From Edwardsiella anguillarum ET080813 (GTDB taxonomy: Bacteria > Pseudomonadota > Gammaproteobacteria > Enterobacterales > Enterobacteriaceae), in contig NZ_CP006665.1 of assembly GCF_000264765.2 (NCBI RefSeq), positions 1 to 64,000 of the forward strand: DNA of 64,000 bases, read 5' to 3'. Shown piece after piece: positions 1 through 64,000 of this stretch (position 1 is the first letter of the stretch; each line of letters opens with the position of its first letter). The notes under the pieces were generated by a model. The model searched no databases and had not been told where the DNA came from. It worked only from the letters and a program-made list of their open reading frames with translations. The position numbers and the translations under genes are program-made.

Positions 1-910
1 AACAGCCGTCCCGGCTCGCTACCGTACTTCGGGTTGACGTGCCCGGTGCTCTCGCCCCGGCCACCCGCGCGGAAGCGCTGGCCATCGGAGGATGAGGTCG
101 TGCCGTCGCCCCAGTGGGCGGCAAAGGCGTGGCGATACTGGTGGTTGACCAGCTCGGCCAAGGCCGCCGAATAGGTTTCGTCGCGGATGTGCCAGGCTTG
201 CAGCCAGGACAGCTTGGCGTAGGTCAGGCCGGGGCTCGACTCGGCCATCTTGGTCAGCCCGAGGTTGATCGCATCACCGAGGATTGCGGACAGCAGCAAC
301 GTCCTGTCTTTGGCCTCGGCCCCGTCCTTCAAGTGGGTGAAGTGGCGGCTGAAGCCCGTCCAGTCGTCCACGTCCATCAGCAGTTCGGTGATCTTGATGC
401 GCGGCAGTAACTGGCTGGTTTGGTCGATCAGCGCCTGCGCCCGATCCGGCACCGCCGCATCCAGCGGGGTGATTTTCAGCCCTGACTCGGTGAGGATGGC
501 ATCGGGCAGCTCGTTGTCCTTGGCCAGGCGGGTGACGGTGGCCAACTGCTCGTCCAGCAGCTGCAAACGCTCTTCCAGGTACTGGTCGCTGTTCGGGTTG
601 ATCGCCAGGGGCAGGGCCTGCTCGCGCTTGAGTGCGGCGAACTTCTCGGCCGGCAGCAGGTAGTCGTCGAAGTCGCGGAACTGCCGCGAGCCCTTGACCC
701 AGATGTCGCCGGAGCGCAGGGCGTTCTTCAGCTCGGACAGGGCGCAGATTTCGTAGAATTTCCGGTCGAGGCCTTCCGGGGTGATCACCAGCGGCTTCCA
801 GCGCGGCTTGATGAAGGCCGTGGGTGCATCGGCCGGCACCTTGCGCAGGTTGTCGGCGTTCATCTCACGCAGGGTCTGCACGGCTGCCAGCACGCCTTGC
901 GCGGCCGGCC
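1..910 (-). pseudogene. tnpA: Tn1721-type transposase tnpA, middle part only
   Basis: Translated on the minus strand, this is the middle of a Tn3-family (Tn21/Tn1721 subgroup) transposase. It includes the segment reading [15 protein letters not shown] at the window edge and aligns by eye with residues of the intact 988-residue TnpA at 23827-26793. The 5' part is missing: homology stops near 910, where a hydrolase fragment begins. The 3' part lies outside the window. In Tn1721 the order is tnpA, 38-bp end, tetR, tetA, pecM-like gene, then a second truncated tnpA, and this fragment occupies the position of that second copy. It cannot make active transposase. The Tn1721 assignment comes from gene order and the 38-bp end at 4612-4649. 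Confidence 0.85.
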
Positions 911-1304
911 CGTGCTGTTCCCCAACTTTTCGCTCGGCGAAGAGTATGAACATGCGCCGCCGGCGACGAATCGCCAAATCTCACCGTATCTCCCGAGCGG
1001 ACGATTTCGCACCGGTCTGCCCGTCGAAGGGCTTGCGATCGAACGGGGCGACCTTTTCTATGCATGTCCGCGAGCCAGCGTCTTTTATGGCACGGCGCTC
1101 GACGCCGACCTTCGGACGCGCGGCGTAAGCACGCTTGTCATGGCCGGGATAAGCACCACCGGCGTTGTTCTTTCAAGCGTCGCCTGGGCTAGTGATGCGG
1201 ACTACGACGTGCGTTTGGTCCAGGACTGCTGCTACGACCCGGATCGGGATGCCCACGAAGCTCTGTTGCGTTCCGGGTTCGGCGGACGTGTACAGGTCGT
1301 GTAA
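911..1304 (+). pseudogene. Cysteine hydrolase (isochorismatase-like), 5'-truncated
   Basis: An open frame of about 130 residues reads into the isochorismatase-like hydrolase fold: a run AGISTTGVVLSS at the position of the catalytic-cysteine loop, followed by a YDVRLVQDCCYDPD strand. The N-terminal third, including the catalytic Asp, is absent because the frame begins at the junction with the tnpA fragment (near 910). The usual catalytic Cys appears replaced in the GISTTGV loop. It is probably a passenger fragment frozen beside the tetracycline genes in Tn1721-type elements. No function should be assumed; any start codon used here (TTG at 897 inside tnpA sequence) is likely fortuitous. Confidence 0.6.
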
Positions 1305-1441
1305 TTTTCGGGCCTCGCATGATCGCGGCCATAGCCGCAGGTGGATTGGTGCGAGGCAGGGCCAGTCCAAGTCAGGGTGCGGTCATCGCGGCGCCTGCAA
1401 CTCTCAAAAACCCATCGCCGTAGCGGAGGTCTTGTAATCGC

Positions 1442-2326
1442 ATGTCATTACGCACGCCCGATTTATTGTTCACAGCGATAGCACCTGCCATTTGGGGCAG
1501 CACCTACATTGTCACCACCCAATACCTGCCGAACTTCTCACCGATGACGGTCGCGATGCTGCGGGCGTTGCCGGCGGGTTTATTGCTCGTGATGATCGTC
1601 CGACAGATTCCAACGGGAATCTGGTGGATGCGCATCTTCATCCTCGGCGCACTTAATATTTCGCTATTCTGGAGCTTGTTGTTTATTTCGGTCTACCGCC
1701 TGCCGGGCGGGGTCGCGGCGACGGTAGGCGCTGTGCAGCCGCTGATGGTCGTGTTCATCTCTGCCGCTCTGCTAGGTAGCCCGATACGATTGATGGCGGT
1801 CCTGGGGGCTATTTGCGGAACTGCGGGCGTGGCGCTGTTGGTGTTGACACCAAACGCAGCGCTAGATCCTGTCGGCGTCGCAGCGGGCCTGGCGGGGGCG
1901 GTTTCCATGGCGTTCGGAACCGTGCTGACCCGCAAGTGGCAACCTCCCGTGCCTCTGCTCACCTTTACCGCCTGGCAACTGGCGGCCGGAGGACTTCTGC
2001 TCGTTCCAGTAGCTTTAGTGTTTGATCCGCCAATCCCGATGCCTACAGGAACCAATGTTCTCGGCCTGGCGTGGCTCGGCCTGATCGGAGCGGGTTTAAC
2101 CTACTTCCTTTGGTTCCGGGGGATCTCGCGACTCGAACCTACAGTTGTTTCCTTACTGGGCTTTCTCAGCCCGGGGACCGCCGTGTTGCTAGGATGGTTG
2201 TTCTTGGATCAGACGCTGAGTGCGCTTCAAATCATCGGCGTCCTGCTCGTGATCGGGAGTATCTGGCTGGGCCAACGTTCCAACCGCACTCCTAGGGCGC
2301 GTATAGCTTGCCGGAAGTCGCCTTGA
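1442..2326 (+). CDS. PecM-like EamA-family (DMT) exporter
   Basis: The 294-residue protein is almost entirely hydrophobic, with about ten predicted membrane segments arranged as two EamA repeats (residues about 10-135 and 145-280). The N-terminal motif with AIWGSTYI is typical of drug/metabolite transporters of the inner membrane. It is the pecM-like gene that accompanies tetA(A)/tetR(A) in Tn1721-type segments. Its end lies 32 bp from the end of tetA, which converges on it. The substrate is unknown, and no role in tetracycline resistance is established. The ATG at 1442 follows the hydrolase fragment by 137 bp, a stretch in which I see no gene. Confidence 0.85.
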   Translation: MSLRTPDLLFTAIAPAIWGSTYIVTTQYLPNFSPMTVAMLRALPAGLLLVMIVRQIPTGIWWMRIFILGALNISLFWSLLFISVYRLPGGVAATVGAVQPLMVVFISAALLGSPIRLMAVLGAICGTAGVALLVLTPNAALDPVGVAAGLAGAVSMAFGTVLTRKWQPPVPLLTFTAWQLAAGGLLLVPVALVFDPPIPMPTGTNVLGLAWLGLIGAGLTYFLWFRGISRLEPTVVSLLGFLSPGTAVLLGWLFLDQTLSALQIIGVLLVIGSIWLGQRSNRTPRARIACRKSP

Positions 2327-2357
2327 CCCGCATGGCATAGGCCTATCGTTTCCACGA

Positions 2358-3557
2358 TCAGCGATCGGCTCGTTGCCCTGCGCCGCTCCAAAGCCCGCGA
2401 CGCAGCGCCGGCAGGCAGAGCAAGTAGAGGGCAGCGCCTGCAATCCATGCCCACCCGTTCCACGTTGTTATAGAAGCCGCATAGATCGCCGTGAAGAGGA
2501 GGGGTCCGACGATCGAGGTCAGGCTGGTGAGCGCCGCCAGTGAGCCTTGCAGCTGCCCCTGACGTTCCTCATCCACCTGCCTGGACAACATTGCTTGCAG
2601 CGCCGGCATTCCGATGCCACCCGAAGCAAGCAGGACCATGATCGGGAACGCCATCCATCCCCGTGTCGCGAAGGCAAGCAGGATGTAGCCTGTGCCGTCG
2701 GCAATCATTCCGAGCATGAGTGCCCGCCTTTCGCCGAGCCGGGCGGCTACAGGGCCGGTGATCATTGCCTGGGCGAGTGAATGCAGAATGCCAAATGCGG
2801 CAAGCGAAATGCCGATCGTGGTCGCGTCCCAGTGAAAGCGATCCTCGCCGAAAATGACCCAAAGCGCGGCCGGCACCTGTCCGACAAGTTGCATGATGAA
2901 GAAGACCGCCATCAGGGCGGCGACGACGGTCATGCCCCGGGCCCACCGGAACGAAGCGAGCGGGTTGAGAGCCTCCCGGCGTAACGGCCGGCGTTCGCCT
3001 TTGTGCGACTCCGGCAAAAGGAAACAGCCCGTCAGGAAATTGAGGCCGTTCAAGGCTGCCGCGGCGAAGAACGGAGCGTGGGGGGAGAAACCGCCCATCA
3101 GCCCACCGAGCACAGGTCCCGCGACCATCCCGAACCCGAAACAGGCGCTCATGAAGCCGAAGTGCCGCGCGCGCTCATCGCCATCAGTGATATCGGCAAT
3201 ATAAGCGCCGGCTACCGCCCCAGTCGCCCCGGTGATGCCGGCCACGATCCGCCCGATATAGAGAACCCAAAGGAAAGGCGCCGTCGCCATGATGGCGTAG
3301 TCGACAGCAGCGCCGGCCAGCGAGACGAGCAAGACCGGCCGCCGCCCGAAACGATCCGACAGCGCGCCCAGCACAGGTGCGCAGGCAAATTGCATCAACG
3401 CATACAGCGCCAGCAGAATGCCATAGTGGGCGGTGACGTCGTTCGAGTGAACCAGATCGCGCAGGAGGCCCGGCAGCACCGGCATAATCAGGCCGATGCC
3501 GACAGCGTCGAGCGCGACAGTGCTCAGAATTACGATCAGGGGTCTGTTGGGTTTCAC
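2358..3557 (-). CDS. tetA(A): Tetracycline efflux MFS transporter, class A
   Basis: Inner-membrane tetracycline-Mg/H+ antiporter of the major facilitator superfamily with 12 membrane segments. The loop 2-3 motif GALSDRFGRRPVLL and the N-terminal VKPNRPLIVILSTVALDAVG are those of the class A protein. I chose the GTG start at 3557: it gives the classical 399-residue protein and has a strong GGAGG ribosome site just upstream. An in-frame ATG at 3632 would add 25 residues but lies inside the operator region. It is divergent from tetR and controlled by the two operators at 3607-3653. The frame is intact, so functional tetracycline resistance is expected. Confidence 0.97.
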   Translation of the reverse strand: MKPNRPLIVILSTVALDAVGIGLIMPVLPGLLRDLVHSNDVTAHYGILLALYALMQFACAPVLGALSDRFGRRPVLLVSLAGAAVDYAIMATAPFLWVLYIGRIVAGITGATGAVAGAYIADITDGDERARHFGFMSACFGFGMVAGPVLGGLMGGFSPHAPFFAAAALNGLNFLTGCFLLPESHKGERRPLRREALNPLASFRWARGMTVVAALMAVFFIMQLVGQVPAALWVIFGEDRFHWDATTIGISLAAFGILHSLAQAMITGPVAARLGERRALMLGMIADGTGYILLAFATRGWMAFPIMVLLASGGIGMPALQAMLSRQVDEERQGQLQGSLAALTSLTSIVGPLLFTAIYAASITTWNGWAWIAGAALYLLCLPALRRGLWSGAGQRADR

Positions 3558-3606
3558 GTCTGGCCTCCGGACCAGCCTCCGCTGGTCCGATTGAACGCGC
3601 GGATTC

Positions 3607-3653
3607 TTTATCACTGATAAGTTGGTGGACATATTATGTTTATCAGTGATAAA
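3607..3653. promoter_or_regulatory. tetA/tetR divergent operators (two TetR sites)
   Basis: Two copies of the TetR operator palindrome lie between the divergent genes: TTTATCACTGATAAG at 3607-3621 and TTTATCAGTGATAAA at 3639-3653. In this family TetR dimers bind both and repress tetA and tetR; tetracycline-Mg releases them. Confidence 0.95.
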
Positions 3654-3662
3654 GTGTCAAGC

Positions 3663-4313
3663 ATGACAAAGTTGCAGCCGAATACAGTGATCCGTGCCGC
3701 CCTGGACCTGTTGAACGAGGTCGGCGTAGACGGTCTGACGACACGCAAACTGGCGGAACGGTTGGGGGTTCAGCAGCCGGCGCTTTACTGGCACTTCAGG
3801 AACAAGCGGGCGCTGCTCGACGCACTGGCCGAAGCCATGCTGGCGGAGAATCATACGCATTCGGTGCCGAGAGCCGACGACGACTGGCGCTCATTTCTGA
3901 TCGGGAATGCCCGCAGCTTCAGGCAGGCGCTGCTCGCCTACCGCGATGGCGCGCGCATCCATGCCGGCACGCGACCGGGCGCACCGCAGATGGAAACGGC
4001 CGACGCGCAGCTTCGCTTCCTCTGCGAGGCGGGTTTTTCGGCCGGGGACGCCGTCAATGCGCTGATGACAATCAGCTACTTCACTGTTGGGGCCGTGCTT
4101 GAGGAGCAGGCCGGCGACAGCGATGCCGGCGAGCGCGGCGGCACCGTTGAACAGGCTCCGCTCTCGCCGCTGTTGCGGGCCGCGATAGACGCCTTCGACG
4201 AAGCCGGTCCGGACGCAGCGTTCGAGCAGGGACTCGCGGTGATTGTCGATGGATTGGCGAAAAGGAGGCTCGTTGTCAGGAACGTTGAAGGACCGAGAAA
4301 GGGTGACGATTGA
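3663..4313 (+). CDS. tetR(A): Tetracycline repressor, class A
   Basis: 216-residue TetR-family repressor. The N-terminal helix-turn-helix (LTTRKLAERLGVQQPALYWH, about residues 27-46) and the tetracycline-binding core are intact. The ATG at 3663 gives the usual class A length; an upstream in-frame ATG at 3636 overlaps the second operator and would add nine residues. It is divergently transcribed from tetA and represses both genes through the paired operators between them. It is followed by an intrinsic terminator at 4399-4425. Confidence 0.96.
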   Translation: MTKLQPNTVIRAALDLLNEVGVDGLTTRKLAERLGVQQPALYWHFRNKRALLDALAEAMLAENHTHSVPRADDDWRSFLIGNARSFRQALLAYRDGARIHAGTRPGAPQMETADAQLRFLCEAGFSAGDAVNALMTISYFTVGAVLEEQAGDSDAGERGGTVEQAPLSPLLRAAIDAFDEAGPDAAFEQGLAVIVDGLAKRRLVVRNVEGPRKGDD

Positions 4314-4611
4314 TCAGGACCGCTGCCGGAGCGCAACCCACTCACTACAGCAGAGCCATGTAGACAACATCCCCTCCCCCTTTCCACCGCGTCAGACGCC
4401 CGTAGCAGCCCGCTACGGGCTTTTTCATGCCCTGCCCTAGCGTCCAAGCCTCACGGCCGCGCTCGGCCTCTCTGGCGGCCTTCTGGCGCTCCTGCTGCGG
4501 CGTCCGCTCGTGGGCCGTGGCGCGGGTCCGCGCGCCGGCCTCGTGCGCCTGGCGCTCGCGGGCGAGGTCCAGGGCGGCCGTCTTCACGTTCTGCCTTGCG
4601 CAGATGAGATA
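4314..4611. other. tetR to Tn1721 end: no confident gene
   Basis: This stretch holds the tetR terminator and, on the minus strand, an 80-codon frame (4345-4587) rich in Ala, Arg and Glu (for example ERTPQQERQKAAREAERG). That composition resembles the charged C-terminal tails of mobilization relaxases, but I see no recognisable motif and do not call it a gene. Confidence 0.4.
4399..4425 (+). terminator. Intrinsic terminator downstream of tetR
   Basis: Eight-bp perfect stem CCCGTAGC/GCTACGGG with a 5-nt loop, followed by C and five T, on the plus strand about 85 bp after the tetR stop. Confidence 0.8.
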
Positions 4612-4649
4612 GGGGAGCCCGCAGAATTCGGAAAAAATCGTACGCTAAG
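4612..4649. repeat. 38-bp terminal repeat of Tn1721 type
   Basis: Begins GGGGAGCCCGCAGAATTCGG and ends TCGTACGCTAAG. It contains the EcoRI site (4624-4629) characteristic of Tn1721 ends and overlaps the 3' end of the adjoining tnpA (stop at 4645). In Tn1721 this is the internal right end that separates the transposition genes from the tet region. Confidence 0.9.
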
Positions 4650-5487
4650 GTTTTCCGGGCATCCGTAAGGGCCGAAACTTCCCGTCTTCCAGTCTGCGGC
4701 TCTGCCGCCAGACGTAATCGCCGGTTAGGTTGATGTGCTCCCAGCCCAGCGGCGACAGGAATTGCAGCAGCTCGCCGTCCACCGGCTTGCCGGCCTCGAC
4801 CAACCCCTGGGTGGCGCGTTCCAGGTACACCGTGTTCCACAGCACGATAGCCGCCGTCACCAGGTTGAGGCCGCTGGCCCGGTAGCGCTGCTGCTCGAAG
4901 CTCCGATCCCTGATTTCCCCAAGGCGGTTGAAGAACACCGCCCTGGCCAGCGAGTTGCGCGCCTCACCTTTGTTCAGGCCGGCATGCACGCGGCGGCGCA
5001 GTTCAACACTTTGCAGCCAGTCCAGGATGAACAGCGTGCGCTCGATCCGGCCCAGCTCGCGCAGGGCCACGGCCAGTCCGTTCTGGCGCGGGTAGCTGCC
5101 GAGCTTGCGCAGCATCAGCGAGGCGGTGACGGTGCCCTGCTTGATCGAGCTGGCCAGGCGCAGGATGTCGTCCCAGTGGGCACGCACGTGCTTGATGTTC
5201 AGGGTGCCGCCGATCAGCGGGCGCAACGTCGGGTAGGCTTGCACGCCCTGCGGCACGTACAGCTTGGTTTCGCCGAGGTCGCGGATGCGCGGCGCGAAGC
5301 GGAAGCCTAGCAGGTGCATCAGGGCAAAGACGTGATCGGTGAAGCCGGCCGTGTCGGTGTAGTGCTCCTCGATCCGCAGGTCGGACTCGTGGTACAGCAG
5401 GCCGTCGAGCACATAGGTGGAATCGCGGACGCCGACATTCACCACGCGGGTGCTGAACGGCGCGTACTGGTCGGAGATATGGGTATA
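4645..5487 (-). pseudogene. tnpA: Tn1721-type transposase, C-terminal part, cut by Tn5403
   Basis: The minus-strand frame encodes the last 280 or so residues of a Tn21-subgroup TnpA, beginning [11 protein letters not shown] and running through [20 protein letters not shown] (one of the DDE acidic residues) and [20 protein letters not shown] (the region of the catalytic Glu) to the stop at 4645. It is interrupted precisely at 5487/5488 by the terminal repeat of the Tn5403-type transposon, so the first 700 residues are lost here. The next codon upstream in an intact gene would be the one at position 1 of this window, a coincidence treated in the findings. Confidence 0.92.
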
Positions 5488-5525
5488 GGGGTCTGAGGGC
5501 CAATGGAACGAAAACGTACGCTAAG
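5488..5525. repeat. Left 38-bp terminal repeat of the ars transposon
   Basis: Starts GGGGTCTGAGGGCCAATGG and ends AAAACGTACGCTAAG. Its partner is at 17009-17046 in inverted orientation, with one mismatch. The first base directly abuts the interrupted Tn1721 tnpA. Confidence 0.93.
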
Positions 5526-5696
5526 GAAATAACCAATTGTTATAATTGATATTATTCATTCTTCTCTATGAACTGAAAGCCCGCACTAAGCAATGTTTTA
5601 GCCTCAAATGACTTTTTTACCTACCCAACTAACGTAACGATCGCACATCAGGTCGTTTTTCAACCGCATAGTGACACCTGCACTCACATGCGAGAA

Positions 5697-5743
5697 AACA
5701 CATATGATTTTGACTTCTTGTTTTGGTGGAGAGACAATACCCA
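5697..5743 (+). promoter_or_regulatory. ars promoter and ArsR operator
   Basis: A -35-like TTGACT (5710-5715) and a -10-like GACAAT (5733-5738) are separated by 17 bp, 20-70 bp before arsR. The stretch CATATGATTTTGACTTCTTG resembles the ArsR operator of enterobacterial ars operons. The region 5526-5690 between the transposon end and this promoter is AT-rich and shows no gene. Confidence 0.7.
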
Positions 5744-5762
5744 TTCATAGCAGGAGTACATA

Positions 5763-6116
5763 ATGCCAGAAATTGCATCCCTACAACTTTTCAAAATACT
5801 ATCTGATGAAACCCGCCTGGGTATCGTGCTACTGCTCAGGGAGATGGGGGAGCTGTGCGTATGCGATCTCTGCACAGCGCTGGAACAATCACAACCCAAG
5901 ACCTCCCGCCATCTGGCGATGCTTCGGGAAAGTGGCCTGTTGCTGGATCGCAAGCAGGGGAAATGGGTTCATTATCGCTTATCCCCGCATATTCCTTCCT
6001 GGGCTGCCCTGGTGATTGAGCAGGCCTGGTTAAGTCAACAGGACGACGTACAGGCCATCGCCCGTAAGCTGGCATCGGCCAACTGCTCTGGCAGCGGTAA
6101 GGCTGTTTGTATCTAA
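5763..6116 (+). CDS. arsR: Arsenical-responsive repressor ArsR
   Basis: 117-residue ArsR/SmtB winged-helix repressor. The As(III) site ELCVCDLC places Cys32, Cys34 and Cys37 exactly as in the R773-type repressor, at the start of the recognition helix (QPKTSRHLAMLRESGLL). It is the first gene of the operon, with an AGGAG ribosome site before the ATG. It is expected to dissociate from the operator upstream when arsenite or antimonite binds the cysteines. Confidence 0.96.
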   Translation: MPEIASLQLFKILSDETRLGIVLLLREMGELCVCDLCTALEQSQPKTSRHLAMLRESGLLLDRKQGKWVHYRLSPHIPSWAALVIEQAWLSQQDDVQAIARKLASANCSGSGKAVCI

Positions 6117-6163
6117 AAATTTTGCCTGTACATATATGTTTTTACGAATATGAGGTGTTAAAG

Positions 6164-6526
6164 ATGAAAATGTTAACGGTGTTTGATCCGGCGATGTGCT
6201 GCAGTACCGGCGTTTGTGGTTCGGATGTCGATCAGGTTTTGGTCAATTTTTCTGCTGATGTGCAATGGCTGAAAGGGCGTGGGGTTCAGATCGAACGTTA
6301 TAACCTGGCGCAGCAGCCTATGAGCTTCGTTGAGAACGAAAAAGCGAAAGCATTCCTTGAGGCTTCTGGAGCTGAAGGGCTTCCGCTGCTGTTGCTTGAT
6401 GGTGAAACGGTGATGGCCGGGCGATACCCAAAACGCGCTGAACTGGCTCGCTGGTTTGGTATACCGCTGGAAAAGGTGGGTTTAGCTTCCACCAGTTGCT
6501 GTGGTGGTAAAACTTCCTGTTGTTGA
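6164..6526 (+). CDS. arsD: Arsenite metallochaperone ArsD
   Basis: 120-residue arsenite chaperone that delivers As(III)/Sb(III) to the ArsA ATPase and is a weak second repressor. The three vicinal cysteine pairs are present: Cys12-Cys13 (with Cys18) near the N terminus, and two CC pairs in the C-terminal STSCCGGKTSCC. The ATG at 6164 follows GAGG and gives the canonical length; an earlier in-frame start at 6107 would overlap arsR. It lies 17 bp upstream of arsA. Confidence 0.95.
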   Translation: MKMLTVFDPAMCCSTGVCGSDVDQVLVNFSADVQWLKGRGVQIERYNLAQQPMSFVENEKAKAFLEASGAEGLPLLLLDGETVMAGRYPKRAELARWFGIPLEKVGLASTSCCGGKTSCC

Positions 6527-6543
6527 GTATGTCAGGAGGACAT

Positions 6544-8295
6544 ATGAAATTCTTAGAGAATATCCCGTCTTACCTGTTTTTCACCGGTAAGGGAGGTGTA
6601 GGCAAAACTTCGATTTCCTGCGCAACGGCTATACGTCTGGCTGAACTGGGAAAGCGTGTTCTGCTTGTCAGTACCGACCCGGCTTCCAATGTCGGTCAGG
6701 TATTCGATCAGACTATCGGTAACACTATCCAGCCCGTGACTGCTGTGTCTGGTCTTTCGGCTCTGGAGATTGACCCGCAGGACGCCGCCCAGCAATACCG
6801 CGCCAGAATCGTTGACCCTATTAAAGGTCTTTTGCCTGATGACGTTGTTAACAGCATCAGTGAACAGCTTTCAGGAGCTTGTACGACAGAGATCGCTGCA
6901 TTCGACGAGTTTACTGGCTTACTGACTGACGCTTCTCTGCTGACCCGCTTTGATCACATCATTTTTGATACTGCCCCAACTGGCCACACTATTCGCCTTC
7001 TTCAGCTTCCCGGAGCCTGGAGCAGCTTCATCGAAAGTAACCCGGATGGTGCTTCCTGTCTTGGTCCAATGGCTGGGCTGGAAAAACAACGCGAGCAATA
7101 TGCTCATGCGGTTGAGGCATTATCCGATCCTGAACGAACTCGCCTTGTGCTGGTCGCGCGATTGCAAAAATCAACACTGCAGGAAGTCGCTCGTACTCAT
7201 GACGAATTATCAGCTATTGGCCTTAAAAATCAGTATTTAGTCATTAACGGTGTCCTGCCTGCGAGCGAAGCAGAACGTGATGCACTGGCCGCTGCAATAT
7301 GGCAACGGGAGCAAGAGGCGCTGGCAAATCTTCCTGCCGGGTTATCTGATTTGCCGACAGACAACTTATACCTGCAGCCACTGAACATGGTTGGTGTATC
7401 CGCATTGAAAGGCCTGCTCAACGAACACGCTGAGATAACATCGCTTCCTGAACAAAGCCCACAGAACAAGCCAGAGAATATGTCGTTGTCTGTCCTGGTT
7501 GATGATATCGCCCGCAGTGAACACGGTTTGATTATGCTGATGGGCAAAGGTGGTGTGGGCAAAACCACAATGGCTGCGGCTATCGCCGTCAGTCTGGCGG
7601 ATAAGGGTTTTGATGTGCATCTCACCACCTCAGATCCTGCTGCACATCTCAGTACAACGCTCAATGGCAGCCTCAAAAATCTGCAGGTCAGCCGAATCAA
7701 CCCTCACGATGAAACTGAACGCTATCGTCAGCATGTTCTTGAGACGAAAGGCAGGGATCTGGATGAGGCTGGGAAACGGCTGCTCGAAGAGGATTTACGT
7801 TCTCCTTGCACAGAAGAGATTGCGGTGTTCCAGGCGTTTTCACGCGTAATTCGTGAAGCTGGCAAACGGTTTGTGGTCATGGATACGGCACCTACCGGGC
7901 ATACGCTATTACTGCTTGATGCTACCGGGGCTTATCACCGTGAGATTGCCAGGAAGATGGGGGATAAAGGTCATTTTACCACTCCGATGATGCAGCTTCA
8001 GGACCAGGAACGTACCAAAGTTTTGCTGGTCACTCTGCCTGAAACCACACCTGTACTGGAAGCGGCAAACCTGCAGTCCGATCTTGAACGTGCGGGGATT
8101 CATCCCTGGGGCTGGATTATCAATAACAGCCTTTCGATTGCACAGACGCAATCGCCGCTGCTTTGCCAGCGCGCCCTACAAGAGCGTCCTCAAATCGAGG
8201 TTGTGAAAAACCAGCATGCAAGCCGCATAGCGTTAGTACCGGTAATGGCTGCAGAGCCCACTGGCATCGAGAAACTCAGAGAGCTGGTTGTTTAA
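6544..8295 (+). CDS. arsA: Arsenite-translocating ATPase subunit ArsA
   Basis: 583-residue duplicated ATPase that energises the ArsB arsenite channel at the inner membrane. It has two GKGGVGKT P-loops (about residues 15-22 and 334-341) and two DTAPTGHT switch motifs. The metalloid-site cysteines lie in GACTTEIAAFDEF, GASCLGPM and SPCTEEIAVF, equivalent to Cys113, Cys172 and Cys422 of the family. The ATG at 6544 follows AGGAGGACAT; the earlier in-frame codon at 6520 lies inside arsD. The gene is intact, but its membrane partner arsB is interrupted just downstream. Confidence 0.96.
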   Translation: MKFLENIPSYLFFTGKGGVGKTSISCATAIRLAELGKRVLLVSTDPASNVGQVFDQTIGNTIQPVTAVSGLSALEIDPQDAAQQYRARIVDPIKGLLPDDVVNSISEQLSGACTTEIAAFDEFTGLLTDASLLTRFDHIIFDTAPTGHTIRLLQLPGAWSSFIESNPDGASCLGPMAGLEKQREQYAHAVEALSDPERTRLVLVARLQKSTLQEVARTHDELSAIGLKNQYLVINGVLPASEAERDALAAAIWQREQEALANLPAGLSDLPTDNLYLQPLNMVGVSALKGLLNEHAEITSLPEQSPQNKPENMSLSVLVDDIARSEHGLIMLMGKGGVGKTTMAAAIAVSLADKGFDVHLTTSDPAAHLSTTLNGSLKNLQVSRINPHDETERYRQHVLETKGRDLDEAGKRLLEEDLRSPCTEEIAVFQAFSRVIREAGKRFVVMDTAPTGHTLLLLDATGAYHREIARKMGDKGHFTTPMMQLQDQERTKVLLVTLPETTPVLEAANLQSDLERAGIHPWGWIINNSLSIAQTQSPLLCQRALQERPQIEVVKNQHASRIALVPVMAAEPTGIEKLRELVV

Positions 8296-8343
8296 TTTTT
8301 TTTGTATATACAGGGCGGCAAAGCCGTCCTGTCTGGAGGATTT

Positions 8344-8998
8344 ATGTTACTGGCAGGCGCTATTTTTGTCCTGACCATCGTTTTGGTTATCTGGCAACCG
8401 AAGGGATTAGGGATCGGCTGGAGTGCGACGCTGGGCGCGGTACTGGCGCTGATCTCTGGCGTAGTCCATTTTGGTGATATCCCTGTAGTGTGGAATATTG
8501 TCTGGAATGCGACGGCGACCTTTATTGCCGTGATTATTATCAGCCTTCTGCTCGATGAATCGGGCTTTTTCGAATGGGCGGCGCTGCACGTTTCACGTTG
8601 GGGTAACGGTCGCGGGCGTTTGCTGTTTACCTATATCGTTTTGCTCGGCGCAGCGGTGGCGGCACTGTTTGCCAACGATGGTGCGGCATTGATTCTGACG
8701 CCAATTGTTATCGCCATGCTGCTTGCATTAGGTTTCAGCAAAGGCACTACGCTGGCATTTGTCATGGCCGCCGGGTTTATTGCCGATACGGCCAGTCTGC
8801 CGCTTATCGTGTCCAACCTAGTTAACATCGTTTCTGCAGACTTCTTTGGGCTGGGTTTCACTGAGTATGCGTCGGTAATGGTGCCGGTAGATATCGCAGC
8901 CATTATCGCCACGCTGGTGATGCTGCATCTGTTCTTCCGCAAAGATATTCCGCCAACTTACGACCTGGCTCTCCTGAAAGCACCGGCAAAAGCGATTA
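8344..8998 (+). pseudogene. arsB: Arsenite efflux protein ArsB, 5' part (split by ISEcp1 unit)
   Basis: Encodes the first 218 residues of ArsB, the 12-segment arsenite/antimonite inner-membrane carrier, from [17 protein letters not shown] to the cytoplasmic loop ending KAPAKAI. The start at 8344 follows GGAGG. The frame runs into the ISEcp1 unit at 8999 and would add about 12 foreign residues before stopping at 9033. Deleting 8999-11756 restores a 429-residue frame, the normal ArsB length, so the gene was intact before insertion. Arsenite efflux by ArsAB should be lost unless the insert excises precisely or another arsB or acr3 gene is present. Confidence 0.93.
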
Positions 8999-9278
8999 GG
9001 CAGGAACGTTGTCTTTGTAGAACATGCCCATAACTGTAGCTGTATGATCACTCGATTCGTGAATGCAATGGCTAGCAGCAAAGTTAACTTTATCTTTATC
9101 GGCGAAGTAGGACCGGCCCGGAAAGCAAAAATGATCACGGCGGTAGGTAAGGGCGGGTATACATGGGAGACTTCCGTATAACAGACGAATAATAATCCCC
9201 ATATAATGCGCCTACTTATCAGCCTTTGGGACGTTGGGACGGTATTTTTCACTATATACCCCCAAGTTTTTAGACATG

Positions 9279-9311
9279 AAAAAAGCTCGATATATTATAA
9301 ATATATCGAGC
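9279..9311 (-). terminator. Terminator downstream of the MBL-fold gene
   Basis: A 12-bp perfect stem GCTCGATATATT/AATATATCGAGC (9285-9296, 9300-9311) with a 3-nt loop. Read on the minus strand it is followed by six T, so it suits the minus-strand gene ending at 9422. The DNA from here to 8999 shows no convincing gene. Confidence 0.8.
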
Positions 9312-9421
9312 CTTTAAGTTACTGTTTTTCAATATCGTTCAAAATCTTGATAATTACAGTATACGGTTTTATGAAGTGGTATATTTGCAAATGCTTATTT
9401 TGCAAGGTCTATTTGCTTGAT

Positions 9422-10063
9422 TTATCCTACAATCGTAATGCAAAACCCATGACCGGAAGCAACGAACTTAGGTTCAATCTCACTCAAATCCGAGGATAGC
9501 TTTTGTCCGGATTCTTGATTGGGCAATGTATCTGCGCCGCTTGATTTTACCGCTGCGTCCCAACTGCTTTCGATAACTTGTCCGTGATTCTCACCCATGC
9601 CGAACATGAGGTCGCTGCTAAAGAAAATACCACGTTTCTTTTCAAAAAATAAAAGTCCTTCCCACATATGCATTTCAGATGGGTAACTGATAGTTTGAAA
9701 TTCAAAATCATCTCCGGCAAATATTTCATTCGGCTTTTTAATAAGCACATTGTTAGTAATACCAAACCCCATCAGTTGTCTTGCTGTGGTTTCGGAACAA
9801 ACCGCGACAGCTTCGGGATGTTCTTTGAGAACCAAAGCAAGTCCGCCACATTCGTCTGATTCAAAATGAGAAATTAGAATGTATTTTATTTTGCGTTCAC
9901 CGAGCAACTCTTGCAACTTAGGAATGGTAGTTTGCGCTTGTGATACGGCTCCGGTCTGAATGAGAACAGGCTCATTTGTCATCAATAAGTATTGGTGCAT
10001 TGAAAGCTTAATCGGCTCCATTACCTCTGTAAATTGGTATAAATCTTTGATAATCTCTGTCAT
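9422..10063 (-). CDS. MBL-fold metallo-hydrolase (flavodiiron/ODP-like), ISEcp1 passenger
   Basis: 213-residue metallo-beta-lactamase-fold protein resembling the oxygen-binding diiron (flavodiiron-type) group rather than true beta-lactamases. It has a metal-ligand-like HFESDECGG in place of the HxHxDH motif, SSDLMFGMGENHG in the middle and a C-terminal SGHGFC. The HxE-x-D pattern is typical of diiron ODP proteins. The ATG at 10063 follows AAAGGTG; an upstream in-frame TTG at 10069 is less likely. The gene starts 33 bp beyond the ISEcp1 right repeat and in the same orientation as the IS transposase, the position where ISEcp1's outward promoter drives resistance genes. Substrate unknown; I do not infer antibiotic resistance. 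Confidence 0.75.
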   Translation of the reverse strand: MTEIIKDLYQFTEVMEPIKLSMHQYLLMTNEPVLIQTGAVSQAQTTIPKLQELLGERKIKYILISHFESDECGGLALVLKEHPEAVAVCSETTARQLMGFGITNNVLIKKPNEIFAGDDFEFQTISYPSEMHMWEGLLFFEKKRGIFFSSDLMFGMGENHGQVIESSWDAAVKSSGADTLPNQESGQKLSSDLSEIEPKFVASGHGFCITIVG

Positions 10064-10095
10064 TGTCAAAACACCTTTTTCTATTTATAGTCTAA

Positions 10096-11751
10096 CCTAA
10101 ATTCCACGTGTGTTTTTTATTAGCTTCAAAAATCACTATTTCACGAAGAATTTAGACTGCTTCTCACACATTGTAACATTATTTACAACCACCTTTCAAT
10201 CATTTTTGATAAATCATTGATTTCATCTTTGCTGCAATGATACTTAATAAACTCTGCAAGTTATCCACAGAGCAACACTCAATTTTATTGATGATATTCT
10301 TATTATACCAGACATTTTTCATACACTCCCTTGTACGGATAGTTTTCCGACAACTTCATGATTACATATCTTGCGGTTTTGATTATTTTTGCTGCAAGAA
10401 ATACATACTTCAAACGAAAGGTCTTTATTTGCTGTCTGTATTCTGAAGAGTCCAAGGAATCAAACTTGAACAACAAAAATAGGTTATATGAAAGCATCAT
10501 CATTTGAAACACGGCTTCATTCGCCCAAAATGACTTTAGCAAGAGATGACCCACCGCCATGTCGTATTTGGCTTCTTTGATATAGTTTTCAGCATTACCA
10601 CGCTTTTCATAGTATATAACTACTTTTTCAGAAAGCAAGGTAGTATTTGTTACAAAGAAAAAGTAGTCGTATTCGGAACCTTCTAAAAGTGATAATTGTG
10701 CTCTTTCTTTTTCTGGTTTCAGTACGCGAGATACGACAAATCTTCTGTCTTTTTCCCATTTAACTAATTTTGTATACAGTTCTGTAGTTTCTCTACCTTC
10801 TTCTCCTTTAACGAATACAATTGATGAATTCGTTGCTTGTGAGGTGAGTGTAGAATAACTTTTGGCTTTAATTAAATATTTGCATCCAAGAGATTCTATC
10901 GTTTCGATAATTTTTTCATCAAAGTAGCCACTATCCATTCGAAATAAAATTTCTAAATCGTCTGATTTGATGTTAGCAACAATTTCTTTGATCATTTCCG
11001 CAGCACCGTTTGCAGTGTAAGTATTGCCACTTCTTACAAATCCGGTAACATATGCTTTTAATTCGTCGCAAAATGCAAATTGGATATTGTAGCATCGGTT
11101 TCCCAGTTTCTTAGGATTATATCCTTTTGACGCACCTTCTTGATGACCTTCTACGTTAATTACACTACTATCAATATCAATCGTAATGGATGTCAATTTA
11201 CTTTTAGTGAGCAGTTTTTTAAAGACTTTAAAATTAATGTCTCTAAACATTTGGGTTGTCTTGAAGTTGAAGTTTCCTAGAAACCGTGACACTGTTTCAG
11301 GTTCTTTTACGGAAATATCAAACTCGTTGACGAGGGGATCATTTTGAAGTAGCTTTAGACGTTCTAACTTATCAATGCCAATGAAGTGACCGCAGAGCAT
11401 GGTCTTTATATGATTCATCTTGATTTTATTTGTTGAGTCATTATCAAATACGAGGTCATTTTCAATAAAATCAAAAATCCCATTGCTTTTTGCATTCTCA
11501 AGGAGCAGAAAAAGACCTGCATTTGATGTTAGATTCTTAGCTTTGAAATCAATTTTATTAATCATAATTAGAACCCCTTTTTACTACTTTTCTTACTATT
11601 ATTTTACCATATATCGAGTCATAAAAGCTGATAATTTAACATATTTTTGAGCACTTTTCTTTCACCCAATGGGTGAAAGCTGAATTTCGAAGGAATGCAT
11701 ATTTATCAAGGCTTTGATTATGCTTTTTGAAGTACTGACGTAGAATCTAGG
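10096..11751 (-). mobile_element. ISEcp1 (IS1380 family), complete
   Basis: 1,656 bp from the right repeat (CCTAAATTCCACGT at 10096-10109, plus strand) to the left repeat (ACGTAGAATCTAGG at 11738-11751), the expected ISEcp1 length. The transposase is on the minus strand. Its right side carries the outward promoter region known to express adjacent genes such as blaCTX-M; here it faces the MBL-fold gene. Confidence 0.93.
10303..11565 (-). CDS. tnpA: ISEcp1 transposase
   Basis: 420-residue IS1380-family DDE transposase whose sequence (N terminus MINKIDFKAKNLTSNAGLFL) I recognise as that of ISEcp1. Visible catalytic-region motifs include ITIDIDSSVINVEG (first Asp), LFRMDSGYFDE (second Asp) and RGNAENYIKEAK (Glu). 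It is intact. It has low GC relative to the surrounding transposon genes, as expected for this IS. Confidence 0.95.
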   Translation of the reverse strand: MINKIDFKAKNLTSNAGLFLLLENAKSNGIFDFIENDLVFDNDSTNKIKMNHIKTMLCGHFIGIDKLERLKLLQNDPLVNEFDISVKEPETVSRFLGNFNFKTTQMFRDINFKVFKKLLTKSKLTSITIDIDSSVINVEGHQEGASKGYNPKKLGNRCYNIQFAFCDELKAYVTGFVRSGNTYTANGAAEMIKEIVANIKSDDLEILFRMDSGYFDEKIIETIESLGCKYLIKAKSYSTLTSQATNSSIVFVKGEEGRETTELYTKLVKWEKDRRFVVSRVLKPEKERAQLSLLEGSEYDYFFFVTNTTLLSEKVVIYYEKRGNAENYIKEAKYDMAVGHLLLKSFWANEAVFQMMMLSYNLFLLFKFDSLDSSEYRQQIKTFRLKYVFLAAKIIKTARYVIMKLSENYPYKGVYEKCLV

Positions 11752-12391
11752 GATTAAAGATCTGGCAACCTTCAGAACCGGCTGGATAGTGTTGATCCTT
11801 CTTCTGGTTGGCTTTTTCGTCCTTGAGCCGTTGGGTATCCCGGTCAGTGCGATTGCTGCTGTAGGGGCTGTCATTCTGTTTGCGGTGGCGAAGCGAGGCC
11901 ATGCCATTAACACTGGCAAAGTGCTTCGCGGTGCGCCATGGCAGATCGTCATATTCTCTCTGGGAATGTATCTGGTGGTCTATGGTCTGCGTAATGCCGG
12001 ACTAACAGAATACCTCTCCGGTGTGTTGAACGTGCTGGCAGATAAAGGACTTTGGGCCGCGACGTTTGGTACTGGCTTCCTGACGGCTTTCCTCTCTTCC
12101 ATCATGAACAATATGCCTACCGTGCTGGTTGGTGCTCTCTCTATTGATGGCAGCACTGCAACAGGCGTTATCAAAGAGGCGATGATTTTTGCCAACGTGA
12201 TTGGCTGCGATCTTGGGCCGAAAATTACACCTATTGGTAGCCTGGCAACGTTGCTCTGGCTGCATGTCCTTTCACAGAAGAACATGACCATCACATGGGG
12301 ATACTATTTCCGCACCGGGATCGTCATGACTCTGCCTGTGCTGTTTGTAACGCTGGCCGCGCTGGCGCTACGTCTCTCTTTCACTTTGTAA
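11752..12391 (+). pseudogene. arsB: Arsenite efflux protein ArsB, 3' part
   Basis: Continuation of the interrupted arsB after the GATTA duplication. It encodes the C-terminal membrane half from [13 protein letters not shown] through [20 protein letters not shown] and [18 protein letters not shown] to RLSFTL. No ribosome site or promoter is apparent at internal ATGs, so this half is not expected to be made as a functional protein. The frame is clean apart from the insertion, which suggests a recent event. arsC follows 12 bp downstream. Confidence 0.93.
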
Positions 12392-12403
12392 TGAGATACT
12401 GAT

Positions 12404-12829
12404 ATGAGCAACATCACCATTTATCACAACCCAGCCTGCGGCACGTCGCGTAATACGCTGGAGATGATCCGCAACAGCGGTATCGAGCCGACCGTTATTC
12501 TTTACCTTGAGACTCCACCTTCACGCGATGAGCTGCTCAAACTCATTGCGGATATGGGTATTTCCGTCCGGGCGTTGCTGCGTAAGAACGTCGAGCCGTA
12601 TGAGGAACTGGGTCTTGCAGAAGATAAATTTACTGACGACCAGCTCATCGACTTTATGCTACAGCATCCGATTCTGATCAACCGTCCGATCGTAGTGACG
12701 CCACTGGGAACTAAACTTTGCCGTCCTTCAGAGGTTGTTCTCGATATCCTTCCAGATGCCCAGAAAGCGGCTTTCACCAAGGAAGACGGTGAAAAAGTCG
12801 TTGATGATTCAGGTAAAAGACTGAAATAA
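12404..12829 (+). CDS. arsC: Arsenate reductase, glutaredoxin-dependent
   Basis: 141-residue ArsC that reduces arsenate to arsenite using glutathione and glutaredoxin. The catalytic HNPACGTSRNT with Cys12 is present, as are the arsenate-binding arginines (RALLRKN, NRPIVV and LCRPSE regions). It is the last gene of the operon, 12 bp after arsB, and is followed by a strong terminator. With arsB broken, reduction would produce arsenite that this operon cannot export. Transcription reaching arsC from the ars promoter may also be impaired by the ISEcp1 unit. Confidence 0.96.
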   Translation: MSNITIYHNPACGTSRNTLEMIRNSGIEPTVILYLETPPSRDELLKLIADMGISVRALLRKNVEPYEELGLAEDKFTDDQLIDFMLQHPILINRPIVVTPLGTKLCRPSEVVLDILPDAQKAAFTKEDGEKVVDDSGKRLK

Positions 12830-12833
12830 AGAC

Positions 12834-12862
12834 GAAGGGGGCATTTGCCCCCTTCATTATTA
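12834..12862 (+). terminator. Terminator of the ars operon
   Basis: Nine-bp GC-rich stem GAAGGGGGC/GCCCCCTTC with a 4-nt loop (12834-12842, 12847-12855), followed by ATTATT. It also faces the end of the converging arsA remnant. Confidence 0.75.
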
Positions 12863-13234
12863 CTTCGCCATTTCTTCCAGCAGGTCAATACCAACCGGCT
12901 CTTCGCTCTGTAGCGCTGTTAATGCAATACGCTTTGCATACTGCTCTTCCACATCAGAGATGAGAGGCAGCTCGCGGTTCGCCCTGATCTTCAGGAAAGG
13001 CGAAGACGGTTGAGCAGCTGCCAGGCTGTTATTAACGACCCATGCCCACGGCTCGATGCCAGCTCGGCGTAGATCCTGCTGCAGGTTAGCGGCTTCCAGT
13101 ACAGGTGTCGTTTCGGCAAGCGTCACGATAATCACCTTCGTCTTCTCCGGGTCTGCTGCTTTTTCGCTATCACCTGTCTTCGATGTCAGAAAGCGAGAGA
13201 ATTCGGCTTCATGCTGTCGCCAGAACACACTCAT
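12860..13234 (-). pseudogene. arsA: arsA C-terminal fragment of a second ars operon
   Basis: On the minus strand, about 105 residues match the C terminus of ArsA (DPEKTKVIIVTLAETTPVLE, then NLQQDLRRAGIEPWAWVVNN) but differ clearly from the intact ArsA at 6544-8295 (its equivalent reads RTKVLLVTLPETTPVLEAAN and AGIHPWGWIINN). It is therefore a piece of a different arsA, in inverted orientation, not a duplication. The 20 or so residues at its start, before residue KAADPEK, do not look like ArsA. Both ATP sites are missing, so it is non-functional. Confidence 0.85.
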
Positions 13235-13268
13235 GCAATTGTTGAATGCCTTTACATCACTCGTGTCC

Positions 13269-14004
<736 letters not shown>

Positions 14005-17000
14005 ATGCCCGTCGATTTTCTGACCACTGAGCAGGAACTGAATTATGGTCGCTATGTTGCAGAACCCAATGACGTGCAGCTGGCGCGCTATTTTCATCTT
14101 GATGAGCGGGATCTTGCCTTCATTAACCAGCGGCGGGGAAGGCATAACCGGCTGGGAATTGCGCTTCAGCTCACCACCGCCCGTTTTCTGGGCACCTTTC
14201 TGACAGACTTAACCCGGGTTCTGCCAGGTGTTCAGCAATTTGTCGCGGTGCAGCTTAATATTCGCCGTCCGGAAGTCCTTACCCGCTACGCAGAACGGGT
14301 TACCACCCTCAGAGAGCATACTGCGCTGATTAAGGAATATTACGGTTACCATGAATTTGGTGATTTCCCCTGGTCTTTCCGCCTGAAGCGCCTGCTGTAC
14401 ACCCGCGCATGGCTCAGTAATGAGCGACCCGGCCTTATGTTTGATTTTGCCACCGCGTGGCTGCTTCAGAATAAGGTCCTGCTGCCCGGAGCAACCACAC
14501 TTGTACGTCTCGTCAGTGAAATACGCGAACGGGCAAATCAGCGGCTGTGGAAGAAACTGGCCGCGTTGCCGGACAGCTGGCAGACCGCCCGCGTGACGGA
14601 GCTTCTGGACATTCCTGAGGGGCAGCGTACTTCACCGCTGGAGCAACTGAAAAAGGGACCGGTCACCGTCAGCGGCCCGGCATTTACCGAAGCGCTGGAG
14701 CGGTATATCCGGCTGCGAAACCTGGAATTTTCCCGACTGAATTTTACCGGTCTGCCTGCTATACAACTGCGTAATTTGGCCCGTTACGCAGGCATGGCGT
14801 CGGTAAAATATATCGCGCGAATGCCACAGCAGAGAAAACTGGCCGTACTCACAGCATTCGTTAAAGCGCAGGAGACTGCGGCGCTGGATGAGGCCGTTGA
14901 TGTGCTCGATATGCTGATACTGGATATCACTCGTGCGGCGAAGAAAACGGGGCAGAAAAAACGGCTCAGGACGCTTAAAGATCTTGATCGTGCTGCGCTA
15001 ATATTGGCGCGGGCATGTTCATTGTTGCTGGATGAACAGGCTGACGATGCTGAACTGAGGGAGACCATATTCAACAGCATACCGAAAAGCAGGCTGGCAG
15101 AATCCGTCAGCAAGGTAAATGAGCTGGCCCGGCCTCAGAACAACAATTTCCATGACGAAATGGTGGAGCAGTACGGGCGGGTAAAGCGCTTTCTTCCGGC
15201 GGTATTGCGCGACCTGCATTTCCAGGCAGCGCCAGCCGGAGAACATACGTTGTCCGCCATTCATTATCTGACCGAACTGAACGGCTCGAAAAAGCGCATC
15301 CTGGACAATGCGCCTGAACATATTATTACCGGCCCCTGGAAACGCCTGGTATACGATGCGGAGGGCCGGATACAGCGTGCCGGTTACTCGCTTTGTCTGC
15401 TGGAGCGCCTTCAGGATGCACTACGTCGAAGGGACATCTGGCTCGAAAACAGCGATCGCTGGGGAAATCCCCGCGAGAAGCTGTTGCAGGGGGAAGAATG
15501 GCAGGCTCAGCGGGTCCCCGTTTGCCGGGCGCTGGGACATCCCACTGATGGACATAAAGGCGTGCAACAGTTGGCGGTCCAGCTAGATGAAACCTGGAAA
15601 ACCGTCGCATCCCGCTTTGAAGGAAATGCGGAGGTTCATATTTGCCATGACGGTAAACATCCTTCCCTGACTATCAGCAGCCTGGAGAAACTGGAGGAGC
15701 CAACATCGTTGCATCGTCTCAACAGTCGGGTAAGGCTGCTACTCCCGCCAGTAGATTTGACGGAACTGTTGCTTGAAATAGATGCCAGAACGGGATTTAC
15801 ACGTGAGTTTACGCATGTCAGTGAATCCGGGGCCCGGGCACAGGATCTGCACATCAGCCTGTGCGCGGTCCTGATGGCAGAGGCCTGCAATATCGGGCTG
15901 GAACCGCTGATAAAGCACAATATACCGGCGCTGACGCGCCACCGGCTTAGCTGGGTAAAACAGAATTACCTCCGGGCAGAAACGCTGGTCAGCGCCAATG
16001 CCCGCCTGGTTGATTTTCAGTCCACACTGGAGCTTGCTGGCCGCTGGGGTGGTGGCGAAGTGGCTTCAGCTGATGGCATGCGCTTTGTCACGCCGGTGAA
16101 AACCGTCAATTCAGGACCTAACAGAAAATATTTTGGTTCCGGACGTGGCATCACCTGGTACAACTTCGTCTCTGATCAGTACTCTGGATTCCACGGCATC
16201 GTTGTCCCCGGCACATTACGAGATTCCATTTTTGTGCTGGAAGGCCTTCTGGAGCAGCAGACAGGGCTGAATCCGGTTGAGATCATGACAGACACAGCCG
16301 GTACCAGCGACATTATTTTTGGCCTCTTCTGGCTGCTGGGATACCAGTTTTCCCCCCGGCTTGCCGATGCCGGTGAAGCGGTATTCTGGCGAGTGGATAA
16401 ATCGGCAAATTACGGTGCACTGGACGAACTGGCACGTGGTTGTGCCGATCTGTCGAAAGCCGAGGATCAGTGGGATGAGATGATGCGAACCGCCGGTTCG
16501 CTGAAACTGGGCACCATTCATGCTTCAGAACTCATTCGCTCTTTGCTGAAAAGCTCGCGCCCATCAGGGCTGGCACAGGCGATCATGGAAGTGGGGCGCG
16601 TCAACAAGACGCTGTACCTTCTTAATTATATTGATGATGAGGATTATCGTCGGCGGATCCTGACGCAGCTAAACCGGGGGGAAGGCCGCCATGCTGTGGC
16701 GAGGGCGATCTGCTACGGGCAGCGCGGTGAGATCAGAAAGCGCTATCGTGAAGGTCAGGAAGATCAGCTGGGGGCACTGGGCCTGATCACTAACGCAGTG
16801 GTACTGTGGAACACACTTTATATGCAGGAAGCCCTGAGCTGGATACGCAGTAATGGAGAAGAAATCGGGGTTGAAGATATCGCCCGGTTGTCCCCACTGA
16901 TGCACGGGCATATCAATATGCTGGGGCATTATACGTTTACGCTACCGGAGGATATTTTGAAGGGGGAACTGAGAGAACTAAATTTCAATTTAAACAATGA

Positions 17001-17013
17001 ATTAACTTCTTAG
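14005..17013 (+). CDS. tnpA: Tn5403-type Tn3-family transposase
   Basis: 1002-residue Tn3-family transposase, full length for the family. DDE-region landmarks are visible: a first Asp in ASADGMRFVTPV (about residue 690), IMTDTAGTSDIIFGLFWLLG (second Asp), and LNRGEGRHAVARAICYG (Glu). It is distant from the other two TnpA types in this window (it has SADGMRF where the Tn21 type has SSSDGQNF), consistent with its different end sequence. The ATG at 14005 follows GGGAGG. The gene ends five bases into the region of the right terminal repeat (17009-17046), as usual in this family. Confidence 0.95.
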   Translation: MPVDFLTTEQELNYGRYVAEPNDVQLARYFHLDERDLAFINQRRGRHNRLGIALQLTTARFLGTFLTDLTRVLPGVQQFVAVQLNIRRPEVLTRYAERVTTLREHTALIKEYYGYHEFGDFPWSFRLKRLLYTRAWLSNERPGLMFDFATAWLLQNKVLLPGATTLVRLVSEIRERANQRLWKKLAALPDSWQTARVTELLDIPEGQRTSPLEQLKKGPVTVSGPAFTEALERYIRLRNLEFSRLNFTGLPAIQLRNLARYAGMASVKYIARMPQQRKLAVLTAFVKAQETAALDEAVDVLDMLILDITRAAKKTGQKKRLRTLKDLDRAALILARACSLLLDEQADDAELRETIFNSIPKSRLAESVSKVNELARPQNNNFHDEMVEQYGRVKRFLPAVLRDLHFQAAPAGEHTLSAIHYLTELNGSKKRILDNAPEHIITGPWKRLVYDAEGRIQRAGYSLCLLERLQDALRRRDIWLENSDRWGNPREKLLQGEEWQAQRVPVCRALGHPTDGHKGVQQLAVQLDETWKTVASRFEGNAEVHICHDGKHPSLTISSLEKLEEPTSLHRLNSRVRLLLPPVDLTELLLEIDARTGFTREFTHVSESGARAQDLHISLCAVLMAEACNIGLEPLIKHNIPALTRHRLSWVKQNYLRAETLVSANARLVDFQSTLELAGRWGGGEVASADGMRFVTPVKTVNSGPNRKYFGSGRGITWYNFVSDQYSGFHGIVVPGTLRDSIFVLEGLLEQQTGLNPVEIMTDTAGTSDIIFGLFWLLGYQFSPRLADAGEAVFWRVDKSANYGALDELARGCADLSKAEDQWDEMMRTAGSLKLGTIHASELIRSLLKSSRPSGLAQAIMEVGRVNKTLYLLNYIDDEDYRRRILTQLNRGEGRHAVARAICYGQRGEIRKRYREGQEDQLGALGLITNAVVLWNTLYMQEALSWIRSNGEEIGVEDIARLSPLMHGHINMLGHYTFTLPEDILKGELRELNFNLNNELTS

Positions 17014-17046
17014 CGTACGTTTTCGTTCCATTGGCCCTCAAACCCC
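17009..17046. repeat. Right 38-bp terminal repeat of the ars transposon
   Basis: CTTAGCGTACGTTTTCG to CCTCAAACCCC, the inverted partner of 5488-5525 with a single difference. The last C at 17046 directly abuts IS26 sequence. Confidence 0.93.
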
Positions 17047-17382
17047 AACAACGTGAAGAAGTGGCAGATCCCGCGATTCATCAACACGGATAAAGCGCCC
17101 GCCTATGGTCGCGCGCTTGCTCTGCTCAAACGCGAAGGCCGGTGCCCGTCTGACGTTGAACACCGACAGATTAAGTACCGGAACAACGTGATTGAATGCG
17201 ATCATGGCAAACTGAAACGGATAATCGGCGCCACGCTGGGATTTAAATCCATGAAGACGGCTTACGCCACCATCAAAGGTATTGAGGTGATGCGTGCACT
17301 ACGCAAAGGCCAGGCCTCAGCATTTTATTATGGTGATCCCCTGGGCGAAATGCGCCTGGTAAGCAGAGTTTTTGAAATGTAA
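17047..17382 (+). pseudogene. tnpA: IS26 transposase, C-terminal 111 residues
   Basis: The frame from NNVKKWQIPRFINTDKAPAY to the stop matches the C-terminal half of the 234-residue IS26 transposase, including the second Asp region (NTDKAPAY) and the Glu region (NNVIECDHGKLKR). The N-terminal DNA-binding and first Asp regions are lost. Confidence 0.95.
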
Positions 17383-17434
17383 GGCCTTTGAATAAGACAA
17401 AAGGCTGCCTCATCGCTAACTTTGCAACAGTGCC
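17047..17434 (+). mobile_element. IS26 remnant (right part)
   Basis: The right 388 bp of IS26, ending with its terminal repeat (CTTTGCAACAGTGCC, 17420-17434). The left part, including the other end, is absent because the ars transposon right end joins at 17046. It can no longer transpose alone but remains a substrate for homologous recombination with other IS26 copies. Confidence 0.95.
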
Positions 17435-17528
17435 GCGCGACGAGCAGCAGCACCAGGAGCAGAAGCACGTCGAGAAAAAGCAACAGCAGATCGAGCAGCG
17501 CCCACGGCGGGCCGCTCGCATCGGATAA
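17435..17528 (+). pseudogene. C-terminal tail of an unknown gene cut by IS26
   Basis: A plus-strand frame read from the IS26 end gives about 31 residues rich in Gln, Glu, Lys and Arg (EQQHQEQKHVEKKQQQIEQR) before a TAA at 17526. The charged, Gln-rich composition resembles the tail of a mobilization or relaxase-type protein. I cannot identify it. Confidence 0.35.
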
Positions 17529-17632
17529 GTCGAAAAATCCGGCTAAAGTGGCCGAGCTGCACATCAGGCCGCGCGGTTTTCCTCCCTGATCGCCGGCGCG
17601 GTTTCTTCCTCCCTGAACCGCATGCAGACTTG

Positions 17633-17663
17633 CCGCCTCGGACACCCCGAGGCGGTTTTTTTT
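17633..17663 (+). terminator. Strong intrinsic terminator
   Basis: Nine-bp stem CCGCCTCGG/CCGAGGCGG (17633-17641, 17647-17655) with a 5-nt loop and eight T. It terminates transcription from the fragment or IS26 side ahead of the palindrome cluster. Confidence 0.85.
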
Positions 17664-17675
17664 CGCCTCGCTCGA

Positions 17676-17890
17676 GCATCGCCGCATCCGACGATGCCGA
17701 GACGACCAGGCCGCGCACGTCGAGCTGCAGCATCGCCATTGCCGACGATGGCACCAGGTCGCCGGCGGTGGCCACCGACCTCGAGCTCGCATCGCCACAT
17801 CCGACGATGCGCGCCGGCGTCGACCATCGCCAGGTCTGACGATGGCGGCCGCCCTGCCCTGGATCTCGCATCGCCATTTCTGGCGATGAG
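17676..17890. repeat. Cluster of five imperfect palindromes upstream of a serine recombinase
   Basis: Five copies of a 20-22 bp imperfect palindrome of the form CATCGCC-N5/6-GACGATG occur at about 17676-17697, 17731-17750, 17789-17810, 17824-17845 and 17868-17890, with start-to-start distances of about 54, 59, 35 and 44 bp. Two are extended by matching G/C. They lie 125-340 bp before the recombinase at 18014, in a stretch (17529-18013) without a credible gene. They could be recombination subsites or repressor/partition sites; the function is inferred from position only. Confidence 0.7.
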
Positions 17891-18013
17891 ATCCACGGAG
17901 CGGCCATTTAGACCCGCCAATAACGACCCGGCCAAGATAAATCGCATGACGGCCTTTTTGGCCGGGGGTAGCATGACCGGACACTTTGCGTATGCCCAAA
18001 GGAGCCCGCAAGT

Positions 18014-18751
18014 ATGCGCAGGACGAAGCCAGTAGCCGCGCCGATGGTGGCGCGGGTCTATCTGCGCGTCAGCACCGACGCGCAGGACTTGGAACGCCAA
18101 GAGGCGATCACTACGGCCGCGAAGGCCGCCGGCTACTACGTCGCCGGCATCTACCGTGAGAAGGCATCCGGCGCACGCGCCGACCGGCCTGAGCTGCTGC
18201 GCATGATCGGCGACCTACAGCCCGGCGAGGTGGTCATTGCCGAGAAGATCGACCGCATCAGCCGCCTACCTTTGCCCGAGGCCGAGCGCCTGGTGGCCTC
18301 GATACAGGCCAAAGGCGCAAGCCTGGCCGTCCCTGGCGTGGTCGATCTATCCGACCTGGCGGCCGAGGCCCAGGGCGTCGCCAAGATCGTGCTGGAAGCC
18401 GTGCAGATCATGCTTTTTCGCCTGGCCTTGCAGATGGCCCGCGACGACTACGAGGACAGGCGCGAACGCCAGCGCCAAGGCATTGAGTTGGCCCGCCAGG
18501 CCGGGCGGTACAAGGGCCGCCGTGCTGATCCGAAGCGCCGCGCCCAAGTTGTCGCGCTGCGCAAGTCCGGCTACAGCATCAACAAGACCGCCGAGCTGGC
18601 CGGGTACAGTGCGGCCCAGGTGAAACGGATATGGGCCGAGGTCAGCCAGGCCGAAGCGAAGCAGCACGGCGCGTTCGTGGAGGACGCATTGACGGAAGCC
18701 GATGCCCTGGCCGCTGTCGGCCAGGATGAGCGCCAGGAGGAAAGGGCATGA
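18014..18751 (+). CDS. Serine recombinase (resolvase family)
   Basis: 245-residue small serine recombinase. The N-terminal catalytic motif ARVYLRVSTDAQDLERQE carries the active Ser; KIDRISRLPLPEAERL is the conserved helix, and a C-terminal helix-turn-helix (SGYSINKTAELAGYSAAQVK) binds DNA. Its 75-residue central region is longer than in Tn3 resolvases. The ATG follows AAAGGAG with 8-nt spacing. It overlaps the next frame by 4 bp (ATGA). High GC and the nearby palindromes suggest origin from a broad-host-range plasmid or genomic island. It may be the island resolvase of a GIsul2-like element; I am not sure. Confidence 0.85.
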   Translation: MRRTKPVAAPMVARVYLRVSTDAQDLERQEAITTAAKAAGYYVAGIYREKASGARADRPELLRMIGDLQPGEVVIAEKIDRISRLPLPEAERLVASIQAKGASLAVPGVVDLSDLAAEAQGVAKIVLEAVQIMLFRLALQMARDDYEDRRERQRQGIELARQAGRYKGRRADPKRRAQVVALRKSGYSINKTAELAGYSAAQVKRIWAEVSQAEAKQHGAFVEDALTEADALAAVGQDERQEERA

Positions 18752-18972
18752 AGAAGCCGAACCAAGACGACGAGCCGTTTTTCATCACCGAGGAGATTGC
18801 GGCCGAAATGATCGCCGGCGGCTATGAGTTCGAGCTGCCGCCCATTCCTTGCACCATCCGCCTACGCGACGTGCTGGAGCGCATGACCGATGCTGAGCTA
18901 GCATTGCAGCCGGGCGAGATCGCCGACCAGGAGCGTGAACGCTGCCGGCGCAAGCCGTGTTCAACCTCATGA
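18748..18972 (+). CDS. Small acidic protein coupled to the recombinase, 3' end probably replaced
   Basis: 74-residue frame overlapping the recombinase stop by 4 bp, suggesting translational coupling. The first 70 residues (MKKPNQDDEPFFITEEIAAE, then a GYEFELPPIP stretch) look like a genuine acidic soluble protein. The last few residues (after RCRRKP) coincide with the change to lower-GC DNA at about 18958, so the natural C terminus may be lost. I do not recognise the family. Confidence 0.55.
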   Translation: MKKPNQDDEPFFITEEIAAEMIAGGYEFELPPIPCTIRLRDVLERMTDAELALQPGEIADQERERCRRKPCSTS

Positions 18973-18978
18973 TCTGGT

Positions 18979-19072
18979 CATGGTATTTTTCATGGCACTG
19001 AGCCTGATAGTTCTTGCAAATTGTTGTCACTAAAGGGTTTTGTGTGCTTGTTTACAATCGAGTGGGAGTGAC
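18979..19072. repeat. guaA-type attachment-site copy 1
   Basis: Contains CATGGTATTTTTCATGG (18979-18995) and, 68 bp later, CTTGTTTACAATCGAGTGGG (19047-19066) followed by AGTGA. The last part reads TIEWE-stop, the C terminus of GMP synthetase (guaA), a known integration target of GIsul2-type islands. The same two blocks with identical spacing recur at 22271-22358 next to an integrase start. Confidence 0.65.
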
Positions 19073-20911
19073 GGGCACTGGCTGGCAATGTCTAGCAACG
19101 GCAGGCATTTCGGCTGAGGGTAAAAGAACTTTCCGCTAAGCGATAGACTGTATGTAAACACAGTATTGCAAGGACGCGGAACATGCCTCATGTGGCGGCC
19201 AGGACGGCCAGCCGGGATCGGGATACTGGTCGTTACCAGAGCCACCGACCCGAGCAAACCCTTCTCTATCAGATCGTTGACGAGTATTACCCGGCATTCG
19301 CTGCGCTTATGGCAGAGCAGGGAAAGGAATTGCCGGGCTATGTGCAACGGGAATTTGAAGAATTTCTCCAATGCGGGCGGCTGGAGCATGGCTTTCTACG
19401 GGTTCGCTGCGAGTCTTGCCACGCCGAGCACCTGGTCGCTTTCAGCTGTAAGCGTCGCGGTTTCTGCCCGAGCTGTGGGGCGCGGCGGATGGCCGAAAGT
19501 GCCGCCTTGCTGGTTGATGAAGTACTGCCTGAACAACCCATGCGTCAGTGGGTGTTGAGCTTCCCGTTTCAGCTGCGTTTCCTGTTTGCCAGCCGGCCCG
19601 AGATCATGGGGTGGGTGCTGGGCATCGTTTACCGCGTCATTGCCACGCACCTGGTCAAGAAAGCGGGCCATACCCACCAAGTGGCCAAGACGGGCGCGGT
19701 CACCCTGATCCAGCGTTTTGGATCGGCGCTCAATCTGAATGTTCACTTCCACATGCTGTTTCTCGACGGTGTGTATGTCGAGCAATCCCACGGCTCAGCG
19801 CGTTTCCGCTGGGTCAAGGCGCCGACCAGCCCAGAGCTCACCCAGCTGACGCACACCATCGCCCACCGGGTGGGTCGCTATCTGGAACGGCAAGGCCTGC
19901 TGGAACGGGATGTCGAAAACAGCTATCTGGCCTCGGATGCGGTGGATGACGACCCGATGACACCCCTGCTGGGGCACTCGATCACTTACCGTATCGCTGT
20001 CGGTTCACAGGCGGGGCGAAAGGTGTTCACTTTGCAAACTCTGCCGACCAGTGGTGATCCGTTCGGTGACGGGATTGGCAAGGTAGCCGGGTCCAGCCTG
20101 CACGCCGGCGTGGCGGCCAGGGCCGATGAACGCAAGAAGCTCGAACGGCTGTGCCGGTACATCAGCCGCCCGGCGGTATCCGAGAAGCGGCTGTCGTTAA
20201 CACGAGGCGGCAACGTGCGCTACCAGCTCAAGACGCCGTACCGGGACGGCACCACGCACGTCATTTTCGAACCATTGGATTTCATTGCAAGGCTGGCCGC
20301 CCTGGTACCGAAGCCCAGAGTCAACCTAACCCGCTTCCACGGGGTGTTCGCACCCAACAGTCGGCACCGGGCGTTGGTCACGCCGGCAAAACGGGGCAGG
20401 GGCAACAAGGTCAGGGTGGCTGATGAACCGGCAACACCAGCACAACGGCGAGCGTCGATGACATGGGCGCAACGGCTCAAGCGTGTTTTCAATATCGACA
20501 TCGAGACCTGCAGCGGCTGCGGCGGCGCCATGAAAGTCATCGCCTGCATTGAAGACCCTATAGTGATCAAGCAGATCCTTGATCACCTGAAGCACAAAGC
20601 CGAAACCAGCGGGACCAGGGCGTTACCCGAAAGCCGGGCGCCACCGGCTGAGCTGCTCCTGGGTCTGTTTGACTGACGAGCCTGAAGGCCAACGATACCA
20701 ATCAAAATGCTGCGTTCACAGCGCCGCGGCAGGGATCCGCCGTGCTGGTTGTCGGAAAAGGAGCCGCTAGTGGGAAAGAGGAGGGTAAATTTTCAGCGTT
20801 GCTGGCTCCCCGTCAGACGGATTGGGTTGCATCGCAGGGGTGTCGAAAGAGTCAACTGCGGTCCAAAGCTGTTGGACTTGGGTGAAAAGGGCGTTTATTC
20901 TTCCTATACGT
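19073..20911 (+). mobile_element. ISCR2 (IS91-like rolling-circle element), approximate limits
   Basis: Defined by its transposase at 19183-20676. The left limit is taken as the end of the guaA-like sequence, and the right limit as the point where glmM homology begins (about 20912). Rolling-circle elements of this kind lack inverted repeats, so the exact ends cannot be verified by eye. The ISCR2-glmM fragment-sul2 order is the common arrangement. Confidence 0.75.
19183..20676 (+). CDS. ISCR2 transposase (IS91 family, HUH)
   Basis: 497-residue IS91-family replicase-type transposase. The N-terminal zinc-ribbon reads CESCHAEHLVAFSCKRRGFC followed by PSCGARR; the HUH metal-binding motif is NLNVHFHMLFLDGV; the C-terminal CSGCGG motif (TCSGCGGAMKVIACIEDP) is typical. 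It is full length for ISCR2 and apparently intact. It initiates rolling-circle transposition and mobilises adjacent DNA, here sul2. Confidence 0.93.
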   Translation: MPHVAARTASRDRDTGRYQSHRPEQTLLYQIVDEYYPAFAALMAEQGKELPGYVQREFEEFLQCGRLEHGFLRVRCESCHAEHLVAFSCKRRGFCPSCGARRMAESAALLVDEVLPEQPMRQWVLSFPFQLRFLFASRPEIMGWVLGIVYRVIATHLVKKAGHTHQVAKTGAVTLIQRFGSALNLNVHFHMLFLDGVYVEQSHGSARFRWVKAPTSPELTQLTHTIAHRVGRYLERQGLLERDVENSYLASDAVDDDPMTPLLGHSITYRIAVGSQAGRKVFTLQTLPTSGDPFGDGIGKVAGSSLHAGVAARADERKKLERLCRYISRPAVSEKRLSLTRGGNVRYQLKTPYRDGTTHVIFEPLDFIARLAALVPKPRVNLTRFHGVFAPNSRHRALVTPAKRGRGNKVRVADEPATPAQRRASMTWAQRLKRVFNIDIETCSGCGGAMKVIACIEDPIVIKQILDHLKHKAETSGTRALPESRAPPAELLLGLFD

Positions 20912-21154
20912 TGTCGGCAGCGGGCCAAAAAGGAATACGTCCATGCCCATCGAGGTGAAACCGGCTGTGAGCGCGGGTTCAAGCATATAGCCCGACAGGC
21001 GCGTATCCTTGCCGATCACGACACGATGGCGGTGGTCACCGCGACGAAAGACACGGCCAGCCGCCATGCCGACGCGCAAGGCGGTTTCCGCCGTCATCGC
21101 GCCTTCGTTGGCTTTGCCACGAATACCGTCTGTGCCGAAATATTTGCGCACCAT
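20912..21154 (-). pseudogene. glmM: glmM 5' fragment
   Basis: About 80 codons of phosphoglucosamine mutase: [18 protein letters not shown] through [17 protein letters not shown] to FGPLPT, after which homology ends at the ISCR2 junction. The active-site Ser region and all later domains are missing. It lies 86 bp downstream of sul2, the standard sul2-glmM remnant. Confidence 0.95.
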
Positions 21155-21240
21155 AAGGTCGATTATCCTGTCGTCGGGTCGCCCTCAAAGGGGACATGCC
21201 TGCTGAACCGCGAATATAGAGAAATATCCCGAATGTGCAG

Positions 21241-22056
21241 TTAACGAATTCTTGCGGTTTCTTTCAGCGCCGCCAATACCGCCAGCCCGTCGCGCAAGGG
21301 GCGCGGCTCGTGTGTGCGGATGAAGTCAGCTCCACCTGCGGCGGCGGCAAGCTCTGCAGCGAGTGTCGCGGCCCCGACATCCCCCGGACCACGGCCTGTG
21401 AGCGCGCGCAGAAAGGATTTGCGCGAAACAGACAGAAGCACCGGCAAATCGAAGCGCAGCCGCAATTCATCGAACCGCGCCAGCACCGAGAGCGAGGTTT
21501 CGGGAGCAGCCCCCAGAAAAAACCCCATGCCGGGATCAAGGACAAGGCGGTTGCGTTTGATACCGGCACCCGTCAGCGCCGCGATGCGCGCGTCAAAGAA
21601 CGCCGCAATGTGATCCATGATGTCGCCAGCGGGTGCCTCGCGCCGATCTGCCTGCCCGTCTTGCACCGAATGCATAACGACGAGTTTGGCAGATGATTTC
21701 GCCAATTGCGGATAGAACGCAGCGTCTGGAAAACCGCGAATATCATTGAGATAGGCCACACCACGCGACAAGGCATAGGCTTGCGTCGCGGGTTGATAAC
21801 TGTCGAGCGAGACGGGAATGCCATCTGCCTTGAGCGCGTCCAGCACCGGCGCGATACGCGCGATTTCTGTGTCGGACGAAACAGGCGCGGCGTCGGGATT
21901 GCTGGATGCCGGACCGAGGTCGATCACATCTGCCCCCTCGGCCATCAGCTTACGCGCCTGCGCAATGGCTGCGTCTGGCGCCAGATACCGGCCTCCATCG
22001 GAGAAACTGTCCGAGGTTATGTTGACGATGCCGAAAATGATGAGCGATTTATTCAT
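21241..22056 (-). CDS. sul2: Sulfonamide-insensitive dihydropteroate synthase Sul2
   Basis: 271-residue dihydropteroate synthase that replaces the chromosomal FolP in folate synthesis and is not inhibited by sulfonamides. Pterin-site motifs are visible: NITSDSFSDGGRY near the N terminus, DLGPASSNPDAAPVS, and LDPGMGFFLGAAPETSL. Sequence and context (glmM fragment and ISCR2 downstream) identify Sul2. The frame is intact; sulfonamide resistance is expected. Confidence 0.97.
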   Translation of the reverse strand: MNKSLIIFGIVNITSDSFSDGGRYLAPDAAIAQARKLMAEGADVIDLGPASSNPDAAPVSSDTEIARIAPVLDALKADGIPVSLDSYQPATQAYALSRGVAYLNDIRGFPDAAFYPQLAKSSAKLVVMHSVQDGQADRREAPAGDIMDHIAAFFDARIAALTGAGIKRNRLVLDPGMGFFLGAAPETSLSVLARFDELRLRFDLPVLLSVSRKSFLRALTGRGPGDVGAATLAAELAAAAGGADFIRTHEPRPLRDGLAVLAALKETARIR

Positions 22057-22270
22057 GGGGGCTTCTATAATAATAATAATCGAGCATGAGTCTCATACGG
22101 ATGCTCGGGTCGAAAGGGAATCCCCAGGCGAGTAACCTGTTTGCGGTGATCCATTAGCTGCAGGAGCAGAATAGCATACATCTGGAAGCAAAGCCAGGAA
22201 AGCGGCCTATGGAGCTGTGCGGCAGCGCTCAGTAGGCAATTTTTCAAAATATTGTTAAGCCTTTTCTGAG

Positions 22271-22358
22271 CATGGTATTTTTCATGGTATTACCAATTAG
22301 CAGGAAAATAAGCCATTGAATATAAAAGATAAAAATGTCTTGTTTACAATAGAGTGGG
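22271..22358. repeat. guaA-type attachment-site copy 2, beside the integrase start
   Basis: CATGGTATTTTTCATGG at 22271-22287 and CTTGTTTACAATAGAGTGGG at 22339-22358, 68 bp apart, the same spacing as copy 1 (18979/19047) though the DNA between the blocks differs. An integrase start follows 28 bp later. This is the expected layout of an integrase-proximal attachment site. The 22057-22270 stretch upstream of sul2 shows no gene. Confidence 0.6.
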
Positions 22359-22385
22359 TATCGGAGACGAAGAAGGACAAGGTAC

Positions 22386-22466
22386 ATGCTGACCGATACC
22401 AAGCTGCGCAATCTCAAGCCCAGGGACAAACTCTACAAAGTGAATGACCGGGAAGGTCTCTATGTG
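22386..22466 (+). pseudogene. int: Integrase 5' fragment (GIsul2-like), cut by Tn21-type transposon
   Basis: ATG at 22386 preceded by AAGGACAAGG. It encodes 27 residues beginning MLTDTKLRNLKPRDKLYKVN and ending REGLYV, the N terminus of a tyrosine recombinase with the DUF4102 arm-binding domain. The frame is cut at 22466/22467 by the terminal repeat of the Tn21-family element. The catalytic domain is absent. Confidence 0.75.
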
Positions 22467-22487
22467 GGGGTCGCCTCAGAAAACGGA

Positions 22488-23814
22488 ATCTATGGTCACT
22501 CCCGTTTTTGCAACACCGATTTTGACGACAAGTTGGCTTGCTTGAATCTATCCGGCGTCTGAATGGGATTTTATTCCCGCGCCTCGATGAGTTCCGCGCC
22601 TGATGAACCTCCAGAAAATATACGGCTTCAATGAGCCTTTCCGTTTTACAGGTTCCTCAACAGGCCGGTGGGCCGTTAGTATCATCAATATCAGTATTCG
22701 CAAAACCAGATGAATGATTGTTTAAACTGGTGTATTTCTGCCTTTATGCTTCGTAAGTTTGCTGTCGCGCCGTCAGTGCCCAGGCTATTCTGGCCAGCTT
22801 GTTTGCCAGAGCACAGGTGACGACTAAGTTGCTTTTCCGACACAACAACTCCCTGACCCAGTCGGCCAACTTGCCAGACTGGTGTTCCAGTTTTTGTATG
22901 AATACCCTGGCACACTGAACCAACAAAGTTCGGATCTTTTTGTTGCCCCGCTTGCTAATCCCTAACAATGTCGTCCGACCTCCCGTGCTGTACTGTCGGG
23001 GTACCAGCCCTGTTGCCGCCGCAAAGTCACGGCTGCTGGCGTACTGCTTCCCGTCGCCAATCTCAGTTGAAATAGTACTGGCAGTCAGCGTTCCAACGCA
23101 GGGAATACTCAGCAAGCGCTGTCCAACCTCATCTTCGTCCAACTTTCGTTTCAACTGAGATTCCAGATCTGTAATCTGCTCAACAAGATAGTGATAATGC
23201 TGTTGTAATTTCAGCAGTAACTGGCTGAGATAAAGAGGCAAACTACTGTCCTCAAGAAGGGTACTCAGTCGACTAATAACGGCAGCACCTCGCGGAACGC
23301 TGATACCAAATTCCAGCAGAAAAGCATGCATCTGATTAGTTGTTTTCACCTTATCCTGAACCAGGGATTCACGGACACGATGCAGAGCTCGCATTGCCTG
23401 CTGAGATTCGGTTCTGGGCTGCACGAAACGCATAGATGGACGTGATGCTGCTTCACAGATAGCTTCAGCATCAACGAAGTCATTTTTGTTGCTTTTAACG
23501 AATGGGCGGACAAAGTGCGGTGATATCAGCTTTGGAAAATGCCCTAACTCTTCCAGCTTGCGTGCCATAAAGTGAGAACCGCCACAGGCTTCCATCGCGA
23601 TGGTTGTTGCCGGGCATGTCGCCAGAAATTCGATTAGCTTTGGTCGGGTGAATTTTTTACGGTAAACGGCCTTCCCACGATGATCCTGACAATGAATATG
23701 GAAAGAGTTCTTACCCAGATCGATACCAATAAGCGCAATGTTTTCCATGATGGTTCTCCGAATGAAAGCCTGTCCTCAGCATAGTACTGGGAAGGAGGGA
23801 GTGACCATCTCATT
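22488..23814. mobile_element. IS5075/IS4321-type insertion sequence (IS110 family)
   Basis: Exactly 1,327 bp, the length of this IS pair, sitting within the 38-bp terminal repeat of a Tn21-family transposon, which is the sequence-specific target of this group. No target duplication is seen, as expected. Insertion destroys the transposon end and normally immobilises the transposon. Confidence 0.95.
22744..23748 (-). CDS. IS110-family (IS1111 group) transposase
   Basis: 334-residue DEDD/IS110-family transposase. The N-terminal RuvC-like motif IALIGIDLGKNSFHIHCQD carries the first Asp; KSNKNDFVDAEAICEAASRP carries further acidic residues; the C-terminal Transposase_20 region reads SIPCVGTLTASTISTEIG with the conserved Ser in AATGLVPRQYSTGGR. 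It is intact and matches the IS5075/IS4321 protein as I recall it. Confidence 0.93.
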   Translation of the reverse strand: MENIALIGIDLGKNSFHIHCQDHRGKAVYRKKFTRPKLIEFLATCPATTIAMEACGGSHFMARKLEELGHFPKLISPHFVRPFVKSNKNDFVDAEAICEAASRPSMRFVQPRTESQQAMRALHRVRESLVQDKVKTTNQMHAFLLEFGISVPRGAAVISRLSTLLEDSSLPLYLSQLLLKLQQHYHYLVEQITDLESQLKRKLDEDEVGQRLLSIPCVGTLTASTISTEIGDGKQYASSRDFAAATGLVPRQYSTGGRTTLLGISKRGNKKIRTLLVQCARVFIQKLEHQSGKLADWVRELLCRKSNLVVTCALANKLARIAWALTARQQTYEA

Positions 23815-23826
23815 AAATAAAGCACG

Positions 23827-26793
23827 CTAAGCCGGTTGCAGCGGTCGTAGCGGCCTGAACTTGCCCGCGCCGATCTTGGCGCTGCTGCGCCAGAGGTAAT
23901 CGCCGGTGAGGTTGATGTGCTCCCAACCGAGCGGCGACAGGTACTGCAACAGCGCGTCATCAACGGCATGGCCGTTGCCACGCAGCGCGTGCGCAGCCCG
24001 TTCCAGATAGACCGTGTTCCACAACACGACGGCAGCCGTTACCAGATTGAGGCCGCTAGCCCGGTAGCGCTGCTGCTCGAAACTGCGGTCGCGGATTTCA
24101 CCCAGGCGGTTGAAAAACACTGCCCTGGCCAGCGCATTGCGCGCCTCGCCCTTGTTCAGGCCGGCATGCACGCGGCGGCGCAGTTCCACGCTTTGCAGCC
24201 AGTCCAGGATGAACAGCGTGCGCTCGATGCGGCCCAGCTCGCGGAGCGCCACGGCCAGGCCGTTCTGGCGTGGGTAGCTGCCGAGCTTTCGGAGCATCAG
24301 GGAGGCCGTCACCGTGCCCTGCTTGATCGAGGTGGCCAGCCGCAGGATTTCGTCCCAATGGGCGCGGACGTGCTTGATGTTGAGCGTGCCGCCGATCATG
24401 GGTTTCAGCGCGTCATAGGCGGCGTCGCCCTTCGGGATGTAGAGCTTGGTGTCGCCCAGGTCGCGGATGCGCGGCGCGAAGCGGAAGCCCAGGAGGTGCA
24501 TCAGGGCGAAGACGTGATCGGTGAAGCCCGCCGTGTCGGTGTAATGCTCCTCGATCCGCAAGTCGGACTCGTGGTACAGCAGGCCGTCGAGCACGTAGGT
24601 CGAATCGCGCACGCCGACGTTCACGACCTTGGTGTGAAATGGCGCGTACTGGTCAGAAATGTGGGTGTAGAACGTCCGCCCTGGGCTGCTCCCGTATTTC
24701 GGGTTGATGTGGCCGGTGCTCTCGGCCTTGCTGCCGGTGCGGAAGTTCTGGCCGTCCGACGATGAGGTGGTGCCGTCGCCCCAGTGCTCGGCGAAGGGAT
24801 GGCGGAACTGTGCGTTGACCAGATCGGCCAGCGCCGCCCCGTAGGTTTCGTCGCGGATGTGCCAGGCTTGCAGCCAAGCCAGCTTGGCGTAGGTCGTGCC
24901 GGGGCAAGACTCCGCCATCTTGGTCAGGCCCAGGTTGATCGCGTCGGCGAGGATCGTGGTCAGCAACAGGTTCTTGTCTTTGGCCGGGTCGCCCGATTTC
25001 AGATGCGCGAAATGCCGAGTGAAGCCCGTCCATTCGTCCACCTCCAGCAGCAGTTCGGTGATCTTGACGTGCGGCAGGATCATTGCCGTCTGGTCGATCA
25101 GCGCTTGGGCGGTGTCGGGTACCGCCGCGTCGAGCGGCGTGATCTTCAAGCCTGACTCGGTGATGATGGCGTCCGGCAGCTCGTTGGCCGTCGCCATACG
25201 GTTGACGGTGGCAAGCTGTGTTTCCAGCAGCGTCAGCCGGTCGTTCAGGTACCGGTTGCAGTCGGTGGCCACGGCCAGCGGCAATTCGCTGGCCTGCTTG
25301 AGGCTGGCGAATTTCGCGGGCGGCACCAGGTAGTCCTCGAAGTCCTTGAACTGGCGCGACCCCTGCACCCAGATGTCGCCGGAACGCAACGCGTTCTTCA
25401 TCTCCGACAGCGCGCACAGTTCGTAGTAGCGCCGGTCGATGCCGGTGTCGGTCATGACCAGCTTCTGCCAGCGCGGCTTGATGAACTCGGTCGGCGCGTC
25501 GGCGGGCACCTTGCGGGCGTTGTCGCTGTTCATGCCGCGCAGCACCTCGATGGCGTCGAGCACGTCCTTCGCGGCGGGAGCGGCCCGCAGCTTGAGCACG
25601 GCAAGGAATTCCGGCGCGTAGCGGCGCAGCGTGGCGTAGCTTTCGCCGATGCGGTGCAGGAAATCGAAGTCCTCGGGCTGCGCAAGCTTCTGCGCTTCGG
25701 TGACGCTCTCGGCGAAGGCATCCCAGGACATGACGGCCTCGATGGCGGCGAACGGATCGCGGCCCGCCTGCTTGGCCTCGATCAGCGCCTGGCCGATGCG
25801 GCCGAACAGCCGCACCTTGGCGTTGATCGCCTTGCCGGACGCCTGGAATTGCTGCTGATGCTTGTTCTTGGCGGCGTTGAACAGCTTGCCCAGGATGCGG
25901 TCGTGCAGGTCGATGATTTCGTCGGTGACGGTGGCCATGCCCTCGATGGCAAGCGCCACCAGGGTGGCATAGCGTCGCTGCGCCTCGAACTTGGCCAGGT
26001 CGGCGGGCGTCATCTGGCCACCCTCACGGGCGATCTTGAGCAGGCGGTTCTGGTGCACCGACCGCTCGATGCCAGAAGGCAGGTCGAGCGCCTGCCACGC
26101 TTTGAGGCGTTCGATGTGTTCCAGCATGTGCCGCGAATTCGGTTTGACGGGCGATTGGCGCAGCCAGGCCAGCCAGGTCGTTTTGCCGTTGTCCCGACGC
26201 TTGAGCAGATCGTCGAGGCGGCGGCGATGCGCGTCCGACAGCGGTTCGGCCAAGGCATCGTAGATGCGCCGGTTGGCGCGGGTGATTGCTTCGGCGCTCG
26301 CCCGCTCGACGGCGTTGAGGGCAGGCAGAATGACCGACTGCTGCCGCAGGTGCTCGATCAAGGTGCTGGCCAGCACGATGCCCTTGTCGGTCTGCAAGGC
26401 CATCTCGGTCAGCAACTGGACGGCCTGCCGGTAGTGGCCCATGGTAAAGGGCTGGAAGCCGAACACCGTTTGCAGTTCGACCAGGTGCTCGCGCCGGGTC
26501 TGCTCCCGCTGCCCGTATTCGTCCCAGCTTTCGACGCTGACCTTGAGCTGGTCGGCGACCAGTTTCAACAAGGGCGGAAACGGCGGCTCATCGACGCCCA
26601 GGATGACACCAGGAAAGCGCAGGTAACAGAGCTGCACGGCGAAGCCCAGCCGGTTGGCCGGGCCGCGCCGCTGCCGGATGATGGAGAGGTCGGTTTCGCT
26701 GAACGTGTAGTGACGGATCAACTCATCCTTGGTGTCCGGCAACGCCAGCAGGCTTTCGCGCTCGGCGGCGGACAGGATTGAACGACGTGGCAT
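23827..26793 (-). CDS. tnpA: Tn21-family transposase
   Basis: 988-residue Tn3-family transposase of the Tn21/Tn501/Tn1721 subgroup, full length. DDE landmarks are [18 protein letters not shown] (first Asp), [20 protein letters not shown] (second Asp) and [20 protein letters not shown] (Glu). The stop at 23827 lies inside the terminal repeat. With one end split by an IS and the other missing it cannot move this element, but it could act in trans on related ends such as those of Tn1721. The resolvase ends 2 bp upstream. Confidence 0.95.
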
Positions 26794-26795
26794 AT

Positions 26796-27356
26796 TTACT
26801 GATCCGTTCTCAAGTATTGATACAGGGTTTCGCGACTGATTCCGAATTCACGAGCCAGCTTGGTCTTTTGCTCGCCAGCCTCGACACGTTGGCGCAGTTC
26901 GGCAATACGCTCAGACGACAGGGATTTCTTCCTGCCACGGTAGGCCCCGCGCTGCTTGGCGAGCGCGATGCCCTCGCGCTGCCGCTCGCGGATCAAGGCG
27001 CGTTCGAACTCGGCGAACGCGCCCATTACCGACAGCATCAGGTTCGCCATCGGCGAGTCCTCGCCGGTGAAGGTCAAATGCTCCTTAAGGAACTCGATGC
27101 GTACGCCGCGCTGGGTGAGGCCCTGCACCAGGCGGCGCAGGTCGTCGAGGTTGCGCGCCAGACGATCCATGCTGTGCACCACGACCGTGTCGCCTTCGCG
27201 CACGAAGGCGAGCAGCCGTTCCAGTTCGGGCCGCCGTGTGTCCTTGCCCGACGCCTTGTCGGTGAACACTTTATCCACCTGGATCTGTTCGAGCTGCCGT
27301 TCTGGGTTCTGGTCGAAGCTGCTGACGCGGACGTAACCGATGCGCTGACCGTGCAA
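26796..27356 (-). CDS. tnpR: Tn21-family resolvase
   Basis: 186-residue serine resolvase. [19 protein letters not shown] carries the catalytic Ser; [16 protein letters not shown] and the C-terminal helix-turn-helix ([18 protein letters not shown]) are conserved. The start codon appears to be TTG at 27356, with AGGAGG 6 nt upstream, where many relatives have ATG-ACG. The C-terminal two thirds look identical to Tn21 TnpR as I recall it, whereas the N-terminal third ([20 protein letters not shown]) differs, suggesting a recombinant gene. Confidence 0.93.
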
Positions 27357-27620
27357 GGTATCCTCCTGAGGGAAATGTGTCAGGAAGAAATCTATGACCC
27401 TTGACGGCGTATGTCAATCAATTCGGAAGGCAACTCTATTCTGACGATTTAGCGCCGGATGGTCTGACGCCAAGTTAGGGTATAGCCTAGATTGACATGC
27501 GCGATGCAACCCTTAACTTGCTTGCACCTATCGTTTCCATGCTAGCTTTATCGTAACGCTCAAGAAATTGGGCTTAATGCCGAAAACAATAAAATAAAAC
27601 AGCCAACCCTTGAGGTTCTT
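27357..27620. other. res region of the Tn21-family element
   Basis: 264-bp gap between divergent tnpR and the receptor gene, where res lies in this family. Short related blocks such as GTATGTCAATCAATTCGG, ACGCCAAGTTAGGGTATAG and CTAGATTGACATGCG are consistent with resolvase subsites. Confidence 0.65.
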
Positions 27621-27768
27621 ATGCGCCAGAATTTACCAGTGACGGGTCGAAACTTAGAACTCCCAAAAGATGCCAATATTCTTTCGACTACCTCCCCTCA
27701 AAGCCATATCACGTACGTTAATCCTGACTTCATTAAAATCAGTGGTTTCACTGAGGAAGAACTATTAG
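27621..27768 (+). pseudogene. Methyl-accepting chemotaxis protein, N-terminal 49 codons
   Basis: ATG at 27621 after GAGG. The translated part contains a PAS-domain start (SHITYVNPDFIKISGFTEEE), as in Aer-type receptors and in the MCP gene of Tn1721/Tn1722. It is cut at 27768/27769 by the IS5-type IS. The signalling domain is lost. Confidence 0.85.
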
Positions 27769-28963
<1,195 letters not shown>

Positions 28964-29204
28964 GTAGCTCAACGTTCAAGTCTGTGAGGGTAAAAGTGCG
29001 TGATGAATACCATTTACATTGAGCCACTACTGGCAGCGTGCCGACAGGATAACTGGTAATATCAACTCCGTTCTGCGCCTGACCTAGTGAACCAAAACAA
29101 ACGAATTTTACGTGCTTACTCATTCTTTCCTGTACGATCTCTGTCATCCACGAACAACAAAAATCTTCAAAGTCTGTTGCAGAGCGAAAATTCAAGTTAC
29201 GCAT
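28964..29204 (-). pseudogene. Restriction-endonuclease-like protein, N-terminal 80 residues, cut by IS
   Basis: Reads MRNLNFRSATDFEDFCCSWM at the start, then a run FGSLGQAQNGVDITSYPVGT and VVAQCKWYSSRTFT before the IS boundary. The GQ-x-GVDI...QCK arrangement is the PD-(D/E)XK nuclease core (Asp in GVDI, Gln and Lys in QCK) seen at the N termini of Mrr-like and anti-phage effector proteins. The rest of the gene is missing. I infer that a larger nuclease or defence gene stood at the backbone border and was destroyed when the island arrived. Confidence 0.6.
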
Positions 29205-29611
29205 AATAGTTCTCGAAAATCATGCCTAAAAGTGATTTGATTATCACTTATTCCAGCCATGTACGCAATTTCCTCTCATCACCAGATTTTTCATATCGGT
29301 CAAAACATCTTTACCTTTGACTCCCCCAAAATCTTACCATTGAGACAAAGTTAGACCATCATGCAATGAAGGGTGATCAACCCCCTACCAGCTCCCCCGT
29401 TCCCCCTCAACTTCCCCATCCCTTCCTGCCCGACCGCCCTTTTTCTTTCTCTCTCTTTTTCTCTCTTTCTCATTTTTCTCTCTCGCGCGCGAATGGCCAA
29501 CCAATACCCGACGACGCGATAGCGGCGTCTTCTCTTCCCCCCTCCTTTGCATGATGGTCTAATTCAGGCTAAAATGTAATCGGTCTGTCACTACAATACG
29601 GAGCTACTCCT
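29205..29611. other. Intergenic region with a polypyrimidine tract
   Basis: No gene seen. The plus strand from about 29376 to 29487 is overwhelmingly C and T (runs such as CTTTTTCTTTCTCTCTC), followed by CGCGCGCG. It sits upstream of the Tus-like gene, whose own coding strand begins with a similar C/T bias. The A-rich stretch 29570-29600 should contain its promoter. Confidence 0.6.
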
Positions 29612-30490
29612 ATGTCCTATAACTCCCTCTCCGTCAACTTCGCCAACCTTTCTCACGACCTCTCCCTACTCGCCTCCTCTCTGAGAGCCCTTACCCCTCG
29701 CGCCGCTTACGTCGCTCCCATCACCCCTACCCTCCGGGGGGCCGAGAATGACCCCACCTCTCACATTGTTGTCTCCGTACAATCCGGGCAGGATGCCATC
29801 AACTCCGCCGCTCAAAGCTATCTCGATCTCCACATCGACCCCGAGCTCTCTCAGAAAGCTTCTCGCCGCTCCGTCGGCATCATCTGGCTATCACCAACAT
29901 GGATCGGACGCGCCGCTGCCGATAACATCAAAACCACCGTTGAGCGTATCAACACGACAAAAGCCGCCATCGAGGACTTCATCATCTCAAACTACCAGAC
30001 CAGGCATGAACGCTTTGAAGCATTACGCGCTGAATGCCCTGGCGTCATGACACTACACCTCTATCGTCAGATCCGCTGCTACGCACAAGAGGAGCTCTCC
30101 TCTATACGCTTCTCTTGGCAGCGTAAGGACTCGCTGAAAAAACCAAACAAGAACGAACTCGTTAAACGACTACAAGAAGAGCTCGATCGCTCCGGGCCAA
30201 CACATCGTTACCCCCTGGAGCTGCTCCTCCAGAAAGTCATCGATACACCTGAGCACCTTTTGCGAGAACGCCGTGAAGTGAAGGTGCAGCCGGTGGCGAA
30301 CATCATGGCCGCTGGCGCACTGAAAACCGTCACTGCCCCACTTCCGATCATCGTGATCCAGGACAACCCTCTCAAGATTGGAATGCTACGAGACTTTGAC
30401 GCGTCAGAACAACGTAGAACTCGTTCCGACAAAACCTCATCTACTCTGCTCGGGATGTTTGCAGGAGTGGCGATCGAGGCGATAGTGTAG
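29612..30490 (+). CDS. tus: Tus-like DNA replication terminus-binding protein
   Basis: 292 residues, similar in length to E. coli Tus (309). Family landmarks in order: a helix VERINTTKAAIEDFIIS (compare HINKLKTTFEHIV in Tus), CPGVMTLHLYRQI (PGLITLNAYRTL), SIRFSWQRKDSLKKPNKNEL ([20 protein letters not shown]), EVKVQPVANI (PVKVQPIARV) and a proline-rich PLPIIVIQDN (PTPLIALIN). Tus binds Ter sites and blocks forks from one side. Ribosome site GGAG before the ATG. The N-terminal third is divergent. Its Ter sites here are unknown; weak candidates are given in the findings. Single gene, probably autoregulated like other tus genes. Confidence 0.82.
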   Translation: MSYNSLSVNFANLSHDLSLLASSLRALTPRAAYVAPITPTLRGAENDPTSHIVVSVQSGQDAINSAAQSYLDLHIDPELSQKASRRSVGIIWLSPTWIGRAAADNIKTTVERINTTKAAIEDFIISNYQTRHERFEALRAECPGVMTLHLYRQIRCYAQEELSSIRFSWQRKDSLKKPNKNELVKRLQEELDRSGPTHRYPLELLLQKVIDTPEHLLRERREVKVQPVANIMAAGALKTVTAPLPIIVIQDNPLKIGMLRDFDASEQRRTRSDKTSSTLLGMFAGVAIEAIV

Positions 30491-30625
30491 TGGTGTGATG
30501 GACGCCCCTCCCAATTCAGATCTGCATCTGGATAGGAGAGATATAATAACGAAGCATCAAATAATTCATGATATGATTTTATATATAAGCGGACACTATC
30601 AAATCTATCAGATGGAGTGTGCAAG

Positions 30626-30859
30626 ATGGATCAGGAGTTTTCACTCAGCTATGAACAACTGACAAATTTCGCGGAAGCGCATATCCGTAAATGCAAGCTG
30701 GACAGCCATGGTATGGTTTATATCTGCGAGTCAGCCAAGGCCTCCGCCATTCTGAGCCTATGGTATGAACTAGCTATTAATGGCTATACCTCACAGGATG
30801 CTTTTATTGAGGCAGATTATCAGCGCCTTAAAAATCTCATCATGAGTGATAAGCAATGA
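30626..30859 (+). CDS. Small protein of unknown function
   Basis: 77-residue soluble protein (MDQEFSLSYEQLTNFAEAHI, then IRKCKLDSHGMVYICESAKA). I chose the ATG at 30626, 8 nt after GGAG; an upstream GTG at 30617 would add three residues. Helical, one domain, no recognised motif. Its end overlaps by 20 bp the end of a converging frame. I do not recognise it. Confidence 0.6.
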   Translation: MDQEFSLSYEQLTNFAEAHIRKCKLDSHGMVYICESAKASAILSLWYELAINGYTSQDAFIEADYQRLKNLIMSDKQ

Positions 30860-31115
30860 CTCCATCTTGACGGCAGTACCTACCTACGTTGGCAAGTTCG
30901 GCATACATCTTTTTGATACAATCCAGGGCGAAGATAGTTGCAGCGTTTTCGTCGTCGCGTCGAAAAAGTGGGGCTCGACGTAAGGGATAACGGTAGGGCA
31001 AGAGACACCAACCATTCCGTTGAAGCGGAATGCCGTGATCGACCTCTACAAACCACCGCCCGTCTTGACACTCCACGAGCATCAAACCAGCATCGGGGAA
31101 TTCGCCGAGCCCCAA
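30840..31115 (-). CDS. Hypothetical protein, convergent
   Basis: Up to 91 residues. The segment MLVECQDGRWFVEVDHGIPL followed by a YRYPLRRAPLFRRDDENAAT stretch looks like real protein. The frame opens with TTG at 31115, or with ATG at 31082 (80 residues); neither has a clear ribosome site. It has Cys and aromatic residues but no known motif. Moderate doubt that it is expressed. Confidence 0.45.
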   Translation of the reverse strand: MGLGEFPDAGLMLVECQDGRWFVEVDHGIPLQRNGWCLLPYRYPLRRAPLFRRDDENAATIFALDCIKKMYAELANVGRYCRQDGVIAYHS

Positions 31116-31312
31116 GAATGTGACTGATTGTGATTGTTCGGTACATCGCCAATCATGTTTCCTGTTTCCACAAATAACTTGCGAGCCACATTACACATCT
31201 AGATAGGCATCGCTACGCGAAATCTACAGAGAATTATAAGACTATCCTGCTCAGAAATAGAGAGAGTTATACCCTCACACAGTAGTGCCTCAGTCCCCCA
31301 CGATCTTAACAG

Positions 31313-31582
31313 TTATGCCAGTTCGTCAGGATCATCAATTGCCCGAGTAAAATACTCTGTCCGGTAGTCGCCACTCCACCCAAGCCATACTGATGATGTC
31401 CCGTTTTGTGCCAGTATGCGATTACCCTGCATGTTGTCTTCACTACAGGAAGTTGTCAGGCATTCTTTGATAATGTCTGCTCCGGCAACTTTTCCTGTAC
31501 TCTGTGTTTCAAAACCAGCAACCACTACCACAGCTTCAGGATCAAGTTTTTTAAGCTGTTCAATTAATTCTTTAACTTTCAT
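31313..31582 (-). CDS. Small conserved phage/plasmid-type protein
   Basis: 89 residues starting MKVKELIEQLKKLDPEAVVV, a beginning common to many short phage and plasmid proteins of unknown role. The continuation (VAGFETQSTGKVAGADIIKE) predicts a compact alpha/beta fold. The C terminus is acidic (DDPDELA). It is divergent from the helicase gene at 31808. Function unknown. Confidence 0.65.
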   Translation of the reverse strand: MKVKELIEQLKKLDPEAVVVVAGFETQSTGKVAGADIIKECLTTSCSEDNMQGNRILAQNGTSSVWLGWSGDYRTEYFTRAIDDPDELA

Positions 31583-31722
31583 CTCAAATGTTCTCTTTTG
31601 AACTCACCTAGCGTGAACTTTCGCTCAACTGAGCACCCTTATACTCCATAATACAGCTAAAAAGCCACCAAACAAGATCTTACCAGTTACAGTGTCACAA
31701 AATAACTTTTTTCTACTTAAAA

Positions 31723-31735
31723 GCCCAAAATAGGC
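31723..31735. promoter_or_regulatory. Candidate activator box upstream of the helicase
   Basis: GCCCAAAATAGGC, 12/13 match to the GCCCAAAATGGGC at 33380-33392. It lies 73 bp before the helicase start. Possible site for the FlhDC-like activator encoded at 41714-42894; inference from recurrence and position. Confidence 0.4.
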
Positions 31736-31807
31736 AATTGCAAAGGTGCTTGAGCAACAAAATATATTCAAAATATAGTACCAACTATCATTATCAATGG
31801 GTGATAC

Positions 31808-33304
31808 ATGAAGTCATTACCTCTAGATACACCAGAGCAAGCACTGATAACGAACTATACAGGCTCCAGGCTAGTAGTAAGAGCCTATGCTGGTACAGGG
31901 AAAACAACGACATTAGTGAAATATGCGCTTAAAAACCAAAACTCTCGCATATTGTATATCGCCTATAACAGAGCAATCCGCGATGAGGCAAAAGAGAAAT
32001 TTCCAGCTAATGTAGATTGTAAAACATCTCATCAACTTGCATATGCCGTAATTGGCAGACTCTATCACCACAAGCTGACAGGTAATATTCGGCTTAGCGA
32101 TATTGCACAGGCAGTCAATACCAAAAATTGGACAGCGGTACAAGATATTCGTGAGACGCTAAACACTTTTATGTCTAGTGCAGATAAGCGGATTCTATAT
32201 TCTCATTTTATCCGTTCGAATACAGGAAAGATACTGACATCAAAGCAGGAGCGATATCAAATATGGATTGTAGAATCTGCCGAAGCAATATGGAATAGGA
32301 TGACAAACCCTCAAGATCCATTCCCTACTGTACATGACTGCTACCTCAAGCAATATCAACTTAGTATGCCAAATTTATCAACAAGATATACAACAATTCT
32401 CTTCGATGAAGCTCAAGACGCCAATCCAGTAACAAGCAATATTGTCTTACAGCAAAATTGCAAGGTTATCCTTGTTGGCGATCGTCACCAGCAAATTTAT
32501 CGTTTTAGAGGTGCTAATAATGCTCTAGACAGCGAACAACTAAAAAATGCAGATCAACTTCATCTGACCCATAGCTTTCGATTCGGCCCTAATGTCTCCT
32601 TAGTTGCTAATGCATTGCTTGAATTGAAGGAAGAGGACAAACCATTAGTAGGGAAAGGTCCTCAAGATAAAGTGGTAATGTCTCTTCCAAATAACATTGG
32701 GCATAAAGCAATCTTACATCGTACAGTTATGGGAGTTATTGAAACTGCATTGATGCAAACTGAAAATGGAGCAAAAGTATTCTGGGTGGGTGGGATTGAT
32801 GCCTATCAAATTAATGAAATACAAGATCTCTTCTGGTTTTCACGTGACGAAAAAGAACGGATAAAAAACAAGAAGATACTCGAAGAGTATGAAGACTATT
32901 TAGAGTATCAAGATATAGCCGAAGCAACTAAAGACTCGGAGATGTTACGAGCCATAAAAATAATAAATAATTATGATGATATACCGTCTCGCCTCTCCAT
33001 GCTGCGAAGAAATACAGTCAAAGAGGAGTTTAGTGCGGATATCAGTGTTTCAACAGCTCATAGATGCAAAGGGTTAGAGTGGGATTTTGTTCAACTATAT
33101 GATGATTTTCCCGACGTATTAGACCCGAAACTCACTCCTCAAGATAGAGATGATGAGATAAACCTACTATATGTTGCCTCAACCCGAGCAATGAGAATGC
33201 TCGCGATAAACAGTGCGCTAGAGTCAGTAGTTCGTTATATAACTCAGAAGAGACTGCTTAAAAAGCAAAAGGAAACAGTAGAATCATCCAACAACCCCAA
33301 GTAA
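31808..33304 (+). CDS. UvrD/Rep-like superfamily 1 DNA helicase
   Basis: 498 residues with the SF1A motif set: Walker A AYAGTGKTTTLVKYAL (residues about 27-42), motif Ia ILYIAYNRAIRDEA, Walker B TTILFDEAQDANPV (about 197-210), motif III GDRHQQIYRFRGANNAL, motif V VSTAHRCKGLEWDFVQLYDD, and motif VI LLYVASTRAMRML. An ATP-dependent 3'-5' translocase, shorter than UvrD, like plasmid/ICE F-box-type helicases. The ATG at 31808 lies 73 bp after a GCCCAAAATAGGC box. Codon use is AT-rich like the tra genes that follow. Likely role in plasmid DNA processing during transfer or repair; inferred. Confidence 0.88.
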   Translation: MKSLPLDTPEQALITNYTGSRLVVRAYAGTGKTTTLVKYALKNQNSRILYIAYNRAIRDEAKEKFPANVDCKTSHQLAYAVIGRLYHHKLTGNIRLSDIAQAVNTKNWTAVQDIRETLNTFMSSADKRILYSHFIRSNTGKILTSKQERYQIWIVESAEAIWNRMTNPQDPFPTVHDCYLKQYQLSMPNLSTRYTTILFDEAQDANPVTSNIVLQQNCKVILVGDRHQQIYRFRGANNALDSEQLKNADQLHLTHSFRFGPNVSLVANALLELKEEDKPLVGKGPQDKVVMSLPNNIGHKAILHRTVMGVIETALMQTENGAKVFWVGGIDAYQINEIQDLFWFSRDEKERIKNKKILEEYEDYLEYQDIAEATKDSEMLRAIKIINNYDDIPSRLSMLRRNTVKEEFSADISVSTAHRCKGLEWDFVQLYDDFPDVLDPKLTPQDRDDEINLLYVASTRAMRMLAINSALESVVRYITQKRLLKKQKETVESSNNPK

Positions 33305-33325
33305 CCAAATAGTTTGGAATCATAG

Positions 33326-33352
33326 ATTCACATGTGAATTGCACATGTGAAA
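33326..33352. promoter_or_regulatory. Two adjoining CACATGTG palindromes upstream of traF
   Basis: ATTCACATGTGAAT (33326-33339) directly followed by TTGCACATGTGAAA (33339-33352), variants of the plasmid-wide TTTCACATGTGAAA motif. It lies 100-125 bp upstream of traF and just after the helicase stop. Possible ParB-family or regulator binding site. Confidence 0.55.
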
Positions 33353-33379
33353 ACTCGTGGTATCCAAAGCGCTCAATGA

Positions 33380-33392
33380 GCCCAAAATGGGC
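33380..33392. promoter_or_regulatory. Candidate activator box upstream of traF
   Basis: GCCCAAAATGGGC, a perfect 6-bp inverted repeat around a central base. It lies 71 bp before the GTG or 83 bp before the ATG of traF and is the strongest copy of a motif seen also at 31723, 51668, 58353 and 60673. Confidence 0.5.
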
Positions 33393-33462
33393 GGTTACAC
33401 CTGCCTAATATCACTACAACTATCGATACCATAAGAGGATGGGAAAATAGGTGCGTGATATT

Positions 33463-34494
33463 ATGAGAAAACCAGCGTTAAATTTACTATCGTTCTTAGC
33501 AACGCTCTCCCTATCGCTTGGGGGCATAAGCCATACGTGGGCACAAGATGGTTCAGAGTCACGATTCTATGATCGTAAAGCTGAGGGTTGGTTCTGGTAC
33601 AAGCAAGACCCTTTGGAGCCAGAAGAAAAGCCCAAAGAACCGGAGCCAAAGCCTATACCCGTTGAAGAGGCTAAACCTGCGCTCCCCAAACAGGAAGAGA
33701 CATCACCAGCCGGTCCTGAAATGTTTTCAGCGAAATGGTTTAGGGATAACCTCCCCAAATACAAGGACCTTGCCTGGGATAATCCTACCGTTGAGAATGT
33801 TAGAACATTCCTGTACTTGCAACGCTTTGCCATAGACCGTTCAGAACAATTCTCGGACGCCACTGAACTGGCTGTCGTAGGCGACCCATTCCTTGATGAA
33901 ATTACTCGACGCCCCGCAGCCACTTTCGCATCTCAGCAAGTTGATCGAGATGCGGGAAATGCTAAAAACCAATTACTCAAAACAGTTGCACAAAGAGTAG
34001 GGATTTTCTTTTTTTATAAATCTAACGATGAATATAGTGATCTACAGGCTCCTCTCATCAAGATGCTAGAACAAAGCGAAGGGTTCTCTATCGTGCCCGT
34101 ATCAATGGATGGAAAACCACTGCGCAATGGCCTATTCCCTTCATTCAAAATAGACAACGGACATGCAAAACAGCTTGGTATTGTTACATTTCCCGCTGTA
34201 TATCTCGCATCCCCTAATGGAGAGTTTGCGCCTATAGGCCAAGGGCCAATGTCTCTACCTGAGCTAAATCATCGTATCCTAGTCGCAGCAAAACGTAATG
34301 CATGGATCTCAGATGAGGAGTTTAACCGAACTCGACCGGTGCTAAATCTAGAAAATAATATTGCCGAAAGATTAGCCTCACCCGATCTAAGTAAAGATCT
34401 TCATAACTTATCCCAGGCAAATAGTAACGAAACAAACTTTGTACCACCAAACCAACTCATGCAATACATCCGAGAAAAACTACAGGAGAACTAA
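33463..34494 (+). CDS. traF: Conjugative pilus assembly protein TraF
   Basis: 343 residues: signal peptide (LNLLSFLATLSLSLGGISHTWA), a Pro/Glu-rich linker (about 45-75), then a thioredoxin-fold domain. The N-terminal EGWFWYKQDP matches the WxWY motif of F-type TraF. No cysteines are visible, as in F TraF, so it is not a redox enzyme. It is a periplasmic protein for F-type pilus assembly, acting with TraH. An in-frame GTG at 33451 would add four residues; the ribosome site is ambiguous. It is the first gene of traF-traH-traG, with one base before the traH ATG. Confidence 0.9.
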   Translation: MRKPALNLLSFLATLSLSLGGISHTWAQDGSESRFYDRKAEGWFWYKQDPLEPEEKPKEPEPKPIPVEEAKPALPKQEETSPAGPEMFSAKWFRDNLPKYKDLAWDNPTVENVRTFLYLQRFAIDRSEQFSDATELAVVGDPFLDEITRRPAATFASQQVDRDAGNAKNQLLKTVAQRVGIFFFYKSNDEYSDLQAPLIKMLEQSEGFSIVPVSMDGKPLRNGLFPSFKIDNGHAKQLGIVTFPAVYLASPNGEFAPIGQGPMSLPELNHRILVAAKRNAWISDEEFNRTRPVLNLENNIAERLASPDLSKDLHNLSQANSNETNFVPPNQLMQYIREKLQEN

Positions 34495-34495
34495 A

Positions 34496-35932
34496 ATGGC
34501 TCGACTTAAAACAACAACAAAAAGTTTACTCGCTGTAGGCATCGTAACTGCTATCTGGATGTCATCCTCATCAGTAGCGTTCGCTAGTAATGGCCTACAA
34601 TCAGAAATGGATAAATTATTCAATGAAATGAGCAACGCAACTCCCCCTGGTGTTTATGAAAGCCAACGACGTGGTGTTATAGCTGGTGGCCGGTTTACAA
34701 CAAAAACAAGAATATTTGATGAAAATTTAGTTAGCTTTGCTCCCCCTTCATGGAAAGCCGGATGCGGTGGCGTAGATCTATTCGGAGGCTCCCTATCCTT
34801 CATTAATGCAGATCAGATTGTTCAGCTTCTCCGAGCTGTCGCAGCTAACGCAAAAGGGTATGCATTCCAGTTGGCTTTGGATAATGTTTTTCCAGATGGT
34901 GCTAAGTGGATAGAAAACTTCCAGAAAAAAGTACAAGCACTCAACCAGCACCTGGGGAACACTTGTCAACTTTCTCAAGGGATCGTAAATGATTTAGTCA
35001 GCGGGATGGATATAAAACACAAAACGGATGCATCAATAAAAGCTACGACTACGGGCCTCTTTGAGGATTTCTTCGGTTCAAAACAAGAAACTAGTGGAAA
35101 GAGTCCATTAGAGGAGCTGAAAGAAAACAAACCTGATGAATATAACAAGATGATAGGTAATATAGTTTGGAAGCAATTAAAAAGCAACAATACAAATACA
35201 TGGTTCCAATACGGTGACAACACCCTTCTCGAAGCTATTATGTCATTAACTGGCACTGTTATAATTGGTGATCTTGTCAACGATCCAAACTCAAGCGGTA
35301 AAGGGGCAAAAACAACCCCAATGACAACGCTCCCAGGGAACAAAATATCTCTATCCGATCTAATCTCCGGAGCTTCTGTCGAGGTCTATTCATGTGGTGG
35401 AGACACGGAAAATTGTTTGAGTGCAGGAACAAACAATAAAACAGTAGCAATTAAAGGAATAAAAAATCAAATAGCAGATATGTTATTAGGTACAGCCACT
35501 AGACCAGGGATTATATATAAATACGCCACTAACTCAGGCACCCTTAGTGACCCAGAGAAAGCTTTTGTCTCAAACCTTCCTGGTGGGCTAGGTACAATTA
35601 TCCGTAACCTATCTGTCCTATCTCAAGATGGGGCAACGATCTTTGCAACAGAGTCATCTGGCGCGATCGCTCTCGCGATGATGTATAGTTTTACCGAGGA
35701 GTTTTTCCGCGCGGCTAGGATATCTATGGCAAATAGCAAATCTCCTTATAAAAAGGAAGCACTAGATCTGCTATCCCAATCCCAAGAACAAATCCGTTCC
35801 GAATACTCCCTACTATCCTCACAATATGGTGACTTAGCGACACAAATACAAAAGTACAATGCACTATTAGAAAATATACGAAAGCAAAAATATATGCTGG
35901 CAACTTTATCCACTCCGCCAAGCACTAAGTAA
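34496..35932 (+). CDS. traH: Conjugative transfer protein TraH
   Basis: 478 residues with a signal peptide (KSLLAVGIVTAIWMSSSSVA), the family's early GGRFTTKTR and CGGVDLFGGSLSFINADQI motifs, and a C-terminal coiled coil (QSQEQIRSEYSLLSSQYGDL). It is a periplasmic/outer-membrane-associated F-pilus assembly factor that interacts with TraF. Start at 34496 after AGGAG; the longer frame from 34439 overlaps traF and lacks a signal peptide at its start. Followed by traG after 15 bp. Confidence 0.92.
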   Translation: MARLKTTTKSLLAVGIVTAIWMSSSSVAFASNGLQSEMDKLFNEMSNATPPGVYESQRRGVIAGGRFTTKTRIFDENLVSFAPPSWKAGCGGVDLFGGSLSFINADQIVQLLRAVAANAKGYAFQLALDNVFPDGAKWIENFQKKVQALNQHLGNTCQLSQGIVNDLVSGMDIKHKTDASIKATTTGLFEDFFGSKQETSGKSPLEELKENKPDEYNKMIGNIVWKQLKSNNTNTWFQYGDNTLLEAIMSLTGTVIIGDLVNDPNSSGKGAKTTPMTTLPGNKISLSDLISGASVEVYSCGGDTENCLSAGTNNKTVAIKGIKNQIADMLLGTATRPGIIYKYATNSGTLSDPEKAFVSNLPGGLGTIIRNLSVLSQDGATIFATESSGAIALAMMYSFTEEFFRAARISMANSKSPYKKEALDLLSQSQEQIRSEYSLLSSQYGDLATQIQKYNALLENIRKQKYMLATLSTPPSTK

Positions 35933-35947
35933 AGGGACTGATTACCT

Positions 35948-38900
35948 ATGGGACAATTTTCAATCTACTCCATCGGAGACTCTGCTTTTTTAGAGCAGAT
36001 TCTGATCGCTGTCTCGATGATTACCGATACTGGTGATTTTGAGAGAATGGTCAGCATCGGTCTTCTTCTTGGCATTTTGATGATCTGCATCCAATCTGTC
36101 TTCCAAGGTGCAAAACAGATTAATTTTCAACAAATACTTGTAGGCTGGATTCTATACGCATGTTTCTTCGGGCCAACAACTACTGTAACAATCGAAGATG
36201 CATACACAGGGCAGGTGCGTGTCGTAGCGAACGTACCAATAGGTGTAGGGTTCGCTGGTGGTGTGATCTCTAATGTTGGTTATACCATCACTCATCTATT
36301 TGAAACTGGATATGGTGTTATTGTACCCAACATCACAGAAAACCACTTTTCTGAAACCCTAAAGCTACTAAACGATACCAGAAGGCGAGCTTATGATGCC
36401 GGAGTGTTAGCAGCCCTCAACCGTGCATCTGGAGGCGGCTATGTAGACATCAGACGGTCATGGAATAACTATATTCGTGAATGTACTTTGACAAAGATCG
36501 ATCTGAATATTACATCACTCGAAGATATCATGACTCTTCCTATTGATGCTGCCTTACGCTTTGAATCTAAGCTATATGGGACCAGGCTATACTTATCGCC
36601 AGCGATTCCGGACGGAGTTGACTACTCATGTACAGACGGCTGGGTTGCATTAAGTGCAGCTACCGCAAATCTGAACAGTCCCTTCGTTATTAATACACTC
36701 AACAGCATACTCGGGATAGATACATCTACTGGGAACACTGCACTATCAAAACTTACAAACTCTCTTGAAGCTCTAGGGGCAACTACAACGTCATCTTTAG
36801 AGTATCTCAAGACTGCAATTCTAGAACCTCTCTACAATGAAGCTGCATCTGGCCGTTACCAAGATTTGCAAGACTACAGCTCGGCATTAATGATCAACCA
36901 AGCAATTCAGCAAAGAAATACACAATGGGCAGCGGAGCAAACTATGTTTATGACTGTAGTTCGCCCTATGCTGACATTTTTTGAAGGCTTTATTTATGCG
37001 ATCACACCTATTATTGCTTTTATCATCGTAATGGGTAGTTTTGGGCTTCAACTGGCTGGAAAATATGTACAAACCATTCTATGGATTCAGTTATGGATGC
37101 CAGTGCTCTCTATCATCAACCTATTTGTACATACCGCTGCATCCAATAGTATGGCAAGCCTTAGTGCATCAGGGCTCAACTCCATGTACGCGCTATCAAA
37201 AACGGGTGATGAACTGCAACACTGGATTGCGACGGGAGGAATGCTTGCGGCTGCCACACCTGTAATATCCCTATTCATAGTGACAGGTAGCACCTACGCC
37301 TTTACTAGCCTAGCTTCACGAATCAATGGCGCAGACCATGTGGATGAAAAAATGCAAACACCTGATCTACTCAAGCAGGGATCAGTCATGGAGAGTCAAC
37401 CAGCCTACAAACATAATCAATTTAGTGGAGTGATGGCATCAGGTGCAGAGGGGATGATCGGGAAATTATCCATAGGCTCAACACTAAGCTCTGGTGTGAG
37501 CTCTGCACAAGCACTACAAACTCAAAAATCAGAGGCATTCCAAAGCACTCTTAGCCGCGGGTTATCCGATGGAGTTAGCCAAGATCAAGCCTACTCAAGG
37601 TTATCCAATATAGGACGTAGTATTGCCTCACAAAACACATCGCAAAGTCAGTTGGTCAATCAACAAACCAAAAGTTTTATGGATAAATTCCAAGTTAATG
37701 ACTCTCACGCTGATGCTGTAAGAGGAATCGTAGCTGCACAAGCCTCTGGCTCTATTGATGCAGTTCAGGCCGCAAAAATGCTAATGCCTTTAGCCGGTAA
37801 GGCCGCATCAGTCGCATCCGGTGGCTCACCAGTAAGCCTCAAAGGAGGTGTCACAGGTGCATCAGAATCCTCCTCCCAGGATGGGACCACGTACTCTGCT
37901 GATAGTATTAGCCAATACATGAAGGGTATGAACTTTTCACAGGCAGACTCTCAATCACTTACCAATCAACTGGCTCAAAGCTTTAGTCGCTCAGGAGGAG
38001 AGTCATTTAAACATACATGGGGAGATACACTCTCCAAGAACCTATCATCATCAGCATCCGAACTTGTCTCAGCTAGCAATACATACACAACGATGAGCCA
38101 ACTGCAAAATCAGATGGGATCGATGACAAATACTGACTTTAAAGCTCTGGGAGGCGCTGTATCAAAAGACCCCGCAGCAATGGGCCAACTTAACTCGTAC
38201 TTCCGCAATGCAGCCCCTCAAGCTGTACGAGATGAAGCGGCCTCTTTACAACAGCGCTATCAGTCAGATGCATACGGCATGAATCATGATGTTGCTCAAG
38301 CAGCCGCCCGGCTTACAGCTATGACCAACTCCCGAAACTATGAGCCAGGGAAAGAAACCGGTGGCTATATGGCAGCACTACAAGCCATCAATACCGCATC
38401 AGGCCGTAATAACTCATACGAGGGCGATGCATACGGAAATCAAGGTATACAAGGGCCTCATTCGTCAGGAGTAACAGGTGAAGTACAAACTGCTATTGGT
38501 AACGGCCCCAACCTTGCTCCAGGATTCAGAGAGCAAACATCAACTATCGCAAATACTAACCCCGAGTCAGAAGCAAGTCAGTTACCCAGCAATAGTCATT
38601 TAGTTCAAGACAATAATGCGGCTGGTACATCTAGGATGAATACTCATGCACAACAGCAAGAGCAAGAATTCTCGGCACCTTATCAGCAAAGAGCTCAAAA
38701 CAACTTGATAAACTCTCTACCTAAAATGTCCATGAGTGCCTCAGGATGGGGAGCATGGGATAACTCTTCGGATTGGTTGAACCGTAAAGCTGAACAAGCT
38801 GGTGGTGCCTTGGTCACAGGAGGTAAAGCCGGTGTCGATACATTCAATCAAGCTATGGGTCAGTTACGCAGCATGACGCCTGAGCAACGAGATAAATTTA

Positions 38901-39499
38901 TTGAGGCTACCAAACAGAGTGATGAGGCGGTTAGACAAGAGTTTGGCAATGCTGGGGGAGCTGTAGTTGGAATGGCAAAACTTGGGCGTAATATCGTAGG
39001 TGCAGCAGCAAGTGGCTATAGCGCAGCCAAGGAATGGTTAACTGGAGAGTCTGATTTATCAGCCGCAGCAAAAGGAATGAGTATGGAAGAAAGAGGAGCA
39101 TTTTATGCAGCCGCTTTCAAATCAGCCTCAGAAGCTGGAGGGGCATCAGCCCAGCAGTTTATGACGCAATATGGAGCTGAATTCAAAGATACTATGCGAT
39201 CCATAGCGCAGGATCGCTATGGCCTAACACCGACTCAGGCCGCCGTCTATGCAGAGTCATACGATACTGATAAAGACAGAATGGCCCAGGCAGTACAAAA
39301 CCTAAAAATGGAGTATGCCGAACGTAACCCCGATGGCTCCCCAATGATGCAAGGAGGTCGTCCAGTTCTATCAGAACACTCTGAGGAGTTTACTGATAAG
39401 TTGGTTAATGCCTTACAAAACTCGACTGATGCTGGAGACCGATCCGGTAGTTACCTAACACCTATACGTGGTTATAACATCTCAAATCAAAGATTCTGA
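35948..39499 (+). CDS. traG: Conjugative transfer / mating-pair stabilization protein TraG
   Basis: 1183 residues. The N-terminal 470 form the TraG_N membrane domain with segments around residues 35-65, 85-110, 345-375 (YAITPIIAFIIVMGSFGLQL) and 400-455. The remainder is a long Ser/Gln/Ala-rich periplasmic domain with coiled-coil character. In F and SXT/IncC-type systems TraG acts in pilus assembly and mating-pair stabilization and is the recognition partner of the entry-exclusion protein Eex. Its length is close to that of IncA/C-type TraG. The convergent small membrane-protein gene at 39535-39930 fits the position of eex. Confidence 0.93.
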   Translation: MGQFSIYSIGDSAFLEQILIAVSMITDTGDFERMVSIGLLLGILMICIQSVFQGAKQINFQQILVGWILYACFFGPTTTVTIEDAYTGQVRVVANVPIGVGFAGGVISNVGYTITHLFETGYGVIVPNITENHFSETLKLLNDTRRRAYDAGVLAALNRASGGGYVDIRRSWNNYIRECTLTKIDLNITSLEDIMTLPIDAALRFESKLYGTRLYLSPAIPDGVDYSCTDGWVALSAATANLNSPFVINTLNSILGIDTSTGNTALSKLTNSLEALGATTTSSLEYLKTAILEPLYNEAASGRYQDLQDYSSALMINQAIQQRNTQWAAEQTMFMTVVRPMLTFFEGFIYAITPIIAFIIVMGSFGLQLAGKYVQTILWIQLWMPVLSIINLFVHTAASNSMASLSASGLNSMYALSKTGDELQHWIATGGMLAAATPVISLFIVTGSTYAFTSLASRINGADHVDEKMQTPDLLKQGSVMESQPAYKHNQFSGVMASGAEGMIGKLSIGSTLSSGVSSAQALQTQKSEAFQSTLSRGLSDGVSQDQAYSRLSNIGRSIASQNTSQSQLVNQQTKSFMDKFQVNDSHADAVRGIVAAQASGSIDAVQAAKMLMPLAGKAASVASGGSPVSLKGGVTGASESSSQDGTTYSADSISQYMKGMNFSQADSQSLTNQLAQSFSRSGGESFKHTWGDTLSKNLSSSASELVSASNTYTTMSQLQNQMGSMTNTDFKALGGAVSKDPAAMGQLNSYFRNAAPQAVRDEAASLQQRYQSDAYGMNHDVAQAAARLTAMTNSRNYEPGKETGGYMAALQAINTASGRNNSYEGDAYGNQGIQGPHSSGVTGEVQTAIGNGPNLAPGFREQTSTIANTNPESEASQLPSNSHLVQDNNAAGTSRMNTHAQQQEQEFSAPYQQRAQNNLINSLPKMSMSASGWGAWDNSSDWLNRKAEQAGGALVTGGKAGVDTFNQAMGQLRSMTPEQRDKFIEATKQSDEAVRQEFGNAGGAVVGMAKLGRNIVGAAASGYSAAKEWLTGESDLSAAAKGMSMEERGAFYAAAFKSASEAGGASAQQFMTQYGAEFKDTMRSIAQDRYGLTPTQAAVYAESYDTDKDRMAQAVQNLKMEYAERNPDGSPMMQGGRPVLSEHSEEFTDKLVNALQNSTDAGDRSGSYLTPIRGYNISNQRF

Positions 39500-39509
39500 T
39501 CAGAAGACT

Positions 39510-39535
39510 GGAAGTGGGAAGGTCTTCCCACTTCC
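39510..39535. terminator. Hairpin between convergent traG and candidate eex
   Basis: Perfect 11-bp inverted repeat GGAAGTGGGAA/TTCCCACTTCC with a 4-nt spacer, 11 bp after the traG stop and touching the end of the opposing gene. T-tracts are short; a bidirectional transcription stop is likely. Confidence 0.7.
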
Positions 39536-39930
39536 TAATCATCACCGATACCGACTCCTCCATGTAAACCAAAGCGACTTCTCGTTGAGATGTCAGTAGA
39601 TAGCGCATACAAGTCCTCATCATCTTCACGTGATGAGGGCTGTTTGGTGTACTCCGCTTTTGTGCGTAGGAGCTTTCTAATAAACAGAAAGACCAAAAAG
39701 GCACATAGAATACCAATAGCAACTTGCCATTGAAGATAGGTAATCCCTAGCCAAAAAAGCCCCGCAGCCCACTTACTTTTATGCACAAAGAGCAGAAAAC
39801 GTCCCCCCCAGAATATCACTGGGATCATCATTATGATCACCCCCCAACGGGTGTCTCCCATCATCACAATACCAAGCGGGATCATAAACGCGAGAAGCAT
39901 ATTCAGGGAAACAGTGGTGATTAACTTCAT
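39535..39930 (-). CDS. Small inner-membrane protein, candidate entry-exclusion (Eex) protein
   Basis: 131 residues with three or so hydrophobic segments (MKLITTVSLNMLLAFMIPLG, then WGVIIMMIPVIFWGG and YLQWQVAIGILCAFLVFLFI) and an acidic, disordered cytoplasmic tail with EDDEDLYALS. The ATG at 39930 follows AGGAGGG; the upstream in-frame codon at 39960 adds ten charged residues. It is convergent with traG, the location of eex in SXT/R391 and IncA/C elements, where Eex blocks redundant transfer by recognising TraG. Function inferred from topology, size and location, not from a sequence motif. Confidence 0.55.
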   Translation of the reverse strand: MKLITTVSLNMLLAFMIPLGIVMMGDTRWGVIIMMIPVIFWGGRFLLFVHKSKWAAGLFWLGITYLQWQVAIGILCAFLVFLFIRKLLRTKAEYTKQPSSREDDEDLYALSTDISTRSRFGLHGGVGIGDD

Positions 39931-40903
39931 AATGCCCTCCTTTTTGTTTAAGTTTAACACAGCATCAAAAAATGCAACTATGAATAGGGCAAAGAATTAC
40001 AAGGGAAGTCACTAGCTAGAGACATTTCAAGTACCATCAAAACTGTTTCACATGTGAAACTCTTCCCCATTATCCGAAGCTGTCACTTCTTAACAAAGCA
40101 TTACATAGAATTACACTGTTGAACATGTCAACCAAATCGAATACACTAGAAACCAAGTCATAGTTTGCGCTTTGACTCCATTCTGCAAGTCGATGCAGAG
40201 TCATTTTCTGATCAAATCCTTCAACCATAAGCTCAGCATTTTGCTTTGGTTCCAGCCTGCAAAGATGCCTTCAACTGGCCTCTTTCCTGTACTTCTGATT
40301 CATTAATAACTTCCACTATAGATGGACGATTTGTATTTCCCCACCATCTACATAATCAGGCCTGATCGTGCATCATCCACATCAGCCCCTTTCTGTATCA
40401 CATAACTACACCTAATATTTCACAATTATTACAGCTAGAAATTGCTTGAAGAAGCCACATCTAGCAAACCATAGACGTAAGCCGAACATTTCCATAAACG
40501 GACGAACAATAAGTCAAATTAATGGCTTTAACGGCTACTTATTCCAACTGCAAAAGAACTTCATTTTTTGCACTTGATTACTATCAACTAAGTAAATCAC
40601 AAACCCCTATTTTACTGATAGTAATTACACAATTCCTGTATTTCACATCTATCTTATTGATTAATAAAACATTGCAGGATTGTTCTACCGTAACATAGTT
40701 AATTCCATGTTTTTAAAGAATTTATTCTATTGACAGCATCATATTATGGACTTATAAATGTAAAAATATGTCATTTTATGACAATCATAGATCTCTAAAA
40801 GAGACGCAAAAAAACTTCACTTTTTAGCACCAGAAACCACCTTTCACACCTGGACAGGTGTGCTGTTTTTGATTTTTCAGTTACGAAAAAGGAGTCATCA
40901 GAG
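39931..40903. other. Long AT-rich intergenic region upstream of the ner-like operon
   Basis: 973 bp without a credible gene. It contains GTTTCACATGTGAAAC at 40045-40060 (copy of the plasmid-wide palindrome), 115 bp upstream of the candidate eex start, and an AT-rich tract 40540-40800. An inverted repeat CACACCTGGACAGGTGTG (40845-40862) lies 42 bp before the ner-like start, a likely operator or attenuator. Could hold an untranslated RNA or long regulatory leader. Confidence 0.55.
40845..40862. promoter_or_regulatory. Inverted repeat before the Ner-like regulator
   Basis: CACACCTGGACAGGTGTG: 7-bp arms with a 4-bp centre, followed by CTGTTTTT. Position 42-59 bp before the ATG suggests an operator for autoregulation or a transcription attenuator. 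Confidence 0.5.
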
Positions 40904-41170
40904 ATGAGTAATACCTTGGTTGGTGAGCTTCCAAGTGACCCAAACGAAAAGCGAGAGTGGATAAAGTACAACCTAAAAATTAATGGGATGACTTTGGCGT
41001 CCCTGGCAAGGCAACACCAAACATCTCGCCAAGTGTTATCAAGAGCTCTCTATAAGCAAAACCCTAGATGGGAGCACGAAATAGCCAAAGCATTGGGTAC
41101 AAAACCGACACAGCTATGGCCTGAACGATATGACGTACAAAATGGTATGCCAAAGAAGGAGACAACCTGA
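40904..41170 (+). CDS. Ner-like DNA-binding transcriptional regulator
   Basis: 88 residues. The segment LKINGMTLASLARQHQTSRQ and then VLSRALYKQNPRWEHEIAKALGTKPTQLWPERY matches the Ner/Nlp helix-turn-helix family of Mu-like phages (the closing LWPERY motif is characteristic). ATG preceded by AAGGAG. Its TGA overlaps the ATG of the next gene by one base, so the pair is probably one transcript together with the flhDC-like genes. Probably a repressor governing the activator operon; inferred from position. Confidence 0.88.
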   Translation: MSNTLVGELPSDPNEKREWIKYNLKINGMTLASLARQHQTSRQVLSRALYKQNPRWEHEIAKALGTKPTQLWPERYDVQNGMPKKETT

Positions 41171-41703
41171 TGAATACAAAAATAAAATCACTGGTTCTTT
41201 CTCTGCTTTTTTTGTCATCAGCTACAAATGCTATTGACTTACAAGGAACCATTTTTGACAAGGCAGCTAAAAAATATGGGATAGATCCACTCATTATCTA
41301 CTCAGTTTCGTTAGCTGAGTCAGCCTCAGGGCGAGGGAATGACTCTATTAGCCCGTGGCCGTGGACGCTCCGAGTTCCGGATGCTCCCTATTACGAAAAG
41401 TCGGAAGAAAAAGCTAAAGAGAGACTCGTAGAGCTAATCCGTCTTTATGGGGGCCGTATTGATGTCGGTTTCATGCAAGTAAATCTGCGTTGGAATGGGC
41501 ATAGAGTTTCCTCCCCTACAGACCTTCTGAATCCAGAAACAAATGTAATGATCGGAAGTGAGGTGCTCTCCGAAGCAATAAAATCATCACCAAGTGATTT
41601 GGAGCTTGGTATCGGGCGATATCACTCCTGGAACGATGAGGCTAGAGCTCGAAACTACGGCAGTCGAATACTGGCTATCTACCGTAACCTTCGTGATCTG
41701 TAA
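41170..41703 (+). CDS. Lytic transglycosylase (SLT family)
   Basis: 177 residues: signal peptide (SLVLSLLFLSSATNAID), then an SLT/goose-lysozyme-type domain. Catalytic Glu lies in YSVSLAESASGRG (about residue 47); the GFMQVNLRWNG and GIGRYHSWND motifs follow in the expected order. It cuts peptidoglycan to let the transfer apparatus through. It shares the one-base stop/start overlap with the ner-like gene. A small transglycosylase beside the activator pair is also known from IncA/C plasmids. Confidence 0.9.
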   Translation: MNTKIKSLVLSLLFLSSATNAIDLQGTIFDKAAKKYGIDPLIIYSVSLAESASGRGNDSISPWPWTLRVPDAPYYEKSEEKAKERLVELIRLYGGRIDVGFMQVNLRWNGHRVSSPTDLLNPETNVMIGSEVLSEAIKSSPSDLELGIGRYHSWNDEARARNYGSRILAIYRNLRDL

Positions 41704-41713
41704 GGAGGATATC

Positions 41714-42322
41714 GTGGAACTTCTAGAGCAGAATATCATCGAGGCCTCTGCATTCAAGGCTGTACAAGTTACAGAGCAAGAAGTAGATAGAAATGTCTAC
41801 GAGTTCGATATGAACTTGTGGAGTTTGCTATGTACTTTAGCAAAAGAAAACCCAGTGGAGGCGGCAACTCAGTTCTGCATCGGGATGGATATTGCTGAAC
41901 GGCTTGCTCAGGCTACTCATAGCCAAATATGTGCTCTAGCATCTGGTGTAGTCTTATCTTTTAGATTAGAGACCCCCGAGCACATTCTCATTACTAGGTT
42001 AAATGAAGACTACGATCCAATGGTTTTCATTAACCAGAGAGTTGATGAGTTTGATGCAGCTTACTGGTTGCTATTTAACCGCATTGCAATTCAAGATATA
42101 GGCTTAGCAAAAGAGGTATTTGGAGTCTCCAACGAGCTTGCCGAACTAGTTGCTAAAGCAACAGATAGCCAACTACGTCATATGTCTGGCACAACATTGA
42201 CCCACTTCACGCTTCGATTCTCCCCTACCATCATTGGCGAGATACTGGATCAGAACCGTGAGGACCTCACTCAACCTGTACTCAAGAAATTGCAACAATC
42301 TCTAAAAGGGAAAGGGAGATGA
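41714..42322 (+). CDS. FlhD-like transcriptional activator subunit (AcaD/SetD type)
   Basis: 202 residues from a GTG at 41714 that has AAGGAGG 7 nt upstream; the open frame extends back to 41594 inside the transglycosylase gene but without a ribosome site. The sequence has two FlhD-like helical modules (MNLWSLLCTLAKENPVEAAT then FCIGMDIAERLAQATHSQIC; and FDAAYWLLFNRIAIQDIGLA then ATDSQLRHMSGTTLTHFTLR). It overlaps the FlhC-like gene by 4 bp. The order matches setDC of SXT and acaDC of IncA/C plasmids, master activators of transfer genes. Recognised from motif pattern and context. Confidence 0.78.
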   Translation: MELLEQNIIEASAFKAVQVTEQEVDRNVYEFDMNLWSLLCTLAKENPVEAATQFCIGMDIAERLAQATHSQICALASGVVLSFRLETPEHILITRLNEDYDPMVFINQRVDEFDAAYWLLFNRIAIQDIGLAKEVFGVSNELAELVAKATDSQLRHMSGTTLTHFTLRFSPTIIGEILDQNREDLTQPVLKKLQQSLKGKGR

Positions 42323-42894
42323 TGAATATTGGCTCCTCAAGCATTTTAGGGCGCTGGGTCAAAGCAAGAAACATGGCTCTATCTGGTTACATTTCAAAAA
42401 TAATCACTATTGAAACGGGGTTAACCTATAAGCAAGTAAGAAGACTTTGCAAGGATCTTGAGCGAGATGGTTTCTCTATCGAGAGGAAATCGAGAGCTGT
42501 CCGAGGTGGAGCAACCATCATTCAAAGCAATAATGACAAAATACAAGCATCAATATTAATGCAGCTATATTGTAACATTGGTACAATTGCCATTGTTACT
42601 CGCTCCATAGAAATTGCAGCTTTGGATAAAGCTTTTCGTATTTATCATGCTATACGTGCCGAGGTCCCTGGCATGAAAGGAGCTAAATGGACTCCATTAG
42701 ATATTACCGATGCCTGGTGTCTAGCATCTGAATTGCGAAGTGGGGAGGGTATGTTAGAAGAGTGTAACAAGTGCAAATGCACCTACTACACATCCGTTAA
42801 TCAGCGAACAAGCGTTGACTGTCCATTCTGTAAGGAATCAACAAAGAGTGCTGACATTAACAAAAGTATTATTCTAGAGAAGGAGTGTGCTTGA
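42319..42894 (+). CDS. FlhC-like transcriptional activator subunit (AcaC/SetC type)
   Basis: 191 residues. An N-terminal helical part (ISKIITIETGLTYKQVRRLC) is followed by the C-terminal zinc-site cysteines of FlhC: ECNKCKCTYY then VDCPFCKE (Cys4). The upstream ITDAWCLASELRSGEGM corresponds to the DNA-contact region. It forms the activator complex with the FlhD-like partner, overlaps its stop by ATGA, and has two consecutive ATGs at 42319 and 42322. Followed by a bidirectional terminator. Likely targets are tra promoters, perhaps through GCCCAAAATGGGC boxes. Confidence 0.83.
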   Translation: MMNIGSSSILGRWVKARNMALSGYISKIITIETGLTYKQVRRLCKDLERDGFSIERKSRAVRGGATIIQSNNDKIQASILMQLYCNIGTIAIVTRSIEIAALDKAFRIYHAIRAEVPGMKGAKWTPLDITDAWCLASELRSGEGMLEECNKCKCTYYTSVNQRTSVDCPFCKESTKSADINKSIILEKECA

Positions 42895-42920
42895 TTATAA
42901 ATTCAGCACCACTGATAAAT

Positions 42921-42948
42921 TAAGCGCCAAAATAAAATTTGGCGCTTA
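42921..42948. terminator. Bidirectional terminator
   Basis: Perfect 11-bp stem TAAGCGCCAAA/TTTGGCGCTTA with a 6-nt AT loop, T-rich on both sides. It separates the convergent flhC-like (+) and hns-like (-) genes. Confidence 0.9.
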
Positions 42949-42951
42949 ATT

Positions 42952-43377
42952 TTATTTTGACTTGGCGTTATGAATACGAAACCTTTCTAACTCAATATCT
43001 GTCAATCCTTTAAAGGCTTCTGGGCGGCGGCCATAGCCGCTCCATGTGATGCCATCCTTGACGTACTTTGCATTAGAACCCTCTGATTTTGATGTAAAAA
43101 CCTCACTTAAAAATTCTATATCAACACCAGAGGAAATCATGTCATTCATGATTTTTTCAGCACGACTCCGCCTTTCTTTCTCATCCTCTTCACGTCTCTT
43201 GCACTCCACTTCCAGCTCATCACAAACGCCTTGCATTCTCTCTATAATTTCTCGAACTTCGCTTACAGGTAGCCCTTTGAATAGGGTGCGTATACGATGC
43301 TTTCTTTTGAGTTCAGCGATAACTAACTCTCTTCGCTCCCCCACAGATAATTGAGAAATAACCCCAGAGTCTTTCAT
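42952..43377 (-). CDS. H-NS-like nucleoid-associated protein
   Basis: 141 residues: an N-terminal coiled-coil oligomerization region (about residues 35-85, EVREIIERMQGVCDELEVEC) and a C-terminal H-NS DNA-binding domain, YVKDGITWSGYGRRPEAFKG, which corresponds to the TWTGQGRTP loop that reads AT-rich minor grooves. Plasmid H-NS homologues silence horizontally acquired AT-rich genes and lower fitness cost. Its ATG directly follows the TAA of the ParR-like gene (TAAATG), so it is the third gene of the parM-parR operon. That operon is interrupted upstream, which may reduce its expression. Confidence 0.85.
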   Translation of the reverse strand: MKDSGVISQLSVGERRELVIAELKRKHRIRTLFKGLPVSEVREIIERMQGVCDELEVECKRREEDEKERRSRAEKIMNDMISSGVDIEFLSEVFTSKSEGSNAKYVKDGITWSGYGRRPEAFKGLTDIELERFRIHNAKSK

Positions 43378-43665
43378 TTATACAGAGCCCATCAGTTTAT
43401 TTTTTAACGAACCGCGCTGAGAGCTTAACTTTTTATCATCCTGTGCAATCTCAGGCTGCTGCACAGTTGAGCTCGGCTGTCCGTGTCCCAAGGGGACCAT
43501 ATTGCCAGAAAGTCGGAGAGAATAAAGCCCCAACAATGCAAGAGCGCGTAGCCTATCACTACGCGTTTTATGCTGCATCTGGGACAGCTCATGATAGAGC
43601 TCCGGGAACGATTGTTCGGATATATTCAAATTCGATATTTTTCCATCCCATTTGCCATCACTCAC
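43378..43665 (-). CDS. parR: ParR-like partition DNA-binding protein
   Basis: 95 residues. The first half (KISNLNISEQSFPELYHELS, then KTRSDRLRALALLGLYSL) has the pattern of a ribbon-helix-helix protein: a short strand followed by two helices. The C-terminal third is polar and disordered, ending KNKLMGSV, like the ParM-contacting tail of ParR proteins. It follows the actin-like gene by 16 bp and precedes the hns-like gene without a gap. Identification rests mainly on operon position. Confidence 0.65.
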   Translation of the reverse strand: MSDGKWDGKISNLNISEQSFPELYHELSQMQHKTRSDRLRALALLGLYSLRLSGNMVPLGHGQPSSTVQQPEIAQDDKKLSSQRGSLKNKLMGSV

Positions 43666-43681
43666 CGCAACCCCCTATACA

Positions 43682-44538
43682 TCAGCCACAAAACCAGAAA
43701 CCTCTCGCATTTGCTGCAACCGAGTCATCTGGCAAGATGATCCGGCTCTTAGGAAAAAGCTCCTTCGCAGCCTCTCTGTATGCCTCCGCACCCCCACCAG
43801 CTAAAAGCACTACGTCAGCATCCATCCCATCCTCTCGCATAGACGAACGCATTGGAATGAGAGCACTCTGAGCTACCTGGATAGAGGCTTTCTTGAAATA
43901 ATCCGTGATTGATACTTTCTCACCATACAAAAAAATCTCCTGCTTACCCGCTCGGATAGCCTTCTCGATTTTCTCAATGCCTGGAGCCCCACCATGATCT
44001 GCACGAATCAAAAGATTAGTCTCCTGTAACAGGACTGACATAGCCTTGAGACTTGTACCCGACGAGTGATAGCGAACTTCTCCCTCTTCAAGCGCCACCC
44101 AATCAACAGAGAAAAAACCAGGGTCAATAACAATGGTTTTACCCCCTTGAATGATTTCAAGTAGCTCTTCATCCGAGGTTGAGTTAACCACATCCATATA
44201 AGCTCCCGCTGGCTGTGGAACAACGATCACAGATTTCACTGCAACGCTCCGCTTAGGAGTGATCTGATGTACCCCTTCCAATCTTACTTTTAGCGCATCT
44301 CGCAGCTCAGCTTTCATGTACTGATCAACCGGAAGCCCTGTCACTAAAACATCAATCTCCTTCTGCTCAGATAGCAGGAGAGCCGCATAAAATAAGGCCC
44401 GATATGGGTTAGTAGAAGGATAGTCACTATGTAACTCACGTTCCCATCCTTGTAGCCGTTCTGGTTCAACACCGGCAACCCATTGCTCATTATCAATCAT
44501 GACTTGAATGCAGCTATCCGTTGCTGCTCCTCCAATTA
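43682..44538 (-). pseudogene. parM: Actin-like partition protein ParM/StbA, 3' part (split by transposon)
   Basis: Encodes about 285 C-terminal residues of an actin-fold partition ATPase. Visible nucleotide-site elements are TIVIDPGFFSVDWVALEEGE (phosphate 2 loop, DxG-like) and DVVLLAGGGAEAYREAAKEL (adenosine motif GGG). Joined across the transposon with 51440-51577, and counting the AATTA duplication once, the frame continues without change (...LMPQQLIG|GATDSCIQVM...) to give 329 residues, close to R1 ParM (320). The split separates the promoter and phosphate 1 loop from the rest, so no functional filament protein is expected. Confidence 0.88.
44534..44538. repeat. Target-site duplication, left copy
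   Basis: AATTA immediately before the left terminal repeat at 44539; the same five bases follow the right repeat at 51440-51444. Five-bp duplication is typical of Tn3-family transposition and shows a direct insertion. Confidence 0.95.
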
Positions 44539-44561
44539 GGGGTCAGTTTGGATATCGAAAA

Positions 44562-47549
44562 TTATTGTACGTTAAGGTTATTTTTTGACCTGCCTAATTT
44601 AGCTGGCCTCAGCCGACGAAACTTACCGGCTGACGGTATCCGGTTGCTTTTCCATATATAATCGCCTGTCAGATTGATGTGTTCCCAGCCTAGCGGGGAC
44701 AAATGCGACAGCAGTTGCTCGTTGATCTTCACTCCCTTACGCTTCAGAGCATCGACAGCTCTTTCCATATAGACGGTATTCCACAGGGATATGGCAGCTG
44801 TCAGGAGCGTCAGTCCACTGGCGCGATAGCTCTGATTTTCCGGTTTTCGGTCCCTGATTTCTCCCAGCCGGTGCATAAATACCGCTCGCGCCAGCGCGTT
44901 ACGGGCTTCACCTTTATTCAGCCCCGCCTGTACCCGCCGACGCAGTGCAGGATCGCGGAACCAGTCGAGCATAAACAGAGTTCGTTCAATACGGCCAATT
45001 TCTCTCAGTGCTTTGGCCAGCCCGTTTTGCTTGGGGTAGCTGGCAAGCTTTTTCAGCATCAGGGATGCCGTCACGGTTCCCTGCTTTATCGAGGTTGCCA
45101 GACGCAGCACTTCACGCCAGTGAATATCGATCTCTTTCAGATTCAGGCTGGTTGTTGATATCAGTGACTGAAGCGCCGGGTACTGGCCTGCTTTCCCTTT
45201 GATAAATAGCTTCTTGTCGTGGAGATCCCTGATTCGCGGACAGAACGCAAATCCCAGCAGATGCATCAGGGCAAAGACATGATCGGTGAAACCCGCTGTA
45301 TCGGTGTAATGCTCCCTGATTTCCAGGTCGCTTTCGTGGTACAGCAAGCCATCGAGCACATGGGTTGAATCTCTGACCCGACTGATTATGCAGGTGTAAA
45401 ACGGGCTGTATTGATCCGAAATATGGGTATAAAACTGACGTCCGGGCTCCTGCCCGTATTTCGGGTTAACCTGCCCTGCGTAGCGGCCTGATCTGCCTGT
45501 TCTGAAATTCTGTCCATCTGATGATGATGTTGTCCCGTCTCCCCAGAATGCCGCCAGCGGCCTTTTCCCCTGCGCGTTTACCAGCTCTGCAAGGGCTGCT
45601 GAATAGGTTTCGTCGCGGATGTACCATGCCTGAATATCTTCGAGTGATGATTTGGTGCTACCGGGGCAGGCTTCCGCCATTTTGGTCAGGCCAAGATTGA
45701 TGCCATCCGCAAGAATGGTGGTGAGAAGCAGGCGGATATCGGGACGGGTAATGTCAGTTTTTATATGCGAAAAATGTCGGGTAAACGTCGTCCAGCTGTT
45801 TACCTCATCGAGAATTTCCGTGATTTTAGGGCGCGGTAGCATGCTGTAAACCAGCTCTGCCAGCGGTGAAACCTGCACCGGAACGCTGTTATCCAGCGGA
45901 GAGACTTTTACGCCCCTGTAAGATATTTCCACATCGGGCAGTTCACCAAGGGCAGCCATGGCATTGACCTCTTCAAGCCTGGACTGAAGCAGGGTCATAC
46001 GGCTGGTAATGTACTCATGATAATCAGCAGATACGGGAAGTGGCAGCGCCGGTGTGAGTTTGTCAAAGTCCTTTTCGGGAATGAGGTAATCATCAAAATT
46101 TTTGTAGCGGCGTGAGCCTTTAACCCAGATGTCCCCGGAACGCAACGCCCCCTTAAGCTCGCTGAGCGCACAAAATTCATAGTACTGCCGGTCAATACCC
46201 GCAGGTGTAATTACCACCTTGCGCCAACTTTCTGGGACAAACTCAAGCGGCGCGGTGGCCGGAACTTTACGTGACTGCTTCCGGTACATATCCTTGATCA
46301 CAACCAGCGCATCAGCCAGAGGTTGCGCTGCCGGAGTTGCGATTAACTGTAAAGCTGACAACATGCGCGGGGCATATTTCCGTAATGTGCTGTATTTCTC
46401 GGTAATAATATGCAGCGGGTCAAAATTATTTTTTCTGGCGAGATGGCGTGTTTCCTCCAGACTGGCGACAAATTCAGGCCATGGGAGTATGTTTTCTATT
46501 GCGAGCCATGGATCTCCCCCGGAATCACGGGCATCAGACAGCGCCTGACCGACATTGATGTACTGCCTCAGTTTTGACTGGATCAGCTTTCCGGTCTGCT
46601 GAAGGCGCTCAGCCTGTGTTCTTTTGGCTTTGCTGAAAAGGCTGTTCAGCATTCGCTCATGCAACTCAATCACTTCGTCTGTCAGTGTGGCTCTGGCTTC
46701 TTCCAGCACGCACACCAGGATCGCATGACGCCGGGCTGCTGAAAATCGGGTCAAATCCCGGCTGCTCATCTTTCGGCCTTCCCGCGCCAGTTTCAGCAAC
46801 CGGTTCTGGTGAATGGTACGATCTATACCTTCCGGTAATGCCAGCGATTCAATGCTACTGAGCCGATCAAGGTGTTGCAGCACGTTCTTACCATTGATTT
46901 TACCCGGAGGTTGCAGAAGCCATGTCAGCCTGGAAGACTGATTATCCGATGACTCAAGTAAACAATCCAGAGCATCCCTGTGAGCCGGAGTTAACGGGGC
47001 ATTCAGGGTCTGAAACACGATTTTATCGCCGCCTGCCATGGCCTCAGCACAGGAACGCTCCACGACATCAATCGAGGGGATTATCACGTTGTTCTGCCGG
47101 AGCCAGACCAGTAGTTCTTCGGCCAGGAGAATACCTTTATCGGTGCGCGTCGCCATCGGCAGCAGGTGTGTAATACAGTCCTGCTGTATTTTGCCGGTGA
47201 ACGCTTTTAAGCCAAGATAGCGGTACAGTTCGGTTAAATGTTCGCGTCGCGTGGTTTCCCTGCCGGAAAGGTAAGCTGGCCAGAGATCCCCGGTAAGTTT
47301 TAGCCTGCTGGCGATATGCTTCAGCAGCGCATCAGAGGGAGGGATTTTTTTATCCGGGGTAAAGCCGACATTTTTCAGATAGCAAAGAAGGACGGCAAAA
47401 CCAAAACGGCTGGCAGGTTTACGGTGGGCACTGATAAGTGCCAGATCATGTTCACTGAAATACGCCATCCGGGTCAGCGTTAACTCTTCGTCCGGTAATG
47501 CCAGTAATGATTCTCTTTCCGACAGAGAAAGAATCTGCCTCCTTGCCAT
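44562..47549 (-). CDS. tnpA: Tn3-family transposase of the frm transposon
   Basis: 995-residue transposase related to, but clearly distinct from, the Tn21-type protein at 23827. DDE landmarks: [38 protein letters not shown] and [20 protein letters not shown]. Start ATG at 47549 with the family N terminus ([20 protein letters not shown]). The stop lies within the terminal repeat. Divergent from tnpR across the res region. Codon use and GC (near 50 percent) are enterobacterial rather than the high-GC Tn21 type. Confidence 0.95.
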   Translation of the reverse strand: MARRQILSLSERESLLALPDEELTLTRMAYFSEHDLALISAHRKPASRFGFAVLLCYLKNVGFTPDKKIPPSDALLKHIASRLKLTGDLWPAYLSGRETTRREHLTELYRYLGLKAFTGKIQQDCITHLLPMATRTDKGILLAEELLVWLRQNNVIIPSIDVVERSCAEAMAGGDKIVFQTLNAPLTPAHRDALDCLLESSDNQSSRLTWLLQPPGKINGKNVLQHLDRLSSIESLALPEGIDRTIHQNRLLKLAREGRKMSSRDLTRFSAARRHAILVCVLEEARATLTDEVIELHERMLNSLFSKAKRTQAERLQQTGKLIQSKLRQYINVGQALSDARDSGGDPWLAIENILPWPEFVASLEETRHLARKNNFDPLHIITEKYSTLRKYAPRMLSALQLIATPAAQPLADALVVIKDMYRKQSRKVPATAPLEFVPESWRKVVITPAGIDRQYYEFCALSELKGALRSGDIWVKGSRRYKNFDDYLIPEKDFDKLTPALPLPVSADYHEYITSRMTLLQSRLEEVNAMAALGELPDVEISYRGVKVSPLDNSVPVQVSPLAELVYSMLPRPKITEILDEVNSWTTFTRHFSHIKTDITRPDIRLLLTTILADGINLGLTKMAEACPGSTKSSLEDIQAWYIRDETYSAALAELVNAQGKRPLAAFWGDGTTSSSDGQNFRTGRSGRYAGQVNPKYGQEPGRQFYTHISDQYSPFYTCIISRVRDSTHVLDGLLYHESDLEIREHYTDTAGFTDHVFALMHLLGFAFCPRIRDLHDKKLFIKGKAGQYPALQSLISTTSLNLKEIDIHWREVLRLATSIKQGTVTASLMLKKLASYPKQNGLAKALREIGRIERTLFMLDWFRDPALRRRVQAGLNKGEARNALARAVFMHRLGEIRDRKPENQSYRASGLTLLTAAISLWNTVYMERAVDALKRKGVKINEQLLSHLSPLGWEHINLTGDYIWKSNRIPSAGKFRRLRPAKLGRSKNNLNVQ

Positions 47550-47716
47550 ATAGTTTCCCTCGTAAATTATCCGATGCGGTATTTTTAACAGAAATGCTTA
47601 TCGCATAAGGGTACACCCTGACGCCATATTCAAAACGTGACGGCACACGATGAATGACATAACCTATATGCGATAGATTAAATGCAATAACTTAAATGCG
47701 ATAACGTGGTGGAAAA
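47550..47716. other. res region of the frm transposon
   Basis: 167-bp gap between divergent tnpA and tnpR with repeated blocks built on ATGCGATA: CTTATCGCATAAGGG, ATATGCGATAGATT, AATGCAATAACTT and AAATGCGATAACG (47595-47705). These are likely TnpR subsites overlapping both promoters. Confidence 0.75.
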
Positions 47717-48352
47717 ATGTTCATCAGAGCTTATTTAAGGGCATCGACGGAAGATCAGTTCGCCGATCGGGCAAAAGAGATGCTGGAGCAGTTTGTTCAG
47801 GAGCGGGGACATAAAATAGCCAGTTACTACCGGGAGAACATCAGCGGTACAAAACTTGACCGCCCGGAACTGGGGCGCTTACTGATGGACAGTCACCGCA
47901 ATGATATTTTACTGGTCGAGCAGATAGACCGTCTGACCCGTCTGAGCAACAGCGACTGGATGACGCTGAAAAAGCAAATCGAGCAACACGAGCTGCGGAT
48001 TGTCAGCCTCGATGTACCCACCTCATGGCAGGCGCTGTCAGATAAAGATCCTTCGCAGGCTGACCCAATCACCCGCGCCGTGATAACCGCCATCAATAAT
48101 ATGCTTATCGACCTGATGGCCTCGATGTCGCATAAGGACTGGCTGAGCCGCCGCCATCGGCAGAAGCAGGGAATTGAACGGGCACATACGCTGGGAAAAT
48201 ACCGGGGCAAACAGGCCGATCAGGAACGACATAAGAAAGTTCTGTATTACCGACAGGTCAAGAAACTGAGCATAAGAGAAACTGCTGAAGCCACCGGTTA
48301 CAGCACATCTCAGGTCTGCAGGATTCAGGCCCTGTTCAGGCCTGAAAATTAA
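47717..48352 (+). CDS. tnpR: Resolvase of the frm transposon
   Basis: 211-residue serine recombinase. Catalytic motif FIRAYLRASTEDQFADRAKE carries Ser (with Ala in place of the common Val before it); VEQIDRLTRLSNSDWMTLKK is the conserved helix; the C-terminal helix-turn-helix is LSIRETAEATGYSTSQVCRI. Longer than Tn21 TnpR, like the resolvases of Tn5393-type or TniR-like groups. Resolves cointegrates at the res region upstream. Confidence 0.9.
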   Translation: MFIRAYLRASTEDQFADRAKEMLEQFVQERGHKIASYYRENISGTKLDRPELGRLLMDSHRNDILLVEQIDRLTRLSNSDWMTLKKQIEQHELRIVSLDVPTSWQALSDKDPSQADPITRAVITAINNMLIDLMASMSHKDWLSRRHRQKQGIERAHTLGKYRGKQADQERHKKVLYYRQVKKLSIRETAEATGYSTSQVCRIQALFRPEN

Positions 48353-48379
48353 GCACATTTTCTGAGGCTGGAAATCAAC

Positions 48380-49231
48380 TCATGCTGACAGCCTGAGCCT
48401 GTTGGCATGGTAAGCAATGTGCTCACCAATAAAGCTGGAAATGAAATAATAGCTGTGGTCGTAACCAGTATGATATCGGAATGATGTGTTGATGTTCATC
48501 TCGTTGCACACTCTTTCAAGACTTTTAGTGCGTAACTGATCTTCATAAAAGGCGTCACTTAATCCCTGGTCAATAAAAATTTCTGGTAATTTCGCACCCT
48601 GTAAAATGAGACTGACGGGATCGTAGTGCTCCCACGTTTTTTTATTTTCACCCAGGTACGCGGTGAATGCCTGTTGTCCCCATGGCACCTGAGAAGGTGA
48701 CACTATTGGTGAAAATGCCGATACACTCACATATTCATCAGGATTTCGCAGCGACAGAACCAGCGCTCCCAGCCCCCCCATGGAGTGACCGGATATTGAT
48801 TTCCTTGATGTTACAGGTAAATGCTCCATGACAACATCCGGAAGCTCATGGAGAATATAGTCATACATCCTGTAATGCGTGTTCCACGGATGTTCCGTCG
48901 CGTTCAGATAAAATCCGGCACCCTGGCCCAGATCGTAGCTGTCAGCATCTGCGACATGCTCTCCACGGGGACTGGTATCAGGAACAACGACGATGATGTT
49001 GTTCCTGGCGGCATAATGCTGCATACCCGATTTGGTGATGAAATTCTGCTCCGTACAGGTCAGACCCGAGAGCCAGTACAGGACCGGCAGTTTTTCTGTT
49101 GCTGCTTTGGGGGGAAGATAAACACCGAAATTCATCCCACAATTAAGTGTTTGTGAATTATGGCGGTATACGTTTTGCCAGCCGCCAGCGCTGGCATGCT
49201 GCTCGATGAGTTCCATCAGCCTCTGTCTCAT
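48380..49231 (-). CDS. frmB: S-formylglutathione hydrolase
   Basis: 283-residue esterase-D-type alpha/beta hydrolase that converts S-formylglutathione to formate and glutathione, the second step of glutathione-dependent formaldehyde oxidation in the cytoplasm. The nucleophile Ser is in KSISGHSMGGLGALVLSL (about residue 152), Asp in the DQGLSDAFYEDQLRT region and His in YHTGYDHSYYFISSFIGEHI. Start at 49231 with AGGGGA upstream; a second ATG at 49216 matches the start of E. coli FrmB. The ribosome site is part of a hairpin (49238-49262). Last gene of frmR-frmA-VOC-frmB. Confidence 0.94.
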   Translation of the reverse strand: MRQRLMELIEQHASAGGWQNVYRHNSQTLNCGMNFGVYLPPKAATEKLPVLYWLSGLTCTEQNFITKSGMQHYAARNNIIVVVPDTSPRGEHVADADSYDLGQGAGFYLNATEHPWNTHYRMYDYILHELPDVVMEHLPVTSRKSISGHSMGGLGALVLSLRNPDEYVSVSAFSPIVSPSQVPWGQQAFTAYLGENKKTWEHYDPVSLILQGAKLPEIFIDQGLSDAFYEDQLRTKSLERVCNEMNINTSFRYHTGYDHSYYFISSFIGEHIAYHANRLRLSA

Positions 49232-49237
49232 GGTTAT

Positions 49238-49262
49238 TTCCCCTGACAGGGAGTCAGGGGAA
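49238..49262 (-). promoter_or_regulatory. Hairpin sequestering the frmB ribosome site
   Basis: Inverted repeat TTCCCCTGAC/GTCAGGGGAA with a 5-nt centre between the VOC gene and frmB. On the mRNA strand the second arm contains the AGGGGA ribosome site of frmB, so the stem could limit its translation or act as a partial terminator. Confidence 0.55.
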
Positions 49263-49281
49263 GTCTCTTTATAGCCGGACG

Positions 49282-49680
49282 TCAGATGAACGTATAAGCC
49301 GTGATTTTGTTACCCGCAGGGTCTCGCAGGTAGGCTGCATAGGCTCCAGGGAGATGGCTGCGCGGGCCAGGCTGACCTTCATCTTTCCCTCCGGCGGCAA
49401 GGCCCGCGGCGTGGAAAGCATCAACTTCTTCCGGACTTGCAGCTGCAAAGCCGACAGTAACGCCGTTGGCCGATGGCGCTTCACCGTTGCCCGGATGTGC
49501 AATAATAAAGGCTGGCTTTTCGCGACCATAAAGTACCCAGCCATTGCCAAACGGGCCGAGGTTATTGATGCCAAGCGTACCGAGGACAGCATCGTAAAAA
49601 TCAGCGGATTTTTCAACATCGGATGCACCGATGAAGACGTGGGAAAAAACGTCATTACCAGAAATTACAGGTGTTGCCAT
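49282..49680 (-). CDS. VOC-family (glyoxalase/dioxygenase-fold) protein
   Basis: 132 residues forming the paired beta-alpha-beta-beta-beta modules of the vicinal-oxygen-chelate superfamily (VFSHVFIGASDVEKSADFYD at the start, YAAYLRDPAGNKITAYTF at the end with the usual C-terminal metal-ligand position). Such proteins are found between frmA and frmB homologues in plasmid formaldehyde operons; it may act on a glutathione adduct, but its reaction is not established. The upstream frmA stop is 41 bp away. Confidence 0.85.
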   Translation of the reverse strand: MATPVISGNDVFSHVFIGASDVEKSADFYDAVLGTLGINNLGPFGNGWVLYGREKPAFIIAHPGNGEAPSANGVTVGFAAASPEEVDAFHAAGLAAGGKDEGQPGPRSHLPGAYAAYLRDPAGNKITAYTFI

Positions 49681-49721
49681 GATCCATTTCCTTCAGTTGG
49701 TTTGACTCAGTTAAGACGCTA

Positions 49722-50861
<1,140 letters not shown>

Positions 50862-51137
50862 CTATTTAAGATAGGCGCGAACCAGTTCAATCGTATCGTC
50901 AACGGATTTACTGATTTCATGGCTGTAGCTGTCATTCTGGTCAAAGGTTTCCCGTATGTGGCTCTCGAGCACCTCTGCCATAAGACCGTTAGCTGCTCCG
51001 CGAACGGCAGCTATCTGCTGAAGAATGGAACGGCATTCAGCACCATTTTCCAGCGCTCTTTCCAGAGCATCAATCTGACCCCGAATGCGGCGAACACGGG
51101 TAAGGACCTTTTTTTTCTCTTCAGGAGTACTGGGCAT
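50862..51137 (-). CDS. frmR: Formaldehyde-responsive repressor FrmR
   Basis: 91-residue CsoR/RcnR-family repressor. The conserved Cys35 ([17 protein letters not shown]) and His60 ([13 protein letters not shown]) and the N-terminal Pro2 ([10 protein letters not shown]) used in formaldehyde cross-linking are present. First gene of the operon. It should bind the 17-bp inverted repeats directly upstream and release when formaldehyde links Pro2 to Cys35. Confidence 0.95.
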
Positions 51138-51164
51138 TATTTACCTCACCATTTTTGATTTTAT

Positions 51165-51215
51165 ATACTATAGTGGAGTATATAATTATCGTCAATGCAT
51201 ACTCCACTATAGTAT
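51165..51215. promoter_or_regulatory. FrmR operator / frm promoter
   Basis: A perfect 17-bp inverted repeat, ATACTATAGTGGAGTAT at 51165-51181 and its reverse complement at 51199-51215, starts 28 bp upstream of the frmR ATG. The GTGGAG and TATAGTAT elements resemble the site of E. coli FrmR. Two operators facing each other suggest binding of two tetramers over the promoter. Confidence 0.8.
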
Positions 51216-51401
51216 AACTAAGAATAAACATAACTACCTTTATTTGCGATATAAATCATATATTTATATTATTTTTGGCTGTGATACTGTCGGAAGGAAA
51301 GTTACTACAAAAATGATATCTACCGATACGGGATTTGGGGCATAGGCGGTTCTGTTAAATTTCGCCAGATATTGGCTCATCATTGATGGTCAAAAAATGA
51401 G

Positions 51402-51439
51402 CCTAACGTACAATAATTTTCGATATCCAAACTGACCCC
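51402..51439. repeat. Right 38-bp terminal repeat of the frm transposon
   Basis: Inverted partner of 44539-44576, one mismatch at its inner end, then the AATTA target duplication at 51440-51444. Confidence 0.95.
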
Positions 51440-51577
51440 AATTAACTGCTGCGGCATCAGCTTCAACGGTCCCGCCCCAACAGGCATAATCACTGTTCTT
51501 GGCTCATCATCCTTATAGCCCATAGTCAGTTTCATGTTGGAATAGCCAATATCCAATCCCAGTACGAACTCTTGCAT
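51440..51577 (-). pseudogene. parM: ParM/StbA, 5' part
   Basis: First 46 codons of the split actin-like gene. ATG at 51577 with GGAGGAGG upstream, then MQEFVLGLDIGYSNMKLTMG, the phosphate 1 loop (DIGYSN) of actin-like ATPases. The longer frame to 51616 has no ribosome site. The frame continues out of the gene into the transposon end and stops after about 20 foreign residues, yielding only a short peptide. Confidence 0.88.
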
Positions 51578-51616
51578 AACACCTCCTCCATCGATTGCTT
51601 TTAGATTGCTTTTCAA

Positions 51617-52046
51617 TCAGTAAGAGGATGATACAGCCATAGATTTTCATATACGCACTCTCTAATAACCCAAAATGGGAGCTTTGGTCGTTTTTTGGTG
51701 GCTTTTAGATGGAGATCATCTACTGACGGCTGTAGTACCAAGCTAGCCTACCGAAAAATGCCCCTCACCCACTCGGTGTATGGCTATGGGTATGCAAGCT
51801 CCTCTTTCATGTGAAATTCCTAAGGTGATTTCCCTATCTATCTGGAATTTTGGTCAATTTTTTTCACTTGTATATGGAAAAACATAGGGTAAAATTCCAG
51901 ATAGATAGGAATAGTGGTCAATAAATTTCATGGATTCACTAGCCTTATCCTAGATTCAAATTCCACATATTGGAAAACTGGTACTCAAATTCCAGATAGA
52001 TAGAAATGTGGAAAGGAACTGGATAGGATTTGGATAGGAGATAACA
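51617..52046. other. Intergenic region between parM and mobI-like gene: candidate oriT / par centromere
   Basis: 430 bp without a gene. It contains ACCCAAAATGGGA at 51668-51680 (activator-box variant, 91 bp from parM), TTTCATGTGAAA at 51805-51816, and three copies of a 17-mer, CTATCTATCTGGAATTT at about 51835-51851 and its complement AAATTCCAGATAGATAG at about 51893-51909 and 51978-51994, with a fourth partial block AAATTCCACATA near 51958. In SXT/IncA/C elements oriT lies directly upstream of mobI, and in actin-type par operons the centromere lies upstream of parM, so this segment could be either or both. Confidence 0.5.
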
Positions 52047-52601
52047 TTGGGCTTACCAAAAGAAAAATGTCTCGAACTGCTAAAAGTAGATAGAGCCAAA
52101 GAGCGCGGTAGCCTCCTAAAGGAGGACTTCGATACAGCACACAGTAAGTTTGTATCAGACATACAGAGTGCATGTGATCGTGAGCTTGCTGTTCTCGCCT
52201 TAGAGGCTCAACTTGAGGCTGACTCATACTGGGATATGCATCGGGAGGCACGAGCAGAGGCTCGGGGCAACGAACAAGGACGAGTTGGCACTCGTGTACG
52301 AATCATCGGGGTATCACTCAGTTTAGAGTGGTATTACAATCGCTTCTTCGACGCTGTACTAGGCCAAAAGAAAAAGGTGCTATCGACATACATCAGTAAA
52401 GGACCTGGAACCTCATACAGCATGTCGCACTTCAAGAAGGAGCCCCAATGGGCTCAAGAGTTGATCGAGCACGTAGAAAGCCGGTATACGCCAATACGGC
52501 AACGAGCAGCCGCACTATCAAAAATTCGTAAAGCAGTCCGTGAGTACGAGCGGCTGACAGCCCAAAGTTACAACAAGAACGTTCCGAACGAGCAAGAGTG
52601 A
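52047..52601 (+). CDS. MobI-like transfer-initiation protein (tentative)
   Basis: 184 residues from a TTG at 52047 with AGGAG 8 nt upstream; no in-frame ATG occurs before LLKVDRAK. The C-terminal half (VRIIGVSLSLEWYYNRFFDA, then STYISKGPGTSYSMSHFKKE and WAQELIEHVESRYTPIRQRA) resembles my memory of MobI of SXT and IncA/C, an auxiliary factor needed at oriT for transfer. The location beside a repeat-rich 430-bp gap agrees. I cannot confirm the family without a search; otherwise it is an unknown alpha-helical basic protein. Confidence 0.5.
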   Translation: MGLPKEKCLELLKVDRAKERGSLLKEDFDTAHSKFVSDIQSACDRELAVLALEAQLEADSYWDMHREARAEARGNEQGRVGTRVRIIGVSLSLEWYYNRFFDAVLGQKKKVLSTYISKGPGTSYSMSHFKKEPQWAQELIEHVESRYTPIRQRAAALSKIRKAVREYERLTAQSYNKNVPNEQE

Positions 52602-52605
52602 TGTT

Positions 52606-52893
52606 ATGACAAAATCAGTAGCAGCAACTGACTTAGCCAAGCTCGGAAAATGTGAGGCAATGATTAGGTTCAACCGCCCTAGCCCTCGGCAAGCAACAGG
52701 AGGATCAGTCGCCCACAAGGGGAGCTCAAACACCTTGAGAGGCGAACTAGCTCATGCACGGTATGAATCAACAGTTCTTCGCTTCATGACTAACACTTCT
52801 GGAACAACAAAGCACCGTTTCTACCAGCTAGTGTTCTCAGCGACAGTAGCGCTTGGTGTGCTAACGCTACTGGCAGCATGGATTACAACCTAG
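52606..52893 (+). CDS. Small protein with a C-terminal membrane anchor
   Basis: 95 residues: a soluble part with LGKCEAMIRFNRPSPRQATG and LRGELAHARYESTVL, then one hydrophobic segment (LVFSATVALGVLTLLAAWIT) at the very C terminus. The CE...RGE..H..YE spacing is reminiscent of the start of PD-(D/E)XK (Cas4/RecB-like) nucleases, but the catalytic part is absent. It lies 4 bp after the mobI-like gene and just before repA, so co-transcription is likely. Function unknown. Confidence 0.6.
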   Translation: MTKSVAATDLAKLGKCEAMIRFNRPSPRQATGGSVAHKGSSNTLRGELAHARYESTVLRFMTNTSGTTKHRFYQLVFSATVALGVLTLLAAWITT

Positions 52894-52913
52894 AATGTAT
52901 TGACGGAACAGCC

Positions 52914-53987
52914 ATGAGTAAAAGAGCTAGAGACATAGACTTGGAGCAACTCAATGTAGTCAAAGAGTCGCCGCAGATGAGCTTGTTCGAGATCATTGAA
53001 TCTCCAGCCAAGAAGGATGACTACTCCAACACGATTGAGATCTATGACGCACTCCCCAAATACATCTGGGATCAAAAACGAGAGCACGAAGATCTTTCTA
53101 ATGCTGTCGTGACAAGACAATGCACCATCAGAGGTAAGCAGTTCATAGTAAAAGTGAAACCAGCCATCATAGAAAAAGATGATGGAAGAACGGTGCTCAT
53201 CTATGCCGGACAGAGAGAGGAGATATTAGAGGATGCTCTCAGAAAGCTAGCGGTGAATGGCAAAGGCCATATCATCGAAGGCAAAGCAGGTGTCATGTTC
53301 ACCCTATATGAGCTCCAGAAAGAGCTCTCAAAGATGGGGCACGGATACAATCTAAACGAAGTCAAAGAAGCTATTCAGATCTGCCGAGGAGCAACCCTAG
53401 AGTGTATTAGCGATGATGGAGAAGCGTTCATCAGCTCCAGCTTCTTCCCGATGGTGGGACTGACGACTAGAGGTGAATTCCGCAAAAAAGGCGGTAATGC
53501 ACGGTGCTATGTCCAGTTCAATCCCTTGGTTAATGATTCGATCATGAACTTGTCCTTTCGGCAGTATAACTACAAGCTCGGAATGCAAATACGATCTCCT
53601 CTAGCTAGGTATATCTACAAACGTATGAGTCACTATTGGACTCAAGCGTCTCCTGACTCGCCCTACACTCCATCACTCATAAGCTTTTTGACTCAGAGCC
53701 CTCGTGAGTTAAGCCCCAGAATGCCCGAGAATGTACGGGCCATGAAACTAGCGCTTGAGTCACTCATAAAGCAAGAAGTTATCAGCGGATATGATGCTAC
53801 TCAGATCAAGGATGGCCGTAAGATCATCGATGTTCGCTACGTCATCAAACCTCATGAGAGTTTTGTGAAACAAGTCATGGCATCCAACAAGCGCAAGCAG
53901 CAAACAGAGTTGCGCGCCATTAAACAAGGTTTGATAGACCACGACATCATTGATGAGACCAAAATAAAGAAGATCAAAGGTAGATAG
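52914..53987 (+). CDS. repA: Plasmid replication initiator (iteron-binding Rep)
   Basis: 357 residues from the ATG at 52914 (the frame opens at 52878, overlapping the previous gene). The sequence has the two-winged-helix pattern of iteron initiators: a first domain around GHIIEGKAGVMFTLYELQKE and a second around PLARYIYKRMSHYWTQASPD; the C terminus is very basic (EKIKKIKGR-like). Placement directly before about 19 direct repeats and DnaA boxes makes it the initiator of this origin. It does not match a Rep I can name. A terminator follows at 54011-54032. Confidence 0.85.
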   Translation: MSKRARDIDLEQLNVVKESPQMSLFEIIESPAKKDDYSNTIEIYDALPKYIWDQKREHEDLSNAVVTRQCTIRGKQFIVKVKPAIIEKDDGRTVLIYAGQREEILEDALRKLAVNGKGHIIEGKAGVMFTLYELQKELSKMGHGYNLNEVKEAIQICRGATLECISDDGEAFISSSFFPMVGLTTRGEFRKKGGNARCYVQFNPLVNDSIMNLSFRQYNYKLGMQIRSPLARYIYKRMSHYWTQASPDSPYTPSLISFLTQSPRELSPRMPENVRAMKLALESLIKQEVISGYDATQIKDGRKIIDVRYVIKPHESFVKQVMASNKRKQQTELRAIKQGLIDHDIIDETKIKKIKGR

Positions 53988-54010
53988 TCCTATCTATACA
54001 AACTAAGAGA

Positions 54011-54032
54011 AAAGGCGCAATGCGCCTTTTTT
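54011..54032 (+). terminator. repA terminator
   Basis: AAAGGCGCAATGCGCCTTTTTT: a compact GC stem with six T, 24 bp after the repA stop, just before the first iteron. Confidence 0.85.
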
Positions 54033-54064
54033 CATGCCCTTAGAAAGGGATCGGTGAATATTGA

Positions 54065-54929
54065 TATATGGGAACGTTGCACGGTTAAAGGCTCTATATA
54101 TGGGAATGTTGCACGATAAGAGTTCGTCTATGTGGGACCATTGCACGTTAACATGTGGGAGCGTTGCACGATATCCCCCGGCCAAGACCGATCAGAGGAA
54201 CATGAACTAAGTCCCTATCTCATATATGGGAACGCTGCACGATAGATACAGATGCGAGAAATCGACGAATAGACCAGGCCGAACCATATAGATATAACTT
54301 ATTGATATTTATAAATACAGTATATGGGAACCTTGCACGGTTAGAGGCTCTATATGTGGGAACCTTGCACGATAAGAGCTCATCTATGTGGGAACGCTGC
54401 ACGGTTAGAGGGTCTATATATGGGAACGTTGCACGATAGACCAGGGGATCACCCCTTCCATATGGGAACCTTGCACGGATGACAAAAGGGAACATAGGTT
54501 GACAGATGGAGACAGACATTAAAAATGCCATCATCGCCTAAAAAATAGGCATGATCAGACATGCAGTGGGCAAAACTTATCCACAAATTCTGTGCATAAG
54601 TAGGTGATGTATATGTGGGAATGCTGCACGGTTATATGTGGGACCGTTGCACGGTTCAAAATATGAACAACTTTGGTATATGGGAACATTGCACGATAGT
54701 GAGTGACCATATGGGAACGTTGCACAGTTACAGAAAAACATATGGGAGAGCTGCACGGATCAGAACTCAAACATATGGGAGAGCTGCACGGATATGCAAT
54801 TTTCAAGGAATTTTGTGGAAAAAAAATGCTATTGCTGTGGATAAAAGGATCAGAGATCTAAGGATATATGGGAACGTTGCACGGCAACCTATGGGAACGT
54901 TGCACGTTAACATGTGGGAGCATTGCACG
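54065..54929 (+). repeat. Origin of replication: about 19 iterons with DnaA boxes
   Basis: About 19 direct repeats of TATATGGGAACGTTGCACG (variants ATGTGGGA, GGACCATT, GGAGAGCT), all in the same orientation, at roughly 54065, 54096, 54129, 54152, 54223, 54321, 54351, 54385, 54415, 54460, 54612, 54635, 54678, 54709, 54739, 54772, 54865, 54889 and 54911. Spacing is irregular. A DnaA box TTATCCACA is at 54577-54585 and its complement at 54836-54844. The AT-rich, GATC-containing 54950-55060 stretch is a likely unwinding region. An extra copy lies at 56251-56270 and an inverted copy at 55603-55622. Confidence 0.93.
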
Positions 54930-55082
54930 ATGAAAATGGAAGAACAATAGTAATATCATGCGATTAAGTAAAAATAAGGTGTCCCTAACCCTTATTTATC
55001 CGTTTCTATCCTTTAGTCAAAGATCTAAAGATCTTTATATTGATCCTTATGAATAAGGAACAAAAAACAATCAGTTAAATTT

Positions 55083-55523
55083 TCATTGAAAAAATGGCCA
55101 TATCGCAATCAACGTATAGCACAAGCTCAACAGGATGAACGCCCACAGGAAAAAGTATCCGGTTTCATACAGAGTCACCCTAAACAGAGCCCTCACACCG
55201 AACGATCTTCCCGAGATCCTTGCAACGATCCATTGAAAAGCTAAAAAAGCCCCAAACGAACAAAGTAGAGTAATGACCACTGATAGCAACGTATGTTCTT
55301 CCAGAACAGACTCACTCATAATTTCACGTTCTATGCAGTTTGAGATGATTACCCCTGCACCGAACCCAAGCCCAAGCGCAGCTACAGTCCGCACCAAAAC
55401 GATTTTAAGAGACTCACTCCAGCTTAGGTGGAGTCCTAGCACTCTCCTCGATGAGCGCCGTATTAGAGCTACAGAAATGCAGAGTCCTGTGATAGCTGAA
55501 AAAATGACTAGTAAGATCGACAT
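55083..55523 (-). CDS. Integral membrane protein of unknown function
   Basis: 146 residues with four hydrophobic segments: LLVIFSAITGLCISVALI (start), IVLVRTVAALGLGFGAGVII, LLSVVITLLCSFGAFLAFQW and FFLWAFILLSLCYTLIAIWP (end). No catalytic motif. It is divergent from the genes beyond the inverted iteron and lies beside the origin. Its role is unknown; it could be a surface or partition-associated factor, but there is no evidence. Confidence 0.6.
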   Translation of the reverse strand: MSILLVIFSAITGLCISVALIRRSSRRVLGLHLSWSESLKIVLVRTVAALGLGFGAGVIISNCIEREIMSESVLEEHTLLSVVITLLCSFGAFLAFQWIVARISGRSFGVRALFRVTLYETGYFFLWAFILLSLCYTLIAIWPFFQ

Positions 55524-56064
55524 CTTAGGCCCCTTGAAACTAACATCAGGCGATTCGTGCAGTGCTCCAACATAAGACAGACCAACAATGTACCCATAAC
55601 TAACTGTGCAGCGTTCCCATATGGCACAGGAATATCATAGTGAATTCACCAAACGTGCATCAGTCCCAGATATCCAGCCCCCCTCTTCTGGAACTGAGGA
55701 TCTTAGATACGATCTTAGATCCCTATCTCAAGATCATCTCATTCATCTGATCGTCGCAAAGATAGACAGTTAAACAGCCACCCCACTAAAAACGCCTGTA
55801 ATAGCCATAGAGCCTTTTAGGTGCTATTGCATAAGTTACCCCACTCTCATACTGAAAAACCCTTTAGAGCGGCTTACACGCCGTTTTATGGCCGATCAAT
55901 CATATGAAGCACTAACTATGCCTTCCCTGGGATGAGCCTCGTAACAGATCCCTACCGTGAAATGTTTCACCAAAACAAACCAACAAACAGAGTTACTGAT
56001 CCTTTTTCACCATCACGATCGATAAACGAAACCCATTTACAATATTATTATATGATACTATAGT
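55524..56064. other. Gap with an inverted iteron and GATC-rich block
   Basis: No gene seen. Contains an iteron on the minus strand (55603-55622), a block 55697-55760 with repeated GATC (ATCTTAGATACGATCTTAGA), and an AT-rich segment at 56040-56075 with promoter-like TATGATACTATAG. Possibly an accessory part of the origin or copy control. Confidence 0.5.
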
Positions 56065-56361
56065 ATTAAAATATGGTTCGATGAATATGGGGACAGCGTT
56101 GAACATCTCGGCTTATTAGGGACCTATAAACAAATCCTAAAACCATCTAAAAGTGCTGTTTCGGTTGCATCAGTAATCAATCTTTTGGATAGCAAGACAA
56201 AAGACTACTTAAAAGTGGCTTTTCAGTTGAGTTGGGATTGTGGTGAGTCGATATGTGGGAACGTTGCACGGTTAAAAGTGTTCCCTCAAAGAAGCTATAA
56301 GTTTCGACGTCGAGTGATTGCCGGAATTGGGCCGTACCGAATCGGAGAACGTAATAATTGA
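56065..56361 (+). pseudogene. Protein-like frame without a standard start
   Basis: Reads WFDEYGDSVEHLGLLGTYKQ then ILKPSKSAVSVASVINLLDS to a stop at 56359. The composition is that of a real protein, yet no ATG, GTG or TTG precedes the protein-like part; only an ATT at 56065 is available. It includes one iteron in frame (read as CGNVAR) and overlaps the frame of the next gene. It may use a rare start or be the tail of a deleted gene. Confidence 0.35.
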
Positions 56362-56389
56362 ATGTGGGACTGACGAGAAAAAGACCATG

Positions 56390-57337
56390 CTAACGAAAAA
56401 CAAAAAGCAAATGACCGAATGGCATCAAGAGTTAGAGGCTGTCCTTATGACTTTAGACGACTGCCAGATTGAATGTGATGGCATGACTCGGGTTATAAGC
56501 TACTTACTTAATAAAGCAGAAATTCGACATAGCTGCATGTACGGTTTCGTACAGAACGAACAAACCAAAGATATCGTGCCCCCCCATTTTTGGATCATCT
56601 TAGAGGATGGATGGCTGGTGGATCTGAGGCTTCGAATGTGGCTCGGGGATAATGACACGATCCCTCATGGTGTCTTTCACCCTGATAACGAACCTAATTT
56701 CCTCTACCAAGGGGAACCTGTTCCTAGAGATTTCAACATGACATTAGGACACGATCTATTGAACGTCATGACTGATGGAAAACTTTCACATGTGAAAGTA
56801 CCAAGGAAACAAGATGGAGAGCATAGAGTGGAGTTTAATTATGATAAATCCGTATCTAACGCTCATCTTGAAACTGCTGGCTGGGAAATGGATGCTTTTA
56901 ACCATTCAAATCCCTTCGAAAGCCACGTCATTTATGTGCGGGATTACCGTAACAATCTTATCCGTTTGTTTACCATCAACCAGGCCGATTTCGAAGCCAT
57001 GAAGCAACCACGAGAGCTATCTTCCGAGATGTGGGCATCTCTTGTTGCCGAGTATGTTTTAAGAGCAGCAAAAGGGACATTGAAGTTTAAGGACTCCAAA
57101 TCGCTTGCTCCAGCCCTAATTGGGTATACAAAGTCTACTGAGACTTACCGGCGTTGGCGCAGAGTATCAGAGGTTTCTGAGCGCTTGCACATGATTATCA
57201 ACATTTATACCACTGGAATGTTGAGGCCTTTCATCATGAGATCTACTTCAACAGTGCTAACGACAGAAGAAGTAGTAACTGCCTCATCACAAGTAAAAAG
57301 TATGGATGCAACGAATCACCCCGATTGGGTTAAGTAA
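56390..57337 (+). CDS. Putative cysteine-protease/transglutaminase-like protein
   Basis: 315 residues. The first 100 carry a Cys-His-Asp order typical of transglutaminase-like and lasso-peptide-leader peptidases: CQIECDGMTRVISYLLNKAE (Cys), PPHFWIILEDGWLVDLRLRM (His, then Asp). The remainder is of unknown fold, ending in a Thr/Ser-rich tail. ATG at 56390 or 56411 is possible; a TTG at 56318 opens the frame but overlaps the preceding frame. The plasmid palindrome CTTTCACATGTGAAAG lies inside the gene (56783-56798). I do not recognise the family; catalytic role is inferred from spacing only. Confidence 0.5.
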   Translation, partial: LTKNKKQMTEWHQELEAVLMTLDDCQIECDGMTRVISYLLNKAEIRHSCMYGFVQNEQTKDIVPPHFWIILEDGWLVDLRLRMWLGDNDTIPHGVFHPDNEPNFLYQGEPVPRDFNMTLGHDLLNVMTDGKLSHVKVPRKQDGEHRVEFNYDKSVSNAHLETAGWEMDAFNHSNPFESHVIYVRDYRNNLIRLFTINQADFEAMKQPRELSSEMWASLVAEYVLRAAKGTLKFKDSKSLAPALIGYTKSTETYRRWRRVSEVSERLHMIINIYTTGMLRPFIMRSTSTVLTTEEVVTASSQVKSMDATNHPDWVK

Positions 57338-57348
57338 TAGAGGGAATT

Positions 57349-57888
57349 ATGAAAGCAGCTCTCTGGATATTAGCTTTGATCATTGCTCCCTTCGTGATCG
57401 TGAAAGTAGACCTATGGCGCCAGCGGTGTATAGGTGATATTTGGGGATGGTGGAAATCAGAGAATATGCCTTATGAGCTGCGTTCAGCAACCTTGTTCCT
57501 ATCTGAGCGAGATGTGTCAACTTCATTCCCTGTGCCGATACATGGCCGAGTTGATCAAGTGTTCAAAACTAAGCGAGGTATTCTCATTATTCTGGATACT
57601 AAATCTCGGGGGGCCCATCGTATCTATTCTTCTGACATTATTCAGTTATCGGCTTACCAACTGATTTTGAAACACCAGTACAGTTACCCTGTTGCAAAGT
57701 ATGGCTATGTTAGAACTGTTGTTGAAGATGCCTATGGTGAAAAAGTTCGCTACCTAAAAGTAAAGTTATTGAGCGATCGAGAAGTTATTAAACTGTGGCA
57801 ACGCTACCAAGATATTCATTCGGGTACAGTCCACCCTTCCTGTTATTGTGGTGGTCGCTTCCATATGAACTCCAAACCATCTTCATAA
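57349..57888 (+). CDS. Membrane-anchored PD-(D/E)XK (Cas4/RecB-like) nuclease
   Basis: 179 residues. An N-terminal membrane segment (ALWILALIIAPFVIVKV) precedes a PD-(D/E)XK core: FPVPIHGRVDQVFKTKRGIL (Asp in GRVD), IILDTKSR (Asp-x-Lys) and SSDIIQLSAYQLILKHQY (motif IV Gln-Tyr). The C terminus has HPSCYCGGRF, two Cys that could bind a metal or iron-sulfur cluster with others. It is 11 bp after the previous gene, probably co-transcribed. Similar short anchored nucleases occur in conjugative elements near the leading region; the role is unknown. Confidence 0.75.
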   Translation: MKAALWILALIIAPFVIVKVDLWRQRCIGDIWGWWKSENMPYELRSATLFLSERDVSTSFPVPIHGRVDQVFKTKRGILIILDTKSRGAHRIYSSDIIQLSAYQLILKHQYSYPVAKYGYVRTVVEDAYGEKVRYLKVKLLSDREVIKLWQRYQDIHSGTVHPSCYCGGRFHMNSKPSS

Positions 57889-57900
57889 GGGGAAGATGGC

Positions 57901-58342
57901 TTTCACATGTGAAACACGATCTCCCCCTCCCCCTCTCCTGGTTCAGGCCTTTCACATGCAAAACACGATCTCCCCCTCCGCTCTCCTGGTTTAGGTCTTT
58001 CACATGTGAAATACGATCTCCCCCTCCGCTCTCCTAGTTTAGGTCTTTCACATGTGAAACACGATCTCCCCCTCCGCTCTCCTGGTTTAGGTCTTTCACA
58101 TGTGAAACACGATCTCCCCCTCCGCTCTCCTGGTTTAGGTCTTTCACATGTGAAACACGATCTCCCCCTCCCCTCCCCTGGTTCAGGCCTTTCACATGTG
58201 AAACACGATCTCCCCCTCCGCTCTCCTGGTTTAGGTCTTTCACATGTGAAACACGATCTCCCCCTCCCCTCCCCTGGTTCAGGCCTTTCACATGTGAAAC
58301 ACGATCTCCCTCTCCTGGCTTAGGAAGCTTTCACATAGGCTC
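57901..58342. repeat. Nine-copy 48-bp repeat array with palindromic core: candidate partition centromere
   Basis: TTTCACATGTGAAA at 57901, 57998, 58046, 58094, 58142, 58190, 58238 and 58286, a degenerate copy at 57950 and a half copy at 58329. The period is 48-49 bp, with near-identical filler (ACGATCTCCCCCTCC and CTCCTGGTTTAGGTC). The 14-16-bp palindrome resembles ParB parS (TGTTTCACGTGAAACA) with an extra AT at the centre. Single copies occur elsewhere, notably 36 bp before parA. Most likely the ParB-binding site cluster and an incompatibility determinant. The 105-codon frame through it is an artefact of the repeat. Confidence 0.75.
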
Positions 58343-58352
58343 ATTCTGTTTT

Positions 58353-58365
58353 GCCTGATTTGGGC
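58353..58365. promoter_or_regulatory. Possible activator box
   Basis: GCCTGATTTGGGC; its complement GCCCAAATCAGGC resembles the GCCCAAAATGGGC boxes. 114 bp before the small membrane-protein gene. Weak. Confidence 0.25.
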
Positions 58366-58478
58366 AGTTTGGCGGGGTTGCATTTTTTATAACTCATGTA
58401 GGCTAGTTATATAGGAGAGATTACATCTGTATCTGACCGAAATTGTTTCGTTGTAACTTTTGATAAGAGGGTAATTGA

Positions 58479-58757
58479 ATGATTAAAGAAGAACTATCCT
58501 CCAATGAGGCTCAGGATGGTATGCGCCATGCTGGCTACGCACAATGTGTATTCATCCTGGCACAGTCCCTAATCTTTCCTAATTTAGGGAGTATAGGGGC
58601 TTTAATTGCAGCTTTATGTGGAATGATGCCTTGGGTTATTCGAACGGCTAAACAGGATCAACTACAAGCATTTTGTATGGTTGTGGCTTCTCTTTGCTTA
58701 GCTACAGCCTATGGGAAGCTATGTGAGGTGATCATTTCTATAGCACAGGGAGTTTGA
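58479..58757 (+). CDS. Small membrane protein
   Basis: 92 residues with two or three hydrophobic stretches (YAQCVFILAQSLIFPNLGSI; GALIAALCGMMPWVI; FCMVVASLCLATAYGKLC). The ATG follows AGAGGG at proper distance. The stop is 4 bp before the next ATG, so it is the first gene of a run of four (58479-60805). Not recognised. Confidence 0.6.
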   Translation: MIKEELSSNEAQDGMRHAGYAQCVFILAQSLIFPNLGSIGALIAALCGMMPWVIRTAKQDQLQAFCMVVASLCLATAYGKLCEVIISIAQGV

Positions 58758-58761
58758 TGTT

Positions 58762-59658
58762 ATGGATGTTGTTCGCTCCCCCTACCTTCTCGCTGAGTTA
58801 AAAAAGAGAGGCCTCGCTGATGAGGTTGTTTTATCTGAGATATCTCAGCCAGGATATCTCATTCCTATTAGTCAATTGAATAAGTTAGCCAGTCACTTTG
58901 GGATTGATCTATCAGAGCAAATCTGTGCACACGAACAGGCTGTTAGCTTGAGATTCAAAGCAAAAATGAGAGGGGGATTGGCTGCATATCTGTTTGAGCA
59001 CGAAGGTTGTTTTAGATATGCCGAGGGATCAGGCCATGCGGAGATGATGGGCATAGAACAGGATGGCGAGATTGGTCTACCTAGTCGTGCCGCAGATGCA
59101 ATGTTCTTAGAGCAAATCCTGATTCAGGTGATATCTCGTGCAGAATTTATGCTGAAAAAAATTAACGATAAGTTTGTACGCTCTGAGCAGAACATTGAAT
59201 TCCGTGAACAGCTTGCTCCAGGTATCTTCAAACTTAACTACCGAGGATTCAAATATAAGGAAAATAAAAACTCAAAGAAAGGAAGTATGTCAGTAATTTC
59301 TGTACAGGGTAGAAGATTCAATTGCGTTACGAGTGTTGCGCGAGCTTATGGCATGGACCCTGTTACAGTGCGCAAGCGTATTTCTGATATAGGAAAGAAG
59401 GCTGAGGAGTTATCAGAAAAAGAATGGGAAAAAATACTTACTAAAAAGAAAGCAATTCATATTTGTTATGGCGGTAAAACTTATACGACAGTAGCTGACT
59501 TTTGCCGTGCATATCATCTCATTGCATCCCGTGTGTATCCTAAAATCAGAAGTTGGGAAAAAAACAAGGGAAATATAAATCTGGCTGGGGACATGTTCTG
59601 GCAAGAAATTATTGATAGTTGCTCAGCAAAATTTACTGATAGGAGTCGTTTGATATGA
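58762..59658 (+). CDS. Unknown protein with two NUMOD/HTH-like repeats
   Basis: 298 residues. The N-terminal half (to about 150) is unknown. The C-terminal half has two similar units, VQGRRFNCVTSVARAYGMDP with VTVRKRISD and CYGGKTYTTVADFCRAYHLI with ASRVYPKIRSW, each with an aromatic start and a helix-turn-helix, like the NUMOD DNA-binding modules of homing endonucleases and phage proteins. No nuclease motif is visible. Its stop overlaps the next start by 4 bp. A sequence-specific DNA-binding role is inferred. Confidence 0.6.
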   Translation: MDVVRSPYLLAELKKRGLADEVVLSEISQPGYLIPISQLNKLASHFGIDLSEQICAHEQAVSLRFKAKMRGGLAAYLFEHEGCFRYAEGSGHAEMMGIEQDGEIGLPSRAADAMFLEQILIQVISRAEFMLKKINDKFVRSEQNIEFREQLAPGIFKLNYRGFKYKENKNSKKGSMSVISVQGRRFNCVTSVARAYGMDPVTVRKRISDIGKKAEELSEKEWEKILTKKKAIHICYGGKTYTTVADFCRAYHLIASRVYPKIRSWEKNKGNINLAGDMFWQEIIDSCSAKFTDRSRLI

Positions 59659-60509
59659 TAGGACAAAAACTACGAATTGGAGTCATTGTTGCGATAGTTT
59701 TAGGTTCTATTGGCGTGGGAGCTGGGATCTACCAGTTGGCTGTGAAAGATCGAGAGACTAAAGCAGAGATGGACCAGATTAAAAAGGAAATAGCTCAGAG
59801 ACGAGATACTCTTACTTTTAAGAACATGGCTGAGTTTGATACCGCAGTGGAAGCAAGTGTTAATAGGTTTATCATGAAAAAGCAACAGGATGAGGTAAAG
59901 AGTAAGTTCGCTTTATTTTCATCTGCACCTGAGAAAACTGATGGTAAGCATATTTATGGTGATATGGATGCTCGCTTTACCCTTGTTGAGTTTTCTGACC
60001 TGGAGTGCGGGTACTGTAAGCAGTTCCATGATACACCCAAGAAAATCGTAGATTCCAGCAAGGGGAACGTAAATTGGCAATGGAAACATATGCCTTTAGA
60101 TTTCCACAATCCGGCAGCATACAAACAAGCCGTAGCTGCTGAGTGTATTGCTGAGCAGAAGGGTAATAGGGGCTTTTGGGTATTCTTGAGTGATGTCTTT
60201 GAACATACCCAAGGGAACGGGCGAGGAGTGCAAGATCTTGCCGCTTTGGTTTCTGGCGTTGGGGCTGATATTAATGTGTTTAGGGCTTGTTTGGCTTCTG
60301 GGAAGTATGACGAGCAAGTTAAAGCAGACATTCAGAAAGCTAAAGAAAACGGTGTCAACGGTACTCCAGCTACGTTTGTTGTCGATAACATCACAGGACA
60401 TACTCAGCTTTTAGGCGGGGCACAGCCGCCCCAGGCCATCATGGCTGTTATGCGAAAAATGATGGTAGAGTCTCAGCAAGAGGACGATGGAGCCTCTAAT
60501 AACCAGTGA
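59655..60509 (+). CDS. DsbA-family thiol:disulfide oxidoreductase
   Basis: 284 residues: an N-terminal membrane anchor (IGVIVAIVLGSIGVGAGIYQ), a coiled-coil linker (about 30-75), then a DsbA-type thioredoxin fold with FSDLECGYCKQFHDTPKKIV (active site CGYC) and the cis-proline loop NGVNGTPATFVVDN. It probably folds disulfide-containing transfer proteins in the periplasm, as the DsbA/DsbC-like proteins of F-type and IncA/C transfer systems do. It overlaps the upstream gene by 4 bp. The family is clear; the client proteins are inferred. Confidence 0.9.
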   Translation: MIGQKLRIGVIVAIVLGSIGVGAGIYQLAVKDRETKAEMDQIKKEIAQRRDTLTFKNMAEFDTAVEASVNRFIMKKQQDEVKSKFALFSSAPEKTDGKHIYGDMDARFTLVEFSDLECGYCKQFHDTPKKIVDSSKGNVNWQWKHMPLDFHNPAAYKQAVAAECIAEQKGNRGFWVFLSDVFEHTQGNGRGVQDLAALVSGVGADINVFRACLASGKYDEQVKADIQKAKENGVNGTPATFVVDNITGHTQLLGGAQPPQAIMAVMRKMMVESQQEDDGASNNQ

Positions 60510-60517
60510 CAGTTGTT

Positions 60518-60805
60518 ATGGATCGCTGGTGGCTGTATCTACCTAATGGTCTCAGAAGCTGGCCTCGATGTCAGCTTCATTCTATTTATAGTTCAAAAAG
60601 TTCTGAACCACTTCTAGCCGGGGATTTTACGCTAGGAGACCTAGAACACTCCGTGTTAATCCAATCAAATTTGCCCAAAATGGGTATTGGTAAGGAAGCA
60701 GTAGGTTGGAAATGGGAGCACAATGATGGTACGAGTTTCACATGTGAAACATGCTCAATTGTAAATTCTGTCAGCGTCACACCTCTTTACAGCATCATAA
60801 AATGA
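60518..60805 (+). CDS. Short Trp-rich frame, doubtful gene
   Basis: 95 residues from the ATG at 60518 (MDRWWLYLPNGLRSWPRCQL). Contains GCCCAAAATGGGT (60673-60685) and GTTTCACATGTGAAAC (60735-60750) within the frame, which suggests the DNA may primarily be regulatory. It follows the DsbA-like gene by 8 bp. No homology recognised. Confidence 0.35.
   Translation: MDRWWLYLPNGLRSWPRCQLHSIYSSKSSEPLLAGDFTLGDLEHSVLIQSNLPKMGIGKEAVGWKWEHNDGTSFTCETCSIVNSVSVTPLYSIIK
60673..60750. promoter_or_regulatory. Activator box and ParB-type palindrome upstream of the ParB-domain gene
   Basis: GCCCAAAATGGGT (60673-60685) and GTTTCACATGTGAAAC (60735-60750) lie 230-305 bp before the gene at 60979. The stretch 60806-60978 has no gene. 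Confidence 0.4.
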
Positions 60806-60978
60806 TGCTATAAAGTAAGTGTATCATCTGAGAGTGATTATATTGTCGTTGAGCGACTCATGTGGCAAATGAAGGTAGGGTGTTGGGAACGCTGTTGTTT
60901 CCTGGGGACCTGAGGCAGAAAAAAACATCACTGTCGAGATAATACTAAAAGCTAATCGAGGATTCAGAGGGGAACAAC

Positions 60979-61896
60979 ATGGCTGCTATCAATTCACTTC
61001 GCGCTCTTAAAGGTGTCACTCCAGCTCAAGATCTGAAAAAAGGCGATGGTTTCACCATTGCTCCCCAGCTCCTACTTGAAGAGGAGGGGTTTAATACTCG
61101 CGGAGCCTTTTGTGACAATTACTATGATCGCCCTGACATTAAAGAGGGTATCCGTGTCTTGGCTGAGGCTTATAAGCGCGGGGATTATGTTCCTCCAATC
61201 ATCGTCAAAGTTATCGATGGCAAAGTCTATATTCGTGAAGGGCACCGCCGTCGTCGGGCGCTTCTACGCGCTATTGAGGAAGGCGCAGATATTAAGCTTG
61301 TACAAGTGGTGGAGCATCGTGGTGATGAAGCGGAGCAGAACTTACTGATTGCAACAAGCAACGATGGCCTCCCTCTATCGCCTCTTGAGCGAGCTGTAAT
61401 TTATGCTCGACTCGCACATTGGGGATGGAGTGATCAAATGATCGCCCTGCGTGTTGGTCGCTCAGCCGAGCATGTTCGTAGCGCCCGTGCGCTTTTGGAA
61501 ATGCCATTAGAGCTAAAACGGATGATTCAAGAAGGTACTGTCGCCGCTACCTACGCACAAGCTCTTTATAATGAGCATGGAACTGCTGCTGTTGATATTT
61601 TGAAAAAAGCCCAAGAAGAACAAGGCAGCGGCGATAGTGATAAGCAGACTAAGAAGTTGACGAAGAAATCCGTTGAGAAGGGGCCTCGATTGGGGAAAAA
61701 GGTAGTGGAGGCTATGCGCCGTAGTGTAAGCACAATTACTAACCGCCTCGATGATATTAAGCCGACCGCTGATGGTGATTTTACGCTGACGCTGAGTAAG
61801 GAAGATGTTGAGGCCCTTCAAGAGTTGAGGGCGAAACTGACTGAGCTGGAGTCGAAGTCTAAGCCTAGTAGCCCTGAGGCAGATAGTGGGGAGTAA
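60979..61896 (+). CDS. ParB-domain (CTPase/nuclease-fold) protein
   Basis: 305 residues with a ParB N-terminal domain: VPPIIVKVIDGKVYIREGHR then RRRALLRAIEEG (the GHRRRR box corresponds to the CTP/phosphate motif GxRR), LSPLERAVIYARLAHWGWSD, and a helix-turn-helix QMIALRVGRSAEHVRSARAL. The C-terminal third is a charged linker (KQTKKLTKKSVEKG) and a helix that may dimerise. It is separate from the parA-linked ParB at 62908 and differs from it in size and sequence. Such extra ParB-domain proteins occur beside parAB in IncA/C plasmids; the role is unproved. GAGG before the ATG. Confidence 0.85.
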   Translation: MAAINSLRALKGVTPAQDLKKGDGFTIAPQLLLEEEGFNTRGAFCDNYYDRPDIKEGIRVLAEAYKRGDYVPPIIVKVIDGKVYIREGHRRRRALLRAIEEGADIKLVQVVEHRGDEAEQNLLIATSNDGLPLSPLERAVIYARLAHWGWSDQMIALRVGRSAEHVRSARALLEMPLELKRMIQEGTVAATYAQALYNEHGTAAVDILKKAQEEQGSGDSDKQTKKLTKKSVEKGPRLGKKVVEAMRRSVSTITNRLDDIKPTADGDFTLTLSKEDVEALQELRAKLTELESKSKPSSPEADSGE

Positions 61897-61917
61897 TCCT
61901 ATGCTTCCGGTAGGCGT

Positions 61918-61949
61918 GGTTAGGTTAGCTTGCCTAAGTTAACCTAACC
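61918..61949. repeat. Inverted repeat downstream of the ParB-domain gene
   Basis: GGTTAGGTTA (61918-61927) and TAACCTAACC (61940-61949), 10-bp perfect arms with a 12-nt spacer; a possible operator or hairpin. Confidence 0.55.
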
Positions 61950-61982
61950 GAGAATCCACCAGCATCGATTTTATTGTACATG

Positions 61983-62002
61983 CGGCCTTCTGGCCGTTTT
62001 TT
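61983..62002 (+). terminator. Intrinsic terminator upstream of parA
   Basis: CGGCC/GGCCG stem with a 4-nt loop and six T, isolating parA from upstream transcription. Confidence 0.8.
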
Positions 62003-62067
62003 GTTTCTAGATTGTTTTAACAGGACCATAATTAGATATTGCAGTATCATTTTTTGGGCTATAAAAT

Positions 62068-62083
62068 CTTTCACATGTGAAAG
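62068..62083. promoter_or_regulatory. Palindrome 35 bp before parA (probable ParB/ParA operator)
   Basis: CTTTCACATGTGAAAG, the same core as the 57901-58342 array. Its position over the expected parA promoter suggests autoregulation of parAB. Confidence 0.65.
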
Positions 62084-62118
62084 AGGACTTTCGTTGTTGA
62101 CTAATCATAGGGGTGAGT

Positions 62119-62904
62119 ATGGGAAAAGTAATTAGTTTCTCCAACCAGAAAGGCGGGGTTGGTAAGAGCACCCTCTGTATCCAACAAGCATTTTATTTGA
62201 CTCTGATAGAAAAGAAGAAAGTGCTGGTGTTGGATATGGATGGACAAGGGAATACCTCTTCCCGGCTGGCCCCTAGACGATATCTAGAGGATGGCGAGTT
62301 TGAGCCGATTCTTTCTGGGACGAAGGCTGCGGAGTTGTTCGCTTATGAACTGGATAAGGTTGAAGTGATGTCCTGTCCATGTGGTGCTGATCTCATCCAT
62401 ACACCAAAGAATGACTCTGACCTATTCGAAATGGAGGCTATCCCTCTAGGTCAGGCGATGAACCCTGCTCGCCATTTGGCTGATTTAATCGAAAACTACG
62501 ATTACGTGCTGGTGGATTGTCCTCCTGGCCTCGGTAGAAAGCTGGTGGCTGCTCTGGTTATGTCAACCCATGTAGTATGCCCGGTTAAGCTCTCCGGCTT
62601 TTCTGTAGATGGTGTAGAAGGCCTCCTGAATACGATCATTGGTATTCGTGAGGCGTATAACCCAGAACTGGAGATCTTGGGGATTGTGATTAACGATATG
62701 GATCGTTCTGTTAATCATGAAAAATCGTTGAAGACTTTAGAGGCAACTGTTCCTGAACTTTTGTTCGAGAATAAGATAATGCACCGTCCGCCGCTGGATA
62801 GTGCAATTTCCGAAGGGGTTCCTGTCTGGGAGTTGCGCTATGGACATGTTGCGGCAAAAGAGGTTCTAGCAGTATTGGCTGAAATTGTTAAAAAGGTGGG
62901 CTAA
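62119..62904 (+). CDS. parA: ParA partition ATPase
   Basis: 261 residues, type I partition ATPase. Deviant Walker A KGGVGKST at residues 11-18 (FSNQKGGVGKSTLCIQQAFY), Walker A' VLVLDMDGQGNTSSRL, Walker B YDYVLVDCPPGL. No N-terminal helix-turn-helix extension, so it is of the short type (Ib-like or IncP IncC-like); repression of the operon is then more likely by ParB. The ATG at 62119 follows AGGGGTG; a GTG at 62113 opens the frame. parB begins 4 bp after its stop. Confidence 0.93.
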   Translation: MGKVISFSNQKGGVGKSTLCIQQAFYLTLIEKKKVLVLDMDGQGNTSSRLAPRRYLEDGEFEPILSGTKAAELFAYELDKVEVMSCPCGADLIHTPKNDSDLFEMEAIPLGQAMNPARHLADLIENYDYVLVDCPPGLGRKLVAALVMSTHVVCPVKLSGFSVDGVEGLLNTIIGIREAYNPELEILGIVINDMDRSVNHEKSLKTLEATVPELLFENKIMHRPPLDSAISEGVPVWELRYGHVAAKEVLAVLAEIVKKVG

Positions 62905-62907
62905 GCC

Positions 62908-64000
62908 ATGGCGCTAAAAAATCTAAAAAGCTTATCCGATCTGGCTAAAGCGGCAACTGGTAAACGAGGCAAGGAGATCCTTGTCGTTCCTGTCGATGAT
63001 GTTGTATCTAAGGTGCAGGTCAGAAAGCGCTTTCGTAAAATTGAAGAACTCGCGGCTACTATACTTACAGATGGGCAGCAATCACCCATTATCGTGTCCC
63101 CTAAAAATGAGCATGGTAAGTATGTAATTCAGAAGGGAGAGCGACGTTGGCGAGCCTGTAAGCACGCTGGAATTGAGACAATCGAGCTGATCATTAATGA
63201 CCAAGAGTTAAATCCTCTAGACGAAACTGCCGGGGAGCTCATCGAGAACATCCAGCGTGATGATCTCACTCCAATGGAGATCGCCCTAGCCTTGAATAAG
63301 TTCGTTGAGGATGGATGGTCGCAGCGAAAGATTGGTGAACGTATTGGCAAGAGTGTTTCGTTTGTCTCGACACATCTGTCCTTACTGAAACTGCCTATGT
63401 GTGTGCAAGAACTGTATGAACATGACATGTGTTCTGACATCGAAACACTAAACAACTTGCGACTGTTGTTTGATCTAGATGAGTCTCGGTGTCAAACAGT
63501 CTGTTCTGCTGCTCTGAGTGACGGTATCTCTCGCAAGCAGAGTAGAGAGTATTTAACCGATGCTAAGGTTGCTTTGCTGAAGCTTCCTGACTGTGTGCAA
63601 GACGTCTATGAAAAGGGATTATGTACTGATGTTGATACCTTGAAAAATCTTGGTCTCTTGTTCGATGTGGATGAGAATCGCTGCCGTACTGTTTGTGCTG
63701 TAGCTTTGACCGATGGGATATCCAGTAAACAAAGTTTGGAGATCTTGAATGATGCCAAGCGTGTTAAGGAGGATATTCATAATTCTGGCTCTACTGAGCA
63801 TCGAGGCATGGATCAGAATATCACTCATACTGGTGTAGAATTAGGTTCTGAATCAGGTTCTGAATCAGGTTCTGAATCAGGTTCTGAATCAGGTTCTGCA
63901 CCGGAGACTAACCCTGATTTGAGTAGTGGTGTAGTAACTCCGTCGCCTAAGAGCAAAGAGTGGAAGAATGCCCGTGCGGAAAATTTGATCTTTACTGTCA
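62908..64000 (+). CDS. parB: ParB/KorB-like partition protein, cut by the window edge
   Basis: At least 364 residues; the 3' end is outside the window. Order: ParB N-domain (VRKRFRKIEELAATI, then QKGERRWRACKHAG, the CTP motif, and ENIQRDDLTPMEIALALNKF); helix-turn-helix WSQRKIGERIGKSVSFVSTH; then a KorB-like DNA-binding unit of 64 residues present twice in tandem (about residues 159-222 and 223-286); then a flexible linker with GSES repeats (DNA 63844-63891). It probably binds TTTCACATGTGAAA sites with ParA as partner. No start ambiguity: ATG at 62908. Confidence 0.92.
   Translation, partial: MALKNLKSLSDLAKAATGKRGKEILVVPVDDVVSKVQVRKRFRKIEELAATILTDGQQSPIIVSPKNEHGKYVIQKGERRWRACKHAGIETIELIINDQELNPLDETAGELIENIQRDDLTPMEIALALNKFVEDGWSQRKIGERIGKSVSFVSTHLSLLKLPMCVQELYEHDMCSDIETLNNLRLLFDLDESRCQTVCSAALSDGISRKQSREYLTDAKVALLKLPDCVQDVYEKGLCTDVDTLKNLGLLFDVDENRCRTVCAVALTDGISSKQSLEILNDAKRVKEDIHNSGSTEHRGMDQNITHTGVELGSESGSESGSESGSESGSAPETNPDLSSGVVTPSPKSKEWKNARAENLIFTV

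Follow-up and report, generated by a model that had tools for sequence, protein, structure and literature searches.

A tandem array of the IncC parS core as the likely clustered centromere of an Edwardsiella anguillarum plasmid

The plasmid contig of Edwardsiella anguillarum ET080813 (NZ_CP006665.1, 127,046 bases) contains a tandem array at positions 57901..58329 of the 64,000-nucleotide stretch analyzed here (the window), in which nine units each open with the 14-bp palindrome TTTCACATGTGAAA, exact in eight of them. This array is likely a clustered centromere that would be bound by the KorB-domain ParB encoded from position 62908 and partitioned by the ParA encoded from 62119, with a ParB that would have become tolerant of altered flanks around the core (probability roughly 0.78). 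Its assignment as a clustered centromere of the IncC type, organized like sopC of plasmid F, is well supported, while binding by this particular ParB is a prediction from sequence. The palindrome was already known; the array, the relaxed flanks and the partly doubled ParB are new.

Drug resistance is carried to a major extent by IncC plasmids, whose centromere has been in print only since 2024. Among the papers covered by a full-text search, the 14-mer was found in one, Muranyi et al. 2024 (PMC10954446), which describes TTTCACATGTGAAA as the fully conserved core of the 22-bp IncC parS sites (AAAC-core-GTTT). The second gene of parAB053 encodes the KorB-domain ParB, which is reported there to bind three such sites in EMSA and to leave the bare 14-bp core unbound, and the GT flank is thought to be important for binding. 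One parS site causes incompatibility, ParA and ParB stabilize a replicon bearing one site, and extra copies disturb IncC partition in a dose-dependent manner; binding and incompatibility are published for the sites of R55 and SGI1 only (PMC10954446). R55 has 14 sites and IncA and IncC plasmids mostly have 7-14, with the statement that no IncA or IncC plasmid carries more than 14 copies. IncC ParB is concluded to repress its own operon at PparA, whereas its involvement at traF and three further operons is the authors' suggestion and not a demonstrated effect (PMC10954446). Edwardsiella is not mentioned in the main text of that paper.

A sequence-only reading of the window had proposed that the array is a parS-like centromere. 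That proposal is supported by the identity of its core with the IncC parS core, for which ParB binding, incompatibility and stabilization have been published (PMC10954446), so that the reading was right and its basis already known. It did not note the doubled module of ParB, the altered flanks or the replacement of a single IncC site by the array. The 20 exact copies on the present contig exceed the published maximum of 14, provided that plasmids typed as IncC by MOB-suite count as IncC. The 14-bp core can evidently be conserved despite changes in its flanks, in how many sites there are and how they are spaced, and in the DNA-binding domain of ParB. The plasmid therefore offers a natural experiment on what leads some plasmids to rely on a single parS site or a few and others on tandem clusters, and on how ParB and parS change together.

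Copies of the palindrome and architecture of the array

The 20 exact copies of TTTCACATGTGAAA compare with 0.0006 predicted from base composition, and among the 14-bp perfect palindromes of the contig it alone occurs more than twice. A scan of the whole genome (3 contigs, 4.33 Mb) allowing one mismatch yielded 21 matches, all confined to the plasmid contig, and none for a reversed control pattern. Within the window, 15 places match with at most two mismatches against 0.29 expected by shuffling, which bears out the recurrence that had been noted from the letters alone. Eight further exact copies lie beyond the window on the same contig (66802, 66862, 77336, 77422, 77470, 97788, 104084 and 111519). 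The earlier likening of the core to a ParB parS lengthened by two central bases agrees with the chromosomal parS consensus.

Four lone exact copies stand in the window, each one base higher than originally given. The copy at 40046..40059 lies downstream of traG and is the positional counterpart of site 123368 in the IncC plasmid pMS-37b (W04); the one at 56784..56797 has IncC-like AAAC/GT flanks and sits in a gene region that also bears a site in IncC and IncA records; the one at 60736..60749 is downstream of a dsbA-like gene, about 230 bp before a gene for a ParB-like protein; and the one at 62069..62082 is 36 bp ahead of the start codon that NZ_CP035669 assigns to parA. A promoter-like TTGCAG-17-TAAAAT was read by eye directly upstream of this last core; because a promoter scan returned none at 62030-62070, the -10 element beside it rests on that reading. 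The double variant previously described before traF is likewise present at 33326..33352, between a helicase gene and traF, and consists of matches with two mismatches at 33326 and one at 33339, versus one exact site in the same gap of IncC and IncA records. By contrast, the shorter form placed at 51805 does not hold up as a site, as it is a three-mismatch match at 51803; 118.5 kb hold nine of these, and it is no closer to the core than the rest.

The array units begin at 57901, 57950, 57998, 58046, 58094, 58142, 58190, 58238 and 58286, and are 48 bp long except for the first (49 bp) and the last (44 bp). Only the unit at 57950 departs from the core, with two changes (TTTCACATGCAAAA), and a degenerate half-palindrome (TTTCACATAGG) on the forward strand closes the array at 58330..58340. 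Tandem Repeats Finder (TRF) delineates the repeat at 57900-58315, with a period of 48, 8.6 copies and 93% matches. Nine tandem palindromes with a 48-bp period had been described correctly, but not their filler, which is not constant and comprises two main versions together with divergent first and last units. Deviating cells number 2/126 in the core and 28/342 in the filler; as the units are alike and recently homogenized, core identity inside the array constitutes weak evidence of selection.

The sopC centromere adjoins sopB, and its palindrome differs from TTTCACATGTGAAA. It comprises ten functional 43-bp repeats (PMC7205306), and the present array shares its plan of short tandem units with one palindrome each, with nine units of 48 bp instead of ten of 43 bp. 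The two systems differ in that the candidate binder here is of the KorB rather than the SopB type, many single sites occur elsewhere on the plasmid, and the array stands apart from parAB, with about 3.8 kb between its end at 58329 and the start of parA at 62119.

The array begins 12 bp after the stop of a PD-(D/E)XK nuclease-like gene (57349..57888, forward strand), the 3' end of which holds a single site in IncC and IncA records. For every one of the 14 exact sites in pMS-37b, and likewise in pRA1 (W09), the neighboring genes were matched to the contig; nine of the 14 pMS-37b sites were judged to have a clear counterpart here, two an uncertain one and three none. The single site of IncC and pRA1 at the nuclease-like gene corresponds to the array, and, judged by this position, the array would have arisen through local multiplication of one ancestral site. 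Before traL, three sites (77336, 77422 and 77470) are found here versus one in IncC and pRA1; the pair 77422/77470 is likewise 48 bp apart, but its filler is unrelated to that of the array. For a relative in Vibrio, only 4/12 sites were judged to have a clear positional counterpart on this contig.

A different repeat, TATATGGGAACnTTGCACG, is present in many copies between about 54060 and 54929 and once each near 55608 and 56253. Its copies flank a DnaA-box-like TTATCCACA on either side, lie downstream of a Rep3-like gene (52878-53987) and are probably replication iterons. The possibility that the array itself serves as replication iterons was rejected in view of this separate repeat beside the replication gene.

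The KorB-domain ParB as candidate reader

The parA gene (62119..62904, forward strand), encoding a Walker-type ATPase, is followed by parB (62908..64000 in the window, forward strand, extending to a stop at contig position 64161), which encodes a KorB-domain protein of 417 aa. This order, with a core ahead of parA, is the arrangement of IncC plasmids, and across the aligned part the parB product shares 61% identity with the ParB of an IncC plasmid. Pfam assigns it PF02195 (ParB_N), PF17762 and, in two stretches, PF08535 (KorB; E=7.6e-41), a combination that places it in the KorB family. In a structure-linked alignment of 58 of 121 proteins, the motif GERRWRA is invariant and ENIQR is invariant except for Q (at least 90%); both presumably represent CTPase-fold motifs of ParB clamps.

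The sequence-only reading had offered two ParB-domain proteins as possible binders, the second being a ParB-like protein with an HTH_ParB domain (60979..61896, forward strand), a homolog of the IncC ParB-like protein. The core and a KorB-type ParB occur together in 9/9 records, including those from Vibrio, Aeromonas, Shewanella, Xenorhabdus and Thiothrix. Four of these nine (Shewanella, Aeromonas, Vibrio and Thiothrix) lack a homolog of the 60979 protein, the weak matches to it there being the KorB-domain ParB itself, and a fifth record has only a partial match of 38%. Since the four records nevertheless carry 13, 8, 12 and 2 exact cores, respectively, the 62908 protein is the likely reader, and it very probably binds the palindrome, to judge from this co-occurrence; the nomination of the 60979 protein was accordingly dropped. 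It is highly improbable that the palindromes are operators of the 60979 protein instead, even though it has a ParB-type HTH and one core stands about 230 bp ahead of its gene, given its absence from those core-bearing records and the use of the KorB-domain ParB in the published EMSA (PMC10954446).

A feature peculiar to the ParB of this plasmid is a tandem duplication of a 64-residue four-helix module, the half of the DNA-binding domain that follows the helix-turn-helix. Copy one spans aa 159-222 (63382..63573, forward strand) within the DNA-binding domain, and copy two aa 223-286 (63574..63765, forward strand). The duplication is absent from the aligned IncC, IncA, Xenorhabdus, Aeromonas, Vibrio and Thiothrix ParBs, and Pfam finds one KorB stretch in each of three scanned KorB-type relatives versus two here. 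In a homolog search that scored the 7994 candidates sharing most words, the query and the best 120 of 256 homologs were examined; 118 of these 121 proteins have a single copy. The three with two copies are this ParB, a 98% identical sibling (P0002) and a metagenomic KorB-domain ParB of 429 aa (P0093). The copies of P0093 are only 33% alike, which gives its duplication the look of a separate and probably independent event; its second copy also lacks the R185 equivalent. The linker of the present parB contains a 12-bp tandem repeat (GAATCAGGTTCT) at 63838-63898 that encodes repeated SESG units, and the sibling P0002 is 8 residues shorter there, indicating that linker length varies.

The two module copies are identical at 41/64 residues. 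Synonymous sites between them are saturated (pS 0.83) and pN is 0.22, which shows long-standing constraint on both. An AlphaFold2 model (mean pLDDT 85.6, pTM 0.62) gives both modules the same four helices, with a block pLDDT of 93-98, and the top two Foldseek matches of the model are KorB chains (8qa9), with 1r71, the DNA-binding domain of KorB bound to its operator, also among the matches. In the 58-sequence alignment, 21 positions of copy one are either invariant or conserved to at least 90%; copy two retains 16 of them and changes L169V, N182K, R185G, R209S and R213L, so that four invariant polar residues have been lost and its core has been kept. R209 aligns with the arginine of the KorB ITR stretch, presumably the operator-contacting R240. 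With these polar residues gone, including the R209 equivalent, copy two looks like a fold retained without its DNA side, as far as model and alignment indicate. A role of module two as a second full DNA reader was rejected, as it has no HTH and lacks the four polar residues.

The operators of KorB in IncP plasmids (RK2/RP4) differ in sequence from TTTCACATGTGAAA and are not known to form a tandem array. Both systems nevertheless have in common a KorB-domain protein and dispersed palindromes near backbone promoters, and KorB is the best structural match of the ParB model. IncP KorB is described as having 12 palindromic 13-bp operators (cited in PMC10954446), and RK2 KorB as a CTP-dependent clamp that reaches promoters as far as 1.5 kb away by sliding (PMC11790492). 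The ParB of the present plasmid may control several promoters, as had been proposed by analogy with KorB; sites stand before parA, traF and traL, and in IncC such control is published for parA only.

Flanks of the core and competing explanations

The flanks were compared by turning every site to its better orientation and scoring GT after the core. All exact sites of each record entered the count, and only these, so that 33326, 33339 and 57950 are excluded for this plasmid; the two copies of this plasmid (W01 and W02) and a second IncC plasmid (W10) were also left out. The GT flank is found at 14/14 sites in one IncC plasmid, 11/14 in pRA1, 12/13 in Shewanella, 10/10 in each of two Xenorhabdus records, 12/12 in Vibrio, 2/2 in Thiothrix and 1/8 in Aeromonas. 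On the present plasmid it is found at 4/12 dispersed sites and at 0/8 exact array units, so the conserved AAAC/GTTT flank of IncC-type parABS systems is mostly missing. The dispersed sites differ in this respect from those of the IncC record (Fisher p = 3e-4) and of pRA1 (p = 0.045). Their proportion of GT exceeds the 12% random expectation (p = 0.048), indicating that some weak preference for GT may persist. At several places where IncC has GT, all 14 bases of the core are kept here and GT is gone; as IncC ParB does not bind the bare core, either the ParB of this plasmid reads the core without GT or these sites are weak.

Flank change does not require a doubled module, because seven of the eight Aeromonas sites lack GT although the ParB of that record is unduplicated. 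Together with the three of 14 pRA1 sites that lack GT alongside an unduplicated ParB, and the above-chance GT at dispersed sites here, this weakens a connection between duplication and flank loss. The Aeromonas plasmid, pWP8-W19-CRE-03_1 (L019, L041-L045), has A/T runs in place of GT at 6/8 cores, and its ParB has V for K148, an almost invariant residue immediately preceding the predicted recognition helix; the two changes may represent a natural specificity switch.

The lost flanks can also be taken to mean that the array is a neutral satellite, generated by slippage and unbound without GT, with the dispersed sites serving as the working centromere. The failure of IncC ParB to bind the bare core (PMC10954446), the complete absence of GT from the exact array units and the presence of one unit already altered all agree with this reading. 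It is nonetheless quite unlikely, as GT is also missing from 8/12 dispersed sites that yet keep all 14 core bases, and multiplication of sites has taken place before traL, within unrelated spacer DNA, and before traF as well. The array is also kept in three near-identical plasmids, although these are too close to one another for strong evidence.

A further alternative views the array mainly as a sink or spreading center for ParB, one that would set the level of free ParB and hence the repression of parAB and transfer promoters, without being the main partition site. The sites before parA, traF and traL fit such a role, as do the autorepression by IncC ParB and the dose-dependent disturbance of partition by extra parS copies (PMC10954446), and the sliding of RK2 KorB to distant promoters (PMC11790492). 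This is unlikely as the principal function, given that the promoter scan found no promoter-like match within the array and that no sign points to titration being of consequence; moreover, the roles of sink and centromere are mutually compatible.

In the favored reading of the array as a clustered centromere, ParB 62908 would load as a CTP clamp onto the array and likewise onto the dispersed cores. The single cores would serve as further loading sites, and the one before parA likely mediates autorepression of the operon, for which IncC offers the published precedent. The ParB of this lineage would have lost most of its need for the GT flank and would read the 14-bp core. Affinity per site would probably be lower, offset by many close sites at which CTP-clamp ParB dimers accumulate, and the cluster would raise the local concentration of ParB and give ParA a strong handle. 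Module two would act as a protein-protein bridge or as a spacer between dimers rather than as a second DNA reader. The sites with their positions and flanks, the duplication and its long maintenance, and a confident fold model are established here, and binding of the palindrome by this ParB, the benefit of clustering and the role of module two are inferred. A more specific version, in which centromere and reader were rebuilt together, with a DNA-blind module bridging dimers, the flank check dropped and the 48-bp array read by avidity and spacing, is possible but doubtful; the link between module, flanks and array is the least certain part and rests on one lineage.

Related plasmids and wider occurrence of the core

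The segment 56300-64000 (7,701 bases) is 100.0% identical to pEP-MS-18-199 of Edwardsiella piscicida and 99.9% identical to pEI-S15163-1 of E. ictaluri, both of which MOB-suite types as conjugative, with an IncC replicon, MOBH and MPF_F. In its 2019 description (PMC6890552), pEP-MS-18-199 is reported to be highly similar to the plasmid of E. anguillarum ET080813, to fit no historical incompatibility group and to be retained through 20 subcultures, a stability that is not tied there to the array. Its ParB (pEPMS-18199) is identical to the one studied here, and it also encodes a ParM/StbA protein.

The closest known system is the parABS of IncC and IncA plasmids (parAB053), with which the present plasmid shares the identical 14-bp core, the gene order of ParA, KorB-domain ParB and a third helix-turn-helix gene, the core before parA and dispersed cores at many of the same places. 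It differs in having 20 exact copies, compared with 14 in one IncC and one IncA record, in the tandem array, in the predominant loss of the GT/AAAC flanks and in the doubled 64-residue ParB module. The DR1 and DR2 sites of SGI1 are parS mimics with the same core, used for hijacking IncC ParB (PMC10954446); they number two, stand isolated with flanks like those of IncC, and belong to an integrative element without a complete Par system.

Among five Edwardsiella genomes examined, paired cores occur only in the present one. A viral origin of the array was considered and set aside, as no array match was found in phages, no paired-core match in viral contigs and no confirmed parB relative in viral contigs; E. 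coli genomes likewise contain no match to the array. A search for two exact cores at a spacing of 20-50 bp, run on one genome from each of 84,980 species, identified five loci, and the 6-8 kb around them contain no KorB-type par operon. Three are Campylobacterota records (two Sulfurimonas and one Helicobacteraceae) with exact TTTCACATGTGAAA pairs at 5002/5050 (L011), 4790/4824 (L012) and 2803/2852 (L015), spaced 48, 34 and 49 bp apart and flanked by GTG/CAC. Each pair precedes a ParA-ParB operon by about 60-250 bp, and the ParB encoded there combines a ParB_N with an HTH_ParB domain, suggesting that the same core may serve unrelated plasmids as parS; the pairs are probably parS sites of such plasmids.

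At 3835-3889 of L013, from a Marinobacter metagenome bin, a pair of exact cores stands 41 bp apart, one of them with IncC-like AAAAC/GTTTT flanks, and no ParB was found within the 8 kb examined; the locus may derive from an IncC-like plasmid. Next to a gene for a TrwB-type coupling protein, a Pseudomonadales metagenome bin (L014, 5916-5999) repeats the exact core three times at a 35-bp period. Elsewhere in the window, the translations of 9200-10084 and 11414-11647 are 100% identical to accessory regions of pRA1, an identity which indicates that both are probably recent shared insertions.
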